A stretch of DNA of 64,000 bases from an uncultured Eubacteriales bacterium (lineage in GTDB: Bacteria > Bacillota > Clostridia > Oscillospirales > Oscillospiraceae), in the NCBI GenBank assembly GCA_900316745.1, contig ONEB01000002.1, forward strand, positions 94,241 to 158,240, written 5' to 3'. The notes beneath the pieces are model-generated. The model made no database searches. It had not been told where the DNA came from and worked only from the letters and a program-made list of their open reading frames with translations. Made by a program: the position numbers and the translations under genes. The first letter of the stretch is position 1. Every line of letters begins with the position of its first letter. Below are positions 1 through 64,000 of this stretch, piece after piece.

Positions 1-816
1 AAGGCGGGCGTGGAGGCCTATACGCTTGAGGCGCGGCTCATTGCGGCGCATGCCTGCGGCAAGACGAAGGAGGCGTTTCTGCGCGATCTCGCGCTCTATT
101 CCTCCAACGAATGCGAGCAGCGCGTCAAGGAGCTGATCGCCCGGCGCTTAAACGGCGAGCCAATGGCGTATATCACCGGCGAGTGGGAGTTTTTCGGGCT
201 GCCGATGGAGGTCACGCCCGATGTGCTCATCCCGCGCGGCGACACGGAGGTGCTCGTCGAGACCGCCCTGCGCGCCCTGGTGGGGCGCAAGATGGACGCG
301 CGCATCCTCGATCTCTGCTCCGGCAGCGGGTGCATCGGCTGCACGCTCGCGCATGAGCTGCCCGCGGCCCGCGTCGTGCTGGTGGACCTCTCGGAGGCGG
401 CGCTGGAGATCAGCCGCCGCAACGCCCGGCGCAACCGCTTAAACCGCGTCATCACCATCAAGGCCGACGCCCTGAAAAAGCCCCCGATGAGCATCGGGAC
501 GTTCGACCTCATCGCCTCGAACCCGCCCTATGTCCCGAGCATCGAGATCCTCACGCTCGACAGCTCCGTGCGCGACTATGAGCCGCTCGGCGCGCTCGAC
601 GGCGGCGAGGACGGGCTGACGTTCTACCGCGCCATCGTCCGCTGGTGGCGGCACCTGCTGCGACCCGGCGGCTGGCTCATGTTCGAGGTCGGCGAGGATC
701 AGGCGGAGGCCGTTCTCGCGCTGATGAAGGACGCGGGACTGGAAAACCTGTATGCAGTAGAGGACACGCAGGGCATCCGGCGCGTCGTCGTCGGACGAAA
801 GCCGGCGGAGGCATAA
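1..816 (+). CDS. prmC: PrmC, release factor glutamine methyltransferase (5' end off window)
   Basis: The protein N5-methylates the glutamine of the GGQ motif in peptide chain release factors, using S-adenosylmethionine. The frame is open to the window edge. A GTG at 10 exists, but the first residues (KAGVEAYTLEARLIAAH) match the interior of PrmC helical N-domains, so the real start is upstream. Visible motifs are the SAM-binding loop LCSGSGCIG near residue 105 and the catalytic NPPY motif near residue 175. PRGDTE near residue 75 stands where the family has PRPDTE. The order prmC then recA, about 90 bases apart, is seen in some Clostridia. Family assignment is secure; only the start is missing. 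Confidence 0.93.
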   Translation, partial: KAGVEAYTLEARLIAAHACGKTKEAFLRDLALYSSNECEQRVKELIARRLNGEPMAYITGEWEFFGLPMEVTPDVLIPRGDTEVLVETALRALVGRKMDARILDLCSGSGCIGCTLAHELPAARVVLVDLSEAALEISRRNARRNRLNRVITIKADALKKPPMSIGTFDLIASNPPYVPSIEILTLDSSVRDYEPLGALDGGEDGLTFYRAIVRWWRHLLRPGGWLMFEVGEDQAEAVLALMKDAGLENLYAVEDTQGIRRVVVGRKPAEA

Positions 817-817
817 T

Positions 818-846
818 GCAGGGGGGCGGCGTCCCCGACGCCCCGC
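818..846. repeat. GC-rich palindromic repeat (GGGGCGGCGTCCCCGACGCCCC type)
   Basis: An imperfect palindrome built on GGCGTCCCCGACGCC directly after the prmC stop. A related unit (GGACGGCGTCCTCGACGTCC) occurs inside the portal gene at 32461-32488, so it appears to be a dispersed family and not a terminator; no T-run follows. Confidence 0.5.
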
Positions 847-902
847 AGACACGCACTGCACCCAGTACACAACACTTTTTCAAATAAAGGAGTCAATCAC
901 AC

Positions 903-2015
<1,113 letters not shown>

Positions 2016-2021
2016 ACCCTT

Positions 2022-2211
2022 CAACTGAAATACGCTTTGCGCATTTCATTTGAGTGAGCACTCGCGCTCCATCGCCTTCGCCTTTGGCTCAGTTGGTCGG
2101 CGCGAGGGCGCGCAAGAGCGCGCCTCAGGGAGTTTTTGCCGCGGGGAACCCACGGCAAAAACGATTGAATTTTCTTTGCGGCTTGCGAGCCGCAAACTCT
2201 GCGAGGCTTTT
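2022..2211 (-). repeat. Four-hairpin structured element, copy A
   Basis: Read on the minus strand this recA-recX spacer has GCCTCGCAGAG, then hairpin 1 (TTTGCGGCT, loop CGCA, AGCCGCAAA; 2175-2196). A linker AAAGAAAATTCAATCG follows, then hairpin 2 closed by TTTTTGCCG/CGGCAAAAA, a GC-rich compound hairpin, CTCAC, and a final hairpin TGAAAT/ATTTCA. The same order and linkers, with different stem sequences, recur on the plus strand at 62955-63145. Two copies with changed but still paired stems indicate an element conserved for structure. Whether it is transcribed is unknown. Confidence 0.7.
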
Positions 2212-2217
2212 TGATTG

Positions 2218-2829
2218 ATGACACTCACGGAACTGAAGCAAACCGGGCATGAGCGTTTTCTTGCCCGGTTTGACAATGGCGAGGAGCTGCGCGTGACGCT
2301 GAACACCGTCGCGGACTGCGGGCTGTATGCCGGTCTGCAGCTGGATGACGGCGGCATGGAGCAGGTGCGCGCGCGTGCCTCGCGCTCGCGGTGCCGCGAG
2401 CGCGCCCTGCGCATCATCGGCGCGCGGCCCATGTCGGAAAAGGAGCTGCGCGGCCGGCTCACGGAAAAGGGCGAGTCGGCGGAGGACGCGGAAGAGACGA
2501 TTGAGTGGCTGCGCGAGCTGCATCTGCTGAACGATCAGGAGTATGCCGCGATGTGCGTGCGCCACTACGCCGCCAAGGGCTTCGGCCCCGGCAGGATCCG
2601 CAACGAGCTTTACCGCCGCGGCGTGCCGCGCGAACTCTGGGACGAGGCGCTCGAAGAGCTGCCGGAGCAGGACGACGAGATCGACCGCCTCCTGCGAAAA
2701 AAGCTGCGCGGGGACGTCACCGACCGCGACGCCGTGCGAAAAGCGACGGATTATCTCTACCGCCGCGGCTTTCGAAGTGAAGACATCCGCGAGGCCGTGG
2801 AGCGGCTGCGCCTGGAGGAGGAAATGTAG
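2218..2829 (+). CDS. recX: RecX regulatory protein
   Basis: RecX binds RecA filaments and modulates their activity. The protein has about 203 residues of charged three-helix repeats typical of the family, including RALRIIGARPMSEKEL near residue 61 and LRELHLLNDQEYA near residue 97. A TTG lies one codon earlier at 2215; the ATG at 2218 is preferred although no strong Shine-Dalgarno site is visible. It is probably translated from the recA transcript. The intervening hairpin element could attenuate expression relative to recA. The product call is reliable; the regulation is inference. Confidence 0.88.
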   Translation: MTLTELKQTGHERFLARFDNGEELRVTLNTVADCGLYAGLQLDDGGMEQVRARASRSRCRERALRIIGARPMSEKELRGRLTEKGESAEDAEETIEWLRELHLLNDQEYAAMCVRHYAAKGFGPGRIRNELYRRGVPRELWDEALEELPEQDDEIDRLLRKKLRGDVTDRDAVRKATDYLYRRGFRSEDIREAVERLRLEEEM

Positions 2830-2830
2830 C

Positions 2831-2911
2831 TGGCGGCAGATTGCCGCCCCTACACGCACCACGTGGGTGCACAGCATTGTGTAGGGGCGGATACCATCCG
2901 CCCGCAAACCA
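2831..2911. repeat. Paired palindromic repeat (GGCGGCAGATTGCCGCCCCTAC family)
   Basis: Two short palindromes in head-to-head pairing, GGCGGCAGATTGCCGCC-CCTAC and TGTAGGGGCGGATACCATCCGCCC, are separated by about 30 bases containing CACCACGTGGGTG. The same pair design recurs at 11383, 20094, 21269, 34291, 38943 and 40103. Confidence 0.8.
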
Positions 2912-2925
2912 GAGGAGGAATTTTG

Positions 2926-4242
2926 ATGGGCTATCGCATTGCGCTGATCGCGCTGGGCTGCCCCAAAAATCAGGTGAACAGCGAGCAGATGCTCTATCTG
3001 CTCAGTGAGGCCGGACACGAGCTCGTCGGCGACCCCGCAGGGTGCGACGTCGCCATCGTGAACACCTGCGGCTTCATCGACACCGCCAAGAGCGAGGCCA
3101 TCGACCACATTCTGGAGCTGGCGGAGCTGAAGAAGGCGGGCTTACTGAAAAAAATCCTCGTCGCGGGCTGCCTCTCGCAGCGCTACGAGGAGGAGATCCT
3201 GCAGGAGCTGCCCGAGGTGGACGGCATGCTCGGCACGGGGAGCTTCGGCGAGATCTGCACGGCTGTGGAGGCCGTGATGAACGGGGACAAGCCGCTGCTC
3301 TTTGCCGACAAGAACGGCCCGATCGAGGAGATCGGCCGCGTCATCAGCACCGGCCCGGGCTGGGCGTATCTGCGCATCGCCGAGGGCTGCGACAACTGGT
3401 GCGCGTTCTGCGCCATCCCCGGCATCCGCGGCAAATACCGCAGCCGGGCGCTGGAGCCCATCCTCGCCGAGGCGCGCGCCCTCGCCGCCGAGGGCGTGAA
3501 GGAGCTCATCGTGATCGCGCAGGACATCACGCGCTGGGGCAAGGACCTTTACGGCAAGCCGAGTCTCGCCGTGCTTCTAAAAGAGCTCGTGAAGATCGAG
3601 GGCGTGGAGTGGATCAGGCTCCACTATCTCTACCCGGACGCGTTTGACGACGAGCTCATCGACGTGATCGCGCGCGAGGACAAGATCGTGAAGTACCTCG
3701 ATATTCCGCTCCAGCACATCAACAATGAAATTTTGCGCCGCATGAACCGCCGCGGCACGGGCGACGAGATCCGCGTGCTCATAAAAAAGCTGCGCGAGCG
3801 CATCCCCGGCGTCGTGCTCCGCACGAGCCTGATCGCGGGTCTGCCCGGCGAGACGGAGGCCGAGTTTGAAGAGCTCTGCGCGTGGCTGCGCGAGGCAAGG
3901 CTCGAGCGTGTCGGCGTGTTCCCGTTCTCGCCCGAGGAGGGGACGCCGGCGGCGAAAATGACCGACCGCTGCGACGAGGAAGAGGCGCAGCGCCGCGCCG
4001 ATCTCATCCTCGACCTGCAGGCGCAGATCATGGACGACTACAACTTAGCGACCGTGGGTAAAATCATGCGTGTGCTTGTGGAGGCAAAGAGCAGGAGCGG
4101 GCTCTGCTCCGGGCGCACCTTTGCCGATTCCCCCGAGATCGACGGCACCGTGTACTTCACCGGCGACGCCGAGCCCGGCACCTTTGCAAATGTCCGCATC
4201 ACCGCCGTCGAGGACGGCGAGCTCGCGGGCGAACAGGTATGA
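2926..4242 (+). CDS. rimO: RimO, ribosomal protein S12 methylthiotransferase
   Basis: A radical-SAM enzyme that methylthiolates an aspartate of ribosomal protein S12. The 438 residues match the family. The N-terminal MTTase domain has cysteines at LGCPKN and NTCGF. The radical-SAM CxxxCxxC motif is CDNWCAFC at residues 155-162, and a TRAM-like C-terminal domain follows. LGCPKNQVNSE at the N-terminus is typical of RimO as opposed to MiaB. The start ATG follows AGGAGG at ideal spacing; an upstream in-frame start at 2863 would translate the palindromic repeat and was rejected. pgsA follows after 15 bases, suggesting co-transcription. Confidence 0.95.
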   Translation: MGYRIALIALGCPKNQVNSEQMLYLLSEAGHELVGDPAGCDVAIVNTCGFIDTAKSEAIDHILELAELKKAGLLKKILVAGCLSQRYEEEILQELPEVDGMLGTGSFGEICTAVEAVMNGDKPLLFADKNGPIEEIGRVISTGPGWAYLRIAEGCDNWCAFCAIPGIRGKYRSRALEPILAEARALAAEGVKELIVIAQDITRWGKDLYGKPSLAVLLKELVKIEGVEWIRLHYLYPDAFDDELIDVIAREDKIVKYLDIPLQHINNEILRRMNRRGTGDEIRVLIKKLRERIPGVVLRTSLIAGLPGETEAEFEELCAWLREARLERVGVFPFSPEEGTPAAKMTDRCDEEEAQRRADLILDLQAQIMDDYNLATVGKIMRVLVEAKSRSGLCSGRTFADSPEIDGTVYFTGDAEPGTFANVRITAVEDGELAGEQV

Positions 4243-4257
4243 TAGGAGGAAACTGCA

Positions 4258-4782
4258 ATGACAACTGCAAACAAGATCACCATTTTTCGTTTCATCCTCG
4301 TGCCGGTGCTGGTGGTGCTCATGTATCTGGATCAGATCTACTGGGCGCTGGCGGTGTTCATCGTCGCGAGTCTGTCGGACACGCTGGACGGCTATATCGC
4401 CCGGCACTATGACCAGGTGTCCGACTTCGGCAAGTTCATGGACCCGCTCGCGGACAAGGTGCTCGTGCTCTCGGCGATGACGATGTTCGTCGAGTGGCAC
4501 GCGATGCCCGCGTGGGTGCTCATCATCGTGCTGGTGCGCGAGTTTGCCGTGTCGGGACTGCGCCTCGTCGCCGTGGACAACGGGCGCGTCATCGCCGCCG
4601 CCTGGTCGGGCAAGATCAAGACGACCGTCACCATGGTCGGCATCATCCTGATGATGGCGATCGGCATCCCGCGCGGCGTCGAGTGGCTGAACACGACCGT
4701 CTGGATCCTGATCGCCGCGACAACGCTCTACTCCGGCGCGGAGTACTTTATTAAGAATAAGGACGTGCTGAGCTTCCAGTAA
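4258..4782 (+). CDS. pgsA: CDP-diacylglycerol-glycerol-3-phosphate 3-phosphatidyltransferase
   Basis: An integral membrane enzyme that makes phosphatidylglycerophosphate, the committed step to phosphatidylglycerol. The 174 residues carry the complete CDP-alcohol phosphatidyltransferase signature D-x2-DG-x2-AR-x8-G-x3-D-x3-D, starting DTLDGYIAR at about residue 41. Several hydrophobic segments are visible. TAGGAGG precedes the ATG. It forms an operon with rimO and ends at a strong bidirectional hairpin terminator. pgsA near rimO and recA is a common arrangement in Gram-positive bacteria. Confidence 0.95.
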   Translation: MTTANKITIFRFILVPVLVVLMYLDQIYWALAVFIVASLSDTLDGYIARHYDQVSDFGKFMDPLADKVLVLSAMTMFVEWHAMPAWVLIIVLVREFAVSGLRLVAVDNGRVIAAAWSGKIKTTVTMVGIILMMAIGIPRGVEWLNTTVWILIAATTLYSGAEYFIKNKDVLSFQ

Positions 4783-4796
4783 GCGCATGCACCACG

Positions 4797-4838
4797 CAAA
4801 ATGGGCTGTCTCTGAATGAGACAGCCCATTTTGCTTTT
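4797..4838. terminator. Bidirectional terminator between pgsA and the DUF4342 gene
   Basis: A perfect hairpin AAATGGGCTGTCTC / GAGACAGCCCATTT with a five-base loop, flanked by A- and T-rich ends, lies between converging genes. Confidence 0.85.
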
Positions 4839-4849
4839 GTGTTTGAATC

Positions 4850-5113
4850 TCAGAGCTCCGTCACGTCGGCGTCGATGATATCGCCCTCGGCGTTCTCGAG
4901 CTCGATCTTGCAGCCGACGCCGATCGTGGCGACGACGCCCGCGACGGTGAGCAGGGGAGCGCTCATCAGCCCCAGCAGACCCGCGCCCGCGCCGACGGTC
5001 AGCGGGATGTTCAGCAGCAGCTCGCCGTCCTTTGTCACCTTGATGCGGCGGACATTGCCCTCGCGGACAAGGGCTCTGAGCTTTTCCATGATTCTTTCGG
5101 TCGTTTCGTTCAT
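4850..5113 (-). CDS. DUF4342-type small protein
   Basis: An 87-residue protein. The N-terminal half is charged (TERIMEKLRALVREGNVRRIKV), followed by a glycine/leucine-rich hydrophobic stretch (VGAGAGLLGLMSAPLL) that could be one membrane segment, then an acidic tail. The layout, a helix plus the phrase GELLLNIPLTVG, fits the DUF4342 family, whose function is not known. It lies downstream of dut on the same strand with 15 bases between them, so the two are probably co-transcribed. GGAGAG is near the start. Family assignment is by recall of the motif pattern and is moderate. Confidence 0.7.
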   Translation of the reverse strand: MNETTERIMEKLRALVREGNVRRIKVTKDGELLLNIPLTVGAGAGLLGLMSAPLLTVAGVVATIGVGCKIELENAEGDIIDADVTEL

Positions 5114-5128
5114 TTGTGTTCTCTCCTT

Positions 5129-5569
5129 TTATTTGCCTGTACTTCCGAACCCGCCGGTACCTCTTTCTGTTGACGGCAGCGTGTCTGTCTCGTCGAATTC
5201 CGCCGCGAGAAACGGCAGGATCACGAGCTGGGCGATGCGGTCGCCGGGCTGGATCGTGCGCGTTTCGTCCGTGTCGTTGTGCACCGCCACGGTGCACTCG
5301 CCGCGATAGTCCGCGTCGATCACGCCGACGCAGTTTGCCGGGCGCAGACCCTGTCTGGAGGCGAGGCCGCTGCGGGCGAACACGCCGCCGAAATACCCCT
5401 CCGGGATCGCCACGGCGAGACCCGTGCCGACCATGGCGGTGGTGTGGGGCCTGATCTCGACGGGCGCGCCGTCCGCCGGGGCGGCGTAGAGGTCATAGCC
5501 CGCGGCAAACGCCGAGCCGCGGTGCGGAATGCGCGCGCTCTCGCGGAGCTTCCGGATCTGAATGTGCAT
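5129..5569 (-). CDS. dut: Deoxyuridine triphosphatase
   Basis: Hydrolyses dUTP to dUMP and pyrophosphate, keeping uracil out of DNA and supplying dTMP synthesis. About 146 residues carry the five trimeric dUTPase motifs in order: AAGYDLYA, ARSGLA, GVIDADYRGE, GDRIAQLV, and the C-terminal glycine-rich arm ERGTGGFGSTG. The ATG at 5569 has GGGAGG at good spacing; a TTG two codons upstream (5575) is less likely. It precedes the DUF4342 gene. No phage genes adjoin, so this is the chromosomal copy. Confidence 0.96.
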   Translation of the reverse strand: MHIQIRKLRESARIPHRGSAFAAGYDLYAAPADGAPVEIRPHTTAMVGTGLAVAIPEGYFGGVFARSGLASRQGLRPANCVGVIDADYRGECTVAVHNDTDETRTIQPGDRIAQLVILPFLAAEFDETDTLPSTERGTGGFGSTGK

Positions 5570-5652
5570 GGTCAATCACCCTCCCACAGGACGATTGTAC
5601 CACGTTCGCGCGCGGCGTTCAAGCCCGTGAATGCGCGCCCTGCTTTGGGTTC

Positions 5653-6990
5653 TCAGTATTGGCAGACCTCAATGCCCAGCATGTCGGCGAGGGCGGTGAG
5701 GGCGGCGGCGCGGCGGCCTTTGAGAACCGTGAAGTGCGGCTCGAAGCCCGCCTTGACGCTGCGGTTTACGATGTCGAGGCAGGGATTGTCCGTGCGCACG
5801 ACGATGCTCGTGCCGGTAAACTGCTTCGGGCGGTCGAGCGCCTCGCCCTCCAGAACGAAGAAGCGGAAGCTGCCGTCCGGTTTTCTGCCGACGCGGAAGA
5901 CGGTCACGGCCTCGCAAGCCTCGCAGCCGAAGTCCATCGCGGGGCCGATCTTCCGATTCGGGTGCACGCCGATCACGGCGCCGGTATCCTTGCGGGCGAG
6001 GGAGCACGCGGCGGCGCCGCAGTGCCAGAACGTGAGGGTGTTCTCCGCTTCATCCAGCGACACGGGGTCGCCGAAGAAGGCGGGCGCGCCGGAAAGCTGC
6101 TGCCCGATCCACATGCTCAAAGCGCCGTAAATGTCCGACTCGCAGGCGGCGGGGACGCCGTCGTCACCCAGGAGGCTCAGCACCGCGCAGACGGGCGTGC
6201 CGAAGTCGGTGAAGAGATCCGGCCAGCACCGCGAGGCGAGCGCGCCGATGCCGTTTTCGCGGATATAGTCGCTGTACGCCTTGTAGAGCCGCGCGTGGTC
6301 GAGACGGTTGCGCTCCGGCGTTTTGTCAAAGCCGACGGTCGCGGCCTCGGTCTTCTTCAGGTACGCCGCGCTCTCCTGTTCGGAGGCGGCTTTGGCGCGG
6401 TCGAGAAGCTCGCGCACCTCGATGCTCACAAGCTCCGCGCCGAAGACGCGGCTGAGGTCGGTGTCGAGCGCGCGGCCGAAGCCGAAGCCCTGCGGCGTGT
6501 GCCCCACGGCTGCAATGCGCAGGGAGCGCATCGCCTTTTTCACGCGCCCGGCGGCGAGAAAGGCCGCGATGGCGCGCTCGGTGCGCGCCTCGTCGGGCGC
6601 GCCGAAGATGTAGGAGAAGCTTTCGTCGCCGAGATTCGTCATGGCGTTTGCCGCCGAGTACGCGCCCGTGAGGGAATTCAGGCGCAGGCGTCCGCCGTCA
6701 ATGACGGGCTCGCGCAGCGTCCAGATCAGGATCGGGCAGTCAAAGCGGCGGCGCACCTCGGTGATGAAGGCGGCGTTGGCAAAGGTGTTGTTCTGAAACA
6801 CGATCGCGTCGGGATGGACGCGGTCGAGGAACGCGCAGAGCCTGTCCATCGTGAGCAGCATCTCGTCCGGGAGGACAAAGCCCTGATCGAGGCGCGACAG
6901 GAGCGCTTTGGACTTTTCAAACTGGTCGCCGGCCGTCTCCAGATGGAACGTCGGCGCGCCGACGGGGACGTAGATCGGGGTAAAGGACAT
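5653..6990 (-). CDS. L-fucose/arabinose isomerase-like sugar isomerase
   Basis: A protein of 445 residues with the character of the L-fucose/L-arabinose isomerase fold: an N-terminal Rossmann-like part with QNNTFANAAFI, a middle domain with FGRALDTDLSRVFG, and GVPAACESDIYGALSMW near residue 285, which resembles the region carrying a metal-binding Glu/Asp in FucI-like proteins. These enzymes interconvert aldoses and ketoses with a divalent metal. The exact sugar cannot be read from sequence. It is divergent from the transketolase operon and shares its control region, which contains the TTAAC-AGC-GTTAA palindrome. It may be a second isomerase or a cofactor-free relative; the DUF4867 protein in the operon is another isomerase candidate. 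Confidence 0.7.
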   Translation of the reverse strand: MSFTPIYVPVGAPTFHLETAGDQFEKSKALLSRLDQGFVLPDEMLLTMDRLCAFLDRVHPDAIVFQNNTFANAAFITEVRRRFDCPILIWTLREPVIDGGRLRLNSLTGAYSAANAMTNLGDESFSYIFGAPDEARTERAIAAFLAAGRVKKAMRSLRIAAVGHTPQGFGFGRALDTDLSRVFGAELVSIEVRELLDRAKAASEQESAAYLKKTEAATVGFDKTPERNRLDHARLYKAYSDYIRENGIGALASRCWPDLFTDFGTPVCAVLSLLGDDGVPAACESDIYGALSMWIGQQLSGAPAFFGDPVSLDEAENTLTFWHCGAAACSLARKDTGAVIGVHPNRKIGPAMDFGCEACEAVTVFRVGRKPDGSFRFFVLEGEALDRPKQFTGTSIVVRTDNPCLDIVNRSVKAGFEPHFTVLKGRRAAALTALADMLGIEVCQY

Positions 6991-7005
6991 GGGAAACCAC
7001 CTCGG

Positions 7006-7034
7006 ATTATAATTATTTAACAGCGTTAATCGAA
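7006..7034 (-). promoter_or_regulatory. Promoter and operator of the fucose-isomerase-like gene
   Basis: On the minus strand TTCGAT (7034-7029) and TATAAT (7011-7006) are 17 bases apart. Between them lies the 13-bp palindrome TTAAC-AGC-GTTAA (7017-7029), placed like a repressor site. Confidence 0.65.
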
Positions 7035-7094
7035 CTTCGCCTCATTACTATAATCTTGCCGCGGAAAAATGTCAAATCTTTTTGCCCGGAAGCG

Positions 7095-7124
7095 TTGACA
7101 AACGCGCTTTGCGCGCGGTAAGAT
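7095..7124 (+). promoter_or_regulatory. Promoter of the transketolase operon
   Basis: TTGACA (7095-7100), 18 bases, then TAAGAT (7119-7124). The spacer is an inverted repeat ACGCGC-TTT-GCGCGC, a possible operator. The ATG at 7123 overlaps the -10 element and cannot be the start, so the first gene starts at the GTG at 7168. Confidence 0.7.
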
Positions 7125-7167
7125 GACATTGCTTAAAAGCTTGAATCAATCCAAGGAGGATACCGTT

Positions 7168-7995
7168 GTGAACAACGATCTCAAAGCGATCTGCAAGGAC
7201 ATCCGTCTGGACACGATCCGGTGCATCGGGCATCTGGGCGTGGGCCACATCGGCGGGTGTCTGTCCATCGTCGAGCTGCTGGGCGTGCTGTATTTCGACG
7301 CCATGCACATCGACCCGAAAAACCCCAAGATGGCCGGACGCGACCGGCTCGTCGTCTCGAAGGGTCACGCAGGCCCCGCCGTGTACGCGGCGCTGGCCAA
7401 CCGCGGCTACTTCGACAAGGCGGAGCTTCTGACGCTCAACCAGGGCGGCACGAATCTCCCCAGCCACTGCGACATGAACCGCACCCCGGGCATCGACATG
7501 ACCGCGGGCAGCCTCGGTCAGGGCTTCAGCTGCGCGGCGGGCATCGCCCTCGGCTCGAAGCTGGAAAATGACGGCGCGACGATCTACGCCATCCTCGGCG
7601 ACGGCGAGAGCCAGGAGGGGCAGATCTGGGAGGCGGCCATGTTCGCCGCCGCCAAGAAGCTCGACAACCTCATCGCCTTCACCGACTACAACAAGCTCCA
7701 GATCGACGACACGGTCGCGAACGTCTGCGACATCGCGCCCCTCGCCGACAAGTGGCGCGCCTTCGGCTGGCACGTCATCGAGGTCGAAAACGGCAATGAC
7801 GCCGAGGCGATCAAGGCCGCGATTGCCGAGGCCAAACTGAACCGCGGCAGCGGCAGACCCACGCAGGTCATCCTGCACACCGTCAAGGGCTGCGGCGTCT
7901 CCTTTATCGAGGAGGCGGGCGTGGCAAACCACAACATGAATCTTTCGCCCGAGCAGACCGAAGCTGCCCTGCGCGAAGTGGAAGGAGCGTGCTGA
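7168..7995 (+). CDS. Transketolase, N-terminal (ThDP-binding) subunit
   Basis: The N-terminal half of a split transketolase, which moves two-carbon ketol units using thiamine diphosphate. The roughly 275 residues show GHLGVGHIGG near the N-terminus, a substrate/cofactor loop GSLGQGFSCAAG, and the ThDP/metal motif GDGESQEG with its distal Asn. The start is the GTG at 7168 behind AAGGAGG. The C-terminal half follows 3 bases later, so they form one complex. In sulfo-TK clusters a split transketolase acts on unphosphorylated sulfo-sugars; this gene's neighbours match that setting. Sequence alone does not distinguish it from a pentose phosphate enzyme. Confidence 0.93.
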   Translation: MNNDLKAICKDIRLDTIRCIGHLGVGHIGGCLSIVELLGVLYFDAMHIDPKNPKMAGRDRLVVSKGHAGPAVYAALANRGYFDKAELLTLNQGGTNLPSHCDMNRTPGIDMTAGSLGQGFSCAAGIALGSKLENDGATIYAILGDGESQEGQIWEAAMFAAAKKLDNLIAFTDYNKLQIDDTVANVCDIAPLADKWRAFGWHVIEVENGNDAEAIKAAIAEAKLNRGSGRPTQVILHTVKGCGVSFIEEAGVANHNMNLSPEQTEAALREVEGAC

Positions 7996-7998
7996 GTT

Positions 7999-8919
7999 AT
8001 GGAAATGAGAGCAATTTACGCCGAAGAAATGGCGAAGCTGATGGAGGCGGACCGTCACGTCTGCATCCTCGACGCCGACCTTGCCAAGGCCAGCGGCACG
8101 CGCAAGCTGTATGAGCGCTTCCCGAACCAGATGTTCGACTGCGGCATCGCCGAGCAGAACATGGCCTCCGTCGCCGCGGGTCTCGCGAGCTACGGCTTCA
8201 AGCCCTATATCGAGAGCTTCACGCCGTTTGCCACGCGCCGCTGCTGCGACCAGATCGCGATCTCGATCGCCTACGCCGGCATGAACGTGAAGATCGTCGG
8301 CACCGACCCCGGCGTGACCGCCCAGCTCAACGGCGGCACCCACATGAGCATGGAGGACATCGGCGTGCTGCGCTCGATCCCCCGCATGGTCATCTTTGAG
8401 CCCGTGGACGGCGTGCAGCTGCGCGCGGCTCTGCCCGTCATCAACGCCTACGACGGCCCCGTGTACATCCGGCTGTTCCGCAAGGAGATGCCGGACGTCT
8501 TTGAAGAGGGCTACAAGTTCGACCTCTTCAAGGCCGACACCATGCGCGAGGGCACGGATCTGACCGTGTTCGTCTCCGGCTTCCTCACGCCCGACGTCGT
8601 CGCCGCTGCCGACAGGCTGAAGGCGGAGGGCCTCTCCGTCGAGGTCGTGAACGTCCACACCATCAAGCCCATCGACCGCGAGACCGTCATTGCAGCCGCC
8701 CACAAGACCGGCAGGGTGCTCACGGTTGAGAACCACAACATCCTCGGCGGCCTGCACGCGGCGGTGCTCGAGGCGCTCGCCAACGATCCCGTGCCGACGT
8801 TCGCCATGGGCGTGAACGACCGCTTCGGCGAGGTGGGCAAGACGCCCTACCTGCGCAAGGTCATGGGCTTCACCGAGGAGGACATTTACAACAGGATGAA
8901 GGAGCTCGCAGCGAAATGA
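7999..8919 (+). CDS. Transketolase, C-terminal subunit
   Basis: The pyrimidine-binding and C-terminal domains of the split transketolase, 306 residues. The conserved Glu that activates thiamine is in CGIAEQNMASVAAGLA near residue 50. EPVDGVQLRAAL and VNVHTIKPID are typical of the C-terminal domain. The start ATG follows GGAGCGTGCTGAG; the RpiB-like gene overlaps its stop by 4 bases, so translation is coupled. It functions only together with the preceding subunit. Substrate preference is inferred from context: an RpiB homologue and a reductase in the same operon suggest sequential removal of C2 units from a 6-modified ketohexose. Confidence 0.93.
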   Translation: MEMRAIYAEEMAKLMEADRHVCILDADLAKASGTRKLYERFPNQMFDCGIAEQNMASVAAGLASYGFKPYIESFTPFATRRCCDQIAISIAYAGMNVKIVGTDPGVTAQLNGGTHMSMEDIGVLRSIPRMVIFEPVDGVQLRAALPVINAYDGPVYIRLFRKEMPDVFEEGYKFDLFKADTMREGTDLTVFVSGFLTPDVVAAADRLKAEGLSVEVVNVHTIKPIDRETVIAAAHKTGRVLTVENHNILGGLHAAVLEALANDPVPTFAMGVNDRFGEVGKTPYLRKVMGFTEEDIYNRMKELAAK

Positions 8920-9392
8920 AACTTGCAATCGGAAGCGATAAGTCCGGCTTTGCCGCCAAGGAGGCCATCAAGGCGTGGCTGACGGAGCAGGGCATTGATT
9001 TTGAAGATCTCGGCACCACGGACCCCGAGCAGCCGAAAAACTATGTCATCGTCGCCTCGACGGTGGCGCCCAAAGTGCAGTCGGGCGAATTCGACCGCGC
9101 GATCCTCATCTGCGGCACCGGCGCCGGCATGAACATCGTCGCGAACAAATATAAGGGCGTGCACGCCGTCGCCTGCGAGGGCGTGTATTCGGCGAAGATG
9201 GCGCGCGCGATCAACAACGCCAACGTCCTCGCCATGGGCGGCTGGATCGTCGGCCCCGAGATGGCGGTGCAGATGGTCAAGGCGTTTCTGGAGACCGACT
9301 GGCTGCAGGATCTGGAGGACTGGAGACAGGTGAACCTGCGCGGCTTCGATCAGCGCGTGCACGCGCTGGAGGATGAAATCTATGGCGCTTGA
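8916..9392 (+). CDS. RpiB/LacAB-family isomerase with altered active site
   Basis: A 158-residue RpiB-fold aldose-ketose isomerase. The catalytic cysteine is kept (ICGTGAGMNIVANKYKGV, Cys66). Two usual features differ. The N-terminal GCDHAG/GSDHAG loop is GSDKSG, and the His-Asn-Asp-Ala-Asn-Val-Leu segment that supplies the ring-opening histidine reads INNANVL (residues 99-105). Those residues contact the ring oxygen and phosphate in ribose-5-phosphate isomerase, so a different, perhaps open-chain or non-phosphorylated C4 substrate is likely. In the sulfo-TK pathway an RpiB homologue isomerises 4-deoxy-4-sulfoerythrose, which would fit. It overlaps both neighbours. Family is secure; the substrate is inference. 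Confidence 0.9.
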   Translation: MKLAIGSDKSGFAAKEAIKAWLTEQGIDFEDLGTTDPEQPKNYVIVASTVAPKVQSGEFDRAILICGTGAGMNIVANKYKGVHAVACEGVYSAKMARAINNANVLAMGGWIVGPEMAVQMVKAFLETDWLQDLEDWRQVNLRGFDQRVHALEDEIYGA

Positions 9393-10476
9393 TTTCCTGT
9401 ACCGCCAGCCGGTGGAGATCCACTTCGGCGCGGGCAAGATCGCAAAGCTGCGCGAGGTGCTCGCGCAGTACGGCGTGCAGAACGCCGTGCTCGTCTGCGG
9501 ACGGCACTTTGCCGCCGAGGCGGAGAAGCTGAAAGCGGAAAGCGGCGTGGTATGCGCGATCTTCTCCGGCGTGGAGCCGAACCCGCGGCTCTCCGGCGCC
9601 GCCGAGGCCATGCGCCTTGCGCGTGAGCACCATGCCGACGCCCTCATCGGCGTCGGCGGCGGCAGCGCCATCGACACCGCGAAGTTCGCCGCAGCCTGCG
9701 CCCCCGGCGACCGGGACGCGGAATATTACTACCGCACAACGGATTTCCCCGCGCACCCGCTGAAGATTTTTGCCGTGCCGACGACCGCCGGCACGGGCAG
9801 CGAGGTCACGCAGGTCTCCGTCATCAGCCATGGCGCGGAGAAGAAGACGATCAACAATCCCGTCTTCATGCCCACCGCCGCCATCGTCGATCCCATGCTC
9901 ACGGTCTCCGTGCCGCCGCGCACGACGATGAACACGGGGCTTGACGCTCTCGCGCACGCGCTGGAGGGCTACTGGAGCGTGAACCACCAGCCGATCAGCG
10001 ACCTGATGGCGGTCGAGGCCGTGCGCCTGATCATGGAGAATCTCGAACAGGCGTATACGCACGGGGACGACCTGAAAGCGCGCGAGGCCATGAGCATGGC
10101 GTCGCTGCTGGGCGGGCTCTCGTTCGCCCTGCCGAAGACGGCGGGCGTGCACGCGTGCAGCTATCCGCTTTCTGAGGACTGCCACCTGCCGCACGGCGAG
10201 GCCTGCGCCTTTACGCTCGACAGCTTTGTGGAGATCAACCGCGACGAGCGGCTCGACGAGCTCTGCCGCCGCGCGGGGCTGCGGGATGCCCCCGACCTCG
10301 CCGCGCGCATCCGCGTGCTGAAAAGCCTCGCGGGGCTGAGAGCGCGCCTTTCGGAGCTTGAAAATGGCGACGCGCACGCGCTCGCCGAAAAGTGCGCGAA
10401 GCATCCCCTGATGGGAAATAACCCCGTGAAGATGGACGCAGCCGCGCTCGAAGCGATGTTTGAGGCGCTGCAGTGA
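9382..10476 (+). CDS. Iron-containing alcohol dehydrogenase (aldehyde reductase)
   Basis: A group III metal-dependent alcohol dehydrogenase of about 364 residues. Visible features are the N-terminal FGAGKIAKL, NAD(P)-binding GVGGGSAIDTAK, PTTAGTGSEVTQ, and metal ligands Asp and His in TGLDALAHALEGYW plus two histidines in HACSYPLSEDCHLPHGEA. The ATG at 9382 is preferred (GGAGG 10 bases upstream) over 9373. It overlaps the RpiB-like gene. In the proposed pathway it would reduce the terminal three-carbon aldehyde (sulfolactaldehyde or lactaldehyde) to a diol, recycling NADH. That role is inferred from context. Confidence 0.92.
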   Translation: MALDFLYRQPVEIHFGAGKIAKLREVLAQYGVQNAVLVCGRHFAAEAEKLKAESGVVCAIFSGVEPNPRLSGAAEAMRLAREHHADALIGVGGGSAIDTAKFAAACAPGDRDAEYYYRTTDFPAHPLKIFAVPTTAGTGSEVTQVSVISHGAEKKTINNPVFMPTAAIVDPMLTVSVPPRTTMNTGLDALAHALEGYWSVNHQPISDLMAVEAVRLIMENLEQAYTHGDDLKAREAMSMASLLGGLSFALPKTAGVHACSYPLSEDCHLPHGEACAFTLDSFVEINRDERLDELCRRAGLRDAPDLAARIRVLKSLAGLRARLSELENGDAHALAEKCAKHPLMGNNPVKMDAAALEAMFEALQ

Positions 10477-11375
10477 CGAAGCTTTTCAACGCCTTTCTGA
10501 TCGCGGGCATGATCCTCTCGTGGGCGATCTACTACGCGGTGTCCAAGGTCATGGTCGCGTGGACGGGCTCGCCCGCGCTGGCGGGGCTTTTGCTGCGCGG
10601 GGCGGCGCTCGGCTTTCTCACGGCGCAGCTTCTCATCGACGGAGCGTTCCAGCGCCTGTTCCACCAGGGCAAGGCCGTGCTGCTGCTGTGTCTCATCGGT
10701 GCCTTCGGGTTTCTGCTCGATCTCTTTGCAAACCTCGGCTATCAGGGCGGGAGCCTTGCCGCGGGCACGGCGCTTTTGAAAACGGACGTCCTGATGGTGA
10801 ACCTCGTCACGGTCGCCCTCTACCACCGGAAGCTCTATGCCTCCGACTGGGCGGGCACGCTGATCATGCTCGCGGGCGTGCTGATGGTGCTGGGCGTGGA
10901 CGTGCGCGGGATTCATTTTCGCGTGCAGGACGGGTTCTTCCTCCTGAGCGCCGCGTGCGTCACGGTCAACGCCTTTCTCATCAAGGCGGCGCAGGAGCGC
11001 TACCACGAGGACGCCGACATGATCTCCTATTACAACAACGCCGTCGTGCTCGTGCTCTTCGGCGTCATGGCCGCGATGCAGGGCCAGCCCCTGCCCGACG
11101 CGCTGCCGGAAAACTTCTGGTGGTTCGTCGCCCTCGGCGGCCTTGCCCAGACGGGCATTTATTTCTTCTATTACCGCAATCTCAAGCGGTGCGAGGTGTG
11201 GGTCGTGAAGCTGTATCTGCTGCTCATGCCCATCGTGAGCACGCTCATCGGCGCGGTGTTTTTAAACGAACAGCTCACCGTAACGCGGCTCGTCGGCATC
11301 GGCGTGGTATTGGCTGGTGCAGCGGTGATTTTGCTCAGAGACAAGCTGCATAAGAAGGCGCCCGTGGGCGCGTGA
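10473..11375 (+). CDS. DMT/EamA-family transporter
   Basis: A drug/metabolite-transporter superfamily protein of 300 residues with about ten hydrophobic helices in two EamA repeats; the second repeat ends LIGAVFLNEQLTVTRLVGIGVVLAGAAVIL. It starts at a GTG overlapping the alcohol dehydrogenase stop (GTGA), so it is translationally coupled. DMT carriers often export small polar metabolites, so export of the reduced C3 end product is a reasonable guess. Import cannot be excluded, but a separate GPH symporter in the same cluster is the better uptake candidate. Confidence 0.88.
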   Translation: MTKLFNAFLIAGMILSWAIYYAVSKVMVAWTGSPALAGLLLRGAALGFLTAQLLIDGAFQRLFHQGKAVLLLCLIGAFGFLLDLFANLGYQGGSLAAGTALLKTDVLMVNLVTVALYHRKLYASDWAGTLIMLAGVLMVLGVDVRGIHFRVQDGFFLLSAACVTVNAFLIKAAQERYHEDADMISYYNNAVVLVLFGVMAAMQGQPLPDALPENFWWFVALGGLAQTGIYFFYYRNLKRCEVWVVKLYLLLMPIVSTLIGAVFLNEQLTVTRLVGIGVVLAGAAVILLRDKLHKKAPVGA

Positions 11376-11382
11376 CAGGCGG

Positions 11383-11456
11383 GCGGATGATATCCGCCCC
11401 TACACGCACCCCCCGTGGGTGCAGTGCATCCTGTAGGGGCGGCAACCTGCCGCCCG
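11383..11456. repeat. Paired palindromic repeat
   Basis: GGCGGATGATATCCGCCCCTAC and TGTAGGGGCGGCAACCTGCCGCCC flank a spacer with CACCCCCCGTGGGTG. It is the same family as at 2831, here between the transporter and the ROK gene. Confidence 0.8.
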
Positions 11457-11482
11457 CATACGCACACCGAAAGGCAAGGTGC

Positions 11483-12703
11483 ATGACCATGGTACAAACC
11501 GGCGACAACATGACGGCGCTCAAGCGCGGGAACCGCGCGGCGGTGCTCGCGGCGCTGCATACCGAGGGCGCCATGTCGCGCAAACGGCTTGCGGCGCGTG
11601 TGCATCTGACGCCCGCTGCCATCACCAAGATCGTCGCGGAGCTCATCCAGGAGGGGCTTGTGCGCGAGGGCGCGGCGCTGCCCACGGCCGGCGCGGGCCG
11701 GCGCGAGGTGCGCATCTCGCTCGTGCCGGAGTCCCGCTATGCGCTGGGGCTGCTGATCGACCGGGGTCACGCCATCCTCTCGGCCGTGCGCTTCGACGGC
11801 GGGATCGTCTTTTCAGAGCGCGTGGCGCTCAAAGAAAACGCGCCCGCCGAGGAGACGGTCACGGCGCTCTGCCGCCGGCTCATGGCGCTTGCCGCCCGGC
11901 TCCCGCGCGAGAAGATCATCGGCGTCGGCGTCGCGGTGCGCGGCGTGACGGACGCCGATGGCACAAGCATCCTCAACAGCATGGGCGCGCTCTCGGCGGG
12001 CGCGCATCCGCTCGCGGAATGGGTCGAGCGCGAAACGCTCCTGCGCGTCCGGATGATGAACAATGTCCGCGCGCTTCTGGCGGCGCAGCTGTTTCTGACG
12101 CGCGAGCCGACACGCTCCGCGCAGTACTTCCTGCGGTGCGAATACGGCATCGGCGCGGCGCTCGCGGCGAGCGGCGAGATCTGGCTCGGCAGCTCCAACC
12201 GCTGCTCGGAGCTGGGACACATCCCCGTCGTGCGCGGCGGGAAGCTCTGCTCGTGCGGCAAGCGCGGGTGCCTGGAGACGATTGCCTCCCCGATGGCGCT
12301 GTGCGAGGACGCACAGAGCATCCTCTCCGAGACGGAGACGCCGCTGCTGTGGAAGCTCGCCGGCGGCGCGCAGGCGAAAAGTCTGCCGCTCGACGCCGTG
12401 CTGCAGGCCGCCGCCAACGGCGACACCGCCGTCGCGGCCATCACGGAGCGCGCCGTAAAGGCGCTGGCGCAGGCGCTTCGGAGCGTCATCTACATCCTCG
12501 ACCCGGAAAAGATCGTTTTGTACGGGCGCGTGTTTGAAAACGCCTATTTTCTTTCACGCCTGCTCGCCGAGCTGCGCGAGGGCGTCGACGCGGATCACGC
12601 CGCGCGCATCGAAAAAAGCCCGTTCAACGGGCAGCTGGAACCCATCGCCGCGCCGCTGATCGCGGTCTCGGCATTCTTCCGCACGGGAGGTATGGACTTA
12701 TGA
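11483..12703 (+). CDS. ROK-family transcriptional regulator
   Basis: About 406 residues: an N-terminal winged helix-turn-helix (AMSRKRLAARVHLTPAAITKIVAEL, quoted here only in part as AARVHLTPAAITKIV) followed by a ROK sugar-kinase-like domain. The zinc-binding signature reads CSCGKRGCLE. ROK repressors bind a sugar or sugar phosphate and release DNA. The ATG at 11483 (or 11489) is chosen because upstream in-frame sequence is a palindromic repeat. The stop overlaps the DUF4867 start. It likely controls this catabolic locus, with candidate operators at 7017-7029 and 7101-7118. Confidence 0.92.
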   Translation: MTMVQTGDNMTALKRGNRAAVLAALHTEGAMSRKRLAARVHLTPAAITKIVAELIQEGLVREGAALPTAGAGRREVRISLVPESRYALGLLIDRGHAILSAVRFDGGIVFSERVALKENAPAEETVTALCRRLMALAARLPREKIIGVGVAVRGVTDADGTSILNSMGALSAGAHPLAEWVERETLLRVRMMNNVRALLAAQLFLTREPTRSAQYFLRCEYGIGAALAASGEIWLGSSNRCSELGHIPVVRGGKLCSCGKRGCLETIASPMALCEDAQSILSETETPLLWKLAGGAQAKSLPLDAVLQAAANGDTAVAAITERAVKALAQALRSVIYILDPEKIVLYGRVFENAYFLSRLLAELREGVDADHAARIEKSPFNGQLEPIAAPLIAVSAFFRTGGMDL

Positions 12704-13362
12704 TTTTGGATTCTCTGCGCGCGAAAAACCCCGCGCTGCGCTTAGACTGCGTCACCGACGCCGCCTTTGCGCCGTACGGGCGGGTGCTGCCGCTGAAGGA
12801 CAGCGGCGCGCTGCACCGCGCGCTTTCAGATACACCGATCCCCGACGAGGGGAACCGGTATGTTGCGTCGCTGGACACGCTGGAGGCTGCCTGCGAAGCG
12901 GCCGGGGCGCTTTCCCCCTTCGGCGGCATGCAGACGCAGGCGGGATACTGCAACGGGCGCGGGCACAGGCTCAACGCCCTGGAATACCACAAGTGCAGCG
13001 AGGTGAACTTCTCCACGACGGGGCTCGTGCTCCTGCTCGCCCTGCCGGAGGAGATGGCCGACGGGAGGCTCGATTCCGCCGCCGTGCGCGGATTCTATCT
13101 GCCGCCCGACGTCGCGATCGAGGTTTACCCGCGCGTGGGGCACTTCGCGCCCTGCCGCGTGTCGGAGGACGGCTTTCAATGTCTCGTCGTGCTCGAGCGC
13201 GGCGTGAACAGTCCGATCGACGTCCCCGGACCGGGCGCGGACGGTGAGGACAAACTCCTGTGGATGCGCGGCAAGTGGATGACCTGCCACGCCGAGTCTC
13301 CGCAGGCGGAAAAGGGCGCGTTCATCGGGATTACGGGAGAGAACTGGGATCTGGAGATTTGA
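12700..13362 (+). CDS. DUF4867 protein, candidate sugar isomerase
   Basis: A 220-residue cupin-like protein of the DUF4867 type; recognisable phrases are GGMQTQAGYCNGRGHRLNALEYH near residues 74-94 and a WMRGKWM segment near the end. His/Glu residues in EYHKCSEVNF look like metal ligands. From memory, a DUF4867 (PF16161) protein acts as the sulfoquinovose-sulfofructose isomerase in transaldolase-type sulfoglycolysis; if right, this gene supplies the aldose-ketose step before the transketolase. ATGA overlap with the ROK gene shows coupling. Family call is good; the enzymatic role depends on that recollection and on context. Confidence 0.8.
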   Translation: MILDSLRAKNPALRLDCVTDAAFAPYGRVLPLKDSGALHRALSDTPIPDEGNRYVASLDTLEAACEAAGALSPFGGMQTQAGYCNGRGHRLNALEYHKCSEVNFSTTGLVLLLALPEEMADGRLDSAAVRGFYLPPDVAIEVYPRVGHFAPCRVSEDGFQCLVVLERGVNSPIDVPGPGADGEDKLLWMRGKWMTCHAESPQAEKGAFIGITGENWDLEI

Positions 13363-13385
13363 GAGTAACGGATGCATGAAAACCG

Positions 13386-13550
13386 GGTGTCATCGCGAAC
13401 GAGTGACGAGATTGCCGCGTCGCTGCGCTCCTCGCAATGACAGGGCTTTTGGGTCATCGCGAACCAGTGCGCACACTGGTGTGGCGATCTCTGGAAAAGG
13501 GAACGGATTGCCGCGTCGGCTCACGCCTCCTCGCAATGACAGGCTTTTTC
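13386..13550. repeat. Two CCTCGCAATGACA-type repeats
   Basis: Two units, each running from TCATCGCGAACxAGTG to CTCCTCGCAATGACAGG, lie in tandem between the DUF4867 and GH31 genes. The second contains a CCAGTG-CGCA-CACTGG hairpin; the related unit at 43798 has CCAGTGAC/GTCACTGG instead. A fragment also lies in the amidase gene at 38361. This gap holds no other recognisable signal apart from the GH31 ribosome site. Confidence 0.8.
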
Positions 13551-13587
13551 ATGCGGCGATGAATGAATGAGAGGGGAAGGGATGCAC

Positions 13588-15552
13588 ATGCCATTTACGC
13601 TTACGCGCAGGGGTGCCGTCCTGCTCGCGGCGGCGCCGATGCTGCCCGTCGTGACCGCCGTGCGGCGCGAAAAGGTGTACCACGCCAACCGCGGCACCGT
13701 GACCGCCACGGTGGTCGAGCGCGAGCGCATTGCGCTCACCGAGCTGCGCGCCGACGGCGAGCGCTTTACGTTCTCCGCGCAGGGACACAGCCTGACCGCG
13801 GCGGCGTCTGACGTTCCCGGCGGCATACAGCTCGCGCTCGAGGGCGAGGACGGCTGGGCGTATGAGTTTCGCTTTGCCGCCGAGGCGGACGAGGCCGTGT
13901 TCGGCGGCGGCGAGCAGTACCGCCAGCTGAATCTGCGCCATGAGCGCGTCGTGAACCTCGTCGAGGAGCACATCAAGGCGTCCACGATCGTGCAGAAGGC
14001 GCTGCTGCCCCGCGCGCTCTACCGCCCGAAGCCCCACAGCGAGATCGGAAGCTACGCGCCGATGCCCGTGTTCGTCACGAGCAGAAAGCGCCTGATCGCC
14101 TTCGACACGGCGTCGGACGGCTTTTCGGAGTTCGGCGACGTGTGGTGCTTCAGCTTCGACAGCTGCCCGAAGAGCATGACCGTGCTCCGCGCGGACAGCT
14201 TCGAGGCGCTCGGGCGCGCCTACGCCGGGCTCGTGCCGAACCGGCAGTACCTCCCCGACTGGTGCCGGGACGGGATGATCCTCTCGGCGCAGGGCGGCAC
14301 GCAGCGCATCGAGGAGCTGTGTTATAAGATGCTCGACGCGGGCGCGAAGATCTCGGCAGTCTGGTCGCAGGACTGGTCGGGCGAGATCCGCACCGTCATG
14401 GGCAAGCAGGTCTGGTGGAACTGGGAGGTCGACGAAACGCTCTATCCGAACCTGCGGGAGGCGATCGGGAGGCTGAACGAGCGCGGCGTCAAATTCCTCG
14501 GCTACATCAACCCCTATCTCGTAAAGGACAGCCGGCTGTACACGCTCTGCAAGGAGCGCGGCTGGCTCATCACGCGCGCCGACGGCAGCGTCTACCACAT
14601 CAAGTCCACGACGTTCGACGCCGGCATGATCGACCTCACAAACCCCGACGCCGCGCGCTTTACGAAGGACGTGCTCATCAAAGAAAACATGCTCGGTCTC
14701 GGCATGTCGGGCTGGATGGCGGACTTCGGCGAGTATCTGCCCGCCGACTGCGTCCTGCACGACGGCGACCCGGCAAAGCTCCACAACGCCTGGCCTGTGA
14801 TGTGGGCAAAGCTCAACCGCGAGGCCATCGAGGAGGCGGGCCGCGACGACGCGTTTTTCTTCACGCGCTCGGGCTACACGGGCATCCAGACGTATGCGCC
14901 CATTCTGTGGAACGGCGACCAGCACACGGACGACACCCGCGACTACGGTATGCCGTGCGTGCTGCCGGCGAGCTTTTCGCTGGGCTTTTCCGGCGTCGGG
15001 CTCGTGCACTGCGACATCGGCGGCTTCTTCTCCTTTACGAAGATGAAGCGCGACGACACGCTCTTCATCCGCTGGATGGAGATGGGCGCGTTTTCCGCGC
15101 TCATGCGCACGCACGAGAGCATCCGCCCGTGGGCGAACAGCCAGCCCTATGACGACAAGGTGCTGCCCTACGCCGTGAAGCTCACAAACGTGCACGTCGC
15201 GCTCGCGCCCTATCTCAGAGCCTGCACGGCAAAGGTGAACGACGGCGTGCCGGTGCTGCGTCCGGACTTCTGGGCGGCGAACGACTTTGCAGCGCACCGG
15301 GACATCGACTGCTACTTCCTCGGGGACGATCTCTTCGTCGCGCCCATCATGAAGCGCGCGGCAAAGGCGCGCAAAGTGTGCCTGCCGCAGGGCGAGTGGG
15401 TGCATCTCTGGACGGGGAAGAAATTTAAGGGCGGGCGTGATTACCGCGTCAGGGCGCCGCTCGGTCAGCCGCCGGTGTTCTACCGCGCGGAGAGCGCATT
15501 CGTATCCTTGTTCCGTGGGATCACGGAAGAATATAAAAACGAGGTGAAATGA
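13588..15552 (+). CDS. GH31 alpha-glycosidase, sulfoquinovosidase-like subgroup
   Basis: A glycoside hydrolase family 31 enzyme of about 654 residues, strikingly like E. coli YihQ. Shared are IQGGT/AQGGT, SQDWSG, the nucleophile in WMADFGEYLP (Asp379), the acid/base in NGDQ, MRTHE and PPVFYRA. No lipobox is present, but the N-terminus has a short hydrophobic stretch. Two sulfonate-contact positions of YihQ differ. The Arg of GKRVMW is Gln (GKQVWW, residue 274), and the Tyr of HSDIGGY is Phe (residue 480). So it may release another 6-modified or 6-deoxy hexose. The start is 13588 or 13582. Its stop overlaps the transporter ATG. Confidence 0.9.
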   Translation: MPFTLTRRGAVLLAAAPMLPVVTAVRREKVYHANRGTVTATVVERERIALTELRADGERFTFSAQGHSLTAAASDVPGGIQLALEGEDGWAYEFRFAAEADEAVFGGGEQYRQLNLRHERVVNLVEEHIKASTIVQKALLPRALYRPKPHSEIGSYAPMPVFVTSRKRLIAFDTASDGFSEFGDVWCFSFDSCPKSMTVLRADSFEALGRAYAGLVPNRQYLPDWCRDGMILSAQGGTQRIEELCYKMLDAGAKISAVWSQDWSGEIRTVMGKQVWWNWEVDETLYPNLREAIGRLNERGVKFLGYINPYLVKDSRLYTLCKERGWLITRADGSVYHIKSTTFDAGMIDLTNPDAARFTKDVLIKENMLGLGMSGWMADFGEYLPADCVLHDGDPAKLHNAWPVMWAKLNREAIEEAGRDDAFFFTRSGYTGIQTYAPILWNGDQHTDDTRDYGMPCVLPASFSLGFSGVGLVHCDIGGFFSFTKMKRDDTLFIRWMEMGAFSALMRTHESIRPWANSQPYDDKVLPYAVKLTNVHVALAPYLRACTAKVNDGVPVLRPDFWAANDFAAHRDIDCYFLGDDLFVAPIMKRAAKARKVCLPQGEWVHLWTGKKFKGGRDYRVRAPLGQPPVFYRAESAFVSLFRGITEEYKNEVK

Positions 15553-16964
15553 TGGAAAACGCGACCTACATTGCCCGCACAAGCGGCATCGGCACGCGCG
15601 ACAAGATCGGCTACATGATGGGCGACCTCGGCTCGCTTCTCGTGTTCGGCCTGGTGCAGAGCGTGCTGCAGAAGTACTACACGGACGTGCTCGGCATCAC
15701 GCCCTGGGCGATCATGATCATGTTCGTCGTGGCCCGCGTCTGGGACGCGATCAACGACCCCATCTGGGGCCGCATCGTCGACGGCATGCCCGCCAGAGCC
15801 GACGGGCGCTACCGCCACTGGCTGAAGGTGCTCGCCGTGCCGACCGCCATCGGCGCGATCCTCATGTTCGTGAAGATCCCGGGGCTGAGTCAGGGCGGGT
15901 ATCTGGCCTATGCCTATGTGACCTACATCCTCTTCGGCATGCTGTACACCGGCATCAACATCCCCTACGGGTCTATGGCGCAGGTCATCACGTCCGATGA
16001 GCGCGAGCGGTCCAGCCTCTCGGTGTTTCGCTCCATCGGCTCCGTCATCGGCGCGCTGCCGGCGATGGTGCTGATCAGCATGTGCTATGTCAAGCTCGTG
16101 GACGGCACGCGCGTGATGAGCTACAACAAGATCCTCATCGGCGTCGTCGTGATCGCGGTGCTGTGCGTGCTGGCGTTCCTGCTCAGCTACAAGTGGACGA
16201 CCGAGCGCGTGAAGACCAAACCCGCCCCGAAGCAGAAGGGGCAGACCTGGCGCGTGTTCAAGGTGCTCGTGCGCAGCCGCCCGTTCGTCGCGGTGTGCAT
16301 CGTCGGCATGCTCTATCTCGCCGCGCAGATGTTCAGCCAGAGCTATTATAACTACCTCTTCCACTACTACTTCAACGCCCCCGGGCTGAGCCTGCTGCCG
16401 CAGGTGTGCATCTATCTGCCGGTCGCGGTCGTGATGTTCTTCGCGGGCAAGCTCGGCGCGAAGCTCGGCAGAAGAGAGCTCTGCGCCTACGGCATCCTGT
16501 TCTCGGGCCTGTGCAACCTCGCGCTCTACTTCCTCGGCACCCAGAGCGTCTGGATCTTCCTCGGCGCGCTGTTCCTCTCCGGCATCGGCGGGGCGTTCAT
16601 CTTCCTGCTCCTGTGGGCGATTGCGACGGACGCGATCGACTACAACGCCGTGAAGTTCGGCCTGCACGACGAGGCCACGAGCTACGCCGTCTTCACGTTC
16701 ATGCGCAAGCTCGGCCAGACCGTCGCCGCCATCCTCACGAACGCGGCGCTCATCCGCATCGGCTATGACGGCGCGACCGTCGCCGCCGAGAATCTCACGG
16801 ACGCGGTGCTCAGGCAGATGTATAACGACTCCGTGCTGATCCCGGCGGTGCTGTATCTCTTGATGTTCGTGGTGCTGCTGTTCGTCTACCCGCTCGGCAA
16901 GAAGAAGATCGCCGAGCTGCAGGTGGAAAAAGAAAACGTCCTGAAACATCTCAGCGAAGCGTAA
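15549..16964 (+). CDS. GPH-family glycoside:cation symporter
   Basis: An MFS transporter of about 471 residues with twelve hydrophobic helices, of the glycoside-pentoside-hexuronide family. Diagnostic are GYMMGDLGSLLVFGLVQ near the N-terminus, the RVWDAINDPIWGRIVD motif after helix 2, and INIPYGSMAQVIT. YihO/YihP-type carriers of sulfoquinovose and its glycosides belong to the same family. It is the last gene of the operon, overlaps the GH31 stop, and is followed by a terminator. It probably imports the glycoside or sugar on which the GH31 enzyme and isomerase act. Confidence 0.93.
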   Translation: MMENATYIARTSGIGTRDKIGYMMGDLGSLLVFGLVQSVLQKYYTDVLGITPWAIMIMFVVARVWDAINDPIWGRIVDGMPARADGRYRHWLKVLAVPTAIGAILMFVKIPGLSQGGYLAYAYVTYILFGMLYTGINIPYGSMAQVITSDERERSSLSVFRSIGSVIGALPAMVLISMCYVKLVDGTRVMSYNKILIGVVVIAVLCVLAFLLSYKWTTERVKTKPAPKQKGQTWRVFKVLVRSRPFVAVCIVGMLYLAAQMFSQSYYNYLFHYYFNAPGLSLLPQVCIYLPVAVVMFFAGKLGAKLGRRELCAYGILFSGLCNLALYFLGTQSVWIFLGALFLSGIGGAFIFLLLWAIATDAIDYNAVKFGLHDEATSYAVFTFMRKLGQTVAAILTNAALIRIGYDGATVAAENLTDAVLRQMYNDSVLIPAVLYLLMFVVLLFVYPLGKKKIAELQVEKENVLKHLSEA

Positions 16965-16982
16965 CATGCCGTGTAAAGCAGA

Positions 16983-17016
16983 CAAGCCTATCCGATTTCG
17001 GATAGGCTTGTTTTAT
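16983..17016. terminator. Terminator after the symporter gene
   Basis: Hairpin CAAGCCTATCCGA / TCGGATAGGCTTG followed by TTTTA on the plus strand ends the catabolic operon. Confidence 0.85.
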
Positions 17017-17027
17017 GATTGAACGTG

Positions 17028-17144
17028 CCAAATCAAATCGCATGATTTGATTTGGAGAGGAAGAACGGGGGAGCGGATACGAAGCCGCTGGGCAGAGGCA
17101 AAGCCTTTGCCCGGCGGCGAAGTGGAGCGAGCCCGTTCAGACGA
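17028..17144 (+). repeat. 117-nt structured repeat, copy 1
   Basis: The unit begins with a perfect 12-bp hairpin CCAAATCAAATC-GCAT-GATTTGATTTGG. AGAGGAAGA follows, then an outer stem ACGGG/CCCGT enclosing GCGGATA, an inner hairpin GGGCA-AGGC/GCCT-TGCCC, and GGCGGCGAAGTGGAGC. The 3' end overlaps the mnmA stop codon. The same blocks in the same order, with compensating stem changes, lie at 32658-32773 inside a phage gene. Confidence 0.8.
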
Positions 17145-18144
17145 TGAACCCGCCGCCCAATACCCGGTCGCCGTCGTAAAGGACGGCGCTCTGTCCCGGC
17201 GCGGGCGCGCGCACCGGCTCGTCGCACGCGATGCGCACCCTGTCGCCCTCGGGATAGACGGTGCAGGGCGGGTTTTCCCACTTCGTGTGGCGGACGCGCA
17301 CCGTGGCGCGGATCGGCGTCTCGGGGCGCGGGATGATCCAGTTAAAGTTGCGTGCGAGCACGGTCGTCTTGAACAGCTCGTCCCAGTAGGCGAGCTCGAT
17401 CGTGTTTGTGCTCGCGTCGATGCGGGAGATGTAGACCTTGCGGTCGTTTATCAGTCCCGGTCGGCGCTGCCCGACCGTGTAGCGGCAGATGCCGTCGTGC
17501 GCGCCGACGACCTCGCCGTGCAGGACGAAAGCGCCCGGGCCGGGGAGCGGCGCGCGCCGCGCCATCCACGAGGCGTAGTCCTTGTCCGGGATGAAGCAGA
17601 TCTCCATGCTGTCGGGCTTGTGCGCGACGGGGATGCCGAAGCGCTCGGCAAGCGCGCGCACCTCCGCCTTTTCGTACCCGCCGAGGGGCAGAAGGAGTCT
17701 CTGAACCTGCTCGGGCAGGAGACGGCAGAGCATGTAGCTCTGGTCGTTCGCGGGGCGGCCCTTGCAGAGCGCCCCGTTTTCCGTGCGGGCGTAGTGCCCC
17801 GTGGCAATAAACTGCGCGTCCAGCCGGTCGGCGCACGCCAGGAGCGCTTTGAACTTCACCGTCGGGTTGCAGAGGATGCAGGGGTTCGGGGTCTGCCCCG
17901 CGCGGTAGGCCGCCTCGAACGGGGCGCAGACCTTTTCCTCCAGCTCGGCGCGGATGTCCTGCACGAGAAGCTCCGCGCCGAGACGCTCCGCGACGGCGGC
18001 GGCGTCGCGCGCGCCGTCGGGGGAAACGCCGTTTTCGAGGTACAGCCCCGTCACTTCATAGCCCTGCTCGCGCAGGAGCGCTGCGCACACCGCGCTGTCC
18101 ACGCCGCCGGAGAGGCCGAGGACGACGCGCTTAAAATTTCTCAT
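17137..18144 (-). CDS. mnmA: tRNA-specific 2-thiouridylase MnmA
   Basis: Thiolates U34 of tRNA(Lys, Glu, Gln) using ATP and sulfur relayed to its cysteines. Of 335 residues, SGGVDS (PP-loop) is at about residue 12, the first catalytic cysteine is in PNPCILCNP near residue 94, and the second is in EICFIPD near residue 191. ATGA overlap with mnmG makes a two-gene tRNA wobble-uridine modification operon. The last sense codon and stop lie in the 3' end of the 117-nt repeat, so the C-terminus may have been reset by that repeat. Confidence 0.96.
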
Positions 18145-20018
18145 GCCTGTCCCTCCATCTGCAGATACACCATCAGCGCCGCGATGTCCGCGGGGCTGAC
18201 GCCGGAGATGCGGCTCGCCTGACCGATGTTCGCGGGGCGGATCTCCTGCAGCTTCTGCCGCGCCTCCAGACGCAGGCAGGTGACGGTCGTGTAGTCGAGG
18301 TCACGGGGCAGCGTCCGGCGCTCCAGACGCTCAAACTCCGCGACCTGCTTGAGCTGCCGCTTGATGTAGCCCGCGTATTTGAGTCTGATCTCCGCCTGCT
18401 GCGTCACCGCGCGGGGGAGCGCCGGACGGTCAGAGTCGAACGGCGCGAGATCGGCATAGTGCAGCTGCGGGCGGCGCAGGAGGTCTGCAAGGGAGACGCC
18501 CGTCGTCGTCGGCGCGGTGCCGTGTGCGGCCAAAAGCGCCTGCAGCGCCTTTGAGGGCGCGACGTGCGTGCGCTCCAGGCGAGCCATCTCCGCGTCCACG
18601 GCGCGGTATTTTTCCTCGACCGCTTTCAGACGCTCGTCGGAAACAAGCCCGATGCGGTGCCCGATGTGCGTCAGGCGCTCGTCGGCGTTGTCCTGCCGGT
18701 GCAGCAGGCGGTACTCCGAGCGCGAGGTCATGATGCGGTAGGGCTCGTTCGTGCCCTTCGTCACGAGATCGTCGATCAGCGTTCCGATATACCCGTCCGA
18801 GCGGCGGAGGATCAGAGGGTCTTCGCCTTTGATTTTCAGTGCTGCATTCACGCCGGCGACAAAGCCCTGCACGGCGGCCTCCTCATAGCCGGAGGAGCCG
18901 TTGAACTGCCCCGCGCCGTAGAGCCCGGGGATTTTTTTCGCCTCCAGCGTGGGGCGCAGCTCCGTGGGGTCGACGCAGTCATACTCGATCGCGTAGGCGC
19001 AGCGCGTCATCTCCGCGTGCTCCAGCCCGGGGAGCGTGTGCAGCATCTCGACCTGCACCTCCTCGGGGAGGCTGGAGGAAAAGCCCTGGATGTAGATCTC
19101 CTCCGTGTTCAGACCCATCGGCTCCAGAAAGAGCTGGTGGCGCTCCTTGTCCGGGAACGTCATGATCTTCGTCTCGATGCTCGGGCAGTAGCGCGGCCCC
19201 ACGCCCTCGATCACGCCGGAGTAGATCGGGCTGCGGTCGAGATTTTCGCGGATGATCGCGTGCGTGCGTTCGTTCGTGTAGGTCAGCCAGCAGGTGACGC
19301 GGTTTTCGGGCGCGTGCTGCGTCTCGAAGCTGAACGGCTCGATCTCCTCGTCGCCGGGCTGCACCTCCAGTTTGGAGAAGTCCACGGTGCGGGCGTTCAC
19401 GCGCGGGGGCGTGCCGGTCTTGAACCGGCGCATGGAAAGTCCGAGACGCTGGCAGCATTCCGCGAGCGGTCCCGCCGCGGCAAGGCCGTCGGGGCCGGAA
19501 TCGCGCAGCACCTCGCCCACGATCGTCCGCCCGCGCAGGTAGGTGCCGGTCGCGAGGATCGCGGCCTGACACGTCCACACCGCGCCCGTCGCCGTCACGA
19601 CGGCGCAGACCGCGCCGCGCGCATCCAGCTCCACGGAGACGACCTCCGCCTGCTTGACGCGGAGATGCGCCTGCGTCTCCAGCGTGTGCTTCATGACCTC
19701 CTGATAGCGCCGCCTGTCCGCCTGCGCGCGCAGGGAGTGGACGGCGGGACCCTTGCCGCGGTTGAGCATCCGGTACTGGATGCAGGCCTGATCCGCCGCG
19801 CGCGCCATCTCGCCGCCGAGGGCGTCGAGCTCGCGCACGAGATGGCCCTTGCCCGTGCCGCCGATGGCGGGGTTGCAGGGCATGTTCCCCACGGCGTCCA
19901 GATTGATCGTAAAGCACACGGTGTCGAGCCCCAGCCGCGCGGCTGCCAGCGCCGCCTCGATGCCGGCGTGTCCCGCGCCGACCACGGCGACGTCGCAGGT
20001 GCCTGCGTTGTATCGCAT
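18141..20018 (-). CDS. mnmG: tRNA uridine 5-carboxymethylaminomethyl modification protein MnmG
   Basis: An FAD-dependent protein that, with MnmE, installs the cmnm5 group at U34 of tRNAs. The 625 residues begin with the FAD-binding [12 protein letters not shown] and contain [25 protein letters not shown], and the C-terminal [10 protein letters not shown] helical region. The start ATG has GAGGTGAT upstream. mnmA follows with a 4-base overlap. mnmE is not in the window. Assignment is certain from full-length conservation. Confidence 0.97.
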
Positions 20019-20093
20019 GGTGTATCACCTCGAAATGATTGTGTAAAACAATATTTTAATATGAACCGTCAGAAAATGCAAGCAATGAAGGAC

Positions 20094-20167
20094 GGGCGGC
20101 AGATTGCCGCCCCTACCGTCTGCGGAAATCCAATTTAGAACGTAGGGGCGGATATCATCCGCCCGCC
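20094..20167. repeat. Paired palindromic repeat
   Basis: GGGCGGCAGATTGCCGCCCCTAC and GTAGGGGCGGATATCATCCGCCC are separated by about 28 bases without the usual CACCC core. It lies between the divergent mnmG and dgt genes; an A/T-rich stretch to 20235 probably holds their promoters. Confidence 0.8.
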
Positions 20168-20256
20168 CGTTCCATAAAAAAATCAAAAATTTTTTCAAAA
20201 AAAGAGGGTTTTGCGGACTGAACGTCGTATAAGTATTATGTGGGGAGGAATGAATC

Positions 20257-21261
20257 ATGGCGAATGCAAGACAGCAGCGCGAGAAATTGGAGGAATTGCT
20301 CGTATGCAGGTACGGCGTGCGCGCCGCCTCGTCCCGGGGGCGAAAGACGCCGGAGGAGGAGTGCCAGATGCGCACCTGCTTCCAGCGCGACGTCGACCGC
20401 ATCACGCACGCGAAGTCCTTCCGCCGCTTAAAGCACAAGACGCAGGTGTTCCTGCAGCCCGAGGGCGACCACTACCGCACGAGACTGACCCACACGCTGG
20501 AAGTCGCGCGCATCGCCCGCACCGCGGCGCGCGCCCTGCGCTTAAACGAGGACCTCACGGAGGCCATCAGTCTCGGCCACGACCTCGGCCACACGCCGTT
20601 CGGTCACGCGGGCGAGCGGGCGCTCGACGAGATCCACGCCGGCGGCTTTCGCCACTATGAGCAGAGCCTGCGCGTGGTGGACAGGCTCGAGCGCGACGGG
20701 CGCGGCCTGAACCTCTGCGACGAGACGCGTATCGGCATCCTGAACCACACGACCGGCCAGCCGCGCGACACGCTGGAGGCGGACGTCGTGCGCATCGCCG
20801 ACCACATCGCCTACATGAACCACGATCTCGACGACGCCGTCCGCGCTTCGATCCTCACGCCGGAGGACGTGCCGCAGATCGTCAGAGAGCGCATCGGCAA
20901 CCGCAACTCCGAGCGCATCAACTCCATGCTCGTCGATCTCATCGGGCATTCGGAAGAGGGCGAGATCCGCTTTTCTCCCGAGATGCAGGAGGCCTACGAC
21001 GTGTTCCACGGCTTCATGTATGAGGCCGTGTACCGCAACCCCGTCGCCAAGGGCGAGGAGCAGAAGGTGCTCGGCATCCTCGGCGGCATCTGGGACTATT
21101 ACGTCAGGCACGTGGACGAGCTGTCGGCCGTGTTTCGCGCCGTCGCGGAGGACGAGGGCCCGGAGCGCGCCGTGTGCGACTATATCTCCGGCATGACGGA
21201 CGCCTACGCGCTGGAGGTGTACGGGAGGCTGTATATCCCGGTGGCCTGGTCGATCAAATAA
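20257..21261 (+). CDS. dgt: Deoxyguanosinetriphosphate triphosphohydrolase-like protein
   Basis: An HD-domain dNTP triphosphohydrolase of 334 residues. Metal ligands are visible in RLTHTLEVARIAR (His) and LGHDLGHTPFGHAGE (His-Asp), followed by the conserved IADHIAYMNHDLDDA helix near residue 187. It may hydrolyse dGTP or other dNTPs. A strong GGGGAGGAATG precedes the start. Placement immediately upstream of dnaG and rpoD is the usual Clostridia arrangement and links nucleotide pools to replication priming. The symbol follows family usage; substrate specificity is not proven. Confidence 0.93.
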   Translation: MANARQQREKLEELLVCRYGVRAASSRGRKTPEEECQMRTCFQRDVDRITHAKSFRRLKHKTQVFLQPEGDHYRTRLTHTLEVARIARTAARALRLNEDLTEAISLGHDLGHTPFGHAGERALDEIHAGGFRHYEQSLRVVDRLERDGRGLNLCDETRIGILNHTTGQPRDTLEADVVRIADHIAYMNHDLDDAVRASILTPEDVPQIVRERIGNRNSERINSMLVDLIGHSEEGEIRFSPEMQEAYDVFHGFMYEAVYRNPVAKGEEQKVLGILGGIWDYYVRHVDELSAVFRAVAEDEGPERAVCDYISGMTDAYALEVYGRLYIPVAWSIK

Positions 21262-21268
21262 ATGCGCG

Positions 21269-21341
21269 GCGGCGGGCGGATGGTATCCGCCCCTACGGCA
21301 CCCCGTGGGTGCGCCTGTCCCTGTAGGGGCGGCAATCTGCC
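21269..21341. repeat. Paired palindromic repeat
   Basis: GGGCGGATGGTATCCGCCCCTAC and TGTAGGGGCGGCAATCTGCCGCCC with a CACCCCGTGGGTG core fill most of the dgt-dnaG gap. Confidence 0.8.
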
Positions 21342-21375
21342 GCCCGTTTCAGAAGCAAGAAGGTGAAAGAAAAGT

Positions 21376-23113
21376 ATGCCTCAATTCTCCGAGCAATTCC
21401 TGCAGGAGCTGTCGGAGCGGAATGATATCGTGGACGTGGTGAGCGGCTATGTGCAGCTGACCAAGCGCAGCGGGTCGAATCTCTTCGGCCTGTGTCCGTT
21501 TCACTCAGAGAAGACGCCGTCGTTCTCCGTCTCGCCGGACAAGCAGATCTACCACTGCTTCGGCTGCGGCAAGGGCGGGAGCGTGATCGGCTTCATCATG
21601 GAGATCGAAAATCTCTCGTTCCCGGACGCGGTGGGCTTTCTCGCCCGCCGGGCGGGGATGGCGATGCCGGAGGAAAACGACCACGGCGAATCGAAGCGCC
21701 GCGAGCGCATGCTGCACCTGAATCGCGACGCCGCGCGCTTTTTCCACGAGCAGCTCAAAACGCCCGCCGGACAGACCGCGCGCGATTACATCGCCCGGCG
21801 CGGGCTGACGGCGCGCACGGTCACAAACTTCGGCCTCGGCTTTGCGCCGAACACCTGGTCGAGTCTCACGGACGCGATGAAGCAAAAGGGCTACTCCGAG
21901 CGCGAGCTCTTCGAGGCCGGACTCGTCCGGCAGGGCAAGAGCGGGCGCGGCGTCTACGACACGTTCCGCAACCGCCTCATGTTTCCCGTCATCGACGTGC
22001 GCGGGAACGTCATCGGCTTCTCCGGCCGCATCCTCGACGACGGTGAGCCGAAGTACATGAACAGCCCCGAAACGCTGGTATTCAGCAAAAGCCACAATCT
22101 GTTCGCGCTGAATCTGGCTAAAAAGTCAAAAAGCGGGTATCTTATCCTTGCCGAGGGCAATATCGACGTCGCCTCGCTCCATCAGGCGGGGTTCGACTCG
22201 GCGGTGGCCTCGCTCGGCACATCGCTCACCGACGCGCAGGCGCGGCTTATGAGCCGGTATGTCAGTGAGGTCGTCATCGCCTACGACAACGACGGCGCGG
22301 GCCAGAAGGCCGCCCAGCGCGCGATCACGATTTTGGAGAAGCTCGACGTGCGCGTGCGCGTGCTGCGCATGGAGGGCGCGAAGGATCCGGATGAATACAT
22401 CGCGAAGTTCGGGCCCGACGCCTTTCGCAATCTGCTGGAGAAGTCGGAAAACCACGTGGAGTACCGGCTCGACAGCCTGAAGGCGAACTTTGACCTTACG
22501 AGCGACGAGCAGAAAGTCGCCTTTCTCAAGGAGGCGGCGGACATCGTCGCGCAGCTGCCCGGCGCGGTGGAGCGCGAGGTATACGCCATGCGCCTGTCGG
22601 AGCAGACGGGCGTGCCGCGCGCGGCGGTGCTTGACGAGGTGTCGAGACGGCGAAAGCAGCGCGCCCGGCGGGAGCACAAAGAGGTACAGCGAACGGAATC
22701 CCGTCCTGTGCGCGTCGCAGAAGAACCGCTCAAAGGGGTGCGCATTCAGGACACAGAAGCTGCCGCCGCAGAGCGAAATCTGATACAGTTTCTCTGCCAT
22801 GATCCGGCGCTGTTTCGCACAAGGGAGCCGCCTGATGCCGCACTGTTTGTTACGCCGGAATTTCGACACATTTATGAGGTTCTGAGCGAACGAGCGAAGC
22901 GGGGAGAATCACTCGATCCCGCTGTGCTCACAGGCGAACTCAGCAGCGTGGAATTCGGAATGCTGACAACGATGCTCAATGCGCCGACGGAGCTTTCCAA
23001 CAGTGAAAAGGCGCTGGAGGATTGTATTTACATTTTGAGGAAAAAACAACATGGATCCGGCAATGACACGGATCTTTCTGCATTGCAAAAGCAGATGATT
23101 GAAAAAAAGGGAT

Positions 23114-23124
<11 letters not shown>
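21376..23124 (+). CDS. dnaG: DNA primase
   Basis: Synthesises RNA primers at the fork. The 582 residues comprise the CHC2 zinc finger ([12 protein letters not shown]...HCFGCGKGG, residues about 38-65), the TOPRIM catalytic domain ([15 protein letters not shown] and [11 protein letters not shown], about residues 257-310), and a C-terminal helicase-binding region. From about 22690 codon use becomes more A/T-rich than upstream, so the C-terminal helicase-interaction domain evolves differently or was exchanged. The primary sigma factor gene overlaps or directly abuts its stop, indicating coupled translation. Confidence 0.97.
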
Positions 23125-24331
<1,207 letters not shown>

Positions 24332-24349
24332 AATAAAGGAGAGAGAACG

Positions 24350-24601
24350 ATGAAAGACAACTTCATGACCCTAACGAAGCAGTACGGCAAGCCAATCTGT
24401 GTGGCGCTCTATGCCGTCTCGGCGGCGATGGCGGCGAGAAAACGCGTCACGCCGTTTCTGTCGCTGCTCGGCATGCACGCCGCGGAGTACTGGCTGATCG
24501 GCAAGAACGTCGCCGCGGAAAAGGGTCTCACAAAGGGCGAAGGCCTCGCCCAGTGCCTGGCCTTCGGCTTCACGTGGTGGCTGCCGGAGAAGCAGGCGTG
24601 A
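24350..24601 (+). CDS. Small membrane protein of unknown function
   Basis: An 83-residue product preceded by AAAGGAGAGAG, 18 bases after rpoD. It is moderately hydrophobic (PICVALYAVSAAMAARKRV and LAQCLAFGFTWWLP), with two possible membrane or amphipathic helices, and no motif I recognise. Its stop overlaps the start of the lipoprotein gene (GTGA), so both are probably translated together. Codon use matches neighbours, which supports a real gene. No function can be proposed. Confidence 0.6.
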   Translation: MKDNFMTLTKQYGKPICVALYAVSAAMAARKRVTPFLSLLGMHAAEYWLIGKNVAAEKGLTKGEGLAQCLAFGFTWWLPEKQA

Positions 24602-25455
24602 GCCGGACGAAGCGTTACATCGCGCTGGCGCTCACGCTCGTGCTGGCGCTTGCGCTCGCGGCATGCAGCTTCTCCGTCGACAGGACGCCGGAAGAGACGC
24701 CGCAGGCCGATCCGCTGCGGGACTTTGCCGCGACGAGCGAGAACGAGCAGTGCAGCTTCGCCATGACGAAGCCGGTGGAGAACGAGACGAACTATGAGGT
24801 CGGCGTCCGGCTGGAAAACCGCAGCGACGCGCAGATGAGCTTCATCGTCGACGCCGGGGGCTACAACGGCTTCAGCCTCCTCAACGGGGACTTCGGCACG
24901 TTCGAGACCGTCGAGCCCGGTCAGACCAGAGAGACGAGCTTCACGATCGACAAGGGCATGCTCGCGCTCTGCGGCGTAAAGCAGATCGACACGATGGACG
25001 TTTCGGTGCGCGCGTATCTGGACACGGGAGAGAACGTGCTCGACGGCGAGCTCACGCTCCGGCTGAACGAAAACGCGCAGGAGCCCGCGCCCCTCGCGCT
25101 TGCGCATGAGGCCGTGCTCATCGACGAAAACGGCGTGCGCATCACGATCGGAAACCCGACCCTCGACGCCGACGCGCCATACGTGATGCTCTGCTGCGAA
25201 AACAGCACCGACGCCGAGCTTGCGCTCACGACGGAGAACTTCCGGTACAACGGCGGCGCATGCACGGATTACAACAGCTTCCTGCTGCCAGCCGGCAGGA
25301 CGGGCTATGCGCAGATCCGCCTCAACACCGACACGCTGGAGCAGCTGGGCCTCGCGCCCGGGGATCTTGAGGAGCTTGCGTTCGATCTCAGGCTCGAAAC
25401 CTTTGCCGACGGGACCGAGCTCAGCCGGCAGACCGTGACGTACAGCGTGCAGTGA
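24598..25455 (+). CDS. Putative lipoprotein
   Basis: About 285 residues. It starts at a GTG overlapping the preceding stop. The N-terminus is a type II signal peptide: SRTKRYIALALTLVLALALAAC with the lipobox LAAC at about residue 21, then an acidic Pro/Glu/Thr linker. The mature part is rich in beta-strand-like phrases (YEVGVRLENRSDAQMSF, ENSTDAELALT) in two similar halves, suggesting two Ig-like or carbohydrate-binding-like domains. An upstream in-frame start at 24553 was rejected for lack of a ribosome site. The function is unknown; it is likely anchored on the outer face of the membrane. Confidence 0.75.
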   Translation: MSRTKRYIALALTLVLALALAACSFSVDRTPEETPQADPLRDFAATSENEQCSFAMTKPVENETNYEVGVRLENRSDAQMSFIVDAGGYNGFSLLNGDFGTFETVEPGQTRETSFTIDKGMLALCGVKQIDTMDVSVRAYLDTGENVLDGELTLRLNENAQEPAPLALAHEAVLIDENGVRITIGNPTLDADAPYVMLCCENSTDAELALTTENFRYNGGACTDYNSFLLPAGRTGYAQIRLNTDTLEQLGLAPGDLEELAFDLRLETFADGTELSRQTVTYSVQ

Positions 25456-25478
25456 CGATCCAAACCGCACACGCATCA

Positions 25479-25511
25479 CCGCCGCATCCGACAAGGGTGC
25501 GGCGGTTTTTC
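25479..25511 (+). terminator. Terminator after the lipoprotein gene
   Basis: Hairpin CCGCCGCA / TGCGGCGG with a ten-base loop, followed by TTTTT. Confidence 0.85.
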
Positions 25512-25600
25512 CCTCTTGCGTTTCCATTGAAAAAGGAGTAAAATATCATCTGTGCATTTTCGTTGTAATGCGATTTAAATAGGAAAAGAGGCAACCCATC

Positions 25601-26578
25601 ATGGATCTGACTGTTGCAGCGTCCGCGCTGCGATTCGGCGCGCTGCTGTCGCGTCTGCCCGGCGGCGTCGCGCAGGGCATCATCTGGGGCATCATGGCGC
25701 TGGGCGTGTACATCACGTTCCGTCTGCTGGACGTCGCCGACCTGTCCGTGGACGGCACGTTCACCACCGGCGGCGCCGTCACGGTCGCGCTGGTCTTCGG
25801 CGGCATGCATCCCGCGCTGGCGCTTCTGATCGCCGTGCTCGCGGGCCTGCTCGCGGGTCTCGTCACCGGCATCCTGCATACCAAGCTCGGCATCCCCGCC
25901 ATCCTCGCCGGTATCCTCACGCAGTTCGGCCTGTATTCGATCAACCTGCGCATCATGGGCAAGGCGAACATCGCCATCCAGCGCGGCACGAAGCTGATGC
26001 TCTCCCTCGGCGCGGTGCCGAAGGCGATCCTCGTCGGCGGGGCGTTCGCGCTCGTGCTGATCGCGCTGCTGTACTGGTACTTCGGCACGGAGCAGGGCTC
26101 CGCCATCCGCGCCACGGGCTCCAACCCCGCCATGAGCCGCGCCCAGGGCATCAACATCGACGCGATGAAGGTGCTGGGTCTCGCGCTCTCGAACGCCGTC
26201 GTCGCGCTCTCCGGCGGTCTGATGGCGCAGTTTCAGGGCTACGCGGACATCAACATGGGCCGCGGCGCCATCGTCATCGGTCTCGCCGCCGTCATCATCG
26301 GCGAGGTGCTGTGCGACGCGATCTTCCGCAAGGGCACCAGCTTCTGGGTGCGCCTCTGCTTCGTGCTCGTCGGCGGCATCGTGTATTATATCGTCATGAG
26401 CATCATCCTGTGGCTGAAGCTGAACACCGACGATCTGAAGCTCTTCACGGCGATCCTCGTCGCGGTCTTCCTCGCCGTGCCGTATCTTCAGGCTCAGCGC
26501 GTCAGCTCGTTCCACAACGCCGGCCGCCAGAGCGCCGCGCTGCGCAAGGCCGCCTCGGCCGGGAAGGAGGGCAAATAA
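25601..26578 (+). CDS. ABC transporter permease (TrpX-type family)
   Basis: A 325-residue inner-membrane permease with about eight helices, of the putative tryptophan/tyrosine-type ABC permease family related to branched-chain amino acid permeases. Diagnostic phrases are GIMALGVYITFRLLDVADLSVDG and RATGSNPAMSRAQGIN, and the EAA-like loop between late helices. The ATPase gene follows directly. The substrate-binding lipoprotein that normally precedes such permeases is not here; the lipoprotein at 24598 does not look like a periplasmic-binding protein. The substrate is unknown. Confidence 0.85.
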   Translation: MDLTVAASALRFGALLSRLPGGVAQGIIWGIMALGVYITFRLLDVADLSVDGTFTTGGAVTVALVFGGMHPALALLIAVLAGLLAGLVTGILHTKLGIPAILAGILTQFGLYSINLRIMGKANIAIQRGTKLMLSLGAVPKAILVGGAFALVLIALLYWYFGTEQGSAIRATGSNPAMSRAQGINIDAMKVLGLALSNAVVALSGGLMAQFQGYADINMGRGAIVIGLAAVIIGEVLCDAIFRKGTSFWVRLCFVLVGGIVYYIVMSIILWLKLNTDDLKLFTAILVAVFLAVPYLQAQRVSSFHNAGRQSAALRKAASAGKEGK

Positions 26579-26579
26579 G

Positions 26580-27377
26580 ATGCTGAAGCTTGAACACGTC
26601 TCCAAGACTTTCAACCCCGGCACGATCAATGAAAAGCGCGCCCTGCAGGACGTCTGCCTGCGGCTGGCGCCGGGTGATTTCGTCACGGTCATCGGCGGCA
26701 ACGGCGCGGGCAAATCCACGCTCCTGAATGCCGTCGCGGGCGTCTGGCCCGTGGACAAGGGGTCGATTTTAGTCGACAACGCGGACGTGACGGGACTGCC
26801 CGAGCACAGGCGCGCGGCGTTCATCGGCCGCGTGTTCCAGGACCCCATGACCGGCACCGCGCCGAACATGCAGCTGGAGGAAAATCTCGCCCTCGCCGCG
26901 AGGCGCGGAAAGCGCCGGGGTCTCGGCTGGGGCGTCACGAAGGCCGAGCGCGAGGAATACCACGAGCGGCTGAAGATCCTCGGCCTCGGGCTGGAGGATC
27001 GTCTGACCGTGAAGGTGGGGCTGCTCTCCGGCGGCCAGCGTCAGGCGCTGACGCTGCTGATGGCGGCGATGCAGGACCCGAAGCTGCTGCTGCTCGACGA
27101 GCACACCGCCGCGCTCGACCCCGCCACGGCGAAAAAGGTGCTGGAGATCTCCGACCACATCGTGCAGGAAAATCACCTCACGACGCTCATGATCACGCAC
27201 AACATGAAAGACGCCATCGCCCACGGCAACCGCCTGATCATGATGAACGAGGGCCGCGTGATCCTCGACGTCTCCGGCGAGGAGAAGCAGCATCTCACCG
27301 TCAAGGACCTCATGGACCGCTTCGCCGCCATCGCCGGCGAGACGATCGACTCGGACGAGATCCTGCTGTCGAAGTAA
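26580..27377 (+). CDS. ABC transporter ATP-binding protein
   Basis: A 265-residue ATPase that pairs with the preceding permease. Walker A is GGNGAGKST near residue 41, the signature LLSGGQRQALTLLMA is near residue 148, and Walker B is KLLLLDEHTAALD near residue 170, followed by the H-loop ITHNM. One base separates it from the permease gene. A perfect 20-bp hairpin follows its stop. It energises import of an unidentified small solute. Confidence 0.93.
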   Translation: MLKLEHVSKTFNPGTINEKRALQDVCLRLAPGDFVTVIGGNGAGKSTLLNAVAGVWPVDKGSILVDNADVTGLPEHRRAAFIGRVFQDPMTGTAPNMQLEENLALAARRGKRRGLGWGVTKAEREEYHERLKILGLGLEDRLTVKVGLLSGGQRQALTLLMAAMQDPKLLLLDEHTAALDPATAKKVLEISDHIVQENHLTTLMITHNMKDAIAHGNRLIMMNEGRVILDVSGEEKQHLTVKDLMDRFAAIAGETIDSDEILLSK

Positions 27378-27384
27378 ATACGGC

Positions 27385-27428
27385 AAACCAACACCGCCGC
27401 ACCCGTTTGGGTGCGGCGGTGTTGGTTT
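27385..27428. terminator. Bidirectional terminator, 20-bp perfect stem
   Basis: AAACCAACACCGCCGCACCC and its exact complement flank a GTTT loop. The A/T-rich ends serve both the ABC operon and the converging repressor gene. It marks the left border of the phage-derived module. Confidence 0.85.
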
Positions 27429-27449
27429 AAAACAGGACGTCATTGCGGC

Positions 27450-28202
27450 TCAGAGATACGCGGGCTTCGGCGGTCTGCGGTCGAGCAGCACCTTGCCGTA
27501 GCACACGACGCGGCTGCCGCTGTCGGCGGAGATGACGCGGTTGGCGTCCTCGCGGCGCGGGTTTGCGCTCAGCAGAAGCAGATTGCGCGCGGCGTCCAGG
27601 CAGTACTGCTTGCACAATACGTCGCCGTCGACGAAGAACACGCCCACGTCGAATTCCTGCAGCGTCGCGTCGCGCTGGACATAGACCGTGTCGCCGTCGC
27701 GGATATAGGGCTCCATCGAGTCGCCGGAGATCGTCACGGCGAAGTCCGCGCCCACGGGCGTCTCGGACGTGCGCGGCTCCATCACATACTCCTCGCCCTC
27801 GATCGGGGAGGCGTAGCCCGCCGCGGCGGGGAAGAGATAGTGGCGGATATAGGTGACCTCGCCCGACGGCGCGTTCTGGCACAGATCCGCCTGCGAGGCG
27901 AGATACCGCGCGAAGCTCATCAGCTGCCGGCGACCCTCATGGTTGAGCGTGTCCAGCAGCGCCGAGAGCTGCTCCTGCTCGCCGTTGGTCGCGGGCGTGT
28001 CCATCGCGTCCTGCACCAGGTACGCCACCGGCACGTCGAACAACTCCGCCATCTGGCGGATCTTGCCGGTCGGGATGTCCTCCACGCGCCCGGTCTCCCA
28101 CTTGCTGACGGCGTTTTTCTGCACGCCGAGCCGTTCGCCCAGCTCCGTCTGCGTCAGCTTCAGCTCCTTGCGGTGCTTTCTGATCTTCTGTCCGATGGTC
28201 AT
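27450..28202 (-). CDS. Phage-type repressor with HTH and S24 peptidase-like domain
   Basis: A 250-residue protein. Residues 1-60 form an XRE-type helix-turn-helix (LTQTELGERLGVQKNAVSKWE). The C-terminal half is a LexA/CI-like S24 domain with ISGDSMEPYIRDGD (catalytic Ser in SGDSM) and VFFVDGDVLCKQY, where the lysine would be the second catalytic residue. Such repressors self-cleave with RecA help, releasing phage genes. It is divergent from the phage module, and a TTTTGTATCTTGCAAAAC site (28237-28254) covers its own promoter region. It probably controls the promoters at 28295 and 47205. Confidence 0.92.
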   Translation of the reverse strand: MTIGQKIRKHRKELKLTQTELGERLGVQKNAVSKWETGRVEDIPTGKIRQMAELFDVPVAYLVQDAMDTPATNGEQEQLSALLDTLNHEGRRQLMSFARYLASQADLCQNAPSGEVTYIRHYLFPAAAGYASPIEGEEYVMEPRTSETPVGADFAVTISGDSMEPYIRDGDTVYVQRDATLQEFDVGVFFVDGDVLCKQYCLDAARNLLLLSANPRREDANRVISADSGSRVVCYGKVLLDRRPPKPAYL

Positions 28203-28236
28203 GGAAAAAACCTCCCGATCCTTGTAGTTTCAACGA

Positions 28237-28254
28237 TTTTGTATCTTGCAAAAC
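28237..28254. promoter_or_regulatory. Putative repressor operator O1
   Basis: TTTTGTATCTTGCAAAAC has TTTTG/CAAAA arms. The GTATCTTG core recurs at 28288-28303 and 47198-47213. It overlaps the likely -10 region of the repressor gene. Confidence 0.5.
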
Positions 28255-28287
28255 CATTTTAGCAAAAAAAATTCAAAAAATCAAGAA

Positions 28288-28322
28288 AAGTGTCTTGACA
28301 AACGGAAAAAATGTGCTATAAT
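28288..28322 (+). promoter_or_regulatory. Promoter of the phage module with overlapping operator O2
   Basis: TTGACA (28295-28300), 16 bases, TATAAT (28317-28322). AAGTGTCTTGACAAAC (28288-28303) covers the -35 box and matches AAGTATCTTGACAAAG at 47198-47213 in 14 of 16 positions. Confidence 0.8.
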
Positions 28323-28376
28323 CCAAAGTGTCCGGTAAACGTGATAATAAAATCAGAAAGGAGCTTTTAAAGATAA

Positions 28377-28601
28377 ATGCTTGGATCAACGAGGCTTTTT
28401 CCGGGCGATATCGGGCATGAACCGGCGCTCTCCCCGCCGGAGGCGCGCATTCCGGTCTGTCCGGTCTGCGGCGCGGAGACGTGGGAGCTCGTGCGCGACC
28501 GCTGGGGCGAGGCTGTGGGCTGCCCCGGCTGCGTCGAGGTGACGGACGCGTCGGACGGCTCGGAGCACACGCTCGGATATTACGCAATGGGAGGTGTATG
28601 A
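28377..28601 (+). CDS. Zinc-ribbon small protein
   Basis: A 74-residue protein with a single zinc ribbon: CPVCGAE near residue 28 and GCPGCVE near residue 49. AAAGGAG lies 14 bases upstream of the ATG, a rather long spacing. It is the first gene behind the lytic-type promoter and overlaps the next gene (ATGA). Such small zinc-ribbon proteins are common at the start of phage early regions; no specific role can be given. Confidence 0.7.
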   Translation: MLGSTRLFPGDIGHEPALSPPEARIPVCPVCGAETWELVRDRWGEAVGCPGCVEVTDASDGSEHTLGYYAMGGV

Positions 28602-29029
28602 GACAAATGTGGCTGCCGATTCACACCGAATTGCCGCGGCATATCAAAGTGCAGCGCCTTTCGCGGTTGTTAAACATTAAACAGGCGCAGGCAGTGGGGC
28701 ATCTGGTCATGCTCTGGCTCTGGACGCTGGAGAACGCCTCCGACGGGAATCTGGGCACGTTCACCTATGAGGAGATCTGCCAGGCCGCGGGATGGCGCGG
28801 GCGAGACAGGGGAAGCTTCATCACAGCGTTGATAGAAGCGGGTTTTCTGGATCTCGACAACCGGATCCATGACTGGAACGACTACGCCGGAGAGCTGCTC
28901 ACGCGCAGGGAGCGAGACCGTCTGCGCAAGCGGGAGGAACGACGCCGCGCCAGGGAGCAGAACGAGGCCATCGAACAGACGGAGCCGGATCCGCTCTTTG
29001 ACCTGTCCTTTGGACATCCTGTGCTATAA
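28598..29029 (+). CDS. Phage DnaD-like/replisome-organiser N-terminal domain protein
   Basis: A 143-residue protein. The first 100 residues have the winged-helix pattern of phage replisome organiser N-domains: an opening WLPIHTELPRHIKVQRLSRLL, then LWTLENASDGNLG, and FITALIEAGFLDLDN. A basic, Arg-rich helix (RRERDRLRKREERRRAREQ) and a short acidic tail follow. It lacks the C-terminal DnaD/helicase-loading domain, so it may be a truncated replication protein or a regulator that binds the nearby repeat tract. It starts inside the preceding stop codon. Confidence 0.65.
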   Translation: MRQMWLPIHTELPRHIKVQRLSRLLNIKQAQAVGHLVMLWLWTLENASDGNLGTFTYEEICQAAGWRGRDRGSFITALIEAGFLDLDNRIHDWNDYAGELLTRRERDRLRKREERRRAREQNEAIEQTEPDPLFDLSFGHPVL

Positions 29030-29030
29030 A

Positions 29031-29134
29031 TAGACAGTACAGAACAGTACAGTACACAACACACAGAAAGACAGAAAGAAAGCCGCGCGGGAAGCGGCCA
29101 TTTCAAAACGGAAAAACGGAACAGAACGTTCTGT
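29031..29134. repeat. ACAGTAC/ACAGAAC iteron-like tract upstream of the terminase genes
   Basis: A cluster of related seven-base units (GACAGTAC, AGAACAGTACAGTAC, ACACAACACAC, AAAGACAGAAAG) ends with the perfect 14-bp palindrome ACAGAACGTTCTGT (29121-29134). Lower GC than its surroundings. Its position next to the small terminase gene suits a packaging (pac/cos) or replication site. Confidence 0.55.
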
Positions 29135-29159
29135 GCCGCATGGAAAGGAGCATGGTAGT

Positions 29160-29381
29160 ATCGCAAGAACCAAGACCGAAAGTCCGGAGCGGATGCTGGA
29201 TCTGCTGCAGCACAAGCTCCGGCTGGTGATCGAATCCGACGAGACGCAGGAGGTGAAAGCCCTGCGCGACTGTACGGCGGCGCTCAAGGAGATGAACGCC
29301 TTGCGCAAGGACCTTCAGCCGCGTGACGCCGAGGGCGCCGGCACGGGCGTGATCATCCTGCCGGAGGTGCAGGAGGAATGA
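29160..29381 (+). CDS. Putative terminase small subunit, apparent ATC start
   Basis: A 73-residue protein (with Met at the start: MARTKTESPERMLDLLQHKL) of mostly helical, charged character, placed where small terminase subunits lie and overlapping the large subunit gene by 4 bases. The frame has no ATG, GTG or TTG at useful distance from GGAAAGGAG (29142-29150). An ATC codon at 29160 stands nine bases behind it and starts the sensible protein. A GTG at 29133 lies upstream of that ribosome site. The role, recognising the packaging site, is inferred from position. Confidence 0.6.
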   Translation: MARTKTESPERMLDLLQHKLRLVIESDETQEVKALRDCTAALKEMNALRKDLQPRDAEGAGTGVIILPEVQEE

Positions 29382-30835
29382 ACACCATCTGGACACCCCA
29401 GCCGAAGCAGGCGGCGTTTCTCAGGCGGGGAGAATATGAATGCCTCTACGGCGGGGCGGCGGGCGGCGGCAAATCGGACGCCCTGCTGATGGAGGCGCTG
29501 CGGCAGGTGCACATCCCACACTACCGGGCGATCCTCTTTCGCAAGACGTTTCCCCAGCTCGCGGAGCTGATCGACCGGTCGCAGGCGCTCTATCCGCGCG
29601 CGTTCCCTCTGGCGCGCTACAACGAGACGAAGCACCTGTGGCGCTTTCCCTCGGGCGCGCAGATCGCGTTCGGCTCGATGCAGCACCCCGGCGACCGCCT
29701 GAACTATCAGGGACGGCGGTATGACTTCATCGGCTTCGACGAGCTGACGCACTTTTCGTGGGAGGAGTACAGCTACATGTTCAGCCGGAACCGACCCAGC
29801 CGCGCGCCCGGCGCGACCGGGAAGACCCGCTGCTACATCCGCGCCACGGCCAACCCCGGCGGCATCGGTCACGGCTGGGTGAAGGCACGGTTCATAGACC
29901 CCGCGCCGCCCATGACCCCGATCCGCGAGGAGGTCACGGTGCGCGAGCCCGACGGCAGTCAGAAGACCTTTACCCGCAGCCGCGTGTTCGTGCCGGCGAC
30001 GGTCTATGACAACGAGGCGCTGCTGCGCGATGATCCCGAATATGTCGCGCGGCTCGCCCTCCTGCCGCCGCGGGAGCGCAGCGCTCTGCTGTACGGCGAC
30101 TGGGACAGCTACGAGGGGCAGTACTTCGCGGAGTTTCGCCAGACGCCCGACGCGGAAAAGTGCCGGCAGGCGGGACTCACCATCGGGGAGGCGGCAAAGC
30201 AGCGGCGCTTTACGCACGTCATCGCGCCGTTCGACCTCTCATCCGGAGCTGCCCGCGGCTGGAAGCTCTGCCGGAGCTACGACTTCGGGTACGCCAAGCC
30301 CTTTTCCTGCGCGTGGTGGGCGGTGGACTACGAGGGGACGATCTACCGCATCCTCGAGCTCTACGGCTGCACCGAGACGCCGGATCAGGGCGTGCGCTGG
30401 ACGCCGGAGCAGCAGTTTCGCCGCATCCGCGAGATCGAGGACACGCACCCCTGGCTGCGCGGACGGCACATCGACGGCGTGGCCGACCCCGCCATCTGGG
30501 ACGCCTCGCGCGGCGAGAGCATCGCCGAGACGGCTGCAAAGTGCGGCGTCTACTTCACGCCCGGCGACCACAAGCGCATCCCCGGCTGGATGCAGTGCCG
30601 GTTCCGGCTGCAGTTTGACGGAAACGGCTACCCGCGCATGTATGTCTTCGACACCTGCAAGGCGTTTTTGCGCACCGTGCCGCAGCTGCAGTTTTCGCCC
30701 GGCGATCCCGAGGATCTCAACACCGCGCAGGAGGACCACGTCGCGGACGAGTGGCGGTATTTCTGCATGTCGCGCCCCGTCGCGGCCATGCAGCCGGAGC
30801 CGCGGGAGATCGCCGGAGGGTTCGATCCGTTTTGA
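29378..30835 (+). CDS. Phage terminase large subunit
   Basis: The DNA-packaging motor, 485 residues. The ATPase domain has Walker A GGAAGGGKSDALL near residue 27 and Walker B DFIGFDELTHF near residue 112. The C-terminal RNase H-like nuclease has SYDFGYAKPFSCAWW near residue 300 and GVADPAIWD near residue 367. It translates concentrated procapsid DNA and cuts it in headful or cos mode. It starts inside the preceding gene's stop. Intact length and motifs indicate that it is potentially functional. Confidence 0.95.
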   Translation: MNTIWTPQPKQAAFLRRGEYECLYGGAAGGGKSDALLMEALRQVHIPHYRAILFRKTFPQLAELIDRSQALYPRAFPLARYNETKHLWRFPSGAQIAFGSMQHPGDRLNYQGRRYDFIGFDELTHFSWEEYSYMFSRNRPSRAPGATGKTRCYIRATANPGGIGHGWVKARFIDPAPPMTPIREEVTVREPDGSQKTFTRSRVFVPATVYDNEALLRDDPEYVARLALLPPRERSALLYGDWDSYEGQYFAEFRQTPDAEKCRQAGLTIGEAAKQRRFTHVIAPFDLSSGAARGWKLCRSYDFGYAKPFSCAWWAVDYEGTIYRILELYGCTETPDQGVRWTPEQQFRRIREIEDTHPWLRGRHIDGVADPAIWDASRGESIAETAAKCGVYFTPGDHKRIPGWMQCRFRLQFDGNGYPRMYVFDTCKAFLRTVPQLQFSPGDPEDLNTAQEDHVADEWRYFCMSRPVAAMQPEPREIAGGFDPF

Positions 30836-30836
30836 G

Positions 30837-30858
30837 CGGGCGGCAATCTGCCGCCCGA
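30837..30858. repeat. Single palindromic repeat half-unit
   Basis: GCGGGCGGCAATCTGCCGCCCG, one arm only of the paired family, between the terminase and portal genes. Confidence 0.75.
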
Positions 30859-30876
30859 AAAAGAAAGGAGAATCGT

Positions 30877-32622
30877 ATGAACGAAATCCAAACCCCGCCC
30901 TTTGACATGGCGCGGGTGACGCAGCTGCTTCAGGTGCTGCGGCGCTACCGCGAGGGCAAGCGCTCCGTGGAGGCGCGGCTCATCGCCTCCGAGCAGTGGT
31001 GGAAGCTCAGAAACGCCGAGATGGCAGACCGCGAGGGACACCCCAAGCCCGGCTTTCGCTCGCGCTCGGGCTGGCTGCACAACGTCATCACCTCCAAGCA
31101 CGCCGACGCCATGGACGCCTGCCCGGAGCCGAACATCCTGCCGCGTGAGGCGACGGACAAGCCCGAGGCCGAGCGCCTCTCGCGCCTGATCCCCTGCATC
31201 CTGGAGCAGAACCGCTTCGAGCGCGCGTGGTCGGACGCGTGGTGGTCGAAGCTCAAGTTCGGCACGGGCGTCTACTGCGTCGCGTGGGACCCGGAAAAGC
31301 TCGGCGGCCTCGGCGACGTGGACATCCGCCGGTGCGATCTGTTAAACCTCTTCTGGGAGCCGGGCGTGTCGGACATCCAGCGCAGCAAGTACTTCTTCGA
31401 GGTCGCGTTCGTCGACCGCGACGAGCTCCGCGCGCGCTATCCCGAGCTCCCGATCGCCCAGACGCACGCCTCGCTCACGGCGGTGCTGCCCTATGACGAC
31501 CGCGTGGACATGTCGGAAAAGGTGCCGGTCATCCACTGCTACTACCACATCGGCAGCGCCCTGCACTACGCGCGCTTTACGCCGGACGCGGTGCTCTTCG
31601 CCACCGAGAACGACCCCGGCGGACTCGCCGAGACCGGGCTTTATGACCACGGCCGGTACCCCTACATCTTCGACGCGCTCTTCCCCGTGGAGGGCTCGCC
31701 CTGCGGCTACGGCTATGTCGATCTCTGCAAGCAGCCGCAGACGGAGATCGACCTCATGAAGACCGCCTTTGTGGAAAACACGATGAACGGCGCCAGACCC
31801 CGCTACTTCGTGCGGCGCGGCAGCGGCGTCAACCGCGAGCAGTTTCTGGATCTGAACGATCCGCTCGTCGAGGTCGAGGGGACGCTGGACGAAAATGCCA
31901 TCGCGCCGATCCGCCACGAGCGGCTCGACGGGGCGTACCTCGCCATGCTCGACCGCACGATCGCGGAGCTGCGCGAGACGAGCGGCAACACCGAGACCTC
32001 GACCGGCACCGTCTCGAGCGGCGTCACCGCCGCCTCCGCCATCGCCGCCCTGCAGGAGGCCAGCGGCAAGGGCAGCCGCGACAGCGCCATGTCCGGCTAC
32101 CGCGCCTACGCCGACCTCGTGGAGCTCGTCATCGAGCTCGTGCGGCAGTTTTATGACCTGCCGCGCCAGTTTCGCATCCTCGGCCCCGACGGGAGCGAGA
32201 CGTTCACCGCCTACTCCAACCGCGCCCTGAAGCTGCAGGAGGCGGGCGGCATGTACCGCCTTCCCGTGTTCGATATCCGCGTCGTGCCGCAGAAGCGCTC
32301 TGCGTATACGAAGATGGCGATGAACGACCTTGCGCTGCAGCTGTTTTCGCTCGGCTTTTTCCGCGCCGACATGGCAGACCAGGCGCTCCGGTGCCTCACG
32401 GTCATGGACTTTGACGGCAAGGACGCGCTCAGAAGGGTCATCGAGGCATCGCAGATGCCCGTAGGGGACGGCGTCCTCGACGTCCCGTCCGATGGCAGCG
32501 GCGGCAGCGACGGCAGCGGGCGGCAGGTTGCCGCCCCTACGGCGAGACCCGGCGCCGACCGCATGGAGCGCGCCCGTGACACCGCCCGCAGCGCCGCAAT
32601 ACCGAAAGAGAGGAGAACGTGA
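30877..32622 (+). CDS. Phage portal protein (P22-like)
   Basis: A portal of 581 residues, the dodecameric ring at the capsid vertex through which DNA enters. Recognisable are SRSGWLHNVITSKHADAMDA near residue 64, PCGYGYVDLCKQPQTEIDLMK near residue 275, and SSGVTAASAIAALQEASGKGSRD near residue 382, which resemble P22-type podoviral portals. The last 50 residues are odd: two palindromic repeat units (32461-32488, 32517-32540) are translated as part of a Gly/Ser tail, extending the original C-terminus. AAAGGAG precedes the ATG. Its stop overlaps the scaffold gene start. Confidence 0.9.
   Translation: MNEIQTPPFDMARVTQLLQVLRRYREGKRSVEARLIASEQWWKLRNAEMADREGHPKPGFRSRSGWLHNVITSKHADAMDACPEPNILPREATDKPEAERLSRLIPCILEQNRFERAWSDAWWSKLKFGTGVYCVAWDPEKLGGLGDVDIRRCDLLNLFWEPGVSDIQRSKYFFEVAFVDRDELRARYPELPIAQTHASLTAVLPYDDRVDMSEKVPVIHCYYHIGSALHYARFTPDAVLFATENDPGGLAETGLYDHGRYPYIFDALFPVEGSPCGYGYVDLCKQPQTEIDLMKTAFVENTMNGARPRYFVRRGSGVNREQFLDLNDPLVEVEGTLDENAIAPIRHERLDGAYLAMLDRTIAELRETSGNTETSTGTVSSGVTAASAIAALQEASGKGSRDSAMSGYRAYADLVELVIELVRQFYDLPRQFRILGPDGSETFTAYSNRALKLQEAGGMYRLPVFDIRVVPQKRSAYTKMAMNDLALQLFSLGFFRADMADQALRCLTVMDFDGKDALRRVIEASQMPVGDGVLDVPSDGSGGSDGSGRQVAAPTARPGADRMERARDTARSAAIPKERRT
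32461..32540. repeat. Two palindromic repeats inside the portal reading frame
   Basis: GTAGGGGACGGCGTCCTCGA-CGTCCC and GCGGGCGGCAGGTTGCCGCC-CCTAC are both read in frame and encode the Gly/Ser-rich portal tail. Confidence 0.8.
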
Positions 32623-33167
32623 TGAACGAAGAAACGAACATGGTGACCGAACAAACACCAAATCGGATCGAAGGATCCGATTTGGAGAGGAAGACCGGAG
32701 GCGCGGATATGGAGACGGCGGGCGGCGATTTATCGTTGTCCGGCGGCGGAATGGAGCAAGTCCGGTCTGACGAATCCCCTGCCATGATCGCGGAGGACGA
32801 GGCTATCAGAGCCCACTTCGACCGGCTCTGGCAGGAGGCGGAGACGTTTTCGCGCGAGGTGCCGGGGTTCGACCTCGCGCGGGAACTGGAAGACGACGCC
32901 TTTGCCGCGCTCCTGAGCCCCCGCCGGGGGCTGACGCTGGAGCAGGCGTATTTCGTCCGCCACGGCAGAGCGCTGCTCGCCGCCGCCGAACGCGCCGCCG
33001 CCGAGCGCGTCTCCGCCGCCCTGCAGGCCAGCCGCCGCGTCCCCGCCCCGCTGGAGAGCGCCGCCGCGACGCCGGGCTTCCGCTGGGACAAGGACTCCGG
33101 CGCCAAGGCGAGAGAAGCCCTGAAAGCCCGCATCCGCAAGGGAGAGAAGATTTACCCCCACGGTTAA
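32619..33167 (+). CDS. Putative scaffolding protein with an embedded structured repeat
   Basis: A 182-residue acidic, helical protein between portal and capsid genes, the usual position of a scaffolding protein. Residues about 14-52 (PNRIEGSDLERKTGG onward) are encoded by the 116-nt structured repeat 32658-32773, giving a low-complexity Gly/Asp/Glu insert. The rest (from AEDEAIRAHFDRLW) is alpha-helical with a C-terminal basic tail (KAREALKARIRKGEK), as in scaffolds that bind the coat protein. It starts within the portal stop. Function is positional inference. Confidence 0.65.
   Translation: MMNEETNMVTEQTPNRIEGSDLERKTGGADMETAGGDLSLSGGGMEQVRSDESPAMIAEDEAIRAHFDRLWQEAETFSREVPGFDLARELEDDAFAALLSPRRGLTLEQAYFVRHGRALLAAAERAAAERVSAALQASRRVPAPLESAAATPGFRWDKDSGAKAREALKARIRKGEKIYPHG
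32658..32773 (+). repeat. 117-nt structured repeat, copy 2, inside a coding sequence
   Basis: Begins with the perfect 12-bp hairpin CCAAATCGGATC-GAAG-GATCCGATTTGG, then AGAGGAAGA, outer stem CCGGA/TCCGG, GCGGATA, inner hairpin GGGC-CGAT/ATCG-GTCC, and GGCGGCGGAATGGAGC. Compared with copy 1 at 17028, stems changed on both strands while unpaired blocks stayed the same. Confidence 0.8.
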
Positions 33168-33201
33168 CATCAACCAAACGAGATTGGAAGGAGAAATTTG
33201 A

Positions 33202-34281
33202 ATGCCTGAAACCAACACCACCACTGTCATCAACGCAACGACGGGCTATGTCAACGGCGCGACCGGCGACGTGACCGCGTTCGACAACGCCCACACGCTC
33301 GATCCCGAGATCAAGAGCTTCTATGACACGGAGCTTCTGGAAAACGCGCGCGCGGAGCTGTTCTTCGCGCAGTTTGCAAAAAAGCAGCCCCTGCCCGCCC
33401 GCCACGGCGGCACCGTCGAGTGGCGCAAGTGGAACACCTTCGAAAAGGCCGAGAAGCTGCAGGAGGGCGTGATCCCGACGGGTCAGAAGTTCGGCGTGAG
33501 CCGCATCACCGGCGCCATCGACCAGTACGGCACCTACACCGCCATCACCGACCGTCTGGAGCTGCGCGCCTACGACGACATCATCCTCGGCGCGACCGAG
33601 GAGATGGGCGCCTCCGCCGCCGAGACGCAGGAGACGCTGACCCGCGACACGCTGATGACGAACACGAACGTTTTTTACTGCCACAACGTCAAGCCCGACG
33701 GCACCCCGGGCGCCGTCGCCGTGCCGACGAGCTGCGCGCAGATGGGCGCATCCGACGCGGACGGCTGGGCCAAGCTCACGCCCGACATGGTGTCCCGCGT
33801 CGTCACCCAGATGAAAAAGGCCCGCGTCCCGACCCTGCACGGCAAGTACGTCGCCATCGTGCACCCCTCGGTCGCGTATGACCTGCGCAGCTCGGACGAG
33901 TGGATCGAGGCGCACAAGTACGCCGCCCCCAACGAGCTCTTCAACGGCGAGATCGGCGAGCTGCACGGCTGCCGCTTCGTCGAGGACGTGTTCGCGCCCG
34001 TGCTCGGCGGCAATGACTACAAGAACAAGTCCGGCGGCGTGACCTACGCCACGTTCTTCCTCGGCCGCGACGCCTTCGGCATCATCGACCCCGAGGGCGG
34101 GGCGCTGGAGATCATCGTCCACGACAAGGAGGAGATCGGCGGACCCCTGAACCAGTTCAGCACCGTGGGCTACAAGTTCGAGACCAACGGCGCGACGATC
34201 CTCTATCCCGAGCGCTGCGTGCGCGTCATGTCCACCGGCGCGTACAGCGCGAGTGACGAGACGAATTACACCGAGGCGTAA
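33202..34281 (+). CDS. Major capsid protein, N4-gp56 family
   Basis: A 359-residue coat protein with the HK97-like N4-gp56 character: the N-terminal YDTELLENARAELFFAQFAKKQPLP, GGTVEWRKWNTF, and GVIPTGQKFGVSRITGAIDQYGTY, then the A-domain with CHNVKPDG and the P-domain ending NQFSTVGYKFETNGATILYPER. It assembles the icosahedral shell. A strong GAAGGAGA site precedes the ATG. No prohead protease gene adjoins and no N-terminal delta domain is seen, so the scaffold is likely the separate upstream gene. Confidence 0.93.
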   Translation: MPETNTTTVINATTGYVNGATGDVTAFDNAHTLDPEIKSFYDTELLENARAELFFAQFAKKQPLPARHGGTVEWRKWNTFEKAEKLQEGVIPTGQKFGVSRITGAIDQYGTYTAITDRLELRAYDDIILGATEEMGASAAETQETLTRDTLMTNTNVFYCHNVKPDGTPGAVAVPTSCAQMGASDADGWAKLTPDMVSRVVTQMKKARVPTLHGKYVAIVHPSVAYDLRSSDEWIEAHKYAAPNELFNGEIGELHGCRFVEDVFAPVLGGNDYKNKSGGVTYATFFLGRDAFGIIDPEGGALEIIVHDKEEIGGPLNQFSTVGYKFETNGATILYPERCVRVMSTGAYSASDETNYTEA

Positions 34282-34290
34282 GACCGTATG

Positions 34291-34432
34291 AAAAGCGGGC
34301 GGATGATATCCGCCCCTACCGCACCCCGTAAGAACGTAGGGGCGGCAATCTGCCGCCCGCAGACGACTGCCGCCCCTACAGGACGCACCCACACAGAACG
34401 CAGGGGCGGCAACCCGCCGCCCCTGCACGAGA
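34291..34432. repeat. Tandem palindromic repeats after the capsid gene
   Basis: One complete pair (GGCGGATGATATCCGCC ... GGGGCGGCAATCTGCCGCCC) is followed by a second, degenerated pair (CTGCCGCCCCTACAGG ... GCAGGGGCGGCAACCCGCCGCCCC). It fills the 160-base gap. Confidence 0.8.
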
Positions 34433-34447
34433 AAGGAGACCATGATC

Positions 34448-34663
34448 ATGGCAACCAAACAGGAAATCTTCATCCCGCGCACGGGCGAGGCGAACGACGC
34501 GGGGCTGTATGTCGCGGTCAACGGCGAGGCGTATCTGCTCCCGCGCGGCAAAACCAGCCGCGTGCCCGCGCACATCGCCGCCGAGATCCGCCGCAGTGAG
34601 GCCGCCCGCGAGCAGCAGGAAAAGACGGCCAAATCCATGCGCGGAAAGGACGGCACGCCGTGA
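34448..34663 (+). CDS. Small phage structural protein, unknown
   Basis: A 71-residue protein (ATKQEIFIPRTGEANDAGLYV...) with a beta-strand first half and a charged helical second half. It is preceded by AAAGGAG; the ATG at 34448 has better spacing than 34442. The sequence SRVPAHIAAEIRRSEAAREQQE suggests a helix that could contact the capsid or portal. Its gene overlaps the next (GTGA). It may be a head-completion or decoration protein, but I recognise no family. Confidence 0.6.
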   Translation: MATKQEIFIPRTGEANDAGLYVAVNGEAYLLPRGKTSRVPAHIAAEIRRSEAAREQQEKTAKSMRGKDGTP

Positions 34664-35001
34664 CGCCGACCGAACTCATCGAAATCGTTGACCGCATCAC
34701 GCCCAACGCCTTCGACTCCGAGGACAAGCTCCGCTGGCTCATGCAGCTGGACGCTGAGATGCGCCTGGAGCTCTTCCCGGACGCGCAGGAGAGCCCGGAT
34801 CCCGCGGGGACGCTGCTGATCCCCGACCCCTGGGCGGAGGAGATCTACACCGCGTACCTCCAGGCGTGCATGGCGTGGGCGGACGAGGAGGACGCGCGGT
34901 ATAACCGGTTCATCCTGCGCTTCAACGACGCGTACCAGCGCTACGCGCGCCTCCTCATGGACGAGCGCGTGCGGTATCCGCGCATGCCCCTCCGCTTTTG
35001 A
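34660..35001 (+). CDS. Putative head-tail connector protein
   Basis: A 113-residue, mainly helical protein starting at a GTG overlapping the preceding stop. WAEEIYTAYLQACMAWADEEDARYN in the middle resembles small head-to-tail adaptors in Firmicutes phages, which occupy this position after the capsid. It probably sits under the portal. Function is inferred from size, helical pattern and location. Confidence 0.6.
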   Translation: MTPTELIEIVDRITPNAFDSEDKLRWLMQLDAEMRLELFPDAQESPDPAGTLLIPDPWAEEIYTAYLQACMAWADEEDARYNRFILRFNDAYQRYARLLMDERVRYPRMPLRF

Positions 35002-35013
35002 GGAGGAATTCCC

Positions 35014-36933
35014 ATGCCCATTTACCCATCCGTAACCATCCGCCCCGTGACCGTGCAGCGCACGGTCACGTTCCGGGGCGTGCGCCGCCATGACCGCATC
35101 CGCGAGGGCGAGTGGAGTCAGGCGGAAAATCTCACGAGCGCCCTCTCGCCGATGCTCTCCGTGCGCAAACAGCGCGCCCGCGCCGGCGCCTACGGCGGCA
35201 CGGTGCTCGCCCTCGCCGCGTCCGACCCCGTCGCCGCGCTCTTTCGCGCGGAGAACGATCCCGACTGCGTGATTTTGCAGTACGGCGAGCGCACCGAGCG
35301 CTTTTCCTGCCCTGAGGGGCAGGACCCCGGCGGCGTCGTGCGCATGGGCGCGGTGCTCGTCCTGCCGGGGCTGAACGCCTGCGTCAACACCGTGACCGGC
35401 GAGCGCGCTGCCCTCGGCGCGGCGTTCACGCCCGCTGATACCGACATCACCGCCGCCGGCATGCGACACCCCTACGTCCTGAAGCTCTGCCCCTGCGACG
35501 CCGAGGGCAATGAGCTGCGCGTGTTTGAGCTCACGACCGCCGCGGAGGGCGAGACCTACGAGGCAGACCCCGCGCAGTACAGCATTGCCGCCGGGGAGTG
35601 CTATGCCGTCGGCAGCCAGCGGCGCATCCGCCGGTATGACCCGGCGAGCCGGGAGACCTGGCGCACCATGCCGCACTTTCTGCGCGTCGAGGCCGCCGGC
35701 ATTGACGCCGTGGGCTTTCGTGCCGGCGACTTCGTGGACGTCGCAGGGCTTCCCGTCGCGTGGACGGCGGGCGTCTGGGTCGATGACGTCGCGCACGACG
35801 CGGTCGATCCCATGATGACCCACAACCGCGACGGCAGCTTTGACGACGATCCGAACGGCCTGCGCGAGATCGCCGCCGTGGGCGCGGGCTATGTCGTCCT
35901 CCGGGACGTGTTCTATACGCGCCGCGTGACCGCGGACTGCACCGCCGCGCAGGGCGTCACGGTCAGACGCGCCGTGCCGGAGATGGACTTCGTCGTCGAG
36001 GCGCAAAACCGCCTCTGGGGCTGCCGGTACGGCGAGTCGGACGGCAGGCTCGTCAACGAGCTCTATGCCTCCGCCCTCGGCGATCCGACCGCGTGGCACC
36101 GCTTCAGCGGGCTCTCCACCGCGAGCTGGGCGGCCTCCGTCGGCTCCGAGGGGCCGTTCACCGGCGCGGCGGTGCTCCACGGGCAGCCGGTGTTCTTCAA
36201 GGAAAACTGCGTCCACCGGATCTATCCCTCCGCGCTGGGGGCGCACCGCGTCACGGAGCAGCGCATCGCGGGCGTCGCGCCCGGGTGCGGCGGAAGCCTC
36301 GTGCCGTTTGAGGGCGGGCTCAGCTATGTGTCCCGTGCCGGCGTCATGCGCTGGTCGGGCGGGAGCAGCCAGCTTTTGAGCGAAAACCTCGGCACGCTCC
36401 GCCCCGTGCGGGCGGCGGCGGGCGTCTGGGGCAGGCGGCTCTGGCTCTCGCTCACGGAGCCGGAGGGCGGGACGCTCTGGGTCTATGACGCCGCGCACGA
36501 GACGTGGTTTACAGAGTCCAAGCCGCCCGAGGGGCTCCCGACGTGCTATCTCGCGTGCGGCGATCAGCTCCTTGCCGCGTGCGGCGGCGCGGTCTGGGAT
36601 CTGCTCGGCGCCGAAGGCGAGCCGGAGGAGGCGGTGCATTTTTCCTGCACGAGCGGCCTTGTCGGCTACGCCGTCACGGAGCAGAAATATGTCTCGCGCC
36701 TCGTGCTGCGCATGTCGCTGCCGCGCGGCAGCCGCATGGACGTGTGGCTGGAGTATGACTCCGACGGCGTCTGGCGCCATGCGGGGCACCTGCGCGGGCA
36801 GGGGACGATGTCGTTCCTGCTGCCGGTGCGCCCGCGCCGCTGCGACAACTTCCGCCTCCGCCTCACCGGCGAGGGCGACGCGAGACTGTACAGCATCGTC
36901 AAGCACCTGACGAAAGGAAGCGATCTGCCATGA
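35014..36933 (+). CDS. Phage tail-tube/DNA-stabilisation-like protein
   Basis: A large protein of 639 residues without signal peptide or membrane segment. Its beta-rich repeats (RLWGCRYGESDG, LSYVSRAGVMRWSGGSSQLLSE, LWLSLTEPEGGTLWVYDAAHETWF) have the pattern of a beta-propeller, as in short-tail nozzle proteins such as P22 gp10 or T7 gp12 types. It follows AGGAGG. This, together with portal and capsid types and no tape-measure gene, points to a podovirus-like short tail. A 42-residue gene overlaps its end. Confidence 0.75.
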   Translation: MPIYPSVTIRPVTVQRTVTFRGVRRHDRIREGEWSQAENLTSALSPMLSVRKQRARAGAYGGTVLALAASDPVAALFRAENDPDCVILQYGERTERFSCPEGQDPGGVVRMGAVLVLPGLNACVNTVTGERAALGAAFTPADTDITAAGMRHPYVLKLCPCDAEGNELRVFELTTAAEGETYEADPAQYSIAAGECYAVGSQRRIRRYDPASRETWRTMPHFLRVEAAGIDAVGFRAGDFVDVAGLPVAWTAGVWVDDVAHDAVDPMMTHNRDGSFDDDPNGLREIAAVGAGYVVLRDVFYTRRVTADCTAAQGVTVRRAVPEMDFVVEAQNRLWGCRYGESDGRLVNELYASALGDPTAWHRFSGLSTASWAASVGSEGPFTGAAVLHGQPVFFKENCVHRIYPSALGAHRVTEQRIAGVAPGCGGSLVPFEGGLSYVSRAGVMRWSGGSSQLLSENLGTLRPVRAAAGVWGRRLWLSLTEPEGGTLWVYDAAHETWFTESKPPEGLPTCYLACGDQLLAACGGAVWDLLGAEGEPEEAVHFSCTSGLVGYAVTEQKYVSRLVLRMSLPRGSRMDVWLEYDSDGVWRHAGHLRGQGTMSFLLPVRPRRCDNFRLRLTGEGDARLYSIVKHLTKGSDLP

Positions 36934-37058
36934 TCTGTCTGCCGCCGCCGGAGGGCGCGCCGCCTCAGCTGCGCGAATGGCTCGAACGGCTCATGGATGA
37001 GCTCGACCGGCTCGAGGAGCGCGTCGCGGAGCTGGAAGCGCAGCAGCCGCCGTTCTGA
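36930..37058 (+). CDS. Small coiled-coil protein
   Basis: A 42-residue frame (ICLPPPEGAPPQLREWLERL then MDELDRLEERVAELEAQQPPF) that starts inside the preceding stop (ATGA). It has a proline-rich head and a clear heptad helix LxxLxxLxxxVxxL. Its length and placement fit a tail-plug or adaptor peptide. Overlap with the neighbour and standard codon use argue that it is real. No family is recognised. Confidence 0.55.
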   Translation: MICLPPPEGAPPQLREWLERLMDELDRLEERVAELEAQQPPF

Positions 37059-37074
37059 CGAGAAAGGAAGAAAC

Positions 37075-37908
37075 ATGCCAAAGAAAAAAATCATCTACGA
37101 CCCCGACGCGGATTATTCGGATCTGATCCGCGCCGCGGAGGCCGCCGGCGACCTTGCCGCCGCCGCGCGGTATGAGCAGCAGCGCAACGAGAAGATCCGG
37201 TCCGAGGGACTGAGCTACCCGACGACCGACCGTTACGCCGCGTATCTGCCCGAAAACCGCTACGCCTTCGACCCGGAGCAGGACGCGGGCTATGCCGCCG
37301 CGAGAGCGGACATGGACGCGGCGTTCCGCGCCCTGACGCAGGGCGGGTCGTTTTCCTACGACGCCGCGTCTGACCCTGTGTATCAGGCCTATGCCGCGCG
37401 GTATCTGCGCGAGGGGCGCAGCGCCATGGAGGACACGCTGGGGAGAACCTCGGCGCTCACGGGCGGCTACGGCTCGACCTACGCCGAGAGCGCCGCGCAG
37501 CAGGCGTACCAGACGTATCTGAAGCGCCTCGGCGACGTGCTGCCCGACCTCTACGCGGCGGCTTACAGGCGCCACCGCGAGCAGCAGTCGGACAAGGCCG
37601 CGCAGTATGCCCACGCCCGCGCCGCCGCGGACAAGGCCTACGACCGCGCCTGGGCGCGGTGGTCCGAGCAGCTGAAGCTCGCGCGCGAGGACGAGGCCGC
37701 CACCGCCAAGCGCTACGCCGACGCCGAGCGCGCCGCGCAGTCGGACGCCGCCGACGCCGATAAAAAGGCCGCCAGCCGCAAAAGCGAGCTTGGCGCCATG
37801 ATCTTCAAAACCGGCTACACGCCCACCGACGCGGAGCTCGCCGCCGCCGGCATGACCCGCGCCGAGGCCGAGGCGTGGAAGCAGGCGTATCTGCGGAATC
37901 TGAAATAA
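37075..37908 (+). CDS. Ala-rich helical phage protein, possible ejection protein
   Basis: A 277-residue protein with no membrane segment and about one quarter alanine. Long amphipathic helices (AYDRAWARWSEQLKLAREDE; KRYADAERAAQSDAADADKK) and a Gly/Tyr-rich middle (GRTSALTGGYGSTYAESAAQQ) are seen. It lies between tail and lysis genes, where podoviruses encode internal ejection proteins. AAAGGAAG precedes the ATG. The role is inference; it could also be a short tape-measure-like protein. Confidence 0.6.
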   Translation: MPKKKIIYDPDADYSDLIRAAEAAGDLAAAARYEQQRNEKIRSEGLSYPTTDRYAAYLPENRYAFDPEQDAGYAAARADMDAAFRALTQGGSFSYDAASDPVYQAYAARYLREGRSAMEDTLGRTSALTGGYGSTYAESAAQQAYQTYLKRLGDVLPDLYAAAYRRHREQQSDKAAQYAHARAAADKAYDRAWARWSEQLKLAREDEAATAKRYADAERAAQSDAADADKKAASRKSELGAMIFKTGYTPTDAELAAAGMTRAEAEAWKQAYLRNLK

Positions 37909-37924
37909 GAAGGGAGAGAGCGCG

Positions 37925-38593
37925 ATCAAAATCATCGAACACAACTGGGCGTGGGCGCACGGGCTGTCGCGGCGGACGGCGACCGAGGCGATCGTGCTGC
38001 ACCATGCCGCGGCGATCACCGCCGCGCCGGAGGATATCCATGCCTGGCACCTGAAAAACGGCTGGGCGGGCTTCGGATATCACCTCTACGTCCGCAAGGA
38101 CGGCAGCGTGCACCGGGGCCGCCCGATCTGGGCGTCCGGCGCGCACACCCTGAATTTCAACAGCCGCACCCTCGGCGTCTGCTGCGAGGGCAATTACGAC
38201 GTCGAGACCGTCATGCCGCCCGCGCAGCTGGAGGCGCTGCGCGCGGTGCTGGGGTACCTGCGCGGGCTGTACCCCGACGCGGCGGTGCGCTGCCACCGGG
38301 ACTACAACGCCACCGCCTGCCCGGGGAAGCATTTCCCGCTCGCGGCGGTGCTGGAGGAGGGAGAGACGGATTGCCGCGTCGCTTCGCTCCTCGCAATGAC
38401 AAATCAGGAGGAGGATGATCAAATGCAGCGATTCAAAACCGTAGGCGAGCTGCCGGAGCCGTATCGGGCGGAGATCCAGGCGCTTATCGACAAGGGGCAC
38501 CTGCGCGGCAAAGGCGGCGACGCCGGACTCGATCTCACCGAGGACATGGCGCGCGTGCTCATTGTATGCGCGCGCATGGAGGGCGTCGTATGA
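37925..38593 (+). CDS. N-acetylmuramoyl-L-alanine amidase (endolysin), apparent ATC start
   Basis: A peptidoglycan amidase of about 222 residues. The Amidase_2 zinc ligands are visible: His in AIVLHHAAA, His in RCHRDYN and Cys in ATACPGK. The true N-terminus IKIIEHNWAWAHGLSRR is in frame from an ATC at 37925, just behind GAAGGGAGAGAG; the first conventional start, GTG at 37994, would remove the first zinc ligand strand. Residues about 145-160 are encoded by a dispersed repeat (38361-38402), and the C-terminal 56 residues have their own AGGAGGAGG and ATG (38423), so a separate small protein may also be made. Holin follows with ATGA overlap. Confidence 0.9.
   Translation: MKIIEHNWAWAHGLSRRTATEAIVLHHAAAITAAPEDIHAWHLKNGWAGFGYHLYVRKDGSVHRGRPIWASGAHTLNFNSRTLGVCCEGNYDVETVMPPAQLEALRAVLGYLRGLYPDAAVRCHRDYNATACPGKHFPLAAVLEEGETDCRVASLLAMTNQEEDDQMQRFKTVGELPEPYRAEIQALIDKGHLRGKGGDAGLDLTEDMARVLIVCARMEGVV
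38361..38402. repeat. CCTCGCAATGACA-type repeat inside the amidase reading frame
   Basis: GAGACGGATTGCCGCGTCGC-TTCGCTCCTCGCAATGACA is read in frame as ETDCRVASLLAMT, joining the amidase domain to its C-terminal domain. Same family as 13386 and 43798. Confidence 0.85.
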
Positions 38594-38940
38594 CGCAGCT
38601 GCGCTTTGCACCCGGTCTCTGGATGCTCGCCGTGCCGTGCGTGCTGATGGCGATTGACTTTGCCACGGGCTTTTTGAACGCGTGGGCGCGCCGCGAGGTA
38701 CAGAGCGCGAAGATGCGCTCGGGGCTTGCCAAAAAGCTCGGCGAGATCGCGGCGCTGCTCGCCGTGAAGCTCTGCACCGTCGGCATGGCGCTGCCGGCGG
38801 AGCTCATGACGGGCGTGAGCCTTTACATCGTGATGATGGAGCTGTTGAGCATCACGGAAAATCTCGCCCTGCTCGGCGTGCCCGTGCCGAGAAAGGCGAG
38901 AGAGAAATTGAAGAACGTGAGAGACGAAATCGAGAAATGA
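38590..38940 (+). CDS. Phage holin
   Basis: A 116-residue membrane protein with three to four hydrophobic stretches (FAPGLWMLAVPCVLMAIDFATGF, IAALLAVKLCTVGMALPAEL, VSLYIVMMELLSITENLALLG, each cited in part) and a charged C-terminus. It fits the toxin-secretion/phage-lysis holin family. It starts inside the amidase stop codon, forming a lysis cassette, and is the last gene of the module. Confidence 0.88.
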   Translation: MTQLRFAPGLWMLAVPCVLMAIDFATGFLNAWARREVQSAKMRSGLAKKLGEIAALLAVKLCTVGMALPAELMTGVSLYIVMMELLSITENLALLGVPVPRKAREKLKNVRDEIEK

Positions 38941-38942
38941 AA

Positions 38943-39010
38943 AGCGGGCGGCAGGTTGCCGCCCCTACCGCACCCCGTAAGAACGTAGGGGCGGCAATTT
39001 GCCGCCCGAT
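38943..39010. repeat. Paired palindromic repeat
   Basis: GCGGGCGGCAGGTTGCCGCC-CCTAC and GTAGGGGCGGCAATTTGCCG-CCC, spaced by GCACCCCGTAAGAAC. It marks the right border of the phage module. Confidence 0.8.
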
Positions 39011-39042
39011 AAAAAACGTGCCGTGTGAAAACACGGCACGTT
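39011..39042 (-). terminator. Terminator of the hom-lysC-asd operon
   Basis: AACGTGCCGTGT-TTTC-ACACGGCACGTT read on the minus strand, followed by TTTTTT. Confidence 0.9.
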
Positions 39043-39058
39043 CTCGGGATATGCTGTT

Positions 39059-40066
39059 TTAATCGTCCGCAATGACCAATTCCGCGATCTGGATGCAGTT
39101 TGTCGCGGCGCCCTTTCTCACCTGGTCGCCGCAGCACCACAGGCACAGACCGTTCTCGTTCGTGAGGTCCTTGCGGATGCGGCCGACGAAGACGAGATCC
39201 TGATTCTGGGTGTAGAGCGGCATCGGATACTGCAGCGCGTCGAGATCGTCCACGAGCTTCACGCCCGGGGCGGCGGCGATCGCCTTGCGCGCATCCTCCA
39301 CGCTCACGGGGCGGTCGAAGATCATCTGCACGCTGATCGAGTGGCTGCGGATGACCGGCACACGCACGCAGGTGCAGCTGACGTCCAGCCCGGGGATGTG
39401 CATGATCTTGCGGCCCTCGTTCTGCAGCTTCATTTCCTCCGAGGTGTAGCCGTAGCACTGCTCGCCGCCGATCTGCGGGATGACGTTGTAGGCGATCTGA
39501 TAGCTGAACACCTTCGGCTCATACTTCTCGCCGGCGCGCAGAGCCTCGACCTCGTTGTACAGCTCCACCGGGCCGCCCGCGCCCGCGCCGGACACCGCCT
39601 GATAGGTGCTGGCGACCATGCTCTTCATGTTGGCGAGCTTGTTCAGGGCGTTGACCGCCGTGACCGTGATCGTGGTCGAGCAGTTCGGGTTTGCGATGAT
39701 GCCGTGGTGCTTCTTCGCGTCCTCGGGGTTGACCTCGGGCACCACCAGCGGCACGTTGGGGTCGAGACGGAACGCGCTGGAGTTATCCACGAACACCGCG
39801 CCCGCCTTCACGATGGCGTCGGCGAAGCGCTCGGCGATGTCGTTCTCGGCCGCGCCCAGCACGATGTCCATGCCCTCGAACGCCTTGTCGCAGGCCTCCT
39901 CGATCACGATCTCTTTGCCGCACCACTCGACGACCTTGCCCGCGCTTCTGGCGGAGGCCAGCAGGTGCAGCTCCGAAACCGGGAACTTGCGCTCTGCGAG
40001 GATCTTCATCATTTCCTGACCGACGGCGCCGGACGCGCCGAGGATGGCTACCTTGTACTGTTTCAT
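39059..40066 (-). CDS. asd: Aspartate-semialdehyde dehydrogenase
   Basis: Reduces aspartyl phosphate to aspartate semialdehyde with NADPH, the branch point for lysine/diaminopimelate, threonine and methionine. The 335 residues carry the N-terminal ILGASGAVGQEM nucleotide loop, the catalytic cysteine in NPNCSTT near residue 127, and the substrate arginine/histidine region VIRSHS near residue 242. A ribosome site AAAGGAG precedes the start. It is third in the minus-strand operon hom, lysC, asd, with a palindromic repeat between lysC and asd, and ends at a clean terminator. Confidence 0.97.
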   Translation of the reverse strand: MKQYKVAILGASGAVGQEMMKILAERKFPVSELHLLASARSAGKVVEWCGKEIVIEEACDKAFEGMDIVLGAAENDIAERFADAIVKAGAVFVDNSSAFRLDPNVPLVVPEVNPEDAKKHHGIIANPNCSTTITVTAVNALNKLANMKSMVASTYQAVSGAGAGGPVELYNEVEALRAGEKYEPKVFSYQIAYNVIPQIGGEQCYGYTSEEMKLQNEGRKIMHIPGLDVSCTCVRVPVIRSHSISVQMIFDRPVSVEDARKAIAAAPGVKLVDDLDALQYPMPLYTQNQDLVFVGRIRKDLTNENGLCLWCCGDQVRKGAATNCIQIAELVIADD

Positions 40067-40102
40067 GATTATATTCTCCTTTACGGTTAATATTTGTCGT
40101 GG

Positions 40103-40171
40103 GCGGGCGGCAGGTTGCCGCCCCTGCGTTCTTACGGGGTGCGGTGTAGGGGCGGCAATCTGCCGCCCGCA
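40103..40171. repeat. Paired palindromic repeat between lysC and asd
   Basis: GGGCGGCAGGTTGCCGCCCC and GTAGGGGCGGCAATCTGCCG-CCC flank GCGTTCTTACGGGGTGC. Inside a probable operon it could influence mRNA stability. Confidence 0.8.
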
Positions 40172-40176
40172 TCCGC

Positions 40177-41490
40177 TTATTTCACAAAGCTGTTATACAG
40201 CACCTGGATCGCGGTCGAAAAGTCCTTCGTGTCGACGCCGACGATGATGTTCAGCTCCTCCGGGCCCTGGCTGATCATGCGGATGTTCACGCCGTTTTTG
40301 CCGAGGGCGGCGAAGATCTTGCCGGACGAGCCCGGCGTCGTGACCATGCGCCTGCCGACGGCGGCGACGATGGAGATGTTCTCCGTGACGTGGATGGAGT
40401 CGGGTTTTAAGACTTTCTGGATCTCGCCGAGGATGGCGTAGATGCTCTTTTCGACTCTGCTTGCCTGCACGACGAGGGAGATGCTGTCGATGCCGCTGGG
40501 GGCGTACTCGACGCTGACCTCGTGGTTTTCGAAGATCTCAAACAGCCTGCGGTACGCGCCGACGGTGCTGGAGAGACCGGTCTTCGCGACCGTGACGATG
40601 GAGTAGTTTTTCTTGCCGGCGATGCCGGTGATGATGCGCTCGTCGTCAGCCTCGTCGTCGAAGTGCTCCATGATGAGCGTGCCGGGGTGGTCCGGCTCGT
40701 TCGTGTTGCGGATGTTCAAGGGGATGCCCTTTTCGCGCACGGGGAAGACGGTCGCCTCGTGGAGCACCTGCGCGCCCGCGAAGCTGAGCTCCCGCAGCTC
40801 GGAGTAGGTGATGTGCTCGATCGGGAGCGGGTTTTCCACGATGCGCGGGTCCACCATCAGGATGCCCGAGACGTCCGTCCAGTTTTCATAGACGTCCGCG
40901 TCCAGCGCCGCCGCCGCGAGCGCGCCCGTGATGTCGCTGCCGCCGCGCGTGAGCGTGCGGATGTGTCCGTCCGGCGTCACGCCGTAAAAGCCCGGGATCA
41001 CGACGCTGCGCCCCTGCGCGAGCTTCTGCAGCGCCTCGTAGGAGGCGTCGGTGTCGATCGAGCCGTCGTATTTGAACTTCAGCCACAGCTTCGCGTCCAG
41101 AAAGTCGAAGCCGAGGTAGTCTGCCATGAGCTTGGCCGAGAAGTATTCGCCGCGCGACACGAGCTCGTCCTGCGAGATGCCGTCGTCCATCTTTTCGCGC
41201 AGGGCGCTCAGCTCGCCCTCGATGTCCGTTTTCAGCCCCAGCGCGTCGCGGATGCCGGTGTAGCGGTCCGAGATCATCTGAAACACGCTGTCACAGCTCA
41301 CGCCGTACTGCAGGTGCGCGTAGCAGAGATAGAGCAGATCCGTCAGCTTGTGGTCCTTCCGGTCGCGCTTGCCGGCGGCCGACACGACCACGACGCGCCG
41401 CGCGGGATCGCTCTGCACGATCTGCCGCACCTTGGCAAACTGCTTTTCGTCCGCCATGGACGAGCCGCCGAATTTTGCAACCTTGAGCAT
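40177..41490 (-). CDS. lysC: Aspartokinase
   Basis: Phosphorylates aspartate at the head of the aspartate amino-acid family. Of 437 residues, the N-terminal kinase domain begins VAKFGGSSMAD and contains TRGGSDITGALAAAALDADVYENWTDV near residue 194 (cited in part). The C-terminal part has two ACT-type regulatory domains (GKKNYSIVTVAK and VAAVGRRMVTTPG), suggesting end-product control. It begins 10 bases after hom, so it is co-transcribed. Confidence 0.96.
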   Translation of the reverse strand: MLKVAKFGGSSMADEKQFAKVRQIVQSDPARRVVVVSAAGKRDRKDHKLTDLLYLCYAHLQYGVSCDSVFQMISDRYTGIRDALGLKTDIEGELSALREKMDDGISQDELVSRGEYFSAKLMADYLGFDFLDAKLWLKFKYDGSIDTDASYEALQKLAQGRSVVIPGFYGVTPDGHIRTLTRGGSDITGALAAAALDADVYENWTDVSGILMVDPRIVENPLPIEHITYSELRELSFAGAQVLHEATVFPVREKGIPLNIRNTNEPDHPGTLIMEHFDDEADDERIITGIAGKKNYSIVTVAKTGLSSTVGAYRRLFEIFENHEVSVEYAPSGIDSISLVVQASRVEKSIYAILGEIQKVLKPDSIHVTENISIVAAVGRRMVTTPGSSGKIFAALGKNGVNIRMISQGPEELNIIVGVDTKDFSTAIQVLYNSFVK

Positions 41491-41500
41491 GCGCGCCTCC

Positions 41501-42640
41501 TTATGCCAGAGCCGCGAAGAAGCTCTTGTCGTCCTCCGCCAGCATGGATTTCGCGAGCTCGTGCATCTGCGCCACGCTCACGGGGAGCGTCACGACGGCG
41601 CCGTCCCAGTTTTCCTCGACGACCGCGTCCAGCGCGGGGAGCTTGGCGTTCGTGCGCACATAGTAGCGGTGCAGGGCACCGGCGTTGTTCGTGGAGGCGT
41701 CGGCGAATTTGTCCGTGTAAAAGCCCTGTACGCCGCTCTGAATATCCAGCAGATCCTGCACGACGTTGTAGGCGGTGGGGTAGCGCCCCGCGCCCTGGCC
41801 GAAGAAGCTCTGCTTGCCGCAGTGCTCGCCCTCCAGGCTGATGAGGTTGAAGTTCGCGGGCACCGCGGCCTCGAGCGCGTCCGACGTCAGGAGCGTCGGC
41901 TCGACGTAGGCCGCGACGCTGTCTAACAGCTTCTCGGCGCTCGCGATGAGCTTGCAGGTGCGGCCCCGCGCCTGGAAGCGCTTGATGTCCGCCGCCGAGA
42001 CGTTGCGGATGCCGAACACCGGCACGTCGTCCTCGTGCAGGCAGACGCCGAAGGCCACGCCCGCGGAGATGATGAGCTTGCGCTGGATGTCCCAGCCGTC
42101 GATGTCGGCGGAGGGGTCTGCCTCGGCATAGCCCAGCTCCTGCGCCTTTTTCAAAACGTCGGCGAAGTCCACGTCGGACTTGTGCATCGCGTCCATGATG
42201 TAGTTCGTCGTGCCGTTCATGATGCCGCTGACCTTCGAGATCGCGTTTGCGCGCGCGGCCTTTTCGAGGTTTGTCAGCCACGGGATGCCGCCGCCGACCG
42301 CCGCCGTGCCGCGCAGCACGACGCCGTTTTCCGCTGCCAGCGCGTTGAGCTCTTTATAATAATGGCACAAAAGGTGCTTGTTCGAGGTGACGACGTTCTT
42401 GCCCGCCTTCAGCGCCCCGGACACATATTCAAACGCCGGGTGCAGACCGCCCATGACCTCCACCACGGTGTCGATCTCGGGGTCGTTGAGAATGTCCTGC
42501 ATGTCGCGCGTGACGGCGCAGCTCAGCTGCCCCAGATCCCGCCGCGCCAGCACGGCGCCGACCGAGACGTCCTCGCGGTCTGAGAGAATGTCATATACGC
42601 CGCGGCCCACAACGCCGAAGCCCAAAAGTCCGATCTTCAT
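41501..42640 (-). CDS. hom: Homoserine dehydrogenase, shortened C-terminus
   Basis: Reduces aspartate semialdehyde to homoserine. The 379-residue protein has the NAD(P) loop IGLLGFGVVGRGVYD, the GTTNYIMDAM segment near residue 175, and the catalytic Lys region ADPSADIDGWDIQRKL. Usual Firmicutes enzymes of 400-430 residues end with an ACT domain; here only its first strand (HRYYVRTN) and a reduced remnant are present, so threonine feedback may be weakened. The ATG at 42640 with AAAGGAG is chosen over an upstream extension. First gene of the operon. Confidence 0.94.
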   Translation of the reverse strand: MKIGLLGFGVVGRGVYDILSDREDVSVGAVLARRDLGQLSCAVTRDMQDILNDPEIDTVVEVMGGLHPAFEYVSGALKAGKNVVTSNKHLLCHYYKELNALAAENGVVLRGTAAVGGGIPWLTNLEKAARANAISKVSGIMNGTTNYIMDAMHKSDVDFADVLKKAQELGYAEADPSADIDGWDIQRKLIISAGVAFGVCLHEDDVPVFGIRNVSAADIKRFQARGRTCKLIASAEKLLDSVAAYVEPTLLTSDALEAAVPANFNLISLEGEHCGKQSFFGQGAGRYPTAYNVVQDLLDIQSGVQGFYTDKFADASTNNAGALHRYYVRTNAKLPALDAVVEENWDGAVVTLPVSVAQMHELAKSMLAEDDKSFFAALA

Positions 42641-42706
42641 GATGGGTAATCTCCTTTTTCTGGTGTCTGTCCGCGAGCGGCGGACATTTGGCTTTGCGAT
42701 GAAAAC

Positions 42707-42735
42707 AATATAGCACAGTGCTCGGCGAAATGCAA
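42707..42735 (-). promoter_or_regulatory. Promoter of hom-lysC-asd
   Basis: On the minus strand TTGCAT (42735-42730), 17 bases, TATATT (42712-42707). Confidence 0.7.
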
Positions 42736-42816
42736 GAAAAAGTTTTGGAATTTTTAAGCAAATATCACAAACAGACACTTTTGTGAGGAAATGTGCAAAA
42801 GTGTGCTTACGAGCGC

Positions 42817-42845
42817 TTGACGGCAGATTTTTGAAGTGATACTAT
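42817..42845 (+). promoter_or_regulatory. Promoter of the zinc-ribbon membrane protein gene
   Basis: TTGACG (42817-42822), 17 bases, TACTAT (42840-42845), about 35 bases before the start codon. Confidence 0.6.
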
Positions 42846-42878
42846 ACAATGATCATGAAACCAGAGAGGAGTCATCAC

Positions 42879-43742
42879 ATGAAATTCTGCGGTTCCTGCG
42901 GCAAGCAGATCCCGGACGACGCCAACGCCTGTCCGTACTGCGGCGCATTTCAGGAGTTCGGCGCGAAGAGCGCGCCGGAGAAAAAGCCGTTCCCGGCAAA
43001 GAAGCTCGCCATTGCGCTCGCGGCACTCGTCGTGGTGCTGGCAGTGGTATTTGCCGCCGTGAAGCTCATCGGCGGCGCGGGCTGGAAAAAGCCCCTCGAC
43101 AGGCTCTGCGACATCGCCAACGACCAGAAGGTGTCCGAGAGCGTCATCAAGGACGCGGCGCGCTGCGTCGCGGGCAGCGTCGGCAAAAAGGACGTGGACG
43201 CCTTCATCGACGAGGCCGCGGGCGTGAAGTTCGACAGCGACAGGACGATTCTGGAGATGCTCCAGAACGAGGTCGACAGCGCGCTGGACTATGCCGAGGA
43301 CGAGTACGGCAAGAATCTGAAGTTCTCCTACGAGATCGAGGACAAGGAGAAGCTCGACGAGGACGATCTGGAGGAATATCAGGACGTCTACAAGCGCATC
43401 GGCAGCCTGGGCGTGGACACCGTGAAGTATGCCGACGACTATGTGGACGAGGTGGAGGACTACACCGACGGCGAGCTGAAGAAAAAGGACGCCGAGAGCC
43501 TGCTCGACCATGTGAAGGCCTTCTCCAGGGAGCTCAAGGACGCGAAGGTCACCGCGGGCTATGAGGTGGATCTCGCGCTCAAGATCGAGGGCAAGGACGA
43601 CGACGACGAGCTCGAATACACCATCGCCGTCATCAAGCTCGACGGCAAGTGGGTCATCGCCCCGAGCACCCGCGATCTGGACGGGCTCGCGGAGGAGCTG
43701 GACTACATGGACGCCGAGGAAGTCTGGAACTGGCTGTTTTAA
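42879..43742 (+). CDS. Zinc-ribbon membrane-anchored protein
   Basis: A 287-residue protein. The N-terminus is a zinc ribbon (CGSCGKQIPDDANACPYCG), then a linker and one membrane helix (KLAIALAALVVVLAVVFAAVKL, cited in part) near residues 44-65. The remaining 220 residues are predicted outside, very acidic and lysine-rich, with SRELKDAKVTAGYEVDLALK suggesting a globular DUF4878- or NTF2-like domain. GAGGAG stands nine bases before the ATG; earlier in-frame ATGs were rejected. Such zinc-ribbon/TM proteins are common in Clostridia; the function is not known. Confidence 0.75.
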   Translation: MKFCGSCGKQIPDDANACPYCGAFQEFGAKSAPEKKPFPAKKLAIALAALVVVLAVVFAAVKLIGGAGWKKPLDRLCDIANDQKVSESVIKDAARCVAGSVGKKDVDAFIDEAAGVKFDSDRTILEMLQNEVDSALDYAEDEYGKNLKFSYEIEDKEKLDEDDLEEYQDVYKRIGSLGVDTVKYADDYVDEVEDYTDGELKKKDAESLLDHVKAFSRELKDAKVTAGYEVDLALKIEGKDDDDELEYTIAVIKLDGKWVIAPSTRDLDGLAEELDYMDAEEVWNWLF

Positions 43743-43797
43743 TCCCGTCAAAAAACTGCAGACCGCGCCGTGGGGTTTCCCGCGGCGCGGTTTCTTG

Positions 43798-43860
43798 TGT
43801 CATTGCGAACCAGTGACCGATGTCACTGGTGTCGCACAGCTTCGCTCCTCGCAATGACAT
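43798..43860. repeat. CCTCGCAATGACA-type repeat
   Basis: TGTCATTGCGAACCAGTGAC to TCGCTCCTCGCAATGACA, enclosing the hairpin CCAGTGAC-CGAT-GTCACTGG. Confidence 0.85.
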
Positions 43861-43884
43861 GTGCCGCATTTTTAAAATCTGTAA

Positions 43885-43913
43885 TGGACAAGCCTTGACA
43901 ATGCGTGTATAAT
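43885..43913 (+). promoter_or_regulatory. Promoter of the Crp/Fnr-type regulator
   Basis: TGGACA (43885-43890), 17 bases, TATAAT (43908-43913) with an upstream TG. Confidence 0.75.
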
Positions 43914-43955
43914 GTCCGTATTGCGTGACTTTCATCACATTGGGAGGCGACGACC

Positions 43956-44642
43956 TTGGAGCAAGACATTCTTCACGCGTCGGAATATGATCTGTCCGGC
44001 TTCTTCCCGTTCTGGCCGCGGCTCACGCCGGAGCAGCAGCGAAAGCTGGCCGGCTACTGCACGCTGCGCTCGTTCGCGGCGGGGGAGAACATCTATTTCC
44101 ACCGCTTCTGCAACGGCGGCATGTACTATGTCTTTTCCGGAGCGATCCGCATCTATATGATCTCCGCCGCCGGACGGGAGGCGACGATCTACCACCGCTA
44201 TCCCGGGCAGACCGGCATCATCCTGGAGTTCTCCGAGCAGAAGACGGAGAACATCATCCCCGTCTTTCAGGCGGAGGCGGAAACCACGCTCGTCTATCTC
44301 TCGAAGACGGACATGTACAAGGCCGCGCGCGTGCACGTCGCGCTGCAGGAGCTGTATATGGACGTGACCGCCGAGTGCGTGCAGGAGGTCGTGAACTCCT
44401 TTTTCTCGTTCGCGTTTCTGCCGCTGCGCGAGCGGCTTGCCCGCGTGCTGCTCGAAAAGGTGCAGTCCGCCGGCAGCACCACCGTCTCCGCCACGCACGA
44501 GAGTCTCGCGAGCGCCGTCGGCACCTCCCGCGAGGTCGCGACGCGCTCGCTCGGAAAGCTCGAAAGTGAGGGCGTCCTGCGCACCGGCAGAAAACACATC
44601 GAGATTTTGGATCTCGAGCGGTTGACGGAAATGGCAATGTGA
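43956..44642 (+). CDS. Crp/Fnr-family transcriptional regulator
   Basis: A 228-residue regulator with an N-terminal cyclic-nucleotide-binding-like beta barrel (AAGENIYFHRFCNGGMYYVFSGAIRIY, cited in part) and a C-terminal winged helix (STTVSATHESLASAVGTSRE, then VATRSLGKL). The canonical cAMP-contact Arg-Ser pair is not seen, and there is no Fnr-type four-cysteine cluster, so the signal is unknown. It starts at a TTG behind GGGAGG. The next gene's promoter lies inside its 3' end. Confidence 0.9.
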   Translation: MEQDILHASEYDLSGFFPFWPRLTPEQQRKLAGYCTLRSFAAGENIYFHRFCNGGMYYVFSGAIRIYMISAAGREATIYHRYPGQTGIILEFSEQKTENIIPVFQAEAETTLVYLSKTDMYKAARVHVALQELYMDVTAECVQEVVNSFFSFAFLPLRERLARVLLEKVQSAGSTTVSATHESLASAVGTSREVATRSLGKLESEGVLRTGRKHIEILDLERLTEMAM

Positions 44643-44650
44643 TTTATTAT
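44622..44650 (+). promoter_or_regulatory. Promoter of tyrS
   Basis: TTGACG (44622-44627), 17 bases, TATTAT (44645-44650). The leader is only about 40 bases, too short for a T-box. Confidence 0.7.
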
Positions 44651-44693
44651 TATAGTCTGTTCATTTCGAAAACACACATTTGGAGGAATATAC

Positions 44694-45908
44694 ATGGGAA
44701 TCTATGAAGAGCTTCAGGCCCGCGGGCTGATCGCGCAGGTCACGAACGAGGAGGAGATCCGCGAGATGGTCAACGCCGGAAAGGCAAAGTTCTACATCGG
44801 CTTTGACTGCACGGCTGACAGCCTGACCGCCGGTCACTTCATGGCGCTCACGCTCATGAAGCGTCTGCAGCAGGCGGGCAACCAGCCCATCGCCCTCATC
44901 GGCGGCGGAACCACCATGATCGGCGACCCCTCAGGCCGCACCGACATGCGCAAGATGCTCACGCGCGAGGACATCGACCACAACGCCGCGTGCTTCAAGC
45001 GCCAGATGGAGAAGTTCATCGAGTTCGGGCCCGGCAAGGCCACGATGGTGAACAACGCCGACTGGCTCCTGAGCCTGAACTACGTCGACGTGCTGCGCGA
45101 GGTCGGCGCCTGCTTCAGCGTGAACAACATGCTCCGCGCCGAGTGCTACAAGCAGCGCATGGAAAAGGGCCTGAGCTTCTTTGAATTCAACTACATGATC
45201 ATGCAGAGCTATGACTTCTACTACCTCTTCCAGCACTACGACTGCAACATGCAGTTCGGCGGCGACGACCAGTGGTCGAACATGCTCGGCGGCACGGAGC
45301 TGATCCGCAAAAAGCTCGGAAAAGACGCCCACGCCATGACGATCACGCTGCTCACGGACTCCCAGGGCAAGAAGATGGGCAAGACCGCCGGCAACGCCGT
45401 CTGGCTCGACCCGAACAAGACCTCTCCCTTCGACTTCTACCAGTACTGGCGCAACGTGGACGACGCGGACGTCATGAAGTGCATCCGCATGCTCACGTTC
45501 CTGCCGCTCTCTCAGATCGACGAGATGGAGCACTGGGATGACTCCCGTATTAACGAGAAGAAGGAGCTGCTCGCGATGGAGCTCACCACGCTCGTGCACG
45601 GCGCCGAGGAGGCCGAAAAGGCCCGCGCCGCGGCCCGCGCGCTCTTTGCCGGCGGCGGGGACGACAGCTCCATGCCCACGACGGAAATCGCCCTCGAGGG
45701 CGACTCCATCGGCATCATCGACCTCATGATCTCCTGCTCCCTGGCCGCCTCCCGCGGCGAGGCCAGACGCCTCATTCAGCAGGGCGGCGTGCAGGTCGAC
45801 GGCGAGAAGGTGTCTGATATCGACTTCCAGGTCACCCGCGCGCAGCTGGAACAGGGCGCGAAGCTCCGCAAGGGCAAAAAGGTGTTCCACAAGGCCGTTC
45901 TGGCGTAA
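44694..45908 (+). CDS. tyrS: Tyrosyl-tRNA synthetase
   Basis: Charges tRNA(Tyr). The 404-residue class I synthetase has the HIGH-like signature in SLTAGHFMAL near residue 46, the tyrosine site QFGGDDQWSNML near residue 189, and the KMSKS loop as KKMGKTAGNAVWLD near residue 226. A C-terminal S4 RNA-binding domain follows (LAASRGEARRLIQQGGVQVD). GGAGG precedes the start. A factor-independent terminator follows. Confidence 0.97.
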   Translation: MGIYEELQARGLIAQVTNEEEIREMVNAGKAKFYIGFDCTADSLTAGHFMALTLMKRLQQAGNQPIALIGGGTTMIGDPSGRTDMRKMLTREDIDHNAACFKRQMEKFIEFGPGKATMVNNADWLLSLNYVDVLREVGACFSVNNMLRAECYKQRMEKGLSFFEFNYMIMQSYDFYYLFQHYDCNMQFGGDDQWSNMLGGTELIRKKLGKDAHAMTITLLTDSQGKKMGKTAGNAVWLDPNKTSPFDFYQYWRNVDDADVMKCIRMLTFLPLSQIDEMEHWDDSRINEKKELLAMELTTLVHGAEEAEKARAAARALFAGGGDDSSMPTTEIALEGDSIGIIDLMISCSLAASRGEARRLIQQGGVQVDGEKVSDIDFQVTRAQLEQGAKLRKGKKVFHKAVLA

Positions 45909-45913
45909 GAAAA

Positions 45914-45947
45914 AAATCCGCCGTGCATAAACGCGGCGGATTTTTTA
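45914..45947 (+). terminator. Terminator of tyrS
   Basis: Hairpin ATCCGCCG / CGGCGGAT with a ten-base loop, followed by TTTTT. Confidence 0.9.
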
Positions 45948-46011
45948 TGCCCGTTTAAGGTTGGCGCGTTATGCTCTCGGCAGAAACCTACCGAAAAGGA
46001 GATATGCGTTT

Positions 46012-47121
46012 ATGAAATACAAGCTTCCGAAAACCCTCGCGGCGCTCCTCGCGCTGTCGATGCTGACCGCCTGCGGCACCGCGAAAACGTCGACAGCCGA
46101 GACCGCCGAGACCGCCGAGACCGAAACCGCCGCCGTGACGACTTCGGCTGCCGCCGCCACGGACGACGCCTCCGAAAGCACGGATCTCTTCACCGACCGC
46201 GACCTGACCCAGACGCCCGATCTTACGGACGCCGAGACCGTCACGCTCTCCGACGGCGACACGATCACGATCACGGACGCGGGCGTCTATGTCCTCTCCG
46301 GCGCGGCGAAAAACGCGCAGGTCATCGTCGAGTGCGCCGAGGACGCCAAGGTTCAGCTCGTCCTGGACGGCGTCACCGTCACGAACGACAGCCTGCCCGC
46401 GATCTATGTCAAAAGCGCCGACAAGGTGTTCGTCACGACCACGGACTCGGAAAACGCCCTCGCCGTCACGGGCACGTTCACAGCCGACGGCGACACGAAC
46501 ACCGACGCCGTGATCTTCTCAAAGGACGACCTCGTCTTAAACGGCACCGGCACGCTGAAGCTCTCGTCCACCGACAACGCCGTGACCTCCAAGGACGATC
46601 TCAAGGTCACGGGCGGCACCTATGAGATCACATGCGCCTCGCACGGTCTGGAGGCCAACGACGGGGCGTATATCTCCGGCGGCACGCTCACGATCTCGGC
46701 CGGGGAGTGCATCGAGGCGACCTATGTGTATGTCTGCGGCGGCACGCTCACGCTCAGCGCCACCGACGACGGCATCAACGCCACGTACCAGACCGAGGAC
46801 GCGGCAGAGCCCTGCGTCGAGATCGCCGGCGGCGACATTACCATCACCATGGCGCAGGGCGACACCGACGCCATCGACTCCAACGGCTCCATCCTCGTCT
46901 CCGGCGGCACCGTGAACATCACCGCGCAGTTCGCCTTTGACTTCTTGACGACCGCCTCGCACACCGGCGGCACGATCACCGTCAACGGTCAGACCGTCGA
47001 CGAGATCACCGAGTCCATGATGATGGGCGGCGGCATGGGCGGCATGGGCGGCCAGATGCCCGGCGGCAACGGCCAGATGCCCGGCGGCATGCCCGGCCAC
47101 GGCGGACAGCGCCCCGCCTGA
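46012..47121 (+). CDS. Carbohydrate-binding beta-helix lipoprotein (Cthe_2159-like)
   Basis: A 369-residue surface lipoprotein with type II signal (LLALSMLTACG, lipobox LTAC) and a Thr/Ala/Glu-rich linker. The core shows the repeated strand pattern of a right-handed beta-helix (GGTYEITCASHGLEANDGAY, GGTLTISAGECIEATYVYV, GGTLTLSATDDGINATY), with Asp residues that would bind calcium, as in the DUF4353/Cthe_2159 family of polysaccharide-binding proteins. It ends in a Gly/Met/Pro-rich low-complexity tail (MMMGGGMGGMGGQMPGG). The start ATG follows AAAGGAG. It may bind plant polysaccharide or assist biofilm formation; the ligand is unknown. Confidence 0.85.
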   Translation: MKYKLPKTLAALLALSMLTACGTAKTSTAETAETAETETAAVTTSAAAATDDASESTDLFTDRDLTQTPDLTDAETVTLSDGDTITITDAGVYVLSGAAKNAQVIVECAEDAKVQLVLDGVTVTNDSLPAIYVKSADKVFVTTTDSENALAVTGTFTADGDTNTDAVIFSKDDLVLNGTGTLKLSSTDNAVTSKDDLKVTGGTYEITCASHGLEANDGAYISGGTLTISAGECIEATYVYVCGGTLTLSATDDGINATYQTEDAAEPCVEIAGGDITITMAQGDTDAIDSNGSILVSGGTVNITAQFAFDFLTTASHTGGTITVNGQTVDEITESMMMGGGMGGMGGQMPGGNGQMPGGMPGHGGQRPA

Positions 47122-47132
47122 TCGAACACACA

Positions 47133-47170
47133 CACCCGGAAGATACAACCGTGTCTTCCGGGTATTTTTC
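47133..47170 (+). terminator. Terminator after the beta-helix lipoprotein gene
   Basis: ACCCGGAAGA / TCTTCCGGGT with a short loop, followed by ATTTTTC. Confidence 0.85.
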
Positions 47171-47177
47171 TCTTAAA

Positions 47178-47233
47178 AAGTATCCTAAAAGCGCAAAAAG
47201 TATCTTGACAAAGCAGCTTCCGTATGCTACAAT
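47178..47233 (+). promoter_or_regulatory. Promoter of the second phage-like module with operators O3/O4
   Basis: TTGACA (47205-47210), 17 bases, TACAAT (47228-47233). AAGTATCTTGACAAAG (47198-47213) covers the -35 box and equals the phage promoter site at 28288 in 14 of 16 positions. A second copy of AAAGTATC lies 20 bases upstream. Confidence 0.75.
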
Positions 47234-47313
47234 GAAGAAAACAAAACGTTCCGTTTCGGATGCGGGTCGGGACGCGTTCGGGAACGCAAACAAAGAAAGG
47301 AGATTTCAGCAGA

Positions 47314-48321
47314 TTGAACATTGACCTGAGATTCTGTAACTGGCAGCTTGCGCTGCCGAACGCCTCCGTGCGGCAGTTTGACGACGGCACGCAGGTGATC
47401 ACGGTCACGGGCGAGCGGCCGGCCGGCTGGCGCTGGAGGCTCAGCGTCTCCGTGTTCGGCGGGACGTATTTCAATTCCATCGCGCTCAATGAGACGGACG
47501 GCGCGCTCACGGCGGTGCTCACGCGCGAGGATCTCGCCTTCGGGGACGCGGTCTATACGCTTCAGCTCGTCGGCGAGCGCGAGGGGCTCACGCGCCACAC
47601 GAACCCCGTGCGCCTGACGGTGGGGGCGTCGATCTCCGGGGACGCGCGCTGGCCGGAGGTGCCCCAGAGCTTCACCGCGGCGCAGCGTGCCGCCGAGGCC
47701 GCTGCCGCCGCAGCCGCAGCTGCCGCCCAGCGCGCCGAGGAGGCTGCCTCCGGCGGAGCGGGAGAGGTCTCGCGCACGGAGTTTCTCGCGCTGCACGAGC
47801 AGGCGGATCATACGGGCGCGACGCTCGCTGCGCACCTGAACGACGCGTCTGTCCATGTCTCCGGACAGGAGCGCGCATCATGGGATGAGGCGTATGACTT
47901 TGCGATGGACCACGGGCGCGACGCCGTCAGCCACATCACCGCGGCAGAGCGCGCGGCGTGGAACGCCAAGGCGGACGCCTCCGCGATTCCGACGCAGGTG
48001 TCGGCGCTGACGAATGACGCCGGGTACGTCACCGCGCAGCAGCGCGTCGCCATGACCGCCGCGACCGCCGCGCTCGAGCCGAACCGGCTCTATGTCTGGG
48101 GCGAGACGGCCTCGCTCACGATCACGCTCGCCGCGCCGGCGGACAGCACCATCGTCAACGAGTACCATTTCATTTTTGCGAGCGGCGCGACGCCGACGAC
48201 CCTGACCATCCCGGCAGCCGTCAAAACCCCGGACGGCTTCACCGTGGACGCAAACATGGTCTATGAGGTCTCCATCCTGGAGGGCTGCATGACCGCGCAG
48301 AGCTGGGCGGTGAGTGCATGA
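47314..48321 (+). CDS. Phage tail-fibre/baseplate-like protein
   Basis: About 335 residues, from a TTG at 47314 behind AAAGGAG. The N-terminal 120 residues are beta-rich (LRFCNWQLALPNASVRQFDD; VYTLQLVGEREGLTRH), like domains that attach fibres to a tail. A strongly alanine-rich helix (RAAEAAAAAAAAAAQRAEEAA) is followed by a helical repeat with HLNDASVHVS and HITAAERAAWNAKADAS, typical of phage fibre shafts, then a beta C-terminus. It is the first gene of a small module not contiguous with the main phage region. Receptor attachment is the likely role. Confidence 0.75.
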   Translation: MNIDLRFCNWQLALPNASVRQFDDGTQVITVTGERPAGWRWRLSVSVFGGTYFNSIALNETDGALTAVLTREDLAFGDAVYTLQLVGEREGLTRHTNPVRLTVGASISGDARWPEVPQSFTAAQRAAEAAAAAAAAAAQRAEEAASGGAGEVSRTEFLALHEQADHTGATLAAHLNDASVHVSGQERASWDEAYDFAMDHGRDAVSHITAAERAAWNAKADASAIPTQVSALTNDAGYVTAQQRVAMTAATAALEPNRLYVWGETASLTITLAAPADSTIVNEYHFIFASGATPTTLTIPAAVKTPDGFTVDANMVYEVSILEGCMTAQSWAVSA

Positions 48322-48800
48322 GCCTGTTGTGTAGACGGAGATTGATAGGATCGGCAGGCAATAACAAGTTTCTTTACCCTCTGGCGGACAGCACAATGGA
48401 ATATGGTTATGCCGTAACCACGTCGTCAAATGGCCATGTGGTTGTACGGGCGCCAAGCCGGCAAACAGGAAATAAATACCTAAACTTTCGAGACCCGGCA
48501 AAGAACGTAACCCTCCTGATTGCCGCTATAAATAATTCGATGTGGTTTAAACTTTCGGCGGGTCAAACGGTCACGTTTGAGGCACATAATTTGCCCTCTG
48601 TTATAAATCTGAGTTTATACCTAGCCAATTCCACAACATCATACATGAGCATTTCTAGTTCTAATTCAACCGTAACATTTATGGTTGAAGAAGATGTTGA
48701 AATCGGGTGTGTAGGAGGGCATACAACAACTTCAGTAAACGCAGGCACACAATTTGAATTTGATACAGCATTGTATGTCGATGGGAGGAGATATTTTTAA
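48318..48800 (+). CDS. AT-rich fibre-tip/receptor-binding-like protein
   Basis: A 160-residue protein that starts inside the preceding stop. Its first 60 residues keep the local composition less strictly and the rest is A/T-rich with codons such as TTA, ATA and AAT, in strong contrast to its neighbours. It is Ser/Thr/Asn-rich and beta-like (NSTTSYMSISSSNSTVTFMV), compatible with a receptor-binding tip domain. No homologue is recognised. Foreign composition points to recent exchange of the host-range determinant. Confidence 0.65.
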   Translation: MSLLCRRRLIGSAGNNKFLYPLADSTMEYGYAVTTSSNGHVVVRAPSRQTGNKYLNFRDPAKNVTLLIAAINNSMWFKLSAGQTVTFEAHNLPSVINLSLYLANSTTSYMSISSSNSTVTFMVEEDVEIGCVGGHTTTSVNAGTQFEFDTALYVDGRRYF

Positions 48801-49090
48801 TGTTTGCCAAACTTATCAATCACTATCCATCCTACGCCCCGCACCGTCTGCGTGTGGGCGAAACGTGGGTTTACAATCCGACAGAGACGCAGCTTCTTGA
48901 CGCGGGCTATCTCCCCGTCATCGAGACCGAGCCGCCTGTGACGGACGAGTTTCACTATGCCGAGCCGCACTGGGCGGAGGAAAGTGGTCAGATCGTGCAG
49001 GAGTGGGAGCTGCTCCCGATCCCGGAATCGGAGGAAGCCGACGCAGACGACTACGAAGCGGCGCTCAGAGAGGTGGGTGTGAACGTATGA
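48800..49090 (+). CDS. Small phage-like protein after the fibre genes
   Basis: A 96-residue acidic protein (FAKLINHYPSYAPHRLRVGE...). WVYNPTETQLLDAGYLPVIE resembles short accessory proteins found after tail-fibre genes in Firmicutes prophages. The C-terminus is strongly acidic (PESEEADADDYEAALREV). It abuts the fibre-tip gene and overlaps the next one. Function unknown. Confidence 0.65.
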   Translation: MFAKLINHYPSYAPHRLRVGETWVYNPTETQLLDAGYLPVIETEPPVTDEFHYAEPHWAEESGQIVQEWELLPIPESEEADADDYEAALREVGVNV

Positions 49091-49254
49091 AGAAATCGGA
49101 TCTGACCGCCGCCGTCGAGGCCTGCAGGCGCGAAACGCGCGAGGCGCTGCAGGAGCTCTACGACAACGTGAACAAGGGTCAGCAAAAGCAGCTTGCCAGG
49201 CGCGAGAGCATCCGGACGCTGTTTGACCGCTACGGCGTGCAGTACGAGGCTTAA
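49087..49254 (+). CDS. Small helical phage-like protein
   Basis: A 55-residue charged helical protein (KKSDLTAAVEACRRETREAL; YDNVNKGQQKQLARRESIRT). It starts inside the stop of the previous gene (ATGA), after GGTGGG. This type often follows tail-fibre genes and precedes lysis genes in prophages; it may be a structural accessory. No function assigned. Confidence 0.6.
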   Translation: MKKSDLTAAVEACRRETREALQELYDNVNKGQQKQLARRESIRTLFDRYGVQYEA

Positions 49255-49255
49255 C

Positions 49256-49403
49256 AAACCGGGAAGGCAGACAAACCTGTGTTCTGTATCTCATGAGACA
49301 GAGCAGCAGGGAGCTCGAGGGGCAAGGCCGCCTCGAGTCTGATCCATTGTCGCCGCAAGCGATTGAAAGGCAAACGGTCTTTCAATCGCTTGCCTTTTTG
49401 TGC
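49256..49403 (+). ncRNA. Candidate structured RNA with intrinsic terminator
   Basis: A gene-free tract with consecutive hairpins: TCTGTATCTC-AT-GAGACAGA, then CTCGAGG-GGC...GCC-CCTCGAG, then a strong terminator stem AAGCGATTGAAAG / CTTTCAATCGCTT (49357-49391) followed by TTTTT. The segment between stems, GGGAAGGCAGACAAACCTGTG, is not coding. It could be the 3' end of the phage-like transcript or an independent small RNA; no known family is recognised with certainty. Confidence 0.5.
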
Positions 49404-49424
49404 CAGCAAAAATCATGGCGGCTC

Positions 49425-49459
49425 TTTTACGTTGTTGACATGTTGTCAACAACGTAAAA
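49425..49459. promoter_or_regulatory. Perfect 16-bp inverted repeat, possible operator
   Basis: TTTTACGTTGTTGACA-TGT-TGTCAACAACGTAAAA, an exact 16-base inverted repeat with a 3-base centre, lies about 40 bases upstream of the -10 box (TATAAT, 49502-49507) of the following secreted-protein gene. Confidence 0.75.
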
Positions 49460-49477
49460 CTGTTACTCCTTTGTTGC

Positions 49478-49507
49478 TTGTGCGCAGCGTGGCGGCTTTG
49501 CTATAAT
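49478..49507 (+). promoter_or_regulatory. Promoter of the first secreted lipase-like gene
   Basis: TTGTGC (49478-49483), 18 bases, TATAAT (49502-49507). The same TTGCTTG(c)GTGCGCA context precedes the paralogue near 52168. Confidence 0.55.
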
Positions 49508-49535
49508 GAAGAAAAGGCACAAAGGAGAGATCCAA

Positions 49536-52070
49536 ATGCGCACAACCACGAAACGCGGCATTGCCGTGCTGCTCGTCTGGCTGCAGATTGCGGCGCTCGT
49601 TCTGCTCCCGGCGCCGCACGCGCGCGCGGCCGGGCGCGCCGAGACGCCCATGCGCAATCCCGTCATCGAGCGGACGGTGCAGTTCGGCTCGTTCGGCTTC
49701 ACGGGCGATCTGGAGCATCAGCGCGACGGCGTGGACTACGTCATGCCGTATTATTACTCCGATGACTTCTTCGCGCCCTCGGCGGTGAACCCCAACGCCG
49801 TGAGAAAGGTCATGGACTTCTCCGATCTGGAGGATCTGTCCATGGCGACGCTCTCCAAGGCGTTCACGCTCGCGGTCGTCGGCTCCAGCGAGGGCAACGT
49901 GCCCGCCGACTGGTCGCACAAGTCCAAAAACGGCGAGCGCTTCCTCGCCGAGTGCGGGTTTGAAAACGTCTATGTGAACAGCGAGTTCAACATCCAGACC
50001 CAGACCGACACGCTGGGCTATCTCTTCGGCACGAAGAAGATCACCGTCTGGGACGCGCGCGCCGGGGCGAACCGGACGTTCATGCTCGTCGCCGTCGGCA
50101 TCCGCGGCGGCGGCTACGGCGCGGAGTGGGCCTCGAACCTCACGATCGGCGACTCCGAGAGCGCCGCGGCGCAGGACAAGAGCCTCTCCGGCACCTACCG
50201 CCACAAGGGCTTTCAGGACGGGACGGACAAGGTTCTGCGCGACCTCGACGCCTATCTCGCCAAAAACCGGATCACCGGCGACGTGAAGTACTGGATCTGC
50301 GGCTACTCCCGCTCGGGCGCGATCGCGAATCTCGCCGCCGGCGCCATCACGGATAACGCCAAAAAGTACCGCACGACGATCGACGATATCTACGCCTACA
50401 CCTACGAGGCGGCGCAGGGCGCGCTTCTCAGCGAAGATCCCGACGGTACGCGCTACCCGAACATCCACAACATCCTCAACGCCATGGATCTCGTGCCGCG
50501 CATCTCGCCGAAGCAGTTCGGCCACGCCCGCCTGGGCGTAGACTACCGCATGCCGTTCTACGGCAACACCACGCCCGCGGAGAACACCGCCTACTACACG
50601 CGCATGCGCACCGTGCTGCCGCTGGTCGCCGCCATCGCGGACGTCTATAATAAGAACATCACCGGCATCGAGGACGACAGGACGGAGGATGCCGTCATCA
50701 CGGACTCCGACCCCGCCGTCTATCCCTACGACCGCCCGATCCAGATCAAGACGTTCCAGCTCACGAACCTGTTTTCAGGCGGGCTGACGCAGCCGGTCTC
50801 GAACGCGGCGAGCAAGATCGCGCCCGCCGAGGGGCTCATGTTCGATCAGTTCCTCGACCGGTTCGTGGAGAAGTTCGCTGCCAGCCGCGCGTGGGACGCG
50901 GCCTTCCTGAAGCCGCAGGGGCTCGGCTGGGTCTCGGACGACATGACGTTCGACCCCATGAGCCACGAGCAGCAGTATGTGCAGACCTACCAGCAGGCGC
51001 TGCGCGTGATCGCGGGCGCGCTTTTCAAGCAGCCCGGCAAGGGCTTCCAGAGTCTGGGCGGGGCGCTCGACAACGCCGCGCAGGCAATCGACCTCGAGGC
51101 GCTCTGGAACGCCAGCGGCCTTGCCGCGCACTACGCGCTTCTGAGCCTCGGAGCGCGCTATAACTACCACGTCCACGAGATGATCCAGCCCGCCGCCACG
51201 CTCATCAACAAGATCATCGGCGTCTCGGACGTCTTCGAGAGCGCGGACGTGCCCGCCGTGCAGGAGGCGGTGCGCACGCTCATGCCGCCGTTTGTCTGGC
51301 TCTTCTGCGAGGACCGCGCGAAGAACAACGGCGAATACCTCGGCACGCTCGCCGACAGCTTCAGCACCATCTTCGTCACGCACATCCCCGAGATGGCGGT
51401 GTCGTGGCTGATGAGTCTGGACGACGTGTATCTGTCCGACTACCGCGAGCTCACCGTGCCGAAGGCGACGGACGTTCAGGTGCGCGAGTTTCGCGCGCGC
51501 TATGGCGAGACGCTCACGCCCGAGGGCGACGCGCCCGTCATCGCGAGACTGGCGGGCGGCGCGCTCACGTTCTGCCTCGATGACCGCATCACCGTCACGC
51601 CCGGCACCGCCGTCGATGATGCGGGAAAGACGATCGAGACCGTCACGATCCGCTATCCCGGGAACCTCGATGTGCGCTTCGACGTCACGCCGCACGCGGG
51701 CGGGCAGATTTCGGATCTCTATGTGAAGCTCAATGACCTCGCGCCGAGCGGGACGCTGAACGTCCGCTCCACCTGCTCTCGCGCGGAAAACGGCAACATC
51801 ACGTCCCGCGCCGTCGACCACGATCTGCTCACCGGGGATCTTACGCGCAGCGCCCGCAGCGTGAACGACTACGCCGCGCGCACCGCCCTCGCGCTGGATG
51901 GGCGCGACACGCTGCACATCCTCGCGCGGCACGGCTCGAATCAGCTCTTCGACGCGCGCGAGAGCACCTACTCCGTCACCGTCACCGAGGGCAAGGCCGT
52001 CTGGCAGGATTACGCCGGAAGCCTCGCGGCGCTTTTGCAAAACCTCTTCGCCGGGATGGAGAAGTGGTGA
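49536..52070 (+). CDS. Secreted lipase-like alpha/beta hydrolase
   Basis: About 844 residues with a classical signal peptide (basic TTTKRG, hydrophobic core, cleavage after PAPHARAAG). A class 3 lipase-like core is suggested by the nucleophile elbow GYSRSG near residue 256 and by NAMDLVPRIS near residue 320, where Asp would be catalytic. The last 170 residues are beta-rich, ending in an amphipathic helix (SLAALLQNLFAGMEKW). AAAGGAG precedes the ATG at 49536. Its close paralogue follows downstream. It probably acts on exported lipids or esters outside the cell; substrate unknown. Confidence 0.75.
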   Translation: MRTTTKRGIAVLLVWLQIAALVLLPAPHARAAGRAETPMRNPVIERTVQFGSFGFTGDLEHQRDGVDYVMPYYYSDDFFAPSAVNPNAVRKVMDFSDLEDLSMATLSKAFTLAVVGSSEGNVPADWSHKSKNGERFLAECGFENVYVNSEFNIQTQTDTLGYLFGTKKITVWDARAGANRTFMLVAVGIRGGGYGAEWASNLTIGDSESAAAQDKSLSGTYRHKGFQDGTDKVLRDLDAYLAKNRITGDVKYWICGYSRSGAIANLAAGAITDNAKKYRTTIDDIYAYTYEAAQGALLSEDPDGTRYPNIHNILNAMDLVPRISPKQFGHARLGVDYRMPFYGNTTPAENTAYYTRMRTVLPLVAAIADVYNKNITGIEDDRTEDAVITDSDPAVYPYDRPIQIKTFQLTNLFSGGLTQPVSNAASKIAPAEGLMFDQFLDRFVEKFAASRAWDAAFLKPQGLGWVSDDMTFDPMSHEQQYVQTYQQALRVIAGALFKQPGKGFQSLGGALDNAAQAIDLEALWNASGLAAHYALLSLGARYNYHVHEMIQPAATLINKIIGVSDVFESADVPAVQEAVRTLMPPFVWLFCEDRAKNNGEYLGTLADSFSTIFVTHIPEMAVSWLMSLDDVYLSDYRELTVPKATDVQVREFRARYGETLTPEGDAPVIARLAGGALTFCLDDRITVTPGTAVDDAGKTIETVTIRYPGNLDVRFDVTPHAGGQISDLYVKLNDLAPSGTLNVRSTCSRAENGNITSRAVDHDLLTGDLTRSARSVNDYAARTALALDGRDTLHILARHGSNQLFDARESTYSVTVTEGKAVWQDYAGSLAALLQNLFAGMEKW

Positions 52071-52112
52071 AACGCGCTTACCCAACGCGCCGTCATCTAT
52101 CCATACACGCAC

Positions 52113-52148
52113 ACGCGCCGCTGCCTCCGCAGCGGCGCGTAAATTTTT
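52113..52148 (+). terminator. Terminator between the two lipase-like genes
   Basis: ACGCGCCGCTGC-CTCC-GCAGCGGCGCGT, then AAATTTTT. Confidence 0.85.
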
Positions 52149-52286
52149 GGAATTGTAACAATATCTTGCTTGCGTGCGCATGCGTCCATCTGGTATAATA
52201 GTTCGACAGGTTTTTCGGCCTTGCATTTCGTTGCTGCTTTGGAAATGCAGGTCGTACAGGTTTGACCAAAAAAGGAGAGTATACCC

Positions 52287-55200
52287 ATGCGCAATTCCAC
52301 AAAACGCAGCCTCGCCCTGCTGCTGGTGCTGGTGCAGCTCGTCACGCTGCTGCCGGCGCTCTCGCTGCGCGCGCAGGCTGCCGGTACGACGGCTGAAACG
52401 CCCGCGCTGAACAAAACCACGGTCGGCACGGTGAAGTTCCAGTCGTTCAATTTCCTCGGCGACAACGCCGCGGGCTCCGACGGCGTGGACTACACCTCCA
52501 CGTTCTATTACTCGGACGACTACTTCTCGCCCTCGGCGATCCACGAGACGAGCACGCCCGACTGCAGCTGGTCAGACCTGACGCCGAACGAGCAGTCGCT
52601 CGCGTCCGTGTCCTTTGACCTCACGGTTGCGGCCTACGCCTCGAACGAGAGGAACGTCCTGACCGCAACGAGCCGGACGTGGGACAACACCGACTATTCC
52701 GACAAGCAGAAGAACGCCCGCGACATGCTCACGGCCTGCGGCTTTGAAGACTTCGAGGCGTACCACTACAACCACGCCCCGACGAATGACTCCATCGGAT
52801 ATGTCATCGCGCGCAAGCCGATCCATGTCTGGGATCCGGTCTCAGGCACGAACCGGGACTATACGCTCATCGCCGTCGCGGTGCGCGGCGCGGGCTACGG
52901 CGCGGAGTGGGCAAACAACGTCTCGATCGGCGACACGGCTACGAACAAGCTTCCCGCCAACGGCCGCCACTGGGGCTTTGACAAAGCGGCGCAGGAGGTC
53001 TGCGCCTCCATTCAGGCCTACATCGCGGACAAAGGCGTGACCGAGAACGCCAAGTACTGGATCACGGGCTTCTCCCGCGCGGGTGCGGCGGCAAACCTCG
53101 TTGCCGGCTATGTCACGGACGGGGCGGAGAGCATCTATCACACGCACCAGCGCGACGTCTACGGCTTTACCTGGGAGTGCCCGCAGGCCGCGTCCACGAG
53201 CGAGAACGCGCTGAACTACAAAAACATCCACAACATCCTCAACGCCATGGACGCCGTGCCGAAGGTCTCCCCGGACGCATTCCAGCACCAGCGCCTCGGC
53301 GTGGACTATGTCATGCCGTATTACGGCAACACGACCACGGCGCAGAACACTGCGTATTACACGAACATGCGCGAGGTGCTCAAAACGATTGCCGTCGGCG
53401 CGGACAACTACGCCGGACAGGCGCATGCGGAGGATCCGCTCATCAGCGTGACCGATCCGGACAACTATCCCTACAACCGCACGATGCGCGTGCGCACGAT
53501 CACCGCGACGCAGCTCATCGGCGACGCGATCGACGGCACGCTGGCGGATAACTTCGGCACCGTGGACGCCACGGGCAGCAACCTGAAGATCACGCCGAAG
53601 CACATCGATGAATTCATCGACGATCTGCTCGAAGTCTTTCTGGTATCCAAGGCGTGGATCGGGGATATCGGCGGCAGCAGAACGGCGCTGCAGAACCGCA
53701 CGACCTTCATCTCTGAATTCCAGAGCGATTTCCGGAACGTGCTGGGATACCTGCTGGACTATTCGGGTCCCGCCTTCCTCGGCATGGTGGACGCCCTGAT
53801 CGACGCGGTCGGAGATCAGATGAGCCTGAGCAACACTGTGACCAACGCAGGCCTGGGACTTGCGTTTTTGAACTTCTATGAATATCCGACCTCCACCTAC
53901 AAATGGGGTGTGCCACCGTTCATCGATCCCTGGGTAGGAAAGCCGTCCTGGGCCGGTCAGACGAGAAGAGCGGTTCTGATCAGTGAGGCGCAGCCGGTCG
54001 TGAGGAATGTTATCCGCAACATGGTCGGCAGCAGCTTTACCGACCCGCAGGGTATCACGCGCGCGCAGTTTGAAAACAGCATGGACCACCTCGTGCAGCT
54101 CATTGTGAATCTCTATGCCGATGAGCTCTCCAAGTATAATTCCAACTACTTCGGCACCTCGCTCTACTACATGTGGCAGATCCTCTGCACGCATGAGCAG
54201 GAGGTCGTCATGTCGTGGATCAAGTCCCTCGATCCGAACCACACCAACCGCGGCTACCGCACGTTCACCGTGCCGGCGGGCACGGACGTGAAGCTTTATG
54301 AATTCCGCAGCCAGTACGGCGAGACGCTCGGCTTCGACGCCGACGCCCCGCTCGTGGCCGAGTTCAAAAACGGCGCGGCCGTCTCCTGCCTCGATGATCG
54401 CATCTCCGTCACCGTGAGCGGCGCGGACATGGTCATCCGCTATCCCTCGCTGCTTGATCTGCGCATGGACGTGTCCACGGACACGCAGCTCGACGACCTC
54501 GCGTTCCGTCTCGCGGATTACAGTACGAAAGCGATGGCGACGGCGCTCTCCGACGGTGAAAAGCAGTATGACCCCGCCCGGACCACCGCGTCGAACTACA
54601 CGGCGTTTGCCTCCAACGGTGCGCGGGAGTATAACGCGATGTCAGACAGCACGGTCATCCCGCTCGCGCCAGGCGAAAAGGTCTCCGTCACGGCGCGTCA
54701 TACGGCGAGCTATAATGAAAACGACACGAGCATGAACCTGTTCTACGCCATGCGCAAGTCCGCCGTGAAGCTCGTGGATTTCAGCGCGACGATGCCGGTC
54801 GCGGCCTCGGTCGGGAACGTGGACACGAAAACCGAGAGCGGCGGCGCATTCTCGCTGGCGAACGCGACGCTCAGCTTCACCCCGGACGCGAGCGCAGGCG
54901 CCGGCAGCTTCCGGCCGTTTGCCGGCATGAGCACGGCGGCGTATTCCTTCGCGGGCAGCAGCAGAGCCAGCGCCGGCAAGGTCACGGTCATCCCGGCCGC
55001 CAGCATCTACTATGATGACGATTTCACCGGCAGGACGATCGCGAGCGACGGCAGCGGGTACAGCGCCGACGTGCAGGCAAGCCCCGCGCAGGCGGATCTC
55101 GCCAAGGGTCAGTACACGTTCTCGTTCACCGGAACGGGCATCGACATCTACTGCACGACCTATGACAAGGTGGACGAAACCACCCCCGTCGGCTACATTC

Positions 55201-56087
55201 AGGCGAAGCTGGACGGTGACAATGACACTACCGTCACCATGCGCAGCCAGTCCGACGTCACGCGCTACAACGTCCCGACGATCAGCTTCACGGGGCTGGA
55301 AAACAAAGCGCACACCGTCACGCTGAACGTTCTGTCGAGCTCGCACTACAAGTTCGACGGCGTCCGCGTGTACAATAGCGTCGAAAATCAGGACCTGTAC
55401 GACGGCACGGACGAGCAGTACGCGACGTTTGTAAACCTCCGCAAGGCGCTCGTAAACGACGACCCGGCGCAGCCCGTCACGATCGATCAGAACCAGTACG
55501 GCGCGCTGTATGTCGATCATCCCGCGAGCATGGGCGAGGAGCCGACCTTTGAAGCGTATCAGACGAACAGCCCGAAAAACGAGATCTATCTCGCGCCGGG
55601 CAAGGCGATCACGTTCACGCTGAGTCCCGCCGCGCAGACCGGCAGACTCTGGGTCGGCCTGAGCGCACCGGACGCCGAAGGCAGCCAGACCGGCACGGTC
55701 ACGGCGGGCGGCACACCCGTTTCCGTCACCTCCGCCGTGGACATGTACTATCCGATCACGGCGGGCGGCAATACCGTCACGGTCACGAACACCGGCACCA
55801 CGATGATCTCGGTCACGAACCTGAAGATCACGGGCGTCAGGAGCGTCTATGACGCGGCGGCGGAAGCCGCCGCAAGTCCGGCGGGCGCGGCGAGCCTGAA
55901 CGAGGCGGTCTTCGCCCCGCTCACGATGGAGGCGCTCCGGCTCGCGGCGAACGGCGGCGCCGATCCCGACGCTGCCAAGCCCGTCTGGAGCGACGGCGTG
56001 GACAGCGTGCAGGCCGTTTTGAACACGCTCTTCCGGACGCTGCTCAGCACTCTGGAGGCGCTGTTCAGAAACGTCACCGCCTGGTAA
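52287..56087 (+). CDS. Large secreted lipase-like protein, paralogue
   Basis: A 1266-residue exported protein with signal peptide (RNSTKRSLALLLVLVQLVTLL, cleavage after RAQAAG). Residues about 40-450 align with the preceding gene: YYSDDYFSPSA, RGAGYGAEWANNVSIGD, nucleophile elbow GFSRAG near residue 263, and NAMDAVPKVSP. The extra 400 residues at the C-terminus are beta domains (including FSFTGTGIDIYCTTYDKVDE and HTVTLNVLSSSHYKFDGVRVY) like carbohydrate-binding modules. It ends with the same kind of helix (LLSTLEALFRNVTAW). It is expected to work at the cell surface. The substrate is unknown. Confidence 0.75.
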   Translation: MRNSTKRSLALLLVLVQLVTLLPALSLRAQAAGTTAETPALNKTTVGTVKFQSFNFLGDNAAGSDGVDYTSTFYYSDDYFSPSAIHETSTPDCSWSDLTPNEQSLASVSFDLTVAAYASNERNVLTATSRTWDNTDYSDKQKNARDMLTACGFEDFEAYHYNHAPTNDSIGYVIARKPIHVWDPVSGTNRDYTLIAVAVRGAGYGAEWANNVSIGDTATNKLPANGRHWGFDKAAQEVCASIQAYIADKGVTENAKYWITGFSRAGAAANLVAGYVTDGAESIYHTHQRDVYGFTWECPQAASTSENALNYKNIHNILNAMDAVPKVSPDAFQHQRLGVDYVMPYYGNTTTAQNTAYYTNMREVLKTIAVGADNYAGQAHAEDPLISVTDPDNYPYNRTMRVRTITATQLIGDAIDGTLADNFGTVDATGSNLKITPKHIDEFIDDLLEVFLVSKAWIGDIGGSRTALQNRTTFISEFQSDFRNVLGYLLDYSGPAFLGMVDALIDAVGDQMSLSNTVTNAGLGLAFLNFYEYPTSTYKWGVPPFIDPWVGKPSWAGQTRRAVLISEAQPVVRNVIRNMVGSSFTDPQGITRAQFENSMDHLVQLIVNLYADELSKYNSNYFGTSLYYMWQILCTHEQEVVMSWIKSLDPNHTNRGYRTFTVPAGTDVKLYEFRSQYGETLGFDADAPLVAEFKNGAAVSCLDDRISVTVSGADMVIRYPSLLDLRMDVSTDTQLDDLAFRLADYSTKAMATALSDGEKQYDPARTTASNYTAFASNGAREYNAMSDSTVIPLAPGEKVSVTARHTASYNENDTSMNLFYAMRKSAVKLVDFSATMPVAASVGNVDTKTESGGAFSLANATLSFTPDASAGAGSFRPFAGMSTAAYSFAGSSRASAGKVTVIPAASIYYDDDFTGRTIASDGSGYSADVQASPAQADLAKGQYTFSFTGTGIDIYCTTYDKVDETTPVGYIQAKLDGDNDTTVTMRSQSDVTRYNVPTISFTGLENKAHTVTLNVLSSSHYKFDGVRVYNSVENQDLYDGTDEQYATFVNLRKALVNDDPAQPVTIDQNQYGALYVDHPASMGEEPTFEAYQTNSPKNEIYLAPGKAITFTLSPAAQTGRLWVGLSAPDAEGSQTGTVTAGGTPVSVTSAVDMYYPITAGGNTVTVTNTGTTMISVTNLKITGVRSVYDAAAEAAASPAGAASLNEAVFAPLTMEALRLAANGGADPDAAKPVWSDGVDSVQAVLNTLFRTLLSTLEALFRNVTAW

Positions 56088-56095
56088 CAACAAAA

Positions 56096-56125
56096 AAACA
56101 CCGCCCCGACCGGGGCGGTGTTTTT
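56096..56125. terminator. Bidirectional terminator
   Basis: AAAACACCGCCCC / GGGGCGGTGTTTT between the lipase-like gene and the converging cysE. Confidence 0.9.
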
Positions 56126-56135
56126 GTATGCCGTG

Positions 56136-57020
56136 TTATTTTTTCTTCACGCGGAAGATCATCTTCGGGGTCTCCACGCTGGCCTTCGTGTTGTCCTCGA
56201 CCGAGGAGGTGAGGAAGCTGTTGCCGCCGATGACGGAGTTTGCGCCGATGACGGTCTCGCCGCCGAGAATGGAGGCGTTGGAGTAGATCGTCGCGTTGTC
56301 GCCCACGGTGGGGTGGCGCTTGCCGACGACGGCGTGGCCGCCGCGCGGGGAGAGCGCGCCCAGCGTCACGCCCTGATAGAGCTTGACGTGGTTGCCGATG
56401 ATCGTTGTCTCACCGATGACGATGCCGGTGCCGTGGTCGATGAAGAAGTATTCGCCGATCGTCGCGCCGGGGTTGATGTCGATGCCGGTCGCGCCGTGGG
56501 CGTACTCGGTCATGATGCGCGGGATGAGCGGCACGCCGCTTTCATACAGCTCGTGCGCCACGCGGTATACGAAGATCGCGTACAGACCGGGGTAGGAGAA
56601 GATGACCTCCTCCTTGCTGCCCGCGGCGGGGTCGCCGTCGTAGTTGGCCTTCACGTCCTTCATCAGCATGGACTGGATCTTCGGCAGACCGCGGATGAAC
56701 GCGGTGCAGGCCTCGTCCGTGCGGCTCTCGAGCGCGGCGGGATCCGTGATCGTGTTGGAAAACGCCAGCTCCACCTGCTCGCGCAGCGCCGAGATGATGT
56801 CGCCCAGCAAAAACTCCACGTATGTCTCCGCCGTCACCTGCGAGACCGCCGTGCCGCCGAAGTAGGCCGGGAAGAACACCTTCTGGAGATTCTGGATGAT
56901 CCGGATCACGACGTCGCGGTTCGGAAGCCGCAGATGGTCCGAGTACATCGGCACCTCCGCCTCGTCATATCCCTTTGAGATCTCGGCTGCGACGTCGCGC
57001 AGCATACCCTTTTCAATCAT
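56136..57020 (-). CDS. cysE: Serine O-acetyltransferase (EpsC type)
   Basis: Transfers acetyl from acetyl-CoA to serine, the first step of cysteine synthesis. The 294-residue protein has the long EpsC-type helical N-terminal domain and a left-handed beta-helix of hexapeptide repeats. These include GIDINPGATIGEYFFIDHGT and GIVIGETTIIGNHVKLYQGV, with the catalytic His in FIDHGTG. The ATG at 57020 is preferred over one ten codons upstream. A TTGACA/TAGCAT promoter lies 50 bases upstream. Cysteine synthase is not in the window. Confidence 0.94.
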   Translation of the reverse strand: MIEKGMLRDVAAEISKGYDEAEVPMYSDHLRLPNRDVVIRIIQNLQKVFFPAYFGGTAVSQVTAETYVEFLLGDIISALREQVELAFSNTITDPAALESRTDEACTAFIRGLPKIQSMLMKDVKANYDGDPAAGSKEEVIFSYPGLYAIFVYRVAHELYESGVPLIPRIMTEYAHGATGIDINPGATIGEYFFIDHGTGIVIGETTIIGNHVKLYQGVTLGALSPRGGHAVVGKRHPTVGDNATIYSNASILGGETVIGANSVIGGNSFLTSSVEDNTKASVETPKMIFRVKKK

Positions 57021-57069
57021 AGCATAACAACTCCCATTGTACGAAATCATGATCTCGGAAAGCGCCGTT

Positions 57070-57098
57070 ATGCTATCATGTTATGCCCGGATTGTCAA
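57070..57098 (-). promoter_or_regulatory. Promoter of cysE
   Basis: On the minus strand TTGACA (57098-57093), 17 bases, TAGCAT (57075-57070). Confidence 0.75.
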
Positions 57099-57111
57099 GA
57101 GCGTGCCGGCG

Positions 57112-57948
57112 TCAGCGGAACGTGATCGTCACGTCGCCGGTGCTCGTGTCGACGGTGATCGGGATGCTGCCGGAGGAGGAATAGTCGTCGCCTTGATCCT
57201 TTCCGTCGACGCGGACGGCGCCGGTGCCGGACTCCAGCTCCATGGCGAAGTCCGCGGCCTGTCCGCGGATGTCCAGCGCCACGTCGCCGGTGCTGGCGTC
57301 GGCGCGCAGACTTTCCGTCACGGTGAGATTGCGCGCCTCGATGCTGCCGGTCGACACGTCGAACTGCGCGTCCTTCACGGCGCAGTCCGTGAGCCGGATG
57401 CTGCCGGTGCTGGCGTCGGCGGTGAGGACGTCCGCGCTGACGCCGATGAGATTCGCGTCGCCGGTGCTCAGATCGACCGTCAGCGTTTTGCACGCAAGCT
57501 CTGAGACGGTCAGAACGCCGGTCGAGCTGTCGAGCTTCACGCTCTCGAGCTGCGCGCCCGCGGGCACGGTCACGCGCACGTACGCATCCTGCCCGGAAAA
57601 GCCCGAGATGCCGATGACGTTGATGCCGTGCTCAGGCTCTTTGAGCCGGAACACGCCGTCCGTCTGCGTGATCTGCGGTGCATCATAAAGCGCGTACTCG
57701 ACCCTGAAGGCGTCGCCGACGCGCACCTCGATGTCCGCGGTCGCAACGTCGATCTCGAGCGAGGTGCATGCCTCGGGCGCGGCCTCGCCGGACTGGAGCG
57801 GCGCGTCTCCGGCAAGGATCGCGCGGTTTTTCCAGTCGAGGCGGAAGTTCGGACGCCCGCCGAGGGAGATGCCCGCGATGACGAGTCCCACGCCGATCAC
57901 GGCGATGATCAGACAGAGGATCAGTGCCGTGTAAATTCCCTTACGCAT
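57112..57948 (-). CDS. DUF4097 beta-helix membrane-anchored protein
   Basis: A 278-residue protein with one N-terminal membrane helix (IYTALILCLIIAVIGVGLVI) and an outside domain of repeated strands marked by STGD/STGS phrases (LDSSTGVLTV, DLSTGDANLI, DASTGSIRL, DVSTGSIEA, DASTGDVAL, DTSTGDVTI) every about 20 residues, the hallmark of DUF4097 adhesin-like beta-helices. It overlaps the DUF1700 gene by 8 bases, a standard pair in Firmicutes, usually under a PadR regulator that is absent here. A role in envelope stress is often suggested; not proven. Confidence 0.9.
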   Translation of the reverse strand: MRKGIYTALILCLIIAVIGVGLVIAGISLGGRPNFRLDWKNRAILAGDAPLQSGEAAPEACTSLEIDVATADIEVRVGDAFRVEYALYDAPQITQTDGVFRLKEPEHGINVIGISGFSGQDAYVRVTVPAGAQLESVKLDSSTGVLTVSELACKTLTVDLSTGDANLIGVSADVLTADASTGSIRLTDCAVKDAQFDVSTGSIEARNLTVTESLRADASTGDVALDIRGQAADFAMELESGTGAVRVDGKDQGDDYSSSGSIPITVDTSTGDVTITFR

Positions 57949-58471
57949 CTTCTGCTCCTTTCCGGCGCAGCAGCGCCGCCGCGCCGCGCACGCACAGCCG
58001 CCAGAGCGCCGCCGTGCCGATGATCAGCAATATGCCCACGGAGATCAGCAGCAGCCCGTAGCCCGCGACCACGAGCGCCTGCCCGAGCTCCCCGACCATG
58101 AGAAACGCCGCGGGCAGCGCGGCCGCACCGCCGAGCGCGAGCGCCGCGCCCGAAACGCCGAGCGACAGCAGCACCGCGAACGCGATGAGCCACACCGGCA
58201 GCATGAGCACCCCGAGCACCACGCGCCCGCCGTCCGACCGGGCGGGCTCCGCGGCCTTTTGCGCGCCCCGCTCCTGCCGGATCAGGCTGTCGGCCAGGAT
58301 GCCGCGCGCGCATTCCCCGGGCGTCCCGACAAGCGGCGTCACGTCCGCTTTGGGCTCCAGCGCCGCGTCCTGCAGATATTCCCTGTAATAGCGCAGCGCC
58401 TCCTCGCGCTCCGAAGCCGGAACGCCGCGCAGCTTGTGCGAAAGGGAGCGCAGAAACTGCTTTTGTGTCAT
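57941..58471 (-). CDS. DUF1700 membrane protein
   Basis: A 176-residue protein. A soluble N-terminal part (QKQFLRSLSHKLRGVPASER, EEALRYYREYLQDA) is followed by four membrane segments. The motif of a short helical domain preceding multiple helices is that of DUF1700 proteins, which accompany DUF4097 partners and probably form a membrane complex. It overlaps mobA upstream (ATGA) and the DUF4097 gene downstream, so the three are translated in series. Confidence 0.9.
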   Translation of the reverse strand: MTQKQFLRSLSHKLRGVPASEREEALRYYREYLQDAALEPKADVTPLVGTPGECARGILADSLIRQERGAQKAAEPARSDGGRVVLGVLMLPVWLIAFAVLLSLGVSGAALALGGAAALPAAFLMVGELGQALVVAGYGLLLISVGILLIIGTAALWRLCVRGAAALLRRKGAEDA

Positions 58472-59025
58472 GCGTCATAACCTCCGATCATGCGCAGCGC
58501 CGCGGCGTAGGCCTCCGGCGTGTTGCAGTTCAAAAACGCCTCTTCCGGCGCGCCGGGGTCGAACGCGCGCCAGTCTGTCAGATCGAGCAGTGCGCGCACC
58601 GCGCGTCTGCCCTCGGTCAGAAGCCGCCGCGCCGTAACGCCGAGCGCCGTGTCATAGACCGCGATGAGCGGCTCCAGACGCTCGCCGTGCCGCAGGAGCG
58701 TCGCCCCTGCGGTGTGCGCCGCGATCAGCGCCGAGAGCGCCCCGACCGGCACGAGCGGCACGTCTACACTGATCACGAGCGCGCACGGGTTCTGCACGCG
58801 CGGCAGGCAGGCGGCGAGCCCGCCGAGCGGGCCGCAGCCGGGCACATCGTCCGGGATCTGCCCGTCGCCGTGTCCGGAGATCAGTACATCGGTGATGCCG
58901 AGGGCGCGGAATTTTTCCAGCTGCACGGTCAGCAGCGTGCCGTTTCCGAACGGGAGCGACGCCTTGTCCGTGCCCATCCGCGTGCTCTTTCCGCCGGTGA
59001 GCAGGATGCCCGAGATGCCTTCCAT
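58468..59025 (-). CDS. mobA: Molybdenum cofactor guanylyltransferase
   Basis: Attaches GMP to molybdopterin to give the guanine dinucleotide cofactor. The 185-residue protein has the nucleotide loop ILLTGGKSTRMGTDKASLPF near residue 5, GCGPLGGLAACL near residue 64, and ISVDVPLVP near residue 85 where the family has CDMP. Start at ATG 59025 behind AAAGGAAACG. Its position directly downstream of a molybdopterin oxidoreductase operon fits supply of bis-MGD to that enzyme. Confidence 0.9.
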   Translation of the reverse strand: MEGISGILLTGGKSTRMGTDKASLPFGNGTLLTVQLEKFRALGITDVLISGHGDGQIPDDVPGCGPLGGLAACLPRVQNPCALVISVDVPLVPVGALSALIAAHTAGATLLRHGERLEPLIAVYDTALGVTARRLLTEGRRAVRALLDLTDWRAFDPGAPEEAFLNCNTPEAYAAALRMIGGYDA

Positions 59026-59045
59026 ACGATCGTTTCCTTTCTCAA

Positions 59046-59073
59046 ATCGCCCCGTCATGACAGACGGGGCGAT
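59046..59073. terminator. Hairpin between the iron-sulfur subunit gene and mobA
   Basis: ATCGCCCCGTC-ATGACA-GACGGGGCGAT. No long T-run follows on the minus strand, so it may be a partial terminator or processing site. Confidence 0.6.
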
Positions 59074-59086
59074 CTGGTTTTGGGTG

Positions 59087-60508
59087 TTATGCGCCGAGGC
59101 GGATGACGTCGAAGGCCTCGCCGGATTCGAGCGCTTTCTTTGCCTGCATGGGATTGCGGCAGATGCAGGCGGTCTTTTCCTTGCCGCCGACCGTGAAGGT
59201 CACGGTCTCGGCAGCGCCGCCGACCTCCCAGTGGATCGGACCAAGCACGGCGGCCCAGGCCGTCGGCTTCGGGGCCTCGAGTCCGAGCGTGTCGGGCGCC
59301 TCCTCGGGACGGCGCGTCGGGTCGGAGCCCGTGCGCTTGAGGATGCGGAAGAGCTCGCGCGCGTTGTAGAAGAAGTCCGCGCAGCCGGTGTCGTGCGCCT
59401 CGGCAGCGAGGGCGTTGCGGCCGCTGATGCGGAAAATCTTGTCGAACTGCCCCCTGGCCAGCGCGGCAAAGCGCACCTGCGCGGTCTCGGGGAAGACGAA
59501 GTCGGCCTTGCGGTCGGCGCAGTTGGCGGTGAGCCATGCCTTGCTCGCGGGGTCGAAGGCCACGATGGCGGGCGCCTTTTTGCGGCGGCGGGAGACGGCC
59601 TTGGCAGCCTCGTCGGCGGCGAGCAGACGCAGCTCCTCGGCGTCATAGACCTTGTCGATGCCGATGCGCCTGAGCGCGGAGACGAGCTGACCCATCGTGA
59701 CCGCGCCGCCGTAGAGCGCCTCGAGCTCCGGCAGGACGCTCGCGTCCACAAGCGCCGCGGTCTTCACGCCCGGACGGTGGGCAAAGTAGACCATCTGGTC
59801 CTTGTGCTCCTTGAGCGCGACGGCGCCGGTCGGACATACGTCCACGCAGCGGCCGCAGCGGATGCAGGCGCTGTCGGCGAGCGTCGCCGCCGTGGTCACG
59901 CCGACGGTCTGGCCCTTCTCGGTCTTGACCATGCCGAGCACGCCGACGGCCTGCGTGTTTTTGCAGACGTCCACGCAGCGGCGGCACTTGACGCACTTGT
60001 TCGGATCGCGCAGGATCACGTCGGTGGAGACGTCCGTCTCGAAGTCATGCTGCTGCGGCTCGAACGGCAGCGCGCTCACGCCGAACTCCCTGGCAAGCGC
60101 CTGCAGCTCGCAGAAGCCCTCGCGCACGCAGTCGCACCAGAAGCAGTTCTCGCAGATCGCGGGATCGAGATCCTCGATGCGCGAGCCGCCCGTGCGCGCG
60201 CAGTGGTGGCAGTCCACGGTGTGCTGACGGAACATCTCGGTGACGGCTGCCTTGCGGCTTTCAAACAGGGCGGGGGAGTCGGTCGTGACCTCCATGCCCT
60301 CGGACACCTTCACGGCGCAGGAGAGCTTCGCCTTGTCCTCGCCCGCGATCTCCACGACGCAGAGCCTGCAGGCCGCGTGCGGGCCCATGCCCTCGTAGGC
60401 GCAGAGGGTCGGGATCCGGACGCCGGCGGCCTTCGCCGCGTCCAGAATGCTCGTCCCGGCCGGGACGGAAACGGCCTTGCCGTTGATCTTCAGATTCACA
60501 TTCGCCAT
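59087..60508 (-). CDS. Iron-sulfur electron-transfer subunit with degenerate hydrogenase-like domain
   Basis: About 473 residues. Domain order: a plant-type [2Fe-2S] ferredoxin (LCAYEGMGPHAACRLC, CAV), a His-Cys3 [4Fe-4S] region (HTVDCHHCARTGG ... CENCFWCDC), and a 2x[4Fe-4S] ferredoxin (CVKCRRCVDVC and CIRCGRCVDVC). The C-terminal half begins like the H-domain of [FeFe] hydrogenases (TMGQLVSALRRIGIDKVYDA) but lacks the cysteine motifs for the H-cluster (no TSCCP or MPC). It therefore carries electrons but not hydrogen chemistry. Start ATG 60508 behind GAGGAGG. Partner of the molybdopterin enzyme 13 bases upstream. Confidence 0.85.
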   Translation of the reverse strand: MANVNLKINGKAVSVPAGTSILDAAKAAGVRIPTLCAYEGMGPHAACRLCVVEIAGEDKAKLSCAVKVSEGMEVTTDSPALFESRKAAVTEMFRQHTVDCHHCARTGGSRIEDLDPAICENCFWCDCVREGFCELQALAREFGVSALPFEPQQHDFETDVSTDVILRDPNKCVKCRRCVDVCKNTQAVGVLGMVKTEKGQTVGVTTAATLADSACIRCGRCVDVCPTGAVALKEHKDQMVYFAHRPGVKTAALVDASVLPELEALYGGAVTMGQLVSALRRIGIDKVYDAEELRLLAADEAAKAVSRRRKKAPAIVAFDPASKAWLTANCADRKADFVFPETAQVRFAALARGQFDKIFRISGRNALAAEAHDTGCADFFYNARELFRILKRTGSDPTRRPEEAPDTLGLEAPKPTAWAAVLGPIHWEVGGAAETVTFTVGGKEKTACICRNPMQAKKALESGEAFDVIRLGA

Positions 60509-60521
60509 TTCAGACACCTCC

Positions 60522-62840
60522 TCAAACTGCTTCGATCCGGCAGGGCACGAAGCGTACGCACGGGTTGCCGGTGATCTCGTCCATGTTGTCCCAGTTGAAG
60601 AGCTCGTTGCCGCTCTCGCCCTCCTTCGTGCCCTCGAACGTCAGGCCGTAGTGGTGCGGGAACATCGCGTAGCCGCGGCTGCACTGGTAGCTGACCTCGG
60701 CGGGGATCTCGGCGGAGCCCGCCTTCGTCGTCACGCGCACGAGCTGACCGTCGGAGATGCCCATGTCGGCGGCGTCCTCGGGGTTCATGAGGAAGGTGTA
60801 GTAGCTCTTGTGATACTTGTTCATGTTCTTCATGTAGCGCGTCATGGCGTTCAAGCCGTCCTCGGTGTGGCGGCCGGAGGACATGACGAACGGGAACTCC
60901 TCCGTCGGCGCGATCGCGGCCTCCTCGCTTGCGGGCGTGAGGGTGCGCAGCGCCTCGTCGACCTCCCTGCAGTAGAGACGGATCTTGTGGTCGGGGAACT
61001 TGACGTGCTGCTTGAGATATTCGTCGGGCTTGTCGTTGTCCGCGATGCCGACGACGGCGCCCTCGGGGTGCTTCAAAACCTGCTCGAAGGCCGCGTCCAG
61101 CGCGCAGAAGTTGTCCAGCCCCGGCAGCTTCTCCATGATCGGGTGGAAGCCGAGCTTCGGGTGGTTGCACTTGGCGGAGAGACCCGCCGCCATGGGCGTG
61201 GTCATCAGCGCGCCCCAGGCCACGCCCTTTGTGGCGGAGCCCATCGCGCGGCCGAGCGTCTCGCCCAAAACCGCGGTGCGGATCTGGAAGTATTTCATGC
61301 CCGTGCCGCCGAGATAGGCCAGCAGCGCGAACAGGTACGGCATGCGGTCGCCGGTCTTGGCAGCCTTCTCGCCGGCGGCATAGAGCCACTTCGGCAGCTT
61401 CGGCAGTGCGCCGCACTTCTTGGAGATGTCGATCAGCACCTCGCACATGTCTCGGCGCTCGGCGATCGTCTCTTCAAAGACCGGCGGACGCAGCGTCATG
61501 ACGCACTCGGGGAAGTTCATCTGGAAGGCGTTGAACTCATAGCGCTCGAAGTTGCTCTTGGCGGGCAGGACGTAGTCTGCAAGCTCGCAGTCCTCCGTCC
61601 ACGCGATGTCGGCCACAACCAGCAGCTCCAACTGCTCGAATGCCTTTCTCACCAGCTTGGAGTCGGGGTAGGAGCGCATCGGGGAGCCCAGCACGCGCAC
61701 CGCCGCGCGGATGCGGTCCGGGCGGTCGGAGAGCATCTCCACGGGCATCACGCAGGAGGGGAAGGCCTCCAGCACCGGGAAGCGGTTCGTCACCGGCGTG
61801 CGCCAGACTTTGGGGTCGGTGTCCTCGTGGATGGTCGCGCCGCGCTCGGCCCAGGGCTCGTGCACGATCGTCGCGCCCGGCACGAGCGCCACGCCGCAGA
61901 TGACCTCCAGCATGATCATCAGATAGCTGTTGAGCGTGCTGTGGCGGCCGCAGAACAGGCCCAGATCCTGATGTACGCCCCACTTCTTTGTGGTGAGCAC
62001 GCGCGCGAGGTTTTCCATTTCCTCCATGGAGACGCCCGCCACGCGGAAGCATTCCTCGATGTTCGTCATCGTGAACCACGGACGGATCTTGTCGAGGTCC
62101 TTGACGTGCTTCGCGCAGTATTCCTTGTTCTCCCAGCCCTTTTTGAGGATCAGGGCGATGAGGCCCTTCATCATCAGCGCGTCCGTGCCGGGACGGTTCG
62201 CGATATGGATGTCGGCCAGACGCGCCGACTCCGACATGCGCGGGTCGACCACGATCAGCAGACGGTTCGGGTCCTCGGCGCACTCGCGCAGATTCTTGCG
62301 CGCGTCGCACATCTGGTGCGTCACGAAGGAGTTCGAGCCCCACAGCACGATTGCCTCCGGACCGCAGTCGTCCGGCTCCGTGAAGCAGACCTGGTCGCCG
62401 AAGATCTTGCCGTGGCTCCACCAGTTGCCGAGGAACTCAAAGCCGATGGGGTTGAAGATGTACTGGCTGCCGAGACCGTTGATGAGCGCCTTGAGGAAAA
62501 TGAGCTCGCTCTGGCCGCCGCCGGATGCGCCGCCGATGCCGCACACGGCGCGCGGGCCGTGCTCGTCCACGATCGCGCGCAGCTTCTGGGCGATCTCGCT
62601 GATCGCCTGATCCCAGCTGATGCGCTCGAACTTGCCGTTTACCTTCTTCATCGGGTAATCCAGCCGGTCGCCGTGATGCATGAAGTATTTGCTGTTGCGT
62701 CCCTTGCGGCAGGCATAGCCATGGCTGCGGGGACTGTCCTTGTCGGGGCGGCTGGAGATGATCTTTCCGTTTTCCACCTCGACCTCAATGCCGCAGCTTA
62801 CGCCGCAGACAGTACATTGTGTCTTTTTCCATTCACCCAT
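60522..62840 (-). CDS. Molybdopterin-dependent oxidoreductase
   Basis: A 772-residue member of the formate dehydrogenase/DMSO reductase superfamily. The N-terminal [4Fe-4S] cysteines are CTVCGVSCGIE and YACRKG. Bis-MGD contacts include GDRLDYPMKKV, VLWGSNSF, VVDPRMSESA, RPGTDALMMKG and the C-terminal MSSGRHTEDGLNAMTRY region. No selenocysteine (in-frame TGA) is present. At the position that normally carries the Cys/Sec/Ser metal ligand the sequence reads YIFNPIGFEFLGNWWSHG without cysteine. The substrate is therefore uncertain. Start ATG 62840 behind GGAGGCG. The next gene supplies electron transfer; mobA supplies cofactor. Confidence 0.85.
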   Translation of the reverse strand: MGEWKKTQCTVCGVSCGIEVEVENGKIISSRPDKDSPRSHGYACRKGRNSKYFMHHGDRLDYPMKKVNGKFERISWDQAISEIAQKLRAIVDEHGPRAVCGIGGASGGGQSELIFLKALINGLGSQYIFNPIGFEFLGNWWSHGKIFGDQVCFTEPDDCGPEAIVLWGSNSFVTHQMCDARKNLRECAEDPNRLLIVVDPRMSESARLADIHIANRPGTDALMMKGLIALILKKGWENKEYCAKHVKDLDKIRPWFTMTNIEECFRVAGVSMEEMENLARVLTTKKWGVHQDLGLFCGRHSTLNSYLMIMLEVICGVALVPGATIVHEPWAERGATIHEDTDPKVWRTPVTNRFPVLEAFPSCVMPVEMLSDRPDRIRAAVRVLGSPMRSYPDSKLVRKAFEQLELLVVADIAWTEDCELADYVLPAKSNFERYEFNAFQMNFPECVMTLRPPVFEETIAERRDMCEVLIDISKKCGALPKLPKWLYAAGEKAAKTGDRMPYLFALLAYLGGTGMKYFQIRTAVLGETLGRAMGSATKGVAWGALMTTPMAAGLSAKCNHPKLGFHPIMEKLPGLDNFCALDAAFEQVLKHPEGAVVGIADNDKPDEYLKQHVKFPDHKIRLYCREVDEALRTLTPASEEAAIAPTEEFPFVMSSGRHTEDGLNAMTRYMKNMNKYHKSYYTFLMNPEDAADMGISDGQLVRVTTKAGSAEIPAEVSYQCSRGYAMFPHHYGLTFEGTKEGESGNELFNWDNMDEITGNPCVRFVPCRIEAV

Positions 62841-62954
62841 AGAAGCGCCTCCTTTTACATTTATCACGTTTACCCAACACTTTATCAGATTTGGACAGCT
62901 CGTACAAGATAAAAAAACAGACAAATTCCGAAAAAAGGAATTTGCCTGATTCCG

Positions 62955-63145
62955 CCTCGCAGAGTTTCTTCGCTCGCAAGCGAAGAAATGAATTTCAATT
63001 CGTTTTCCCGCCGCGGCTTCGCCGTGGCGCGGAAAACACTTCTCACGAAATAGATCGCGCTTTTCGCGAAAGTTGCACTTTCGTCCAAGCGCGATCTATG
63101 AAGTGCAAACTCTCTCACTGAAAAGCGATTGTCGCTTTTCAGTGA
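62955..63145 (+). repeat. Four-hairpin structured element, copy B
   Basis: GCCTCGCAGAG, hairpin 1 (TTTCTTCGCT-CGCA-AGCGAAGAAA), linker TGAATTTCAATTCG, hairpin 2 closed by GTTTTCC/GGAAAAC, compound hairpin ATAGATCGCGCTT/AAGCGCGATCTAT with an inner CGAAAGT/ACTTTCG stem, CTCAC, and terminal hairpin CACTGAAAAGCG/CGCTTTTCAGTG. The order and linkers equal copy A at 2022-2211 read on the minus strand, with different stem bases. It fills the gap between the molybdopterin enzyme and the 6S RNA. Confidence 0.75.
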
Positions 63146-63148
63146 AGC

Positions 63149-63180
63149 AAAAAAGGGTGCTGCATAAATGCAACACCCCC
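63149..63180 (-). terminator. Terminator of the 6S RNA gene
   Basis: On the minus strand GGGTGTTGCAT-TT-ATGCAGCACCC followed by TTTTTT. Confidence 0.9.
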
Positions 63181-63393
63181 ATCCCGCGATGCCGTGTCAG
63201 CCCAATTATAACCTGCACAGGCGGCAGGTGGGTCGCCTCTCCGTGGTTTCACCGCTTCCAACGTCCAACACGGCTTAAGTGACCGTGCCGGGAGGCCTGC
63301 GATCCGCCCCGGAAGTCCGGCGTCCCTTATAAGTGATGTGGGTCTAAATGGGCTGTGAACGGACGATGCCGCTCCACGCACACAGCAGGACTT
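63181..63393 (-). ncRNA. ssrS: 6S RNA
   Basis: On the minus strand the transcript begins AAGTCCTGCTGTGTGCGTGG, resembling the start of Bacillus 6S-1 RNA (AAGTCCTGATGTGTTAG by memory). Its 3' end, GGGCTGACACGGCATCGCGGGA, can close a long stem with the 5' end. The size of about 210 bases and a strong terminator fit. 6S RNA mimics an open promoter and sequesters sigma-A RNA polymerase in slow growth. It lies directly downstream of a DUF1292 gene. Confidence 0.8.
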
Positions 63394-63418
63394 GTTACCT
63401 GTGTTTCAAGAGGAACGT

Positions 63419-63706
63419 TTATTCCTCTTCCTCGTCGTCTTCCTCCATCAGGATCTGCATATAGGTCTGATAGACAGCGTCCAGCTCGTCATCGTCGTCG
63501 ATGGAGGCATAGAGCTCCTCGCCGTCTTCCTCCTCCACGCGCAGCAGGATGATGCCGAAGTCGGGGTCGGTCTCCTCCATGTCGGCGGGCAGGGCCGCGA
63601 GATACTCCCGGTCGTTGTGCTCAAAGGTGCCGAGGACCTCCAGCTCGAATACGGCGCCGTCCTCGTCCTCGATGGTCAGAAAATCGCTTCCGAATGTTTC
63701 GCTCAT
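63419..63706 (-). CDS. DUF1292 family protein
   Basis: A 95-residue, very acidic protein (DFLTIEDEDGAVFELEVLGT near the start; LYASIDDDDELDAVYQTYMQ near the end; tail of Asp/Glu). This is the DUF1292 (YrzB-like) family, found next to alaS, yrrK and yrzL genes in Firmicutes. Its function is unknown. The start ATG follows AAGGGGGTC at reasonable spacing. The 6S RNA lies 26 bases downstream. The 160 bases upstream hold its promoter region, without a clear -35/-10 pair. Confidence 0.9.
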   Translation of the reverse strand: MSETFGSDFLTIEDEDGAVFELEVLGTFEHNDREYLAALPADMEETDPDFGIILLRVEEEDGEELYASIDDDDELDAVYQTYMQILMEEDDEEEE

Positions 63707-63865
63707 GGGTGTGACCCCCTTGTCTCTTTCGTTGGTTCTATTGTAGCGGATAAGCGTAAGAAAATCAAGTAGAAATCCATGTCAGATCGTGGGAGAATGC
63801 AGATACCCGTCCGGACTGTCGCTAAGCCGAACGGGCGGACGGAGACGCCCGCCCCGCCGCGCCGC

Positions 63866-64000
63866 TCACGCCTTCAGATCCTCCAGCAGCATCAGCAGCG
63901 CCTCGCGGTCCTCGGCGCCCAGCCCCGCGCGCAGCAGCGCCTGGTCGTGCTCGCGCAGCTCGCTGACGGCAATGTCCGTGATCTCGATCGGCACGCCCGG
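63866..64000 (-). CDS. C-terminal end of an unidentified protein
   Basis: A frame open to the window edge encodes 44 residues ending with TGA at 63868-63866: PGVPIEITDIAVSELREHDQ, then ALLRAGLGAEDREALLMLLE and DLKA. It is helical and charged, with codon use like neighbouring genes. The final LLMLLEDL helix resembles the C-terminal dimerisation helix of small winged-helix regulators such as MarR, but too little is visible for a call. Confidence 0.6.
   Translation of the reverse strand, partial: PGVPIEITDIAVSELREHDQALLRAGLGAEDREALLMLLEDLKA

Follow-up and report, generated by a model that had tools for sequence, protein, structure and literature searches.

A two-hairpin repeat of mostly uncultured gut bacteria, often placed with its CGTC-tagged end against the ends of tRNA-type genes

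The stretch of DNA analyzed here (the window; 64,000 nt from an uncultured Oscillospiraceae genome, G000) carries two copies of a small structured element, both on the + strand. Copy 1 (117 nt; 17028..17144) lies between a transporter-like gene and mnmA, and copy 2 (116 nt; 32658..32773) is embedded in frame near the start of a prophage gene, occupying approximately codons 14-52. A sequence-only reading of the window had described these copies as agreeing in length to one base, sharing unpaired blocks and differing in a paired fashion in three stems, and our analysis confirmed that observation. A covariance model built from ten MAFFT-aligned copies of G000 (R1) found only these two places in the window at E <= 1, with 133 bits for copy 1 and 121.8 bits for copy 2.

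The 3' end of copy 1 contains the stop codon of mnmA (ORF 17137-18144, - strand), as previously noted: the TCA at 17137..17139 is read as TGA on the - strand. The mnmA genes of congeners end similarly (TCAGATGAT in G205, TTACACGAT in G201), and an R1 search of three congener mnmA loci (L222, L227 and L228) did not find the element, so that the mnmA tail at copy 1 may be partly native rather than supplied by the element. The host gene of copy 2 (32619..33167, + strand) is located between the portal and major head protein genes, in line with its earlier description as a phage gene. Residues 59-178 of its product match the PHROGs family phrog_13908, and this matching part begins after the element. 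Copy 2 also occurs in two IMG/VR contigs, being identical over the 290 nt compared in one (L207) and showing 98% protein identity in the other (L208). An exact empty site was obtained neither for copy 2 in distant homologues of the host gene, because the first 45-60 residues were unaligned in most of them, nor for copy 1 in congeners, because its neighbouring genes lie there on different contigs or in different places.

From 5' to 3', the element is composed of a first hairpin (hp1), a purine-rich, AGAGGAAG-like linker, and a second hairpin (hp2) in which stem A, internal loops, stem B and the returning strand of stem A follow one another, ending with YCTGACGN. In copy 1, hp1 (17028..17055) has a perfect 12-bp stem with a 4-nt loop, and hp2 (17063..17138) measures 76 nt, both delimited by fold and covariation. 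The predicted fold of hp2 pairs 17063-17069 with 17132-17138 (stem A) and 17084-17099 with 17103-17118 (stem B), with three purine-rich internal loops. The terminal GACG, which reads CGTC on the - strand and is the side by which other copies adjoin RNA genes, was placed at 17140..17143 in copy 1 by alignment and flanks and at 32769..32772 in copy 2 by flank comparison. Across copies, hp1 forms a largely perfect palindrome, judged by eye to measure roughly 10-16 bp, whose sequence varies freely; the internal loops of hp2 lie around GCGGATAYGRAG and CGRARTGGAGC, and the apex of stem B is highly variable in length. The stronger R1 matches span about 81 to 161 nt. One copy in G000 (L008:1400-1574) is split by about 50 nt carrying a CCAAATC..GATTTGG palindrome of their own.

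The + strand of copy 1 is predicted to fold at -70 kcal/mol, as compared with -34.2 (sd 3.3) for dinucleotide shuffles (z = -10.8), and that of copy 2 at -60.2 (z = -7.2), the - strand folds being weaker (z = -7.5 and -4.0, respectively). Compensating changes, the basis on which selection for structure had been proposed, were beyond chance in two alignments, each compared with 500 shuffles. In the MAFFT alignment of ten copies from G000, counted over the named structure, 94.8% of cells pair (shuffled mean 80.3%) and two-sided changes occur in 22 of 38 pairs (shuffled mean 11.0); no shuffle reached either value, and both were also far above those of slid partners. An alignment of 26 copies from 22 genomes (four genomes giving two rows each; structure taken from the fold of one copy) had 93.2% of hp2 cells paired and two-sided changes in 21 of 25 hp2 pairs (shuffled mean 12.8; 0/500 shuffles), while the count of further pair types was reached by 8/500 shuffles and just half of the sequences form pairs 52-113 and 53-112.

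Three G.U pairs are fixed in hp2, at columns 49-116, 60-106 and 70-96 (18, 24 and 20 of the 26 rows), so that G.T fills 62 of the 78 cells at these positions. Outside them, G.T pairs outnumber A.C pairs 10 to 1 in 544 cells of the 26-copy alignment and 7 to 2 in 353 cells of the 10-copy alignment. The excess is smaller on model-fitted alignments with redundant rows (43 versus 22 in 2577 cells of hp1; 304 versus 75 in 4706 cells of hp2, where 209 of the 304 belong to two fixed positions per alignment) than on alignments not fitted to the model. Because G.T outnumbers A.C outside the fixed wobble positions, the + strand is the one whose fold is maintained, a pattern that fits an RNA and a single-stranded DNA hairpin equally and is thus compatible with a role as RNA.

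Among gut bacteria, most of them uncultured, genomes have accumulated copies of the element. A blastn search with copy 1 returned 13 matches in G000, and R1 returned 19 matches there, at 16 places. Many further covarying copies were found by R1 in relatives: all 10 genomes of the genus carry the element (1 to 86 matches each, with one in G153 and in G200, 31 in G201 and 86 in G079), as do 86/200 genomes and 57/106 genera of the bacterial family, at most 18 candidates having been scored per genome. Since the seed of R1 lacked a divergent copy (L013) and an interrupted one (L008/L011), distant subtypes are under-counted. In a phylum sample of 398 genomes, where the order is represented by just 4 others, matches occurred in two genomes, both of the element's own bacterial family, and in none of the other 396. 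An exact pattern search yielded three stretches in viral contigs and 21 in named genome contigs, most of the latter titled uncultured Oscillospiraceae, Ruminococcaceae, Clostridiales or Clostridia. Two of these 21 (L235 and L241) are in contigs whose titles, Flavipsychrobacter sp. and Chloroflexaceae MAGs, name other phyla; they may be true copies, chance matches or binning errors.

Some copies form inverted doubles of about 185 nt that share a single hp1 and have GACG facing outward at both ends. These sit within longer genome-specific repeats; three occur among the 16 places of G000 and others in further genomes, and 26 overlapping pairs of opposite-strand matches were counted, some of them based on weak second matches. 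Tandem arrays of the element were found beside tRNA-Glu. Rfam gave no match on the element, either at gathering score over the whole window or above gathering score in a scan up to E = 10 of ten element loci. Scanning 80 sources (two of them scanned before) at gathering score returned tRNA, tmRNA, one 5S rRNA and one Gut-1 RNA; the latter (RF01706, 65.6 bits; L113:951-1028) begins next to a weak copy of the element, on its hp1 side.

The surprising result, absent from the first reading, is that the element docks on structured RNA genes. Among the best-scoring matches listed, 198/225 were kept as non-redundant, weak ones included, and docking was tested in the 155 of these that have GACG at or close to their 3' end and whose right flank is distinct; the other 43 had no GACG, were weak or truncated matches, or had a flank in common. 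A tRNA or tmRNA gene called by ARAGORN began or ended at -1 to +4 nt of the GACG in 47/155 copies, and none did so at +5 to +60 nt (both among the matches listed), so the 3' GACG end docks on tRNA and tmRNA gene ends, exact to within a few bases. The docking is directional: on the hp1 side of the same 155 copies, among the matches listed, no such gene end was found between -8 and +12 nt, and 13 were found at +13 to +55 nt. Sixteen docked copies lie on the same strand as the RNA gene, at its mature 5' end, and 31 on the opposite strand; in 25 of these 31 the junction is exactly at the CCA, with GACG followed directly by TGG, its complement. The occurrence of both orientations relative to the RNA genes argues for placement at the DNA level. 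Two rows excluded from the set, both without GACG, were also close to tRNA genes: the weak 58-nt match L059:1736 has tRNA-His 5 nt away on its 3' side, and L071:1551 has tRNA-Val 10 nt away on its 5' (hp1) side.

The remaining 108/155 tested copies are not at a tRNA or tmRNA called by ARAGORN, and in G000 only 3 of the 16 places dock on either. Inspection of flanks beyond the ARAGORN calls added 3 tmRNAs, 6 tRNA-3'-end-like sequences and 4 parS-like stretches found by pattern, as well as one 5S rRNA whose 5' end, as placed by Rfam, is 1 nt from the GACG end. The parS-like flanks resemble the parS motif (TGTTnCACGTGnAACA); the 3' end of the element adjoins such palindromes at L035:205, L070:1443, L070:4204, L109:192 and L028:1501, the L070:4204 flank having been recognized by eye beside the four found by pattern. 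At the L028 place in G000 (the same as L076), a second parS-like stretch lies directly upstream of the copy. A general rule of placement at the foot of hairpins was not supported outside RNA genes, as a simple search for stems of at least 6 bp showed no clustering of them at the junction in 108 non-tRNA flanks.

At seven loci (L123, L142, L124, L094, L073, L141 and L040), a second type of repeat, a multi-hairpin module of roughly 120-155 nt, was seen to the right of the element. On one side it has an intact tRNA gene and on the other a duplicate of roughly the last 20 nt of the same tRNA; the place of the intact gene is taken by a tRNA-like sequence without an ARAGORN call in L123 and by a second module in L142. 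The copied tRNA end reaches the CCA and adjoins GACG in 5/7 loci, the CCA part being missing in L141 and L073, and in several of the seven the far end of the module is complementary to the tRNA T arm.

The sequence-only reading had suggested a small mobile RNA or MITE-like element, possibly with a ribozyme or regulatory function, and this interpretation was partly supported. The element is indeed small, structured, MITE-like and multi-copy; a ribozyme or regulatory role found no direct support, and the adjoining of RNA genes in both orientations points to placement at the DNA level. We nevertheless weighed the possibility that the element is a functional RNA, a leader or trailer made in one transcript with tRNAs that aids processing, stability or regulation. 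Such a role would be in accord with the strong covariation, the G.U pairs conserved at fixed places, the G.T excess outside them, the purine-rich internal loops on one strand and the docking on RNA gene ends. However, the strand-biased pairs outside the fixed places are few (G.T in 10 of 544 cells), and folded single-stranded DNA would give the same bias. The 16 to 31 split in orientation, the 108 tested copies away from tRNA and tmRNA genes, the copies inside a phage gene and between ordinary genes, and a tmRNA site that is empty in two congeners also speak against an RNA role, which we therefore regard as unlikely.

That tmRNA site shows presence and absence of the element at one place. The tmRNA gene was matched in 7/10 genomes of the genus, six of them with a readable upstream flank. 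The flank is filled in G000, G079 and G201, with 0, 0 and 3 nt, respectively, between GACGN and the tmRNA; it is empty in G153 and G200, whose flanks are closely alike, and holds another repeat in G204. R1 matched only the three filled flanks. The genomes compared belong to different species of one genus, and exact borders could not be read from the empty flanks. In the bacterial family, the element was present at 4/30 tmRNA flanks (G012, G004, G045 and G019), all four confirmed by R1.

Subtypes of the element are genome-specific. Among 151 near-complete copies, 127 came from genomes with more than one, and for 91 of these 127 the nearest relative was in the same genome (shuffled mean 7%, maximum 14%). 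At the tRNA-Gln junction, G000, G136 and G174 carry three different subtypes that are 50-55% identical to one another, while each is more similar (76%, 83% and 68%, respectively) to a copy at another place of its own genome; the Gln-Lys spacer in the same tRNA cluster of G181 is 2 nt. By contrast, several copies at the tRNA-Cys, tRNA-Thr and some of the tmRNA sites examined are closest to a copy from a different genome. On balance, repeated insertion at the same places is favoured over inheritance, because of the filled and empty tmRNA flanks, the own-genome relatives and the unlike subtypes at one junction; concerted evolution could be an alternative source of the genome-specific subtypes. 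No transposition event between near-identical strains was observed. Away from RNA genes, several copies lie inside longer genome-specific repeats, so that the 3' border is not always the element's own end. Across 149 flank pairs, target duplication showed no clear excess over shuffled pairings, which sets the element apart from MITEs that have terminal inverted repeats and a target duplication.

As the repeat has multiplied and one of its ends often lies against the end of a tRNA-type gene, these results suggest that it is a small mobile element that lands by an unusual rule and whose mover our searches did not find. The reading that we favour, with modest confidence, is that it is probably a non-autonomous, REP/MITE-like mobile DNA hairpin repeat with a CGTC tag. 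It would spread within a genome by insertions that join the GACG end to the flank of a structured sequence, preferably a tRNA gene, at its mature 5' end or its CCA 3' end, or tmRNA, at its 5' end, and the likeliest chemistry would be a single-strand, hairpin-recognizing insertion by an enzyme acting in trans. The multi-copy spread, the covariation, the directional docking, the presence and absence at one orthologous site and the genome-specific subtypes are computed results, whereas transposition as the origin of the copies, the single-strand route and the enzyme are inferred. Integron attC sites, likewise imperfect hairpins of a single strand, with mismatches that are conserved and a terminal stem that varies, offer an analogy. 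More tentatively, and in our view less probably than not by a clear distance, landing sites might be found through the folded tRNA, tmRNA or other structured sequence itself, as single-stranded DNA or as mature RNA, the CGTC end being joined at the boundary of the mature RNA; the element would then parallel, in bacteria, the tRNA-targeting transposons, with an undescribed enzyme as its mover. Insertion guided by folded DNA or RNA would, if it takes place, be a new targeting principle in bacteria, and it would help to explain changes in tRNA-cluster spacers between genera.

The searches for a mover covered PF01797, one RAYT query and PF00078. A REP mobilized by a RAYT or IS200-type Y1 transposase, as proposed for GTAG REPs, would fit the tagged hairpin, the inverted doubles and the undetected target duplication, and in G178 an element does lie about 130 nt upstream of the likely start of a RAYT gene. 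However, the IS200-type Y1 transposase domain PF01797 was present in only 5/14 element-rich genomes and absent from G079 with its 86 matches. The RAYT query matched in only 12/200 genomes, and just 2 of 16 RAYT loci scanned had an R1 match at E < 0.01, the second being about 1 kb from the gene in G139 and cut off at the contig end. In eight RAYT flanks inspected, the repeat was mostly a different one. With G178 as the one exception, the element does not flank the RAYT genes of the loci scanned, and we consider a mover of this kind quite improbable. RAYT genes of the bacterial family (L253-L259 and L265) are mostly flanked by a repeat of their own, with GGGACGGTTCT inside a palindrome.

A little less likely still is a spread of the palindromes by replication, through template switching at hairpins and repair by host enzymes, with no dedicated transposase. 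The mostly perfect hp1 palindromes, tandem arrays, inverted doubles, negative mover searches and flanks able to fold themselves are all consistent with such a process, but the conserved internal loops, the tag and the single docking orientation imply specific recognition. A SINE-like retroelement inserted by a reverse transcriptase is highly improbable: the exact 3' junction at mature tRNA ends does resemble the joining of a template end, but RVT_1 (PF00078), found in 7/25 genomes searched, was in none of the 10 genus genomes, whose completeness is 57-97%; the 86-match genome, at 97%, is one of them. The neighbours of the single copy in G153 include integrase-like and primase-like frames, recognized by eye, with no clear partner among them.

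The mobile DNA repeat that we favour has its closest published likeness in the CGTC-tagged REPs. No named family had been recognized in the sequence-only reading; this agrees with Rfam, but several traits match those repeats as set out in passages of Di Nocera et al. 2013 (PMC3733652). There, CGTC REPs are given 8-9 bp stems and 4-5 nt loops within 20-40 bp in all, a CCA-like tail at the other end, frequent inverted dimers, copies inside genes and no transposase gene partner, and CGTC repeats are named in five phyla (Proteobacteria, Chlorobi, Bacteroidetes, Spirochaetes and Thermotogae). Common to these and the element are the unpaired CGTC at one hairpin end, the many copies, the inverted dimers and the occurrence inside a gene, and for neither was a transposase partner found. 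In contrast, the element has about 117 nt, two hairpins, conserved internal loops and a variable apex, and lies outside the size and stem ranges in those passages (PMC3733652), hp2 alone measuring 76 nt in copy 1. On the side where CGTC REPs have the CCA-like tail the element has hp1, and the sequence across the junction from its CGTC is often the CCA of a tRNA. As far as these passages of PMC3733652 go, the element works like a REP while being set apart from the four published CGTC families, and they contain no description of docking on tRNA gene ends. Titles and abstract beginnings in the literature likewise yielded no description of the element or of palindromic repeats docking on tRNA ends. 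CGTC-type palindromic repeats are described in these passages without a known mover (PMC3733652); the present family offers a large, specific structure, 1 to 86 matches within a genus and a near-exact landing rule at tRNA ends.

Two further groups invite comparison, in part on the same passages (PMC3733652). GTAG REPs and REPINs with RAYT are, like the element, tagged hairpins with inverted pairs, thought to be non-autonomous mobile DNA, but they differ in tag and size and in having a RAYT partner, which was not found here. Rickettsia palindromic elements are palindromic repeats, some of them CGTC-tagged, that lie in frame in genes as copy 2 does; they belong to another lineage and are likened to the element by description only.

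The window holds other palindromic repeats as well. Eight copies of GTAGGGGCGGCAATCTGCCGCCC (at 2880, 11432, 21322, 30833, 34335, 34399, 38984 and 40145) look like a GTAG-tagged REP family. Another repeat, GATTGCCGCGTCGCT..CTCGCAATGACA (13410-13442, 38369-38401 and 43827-43859), reads TGTCATTGCGAG.. on the other strand and resembles the classical TGTC/CGTC REPs; at one locus (L002), the element adjoins a repeat of this type.
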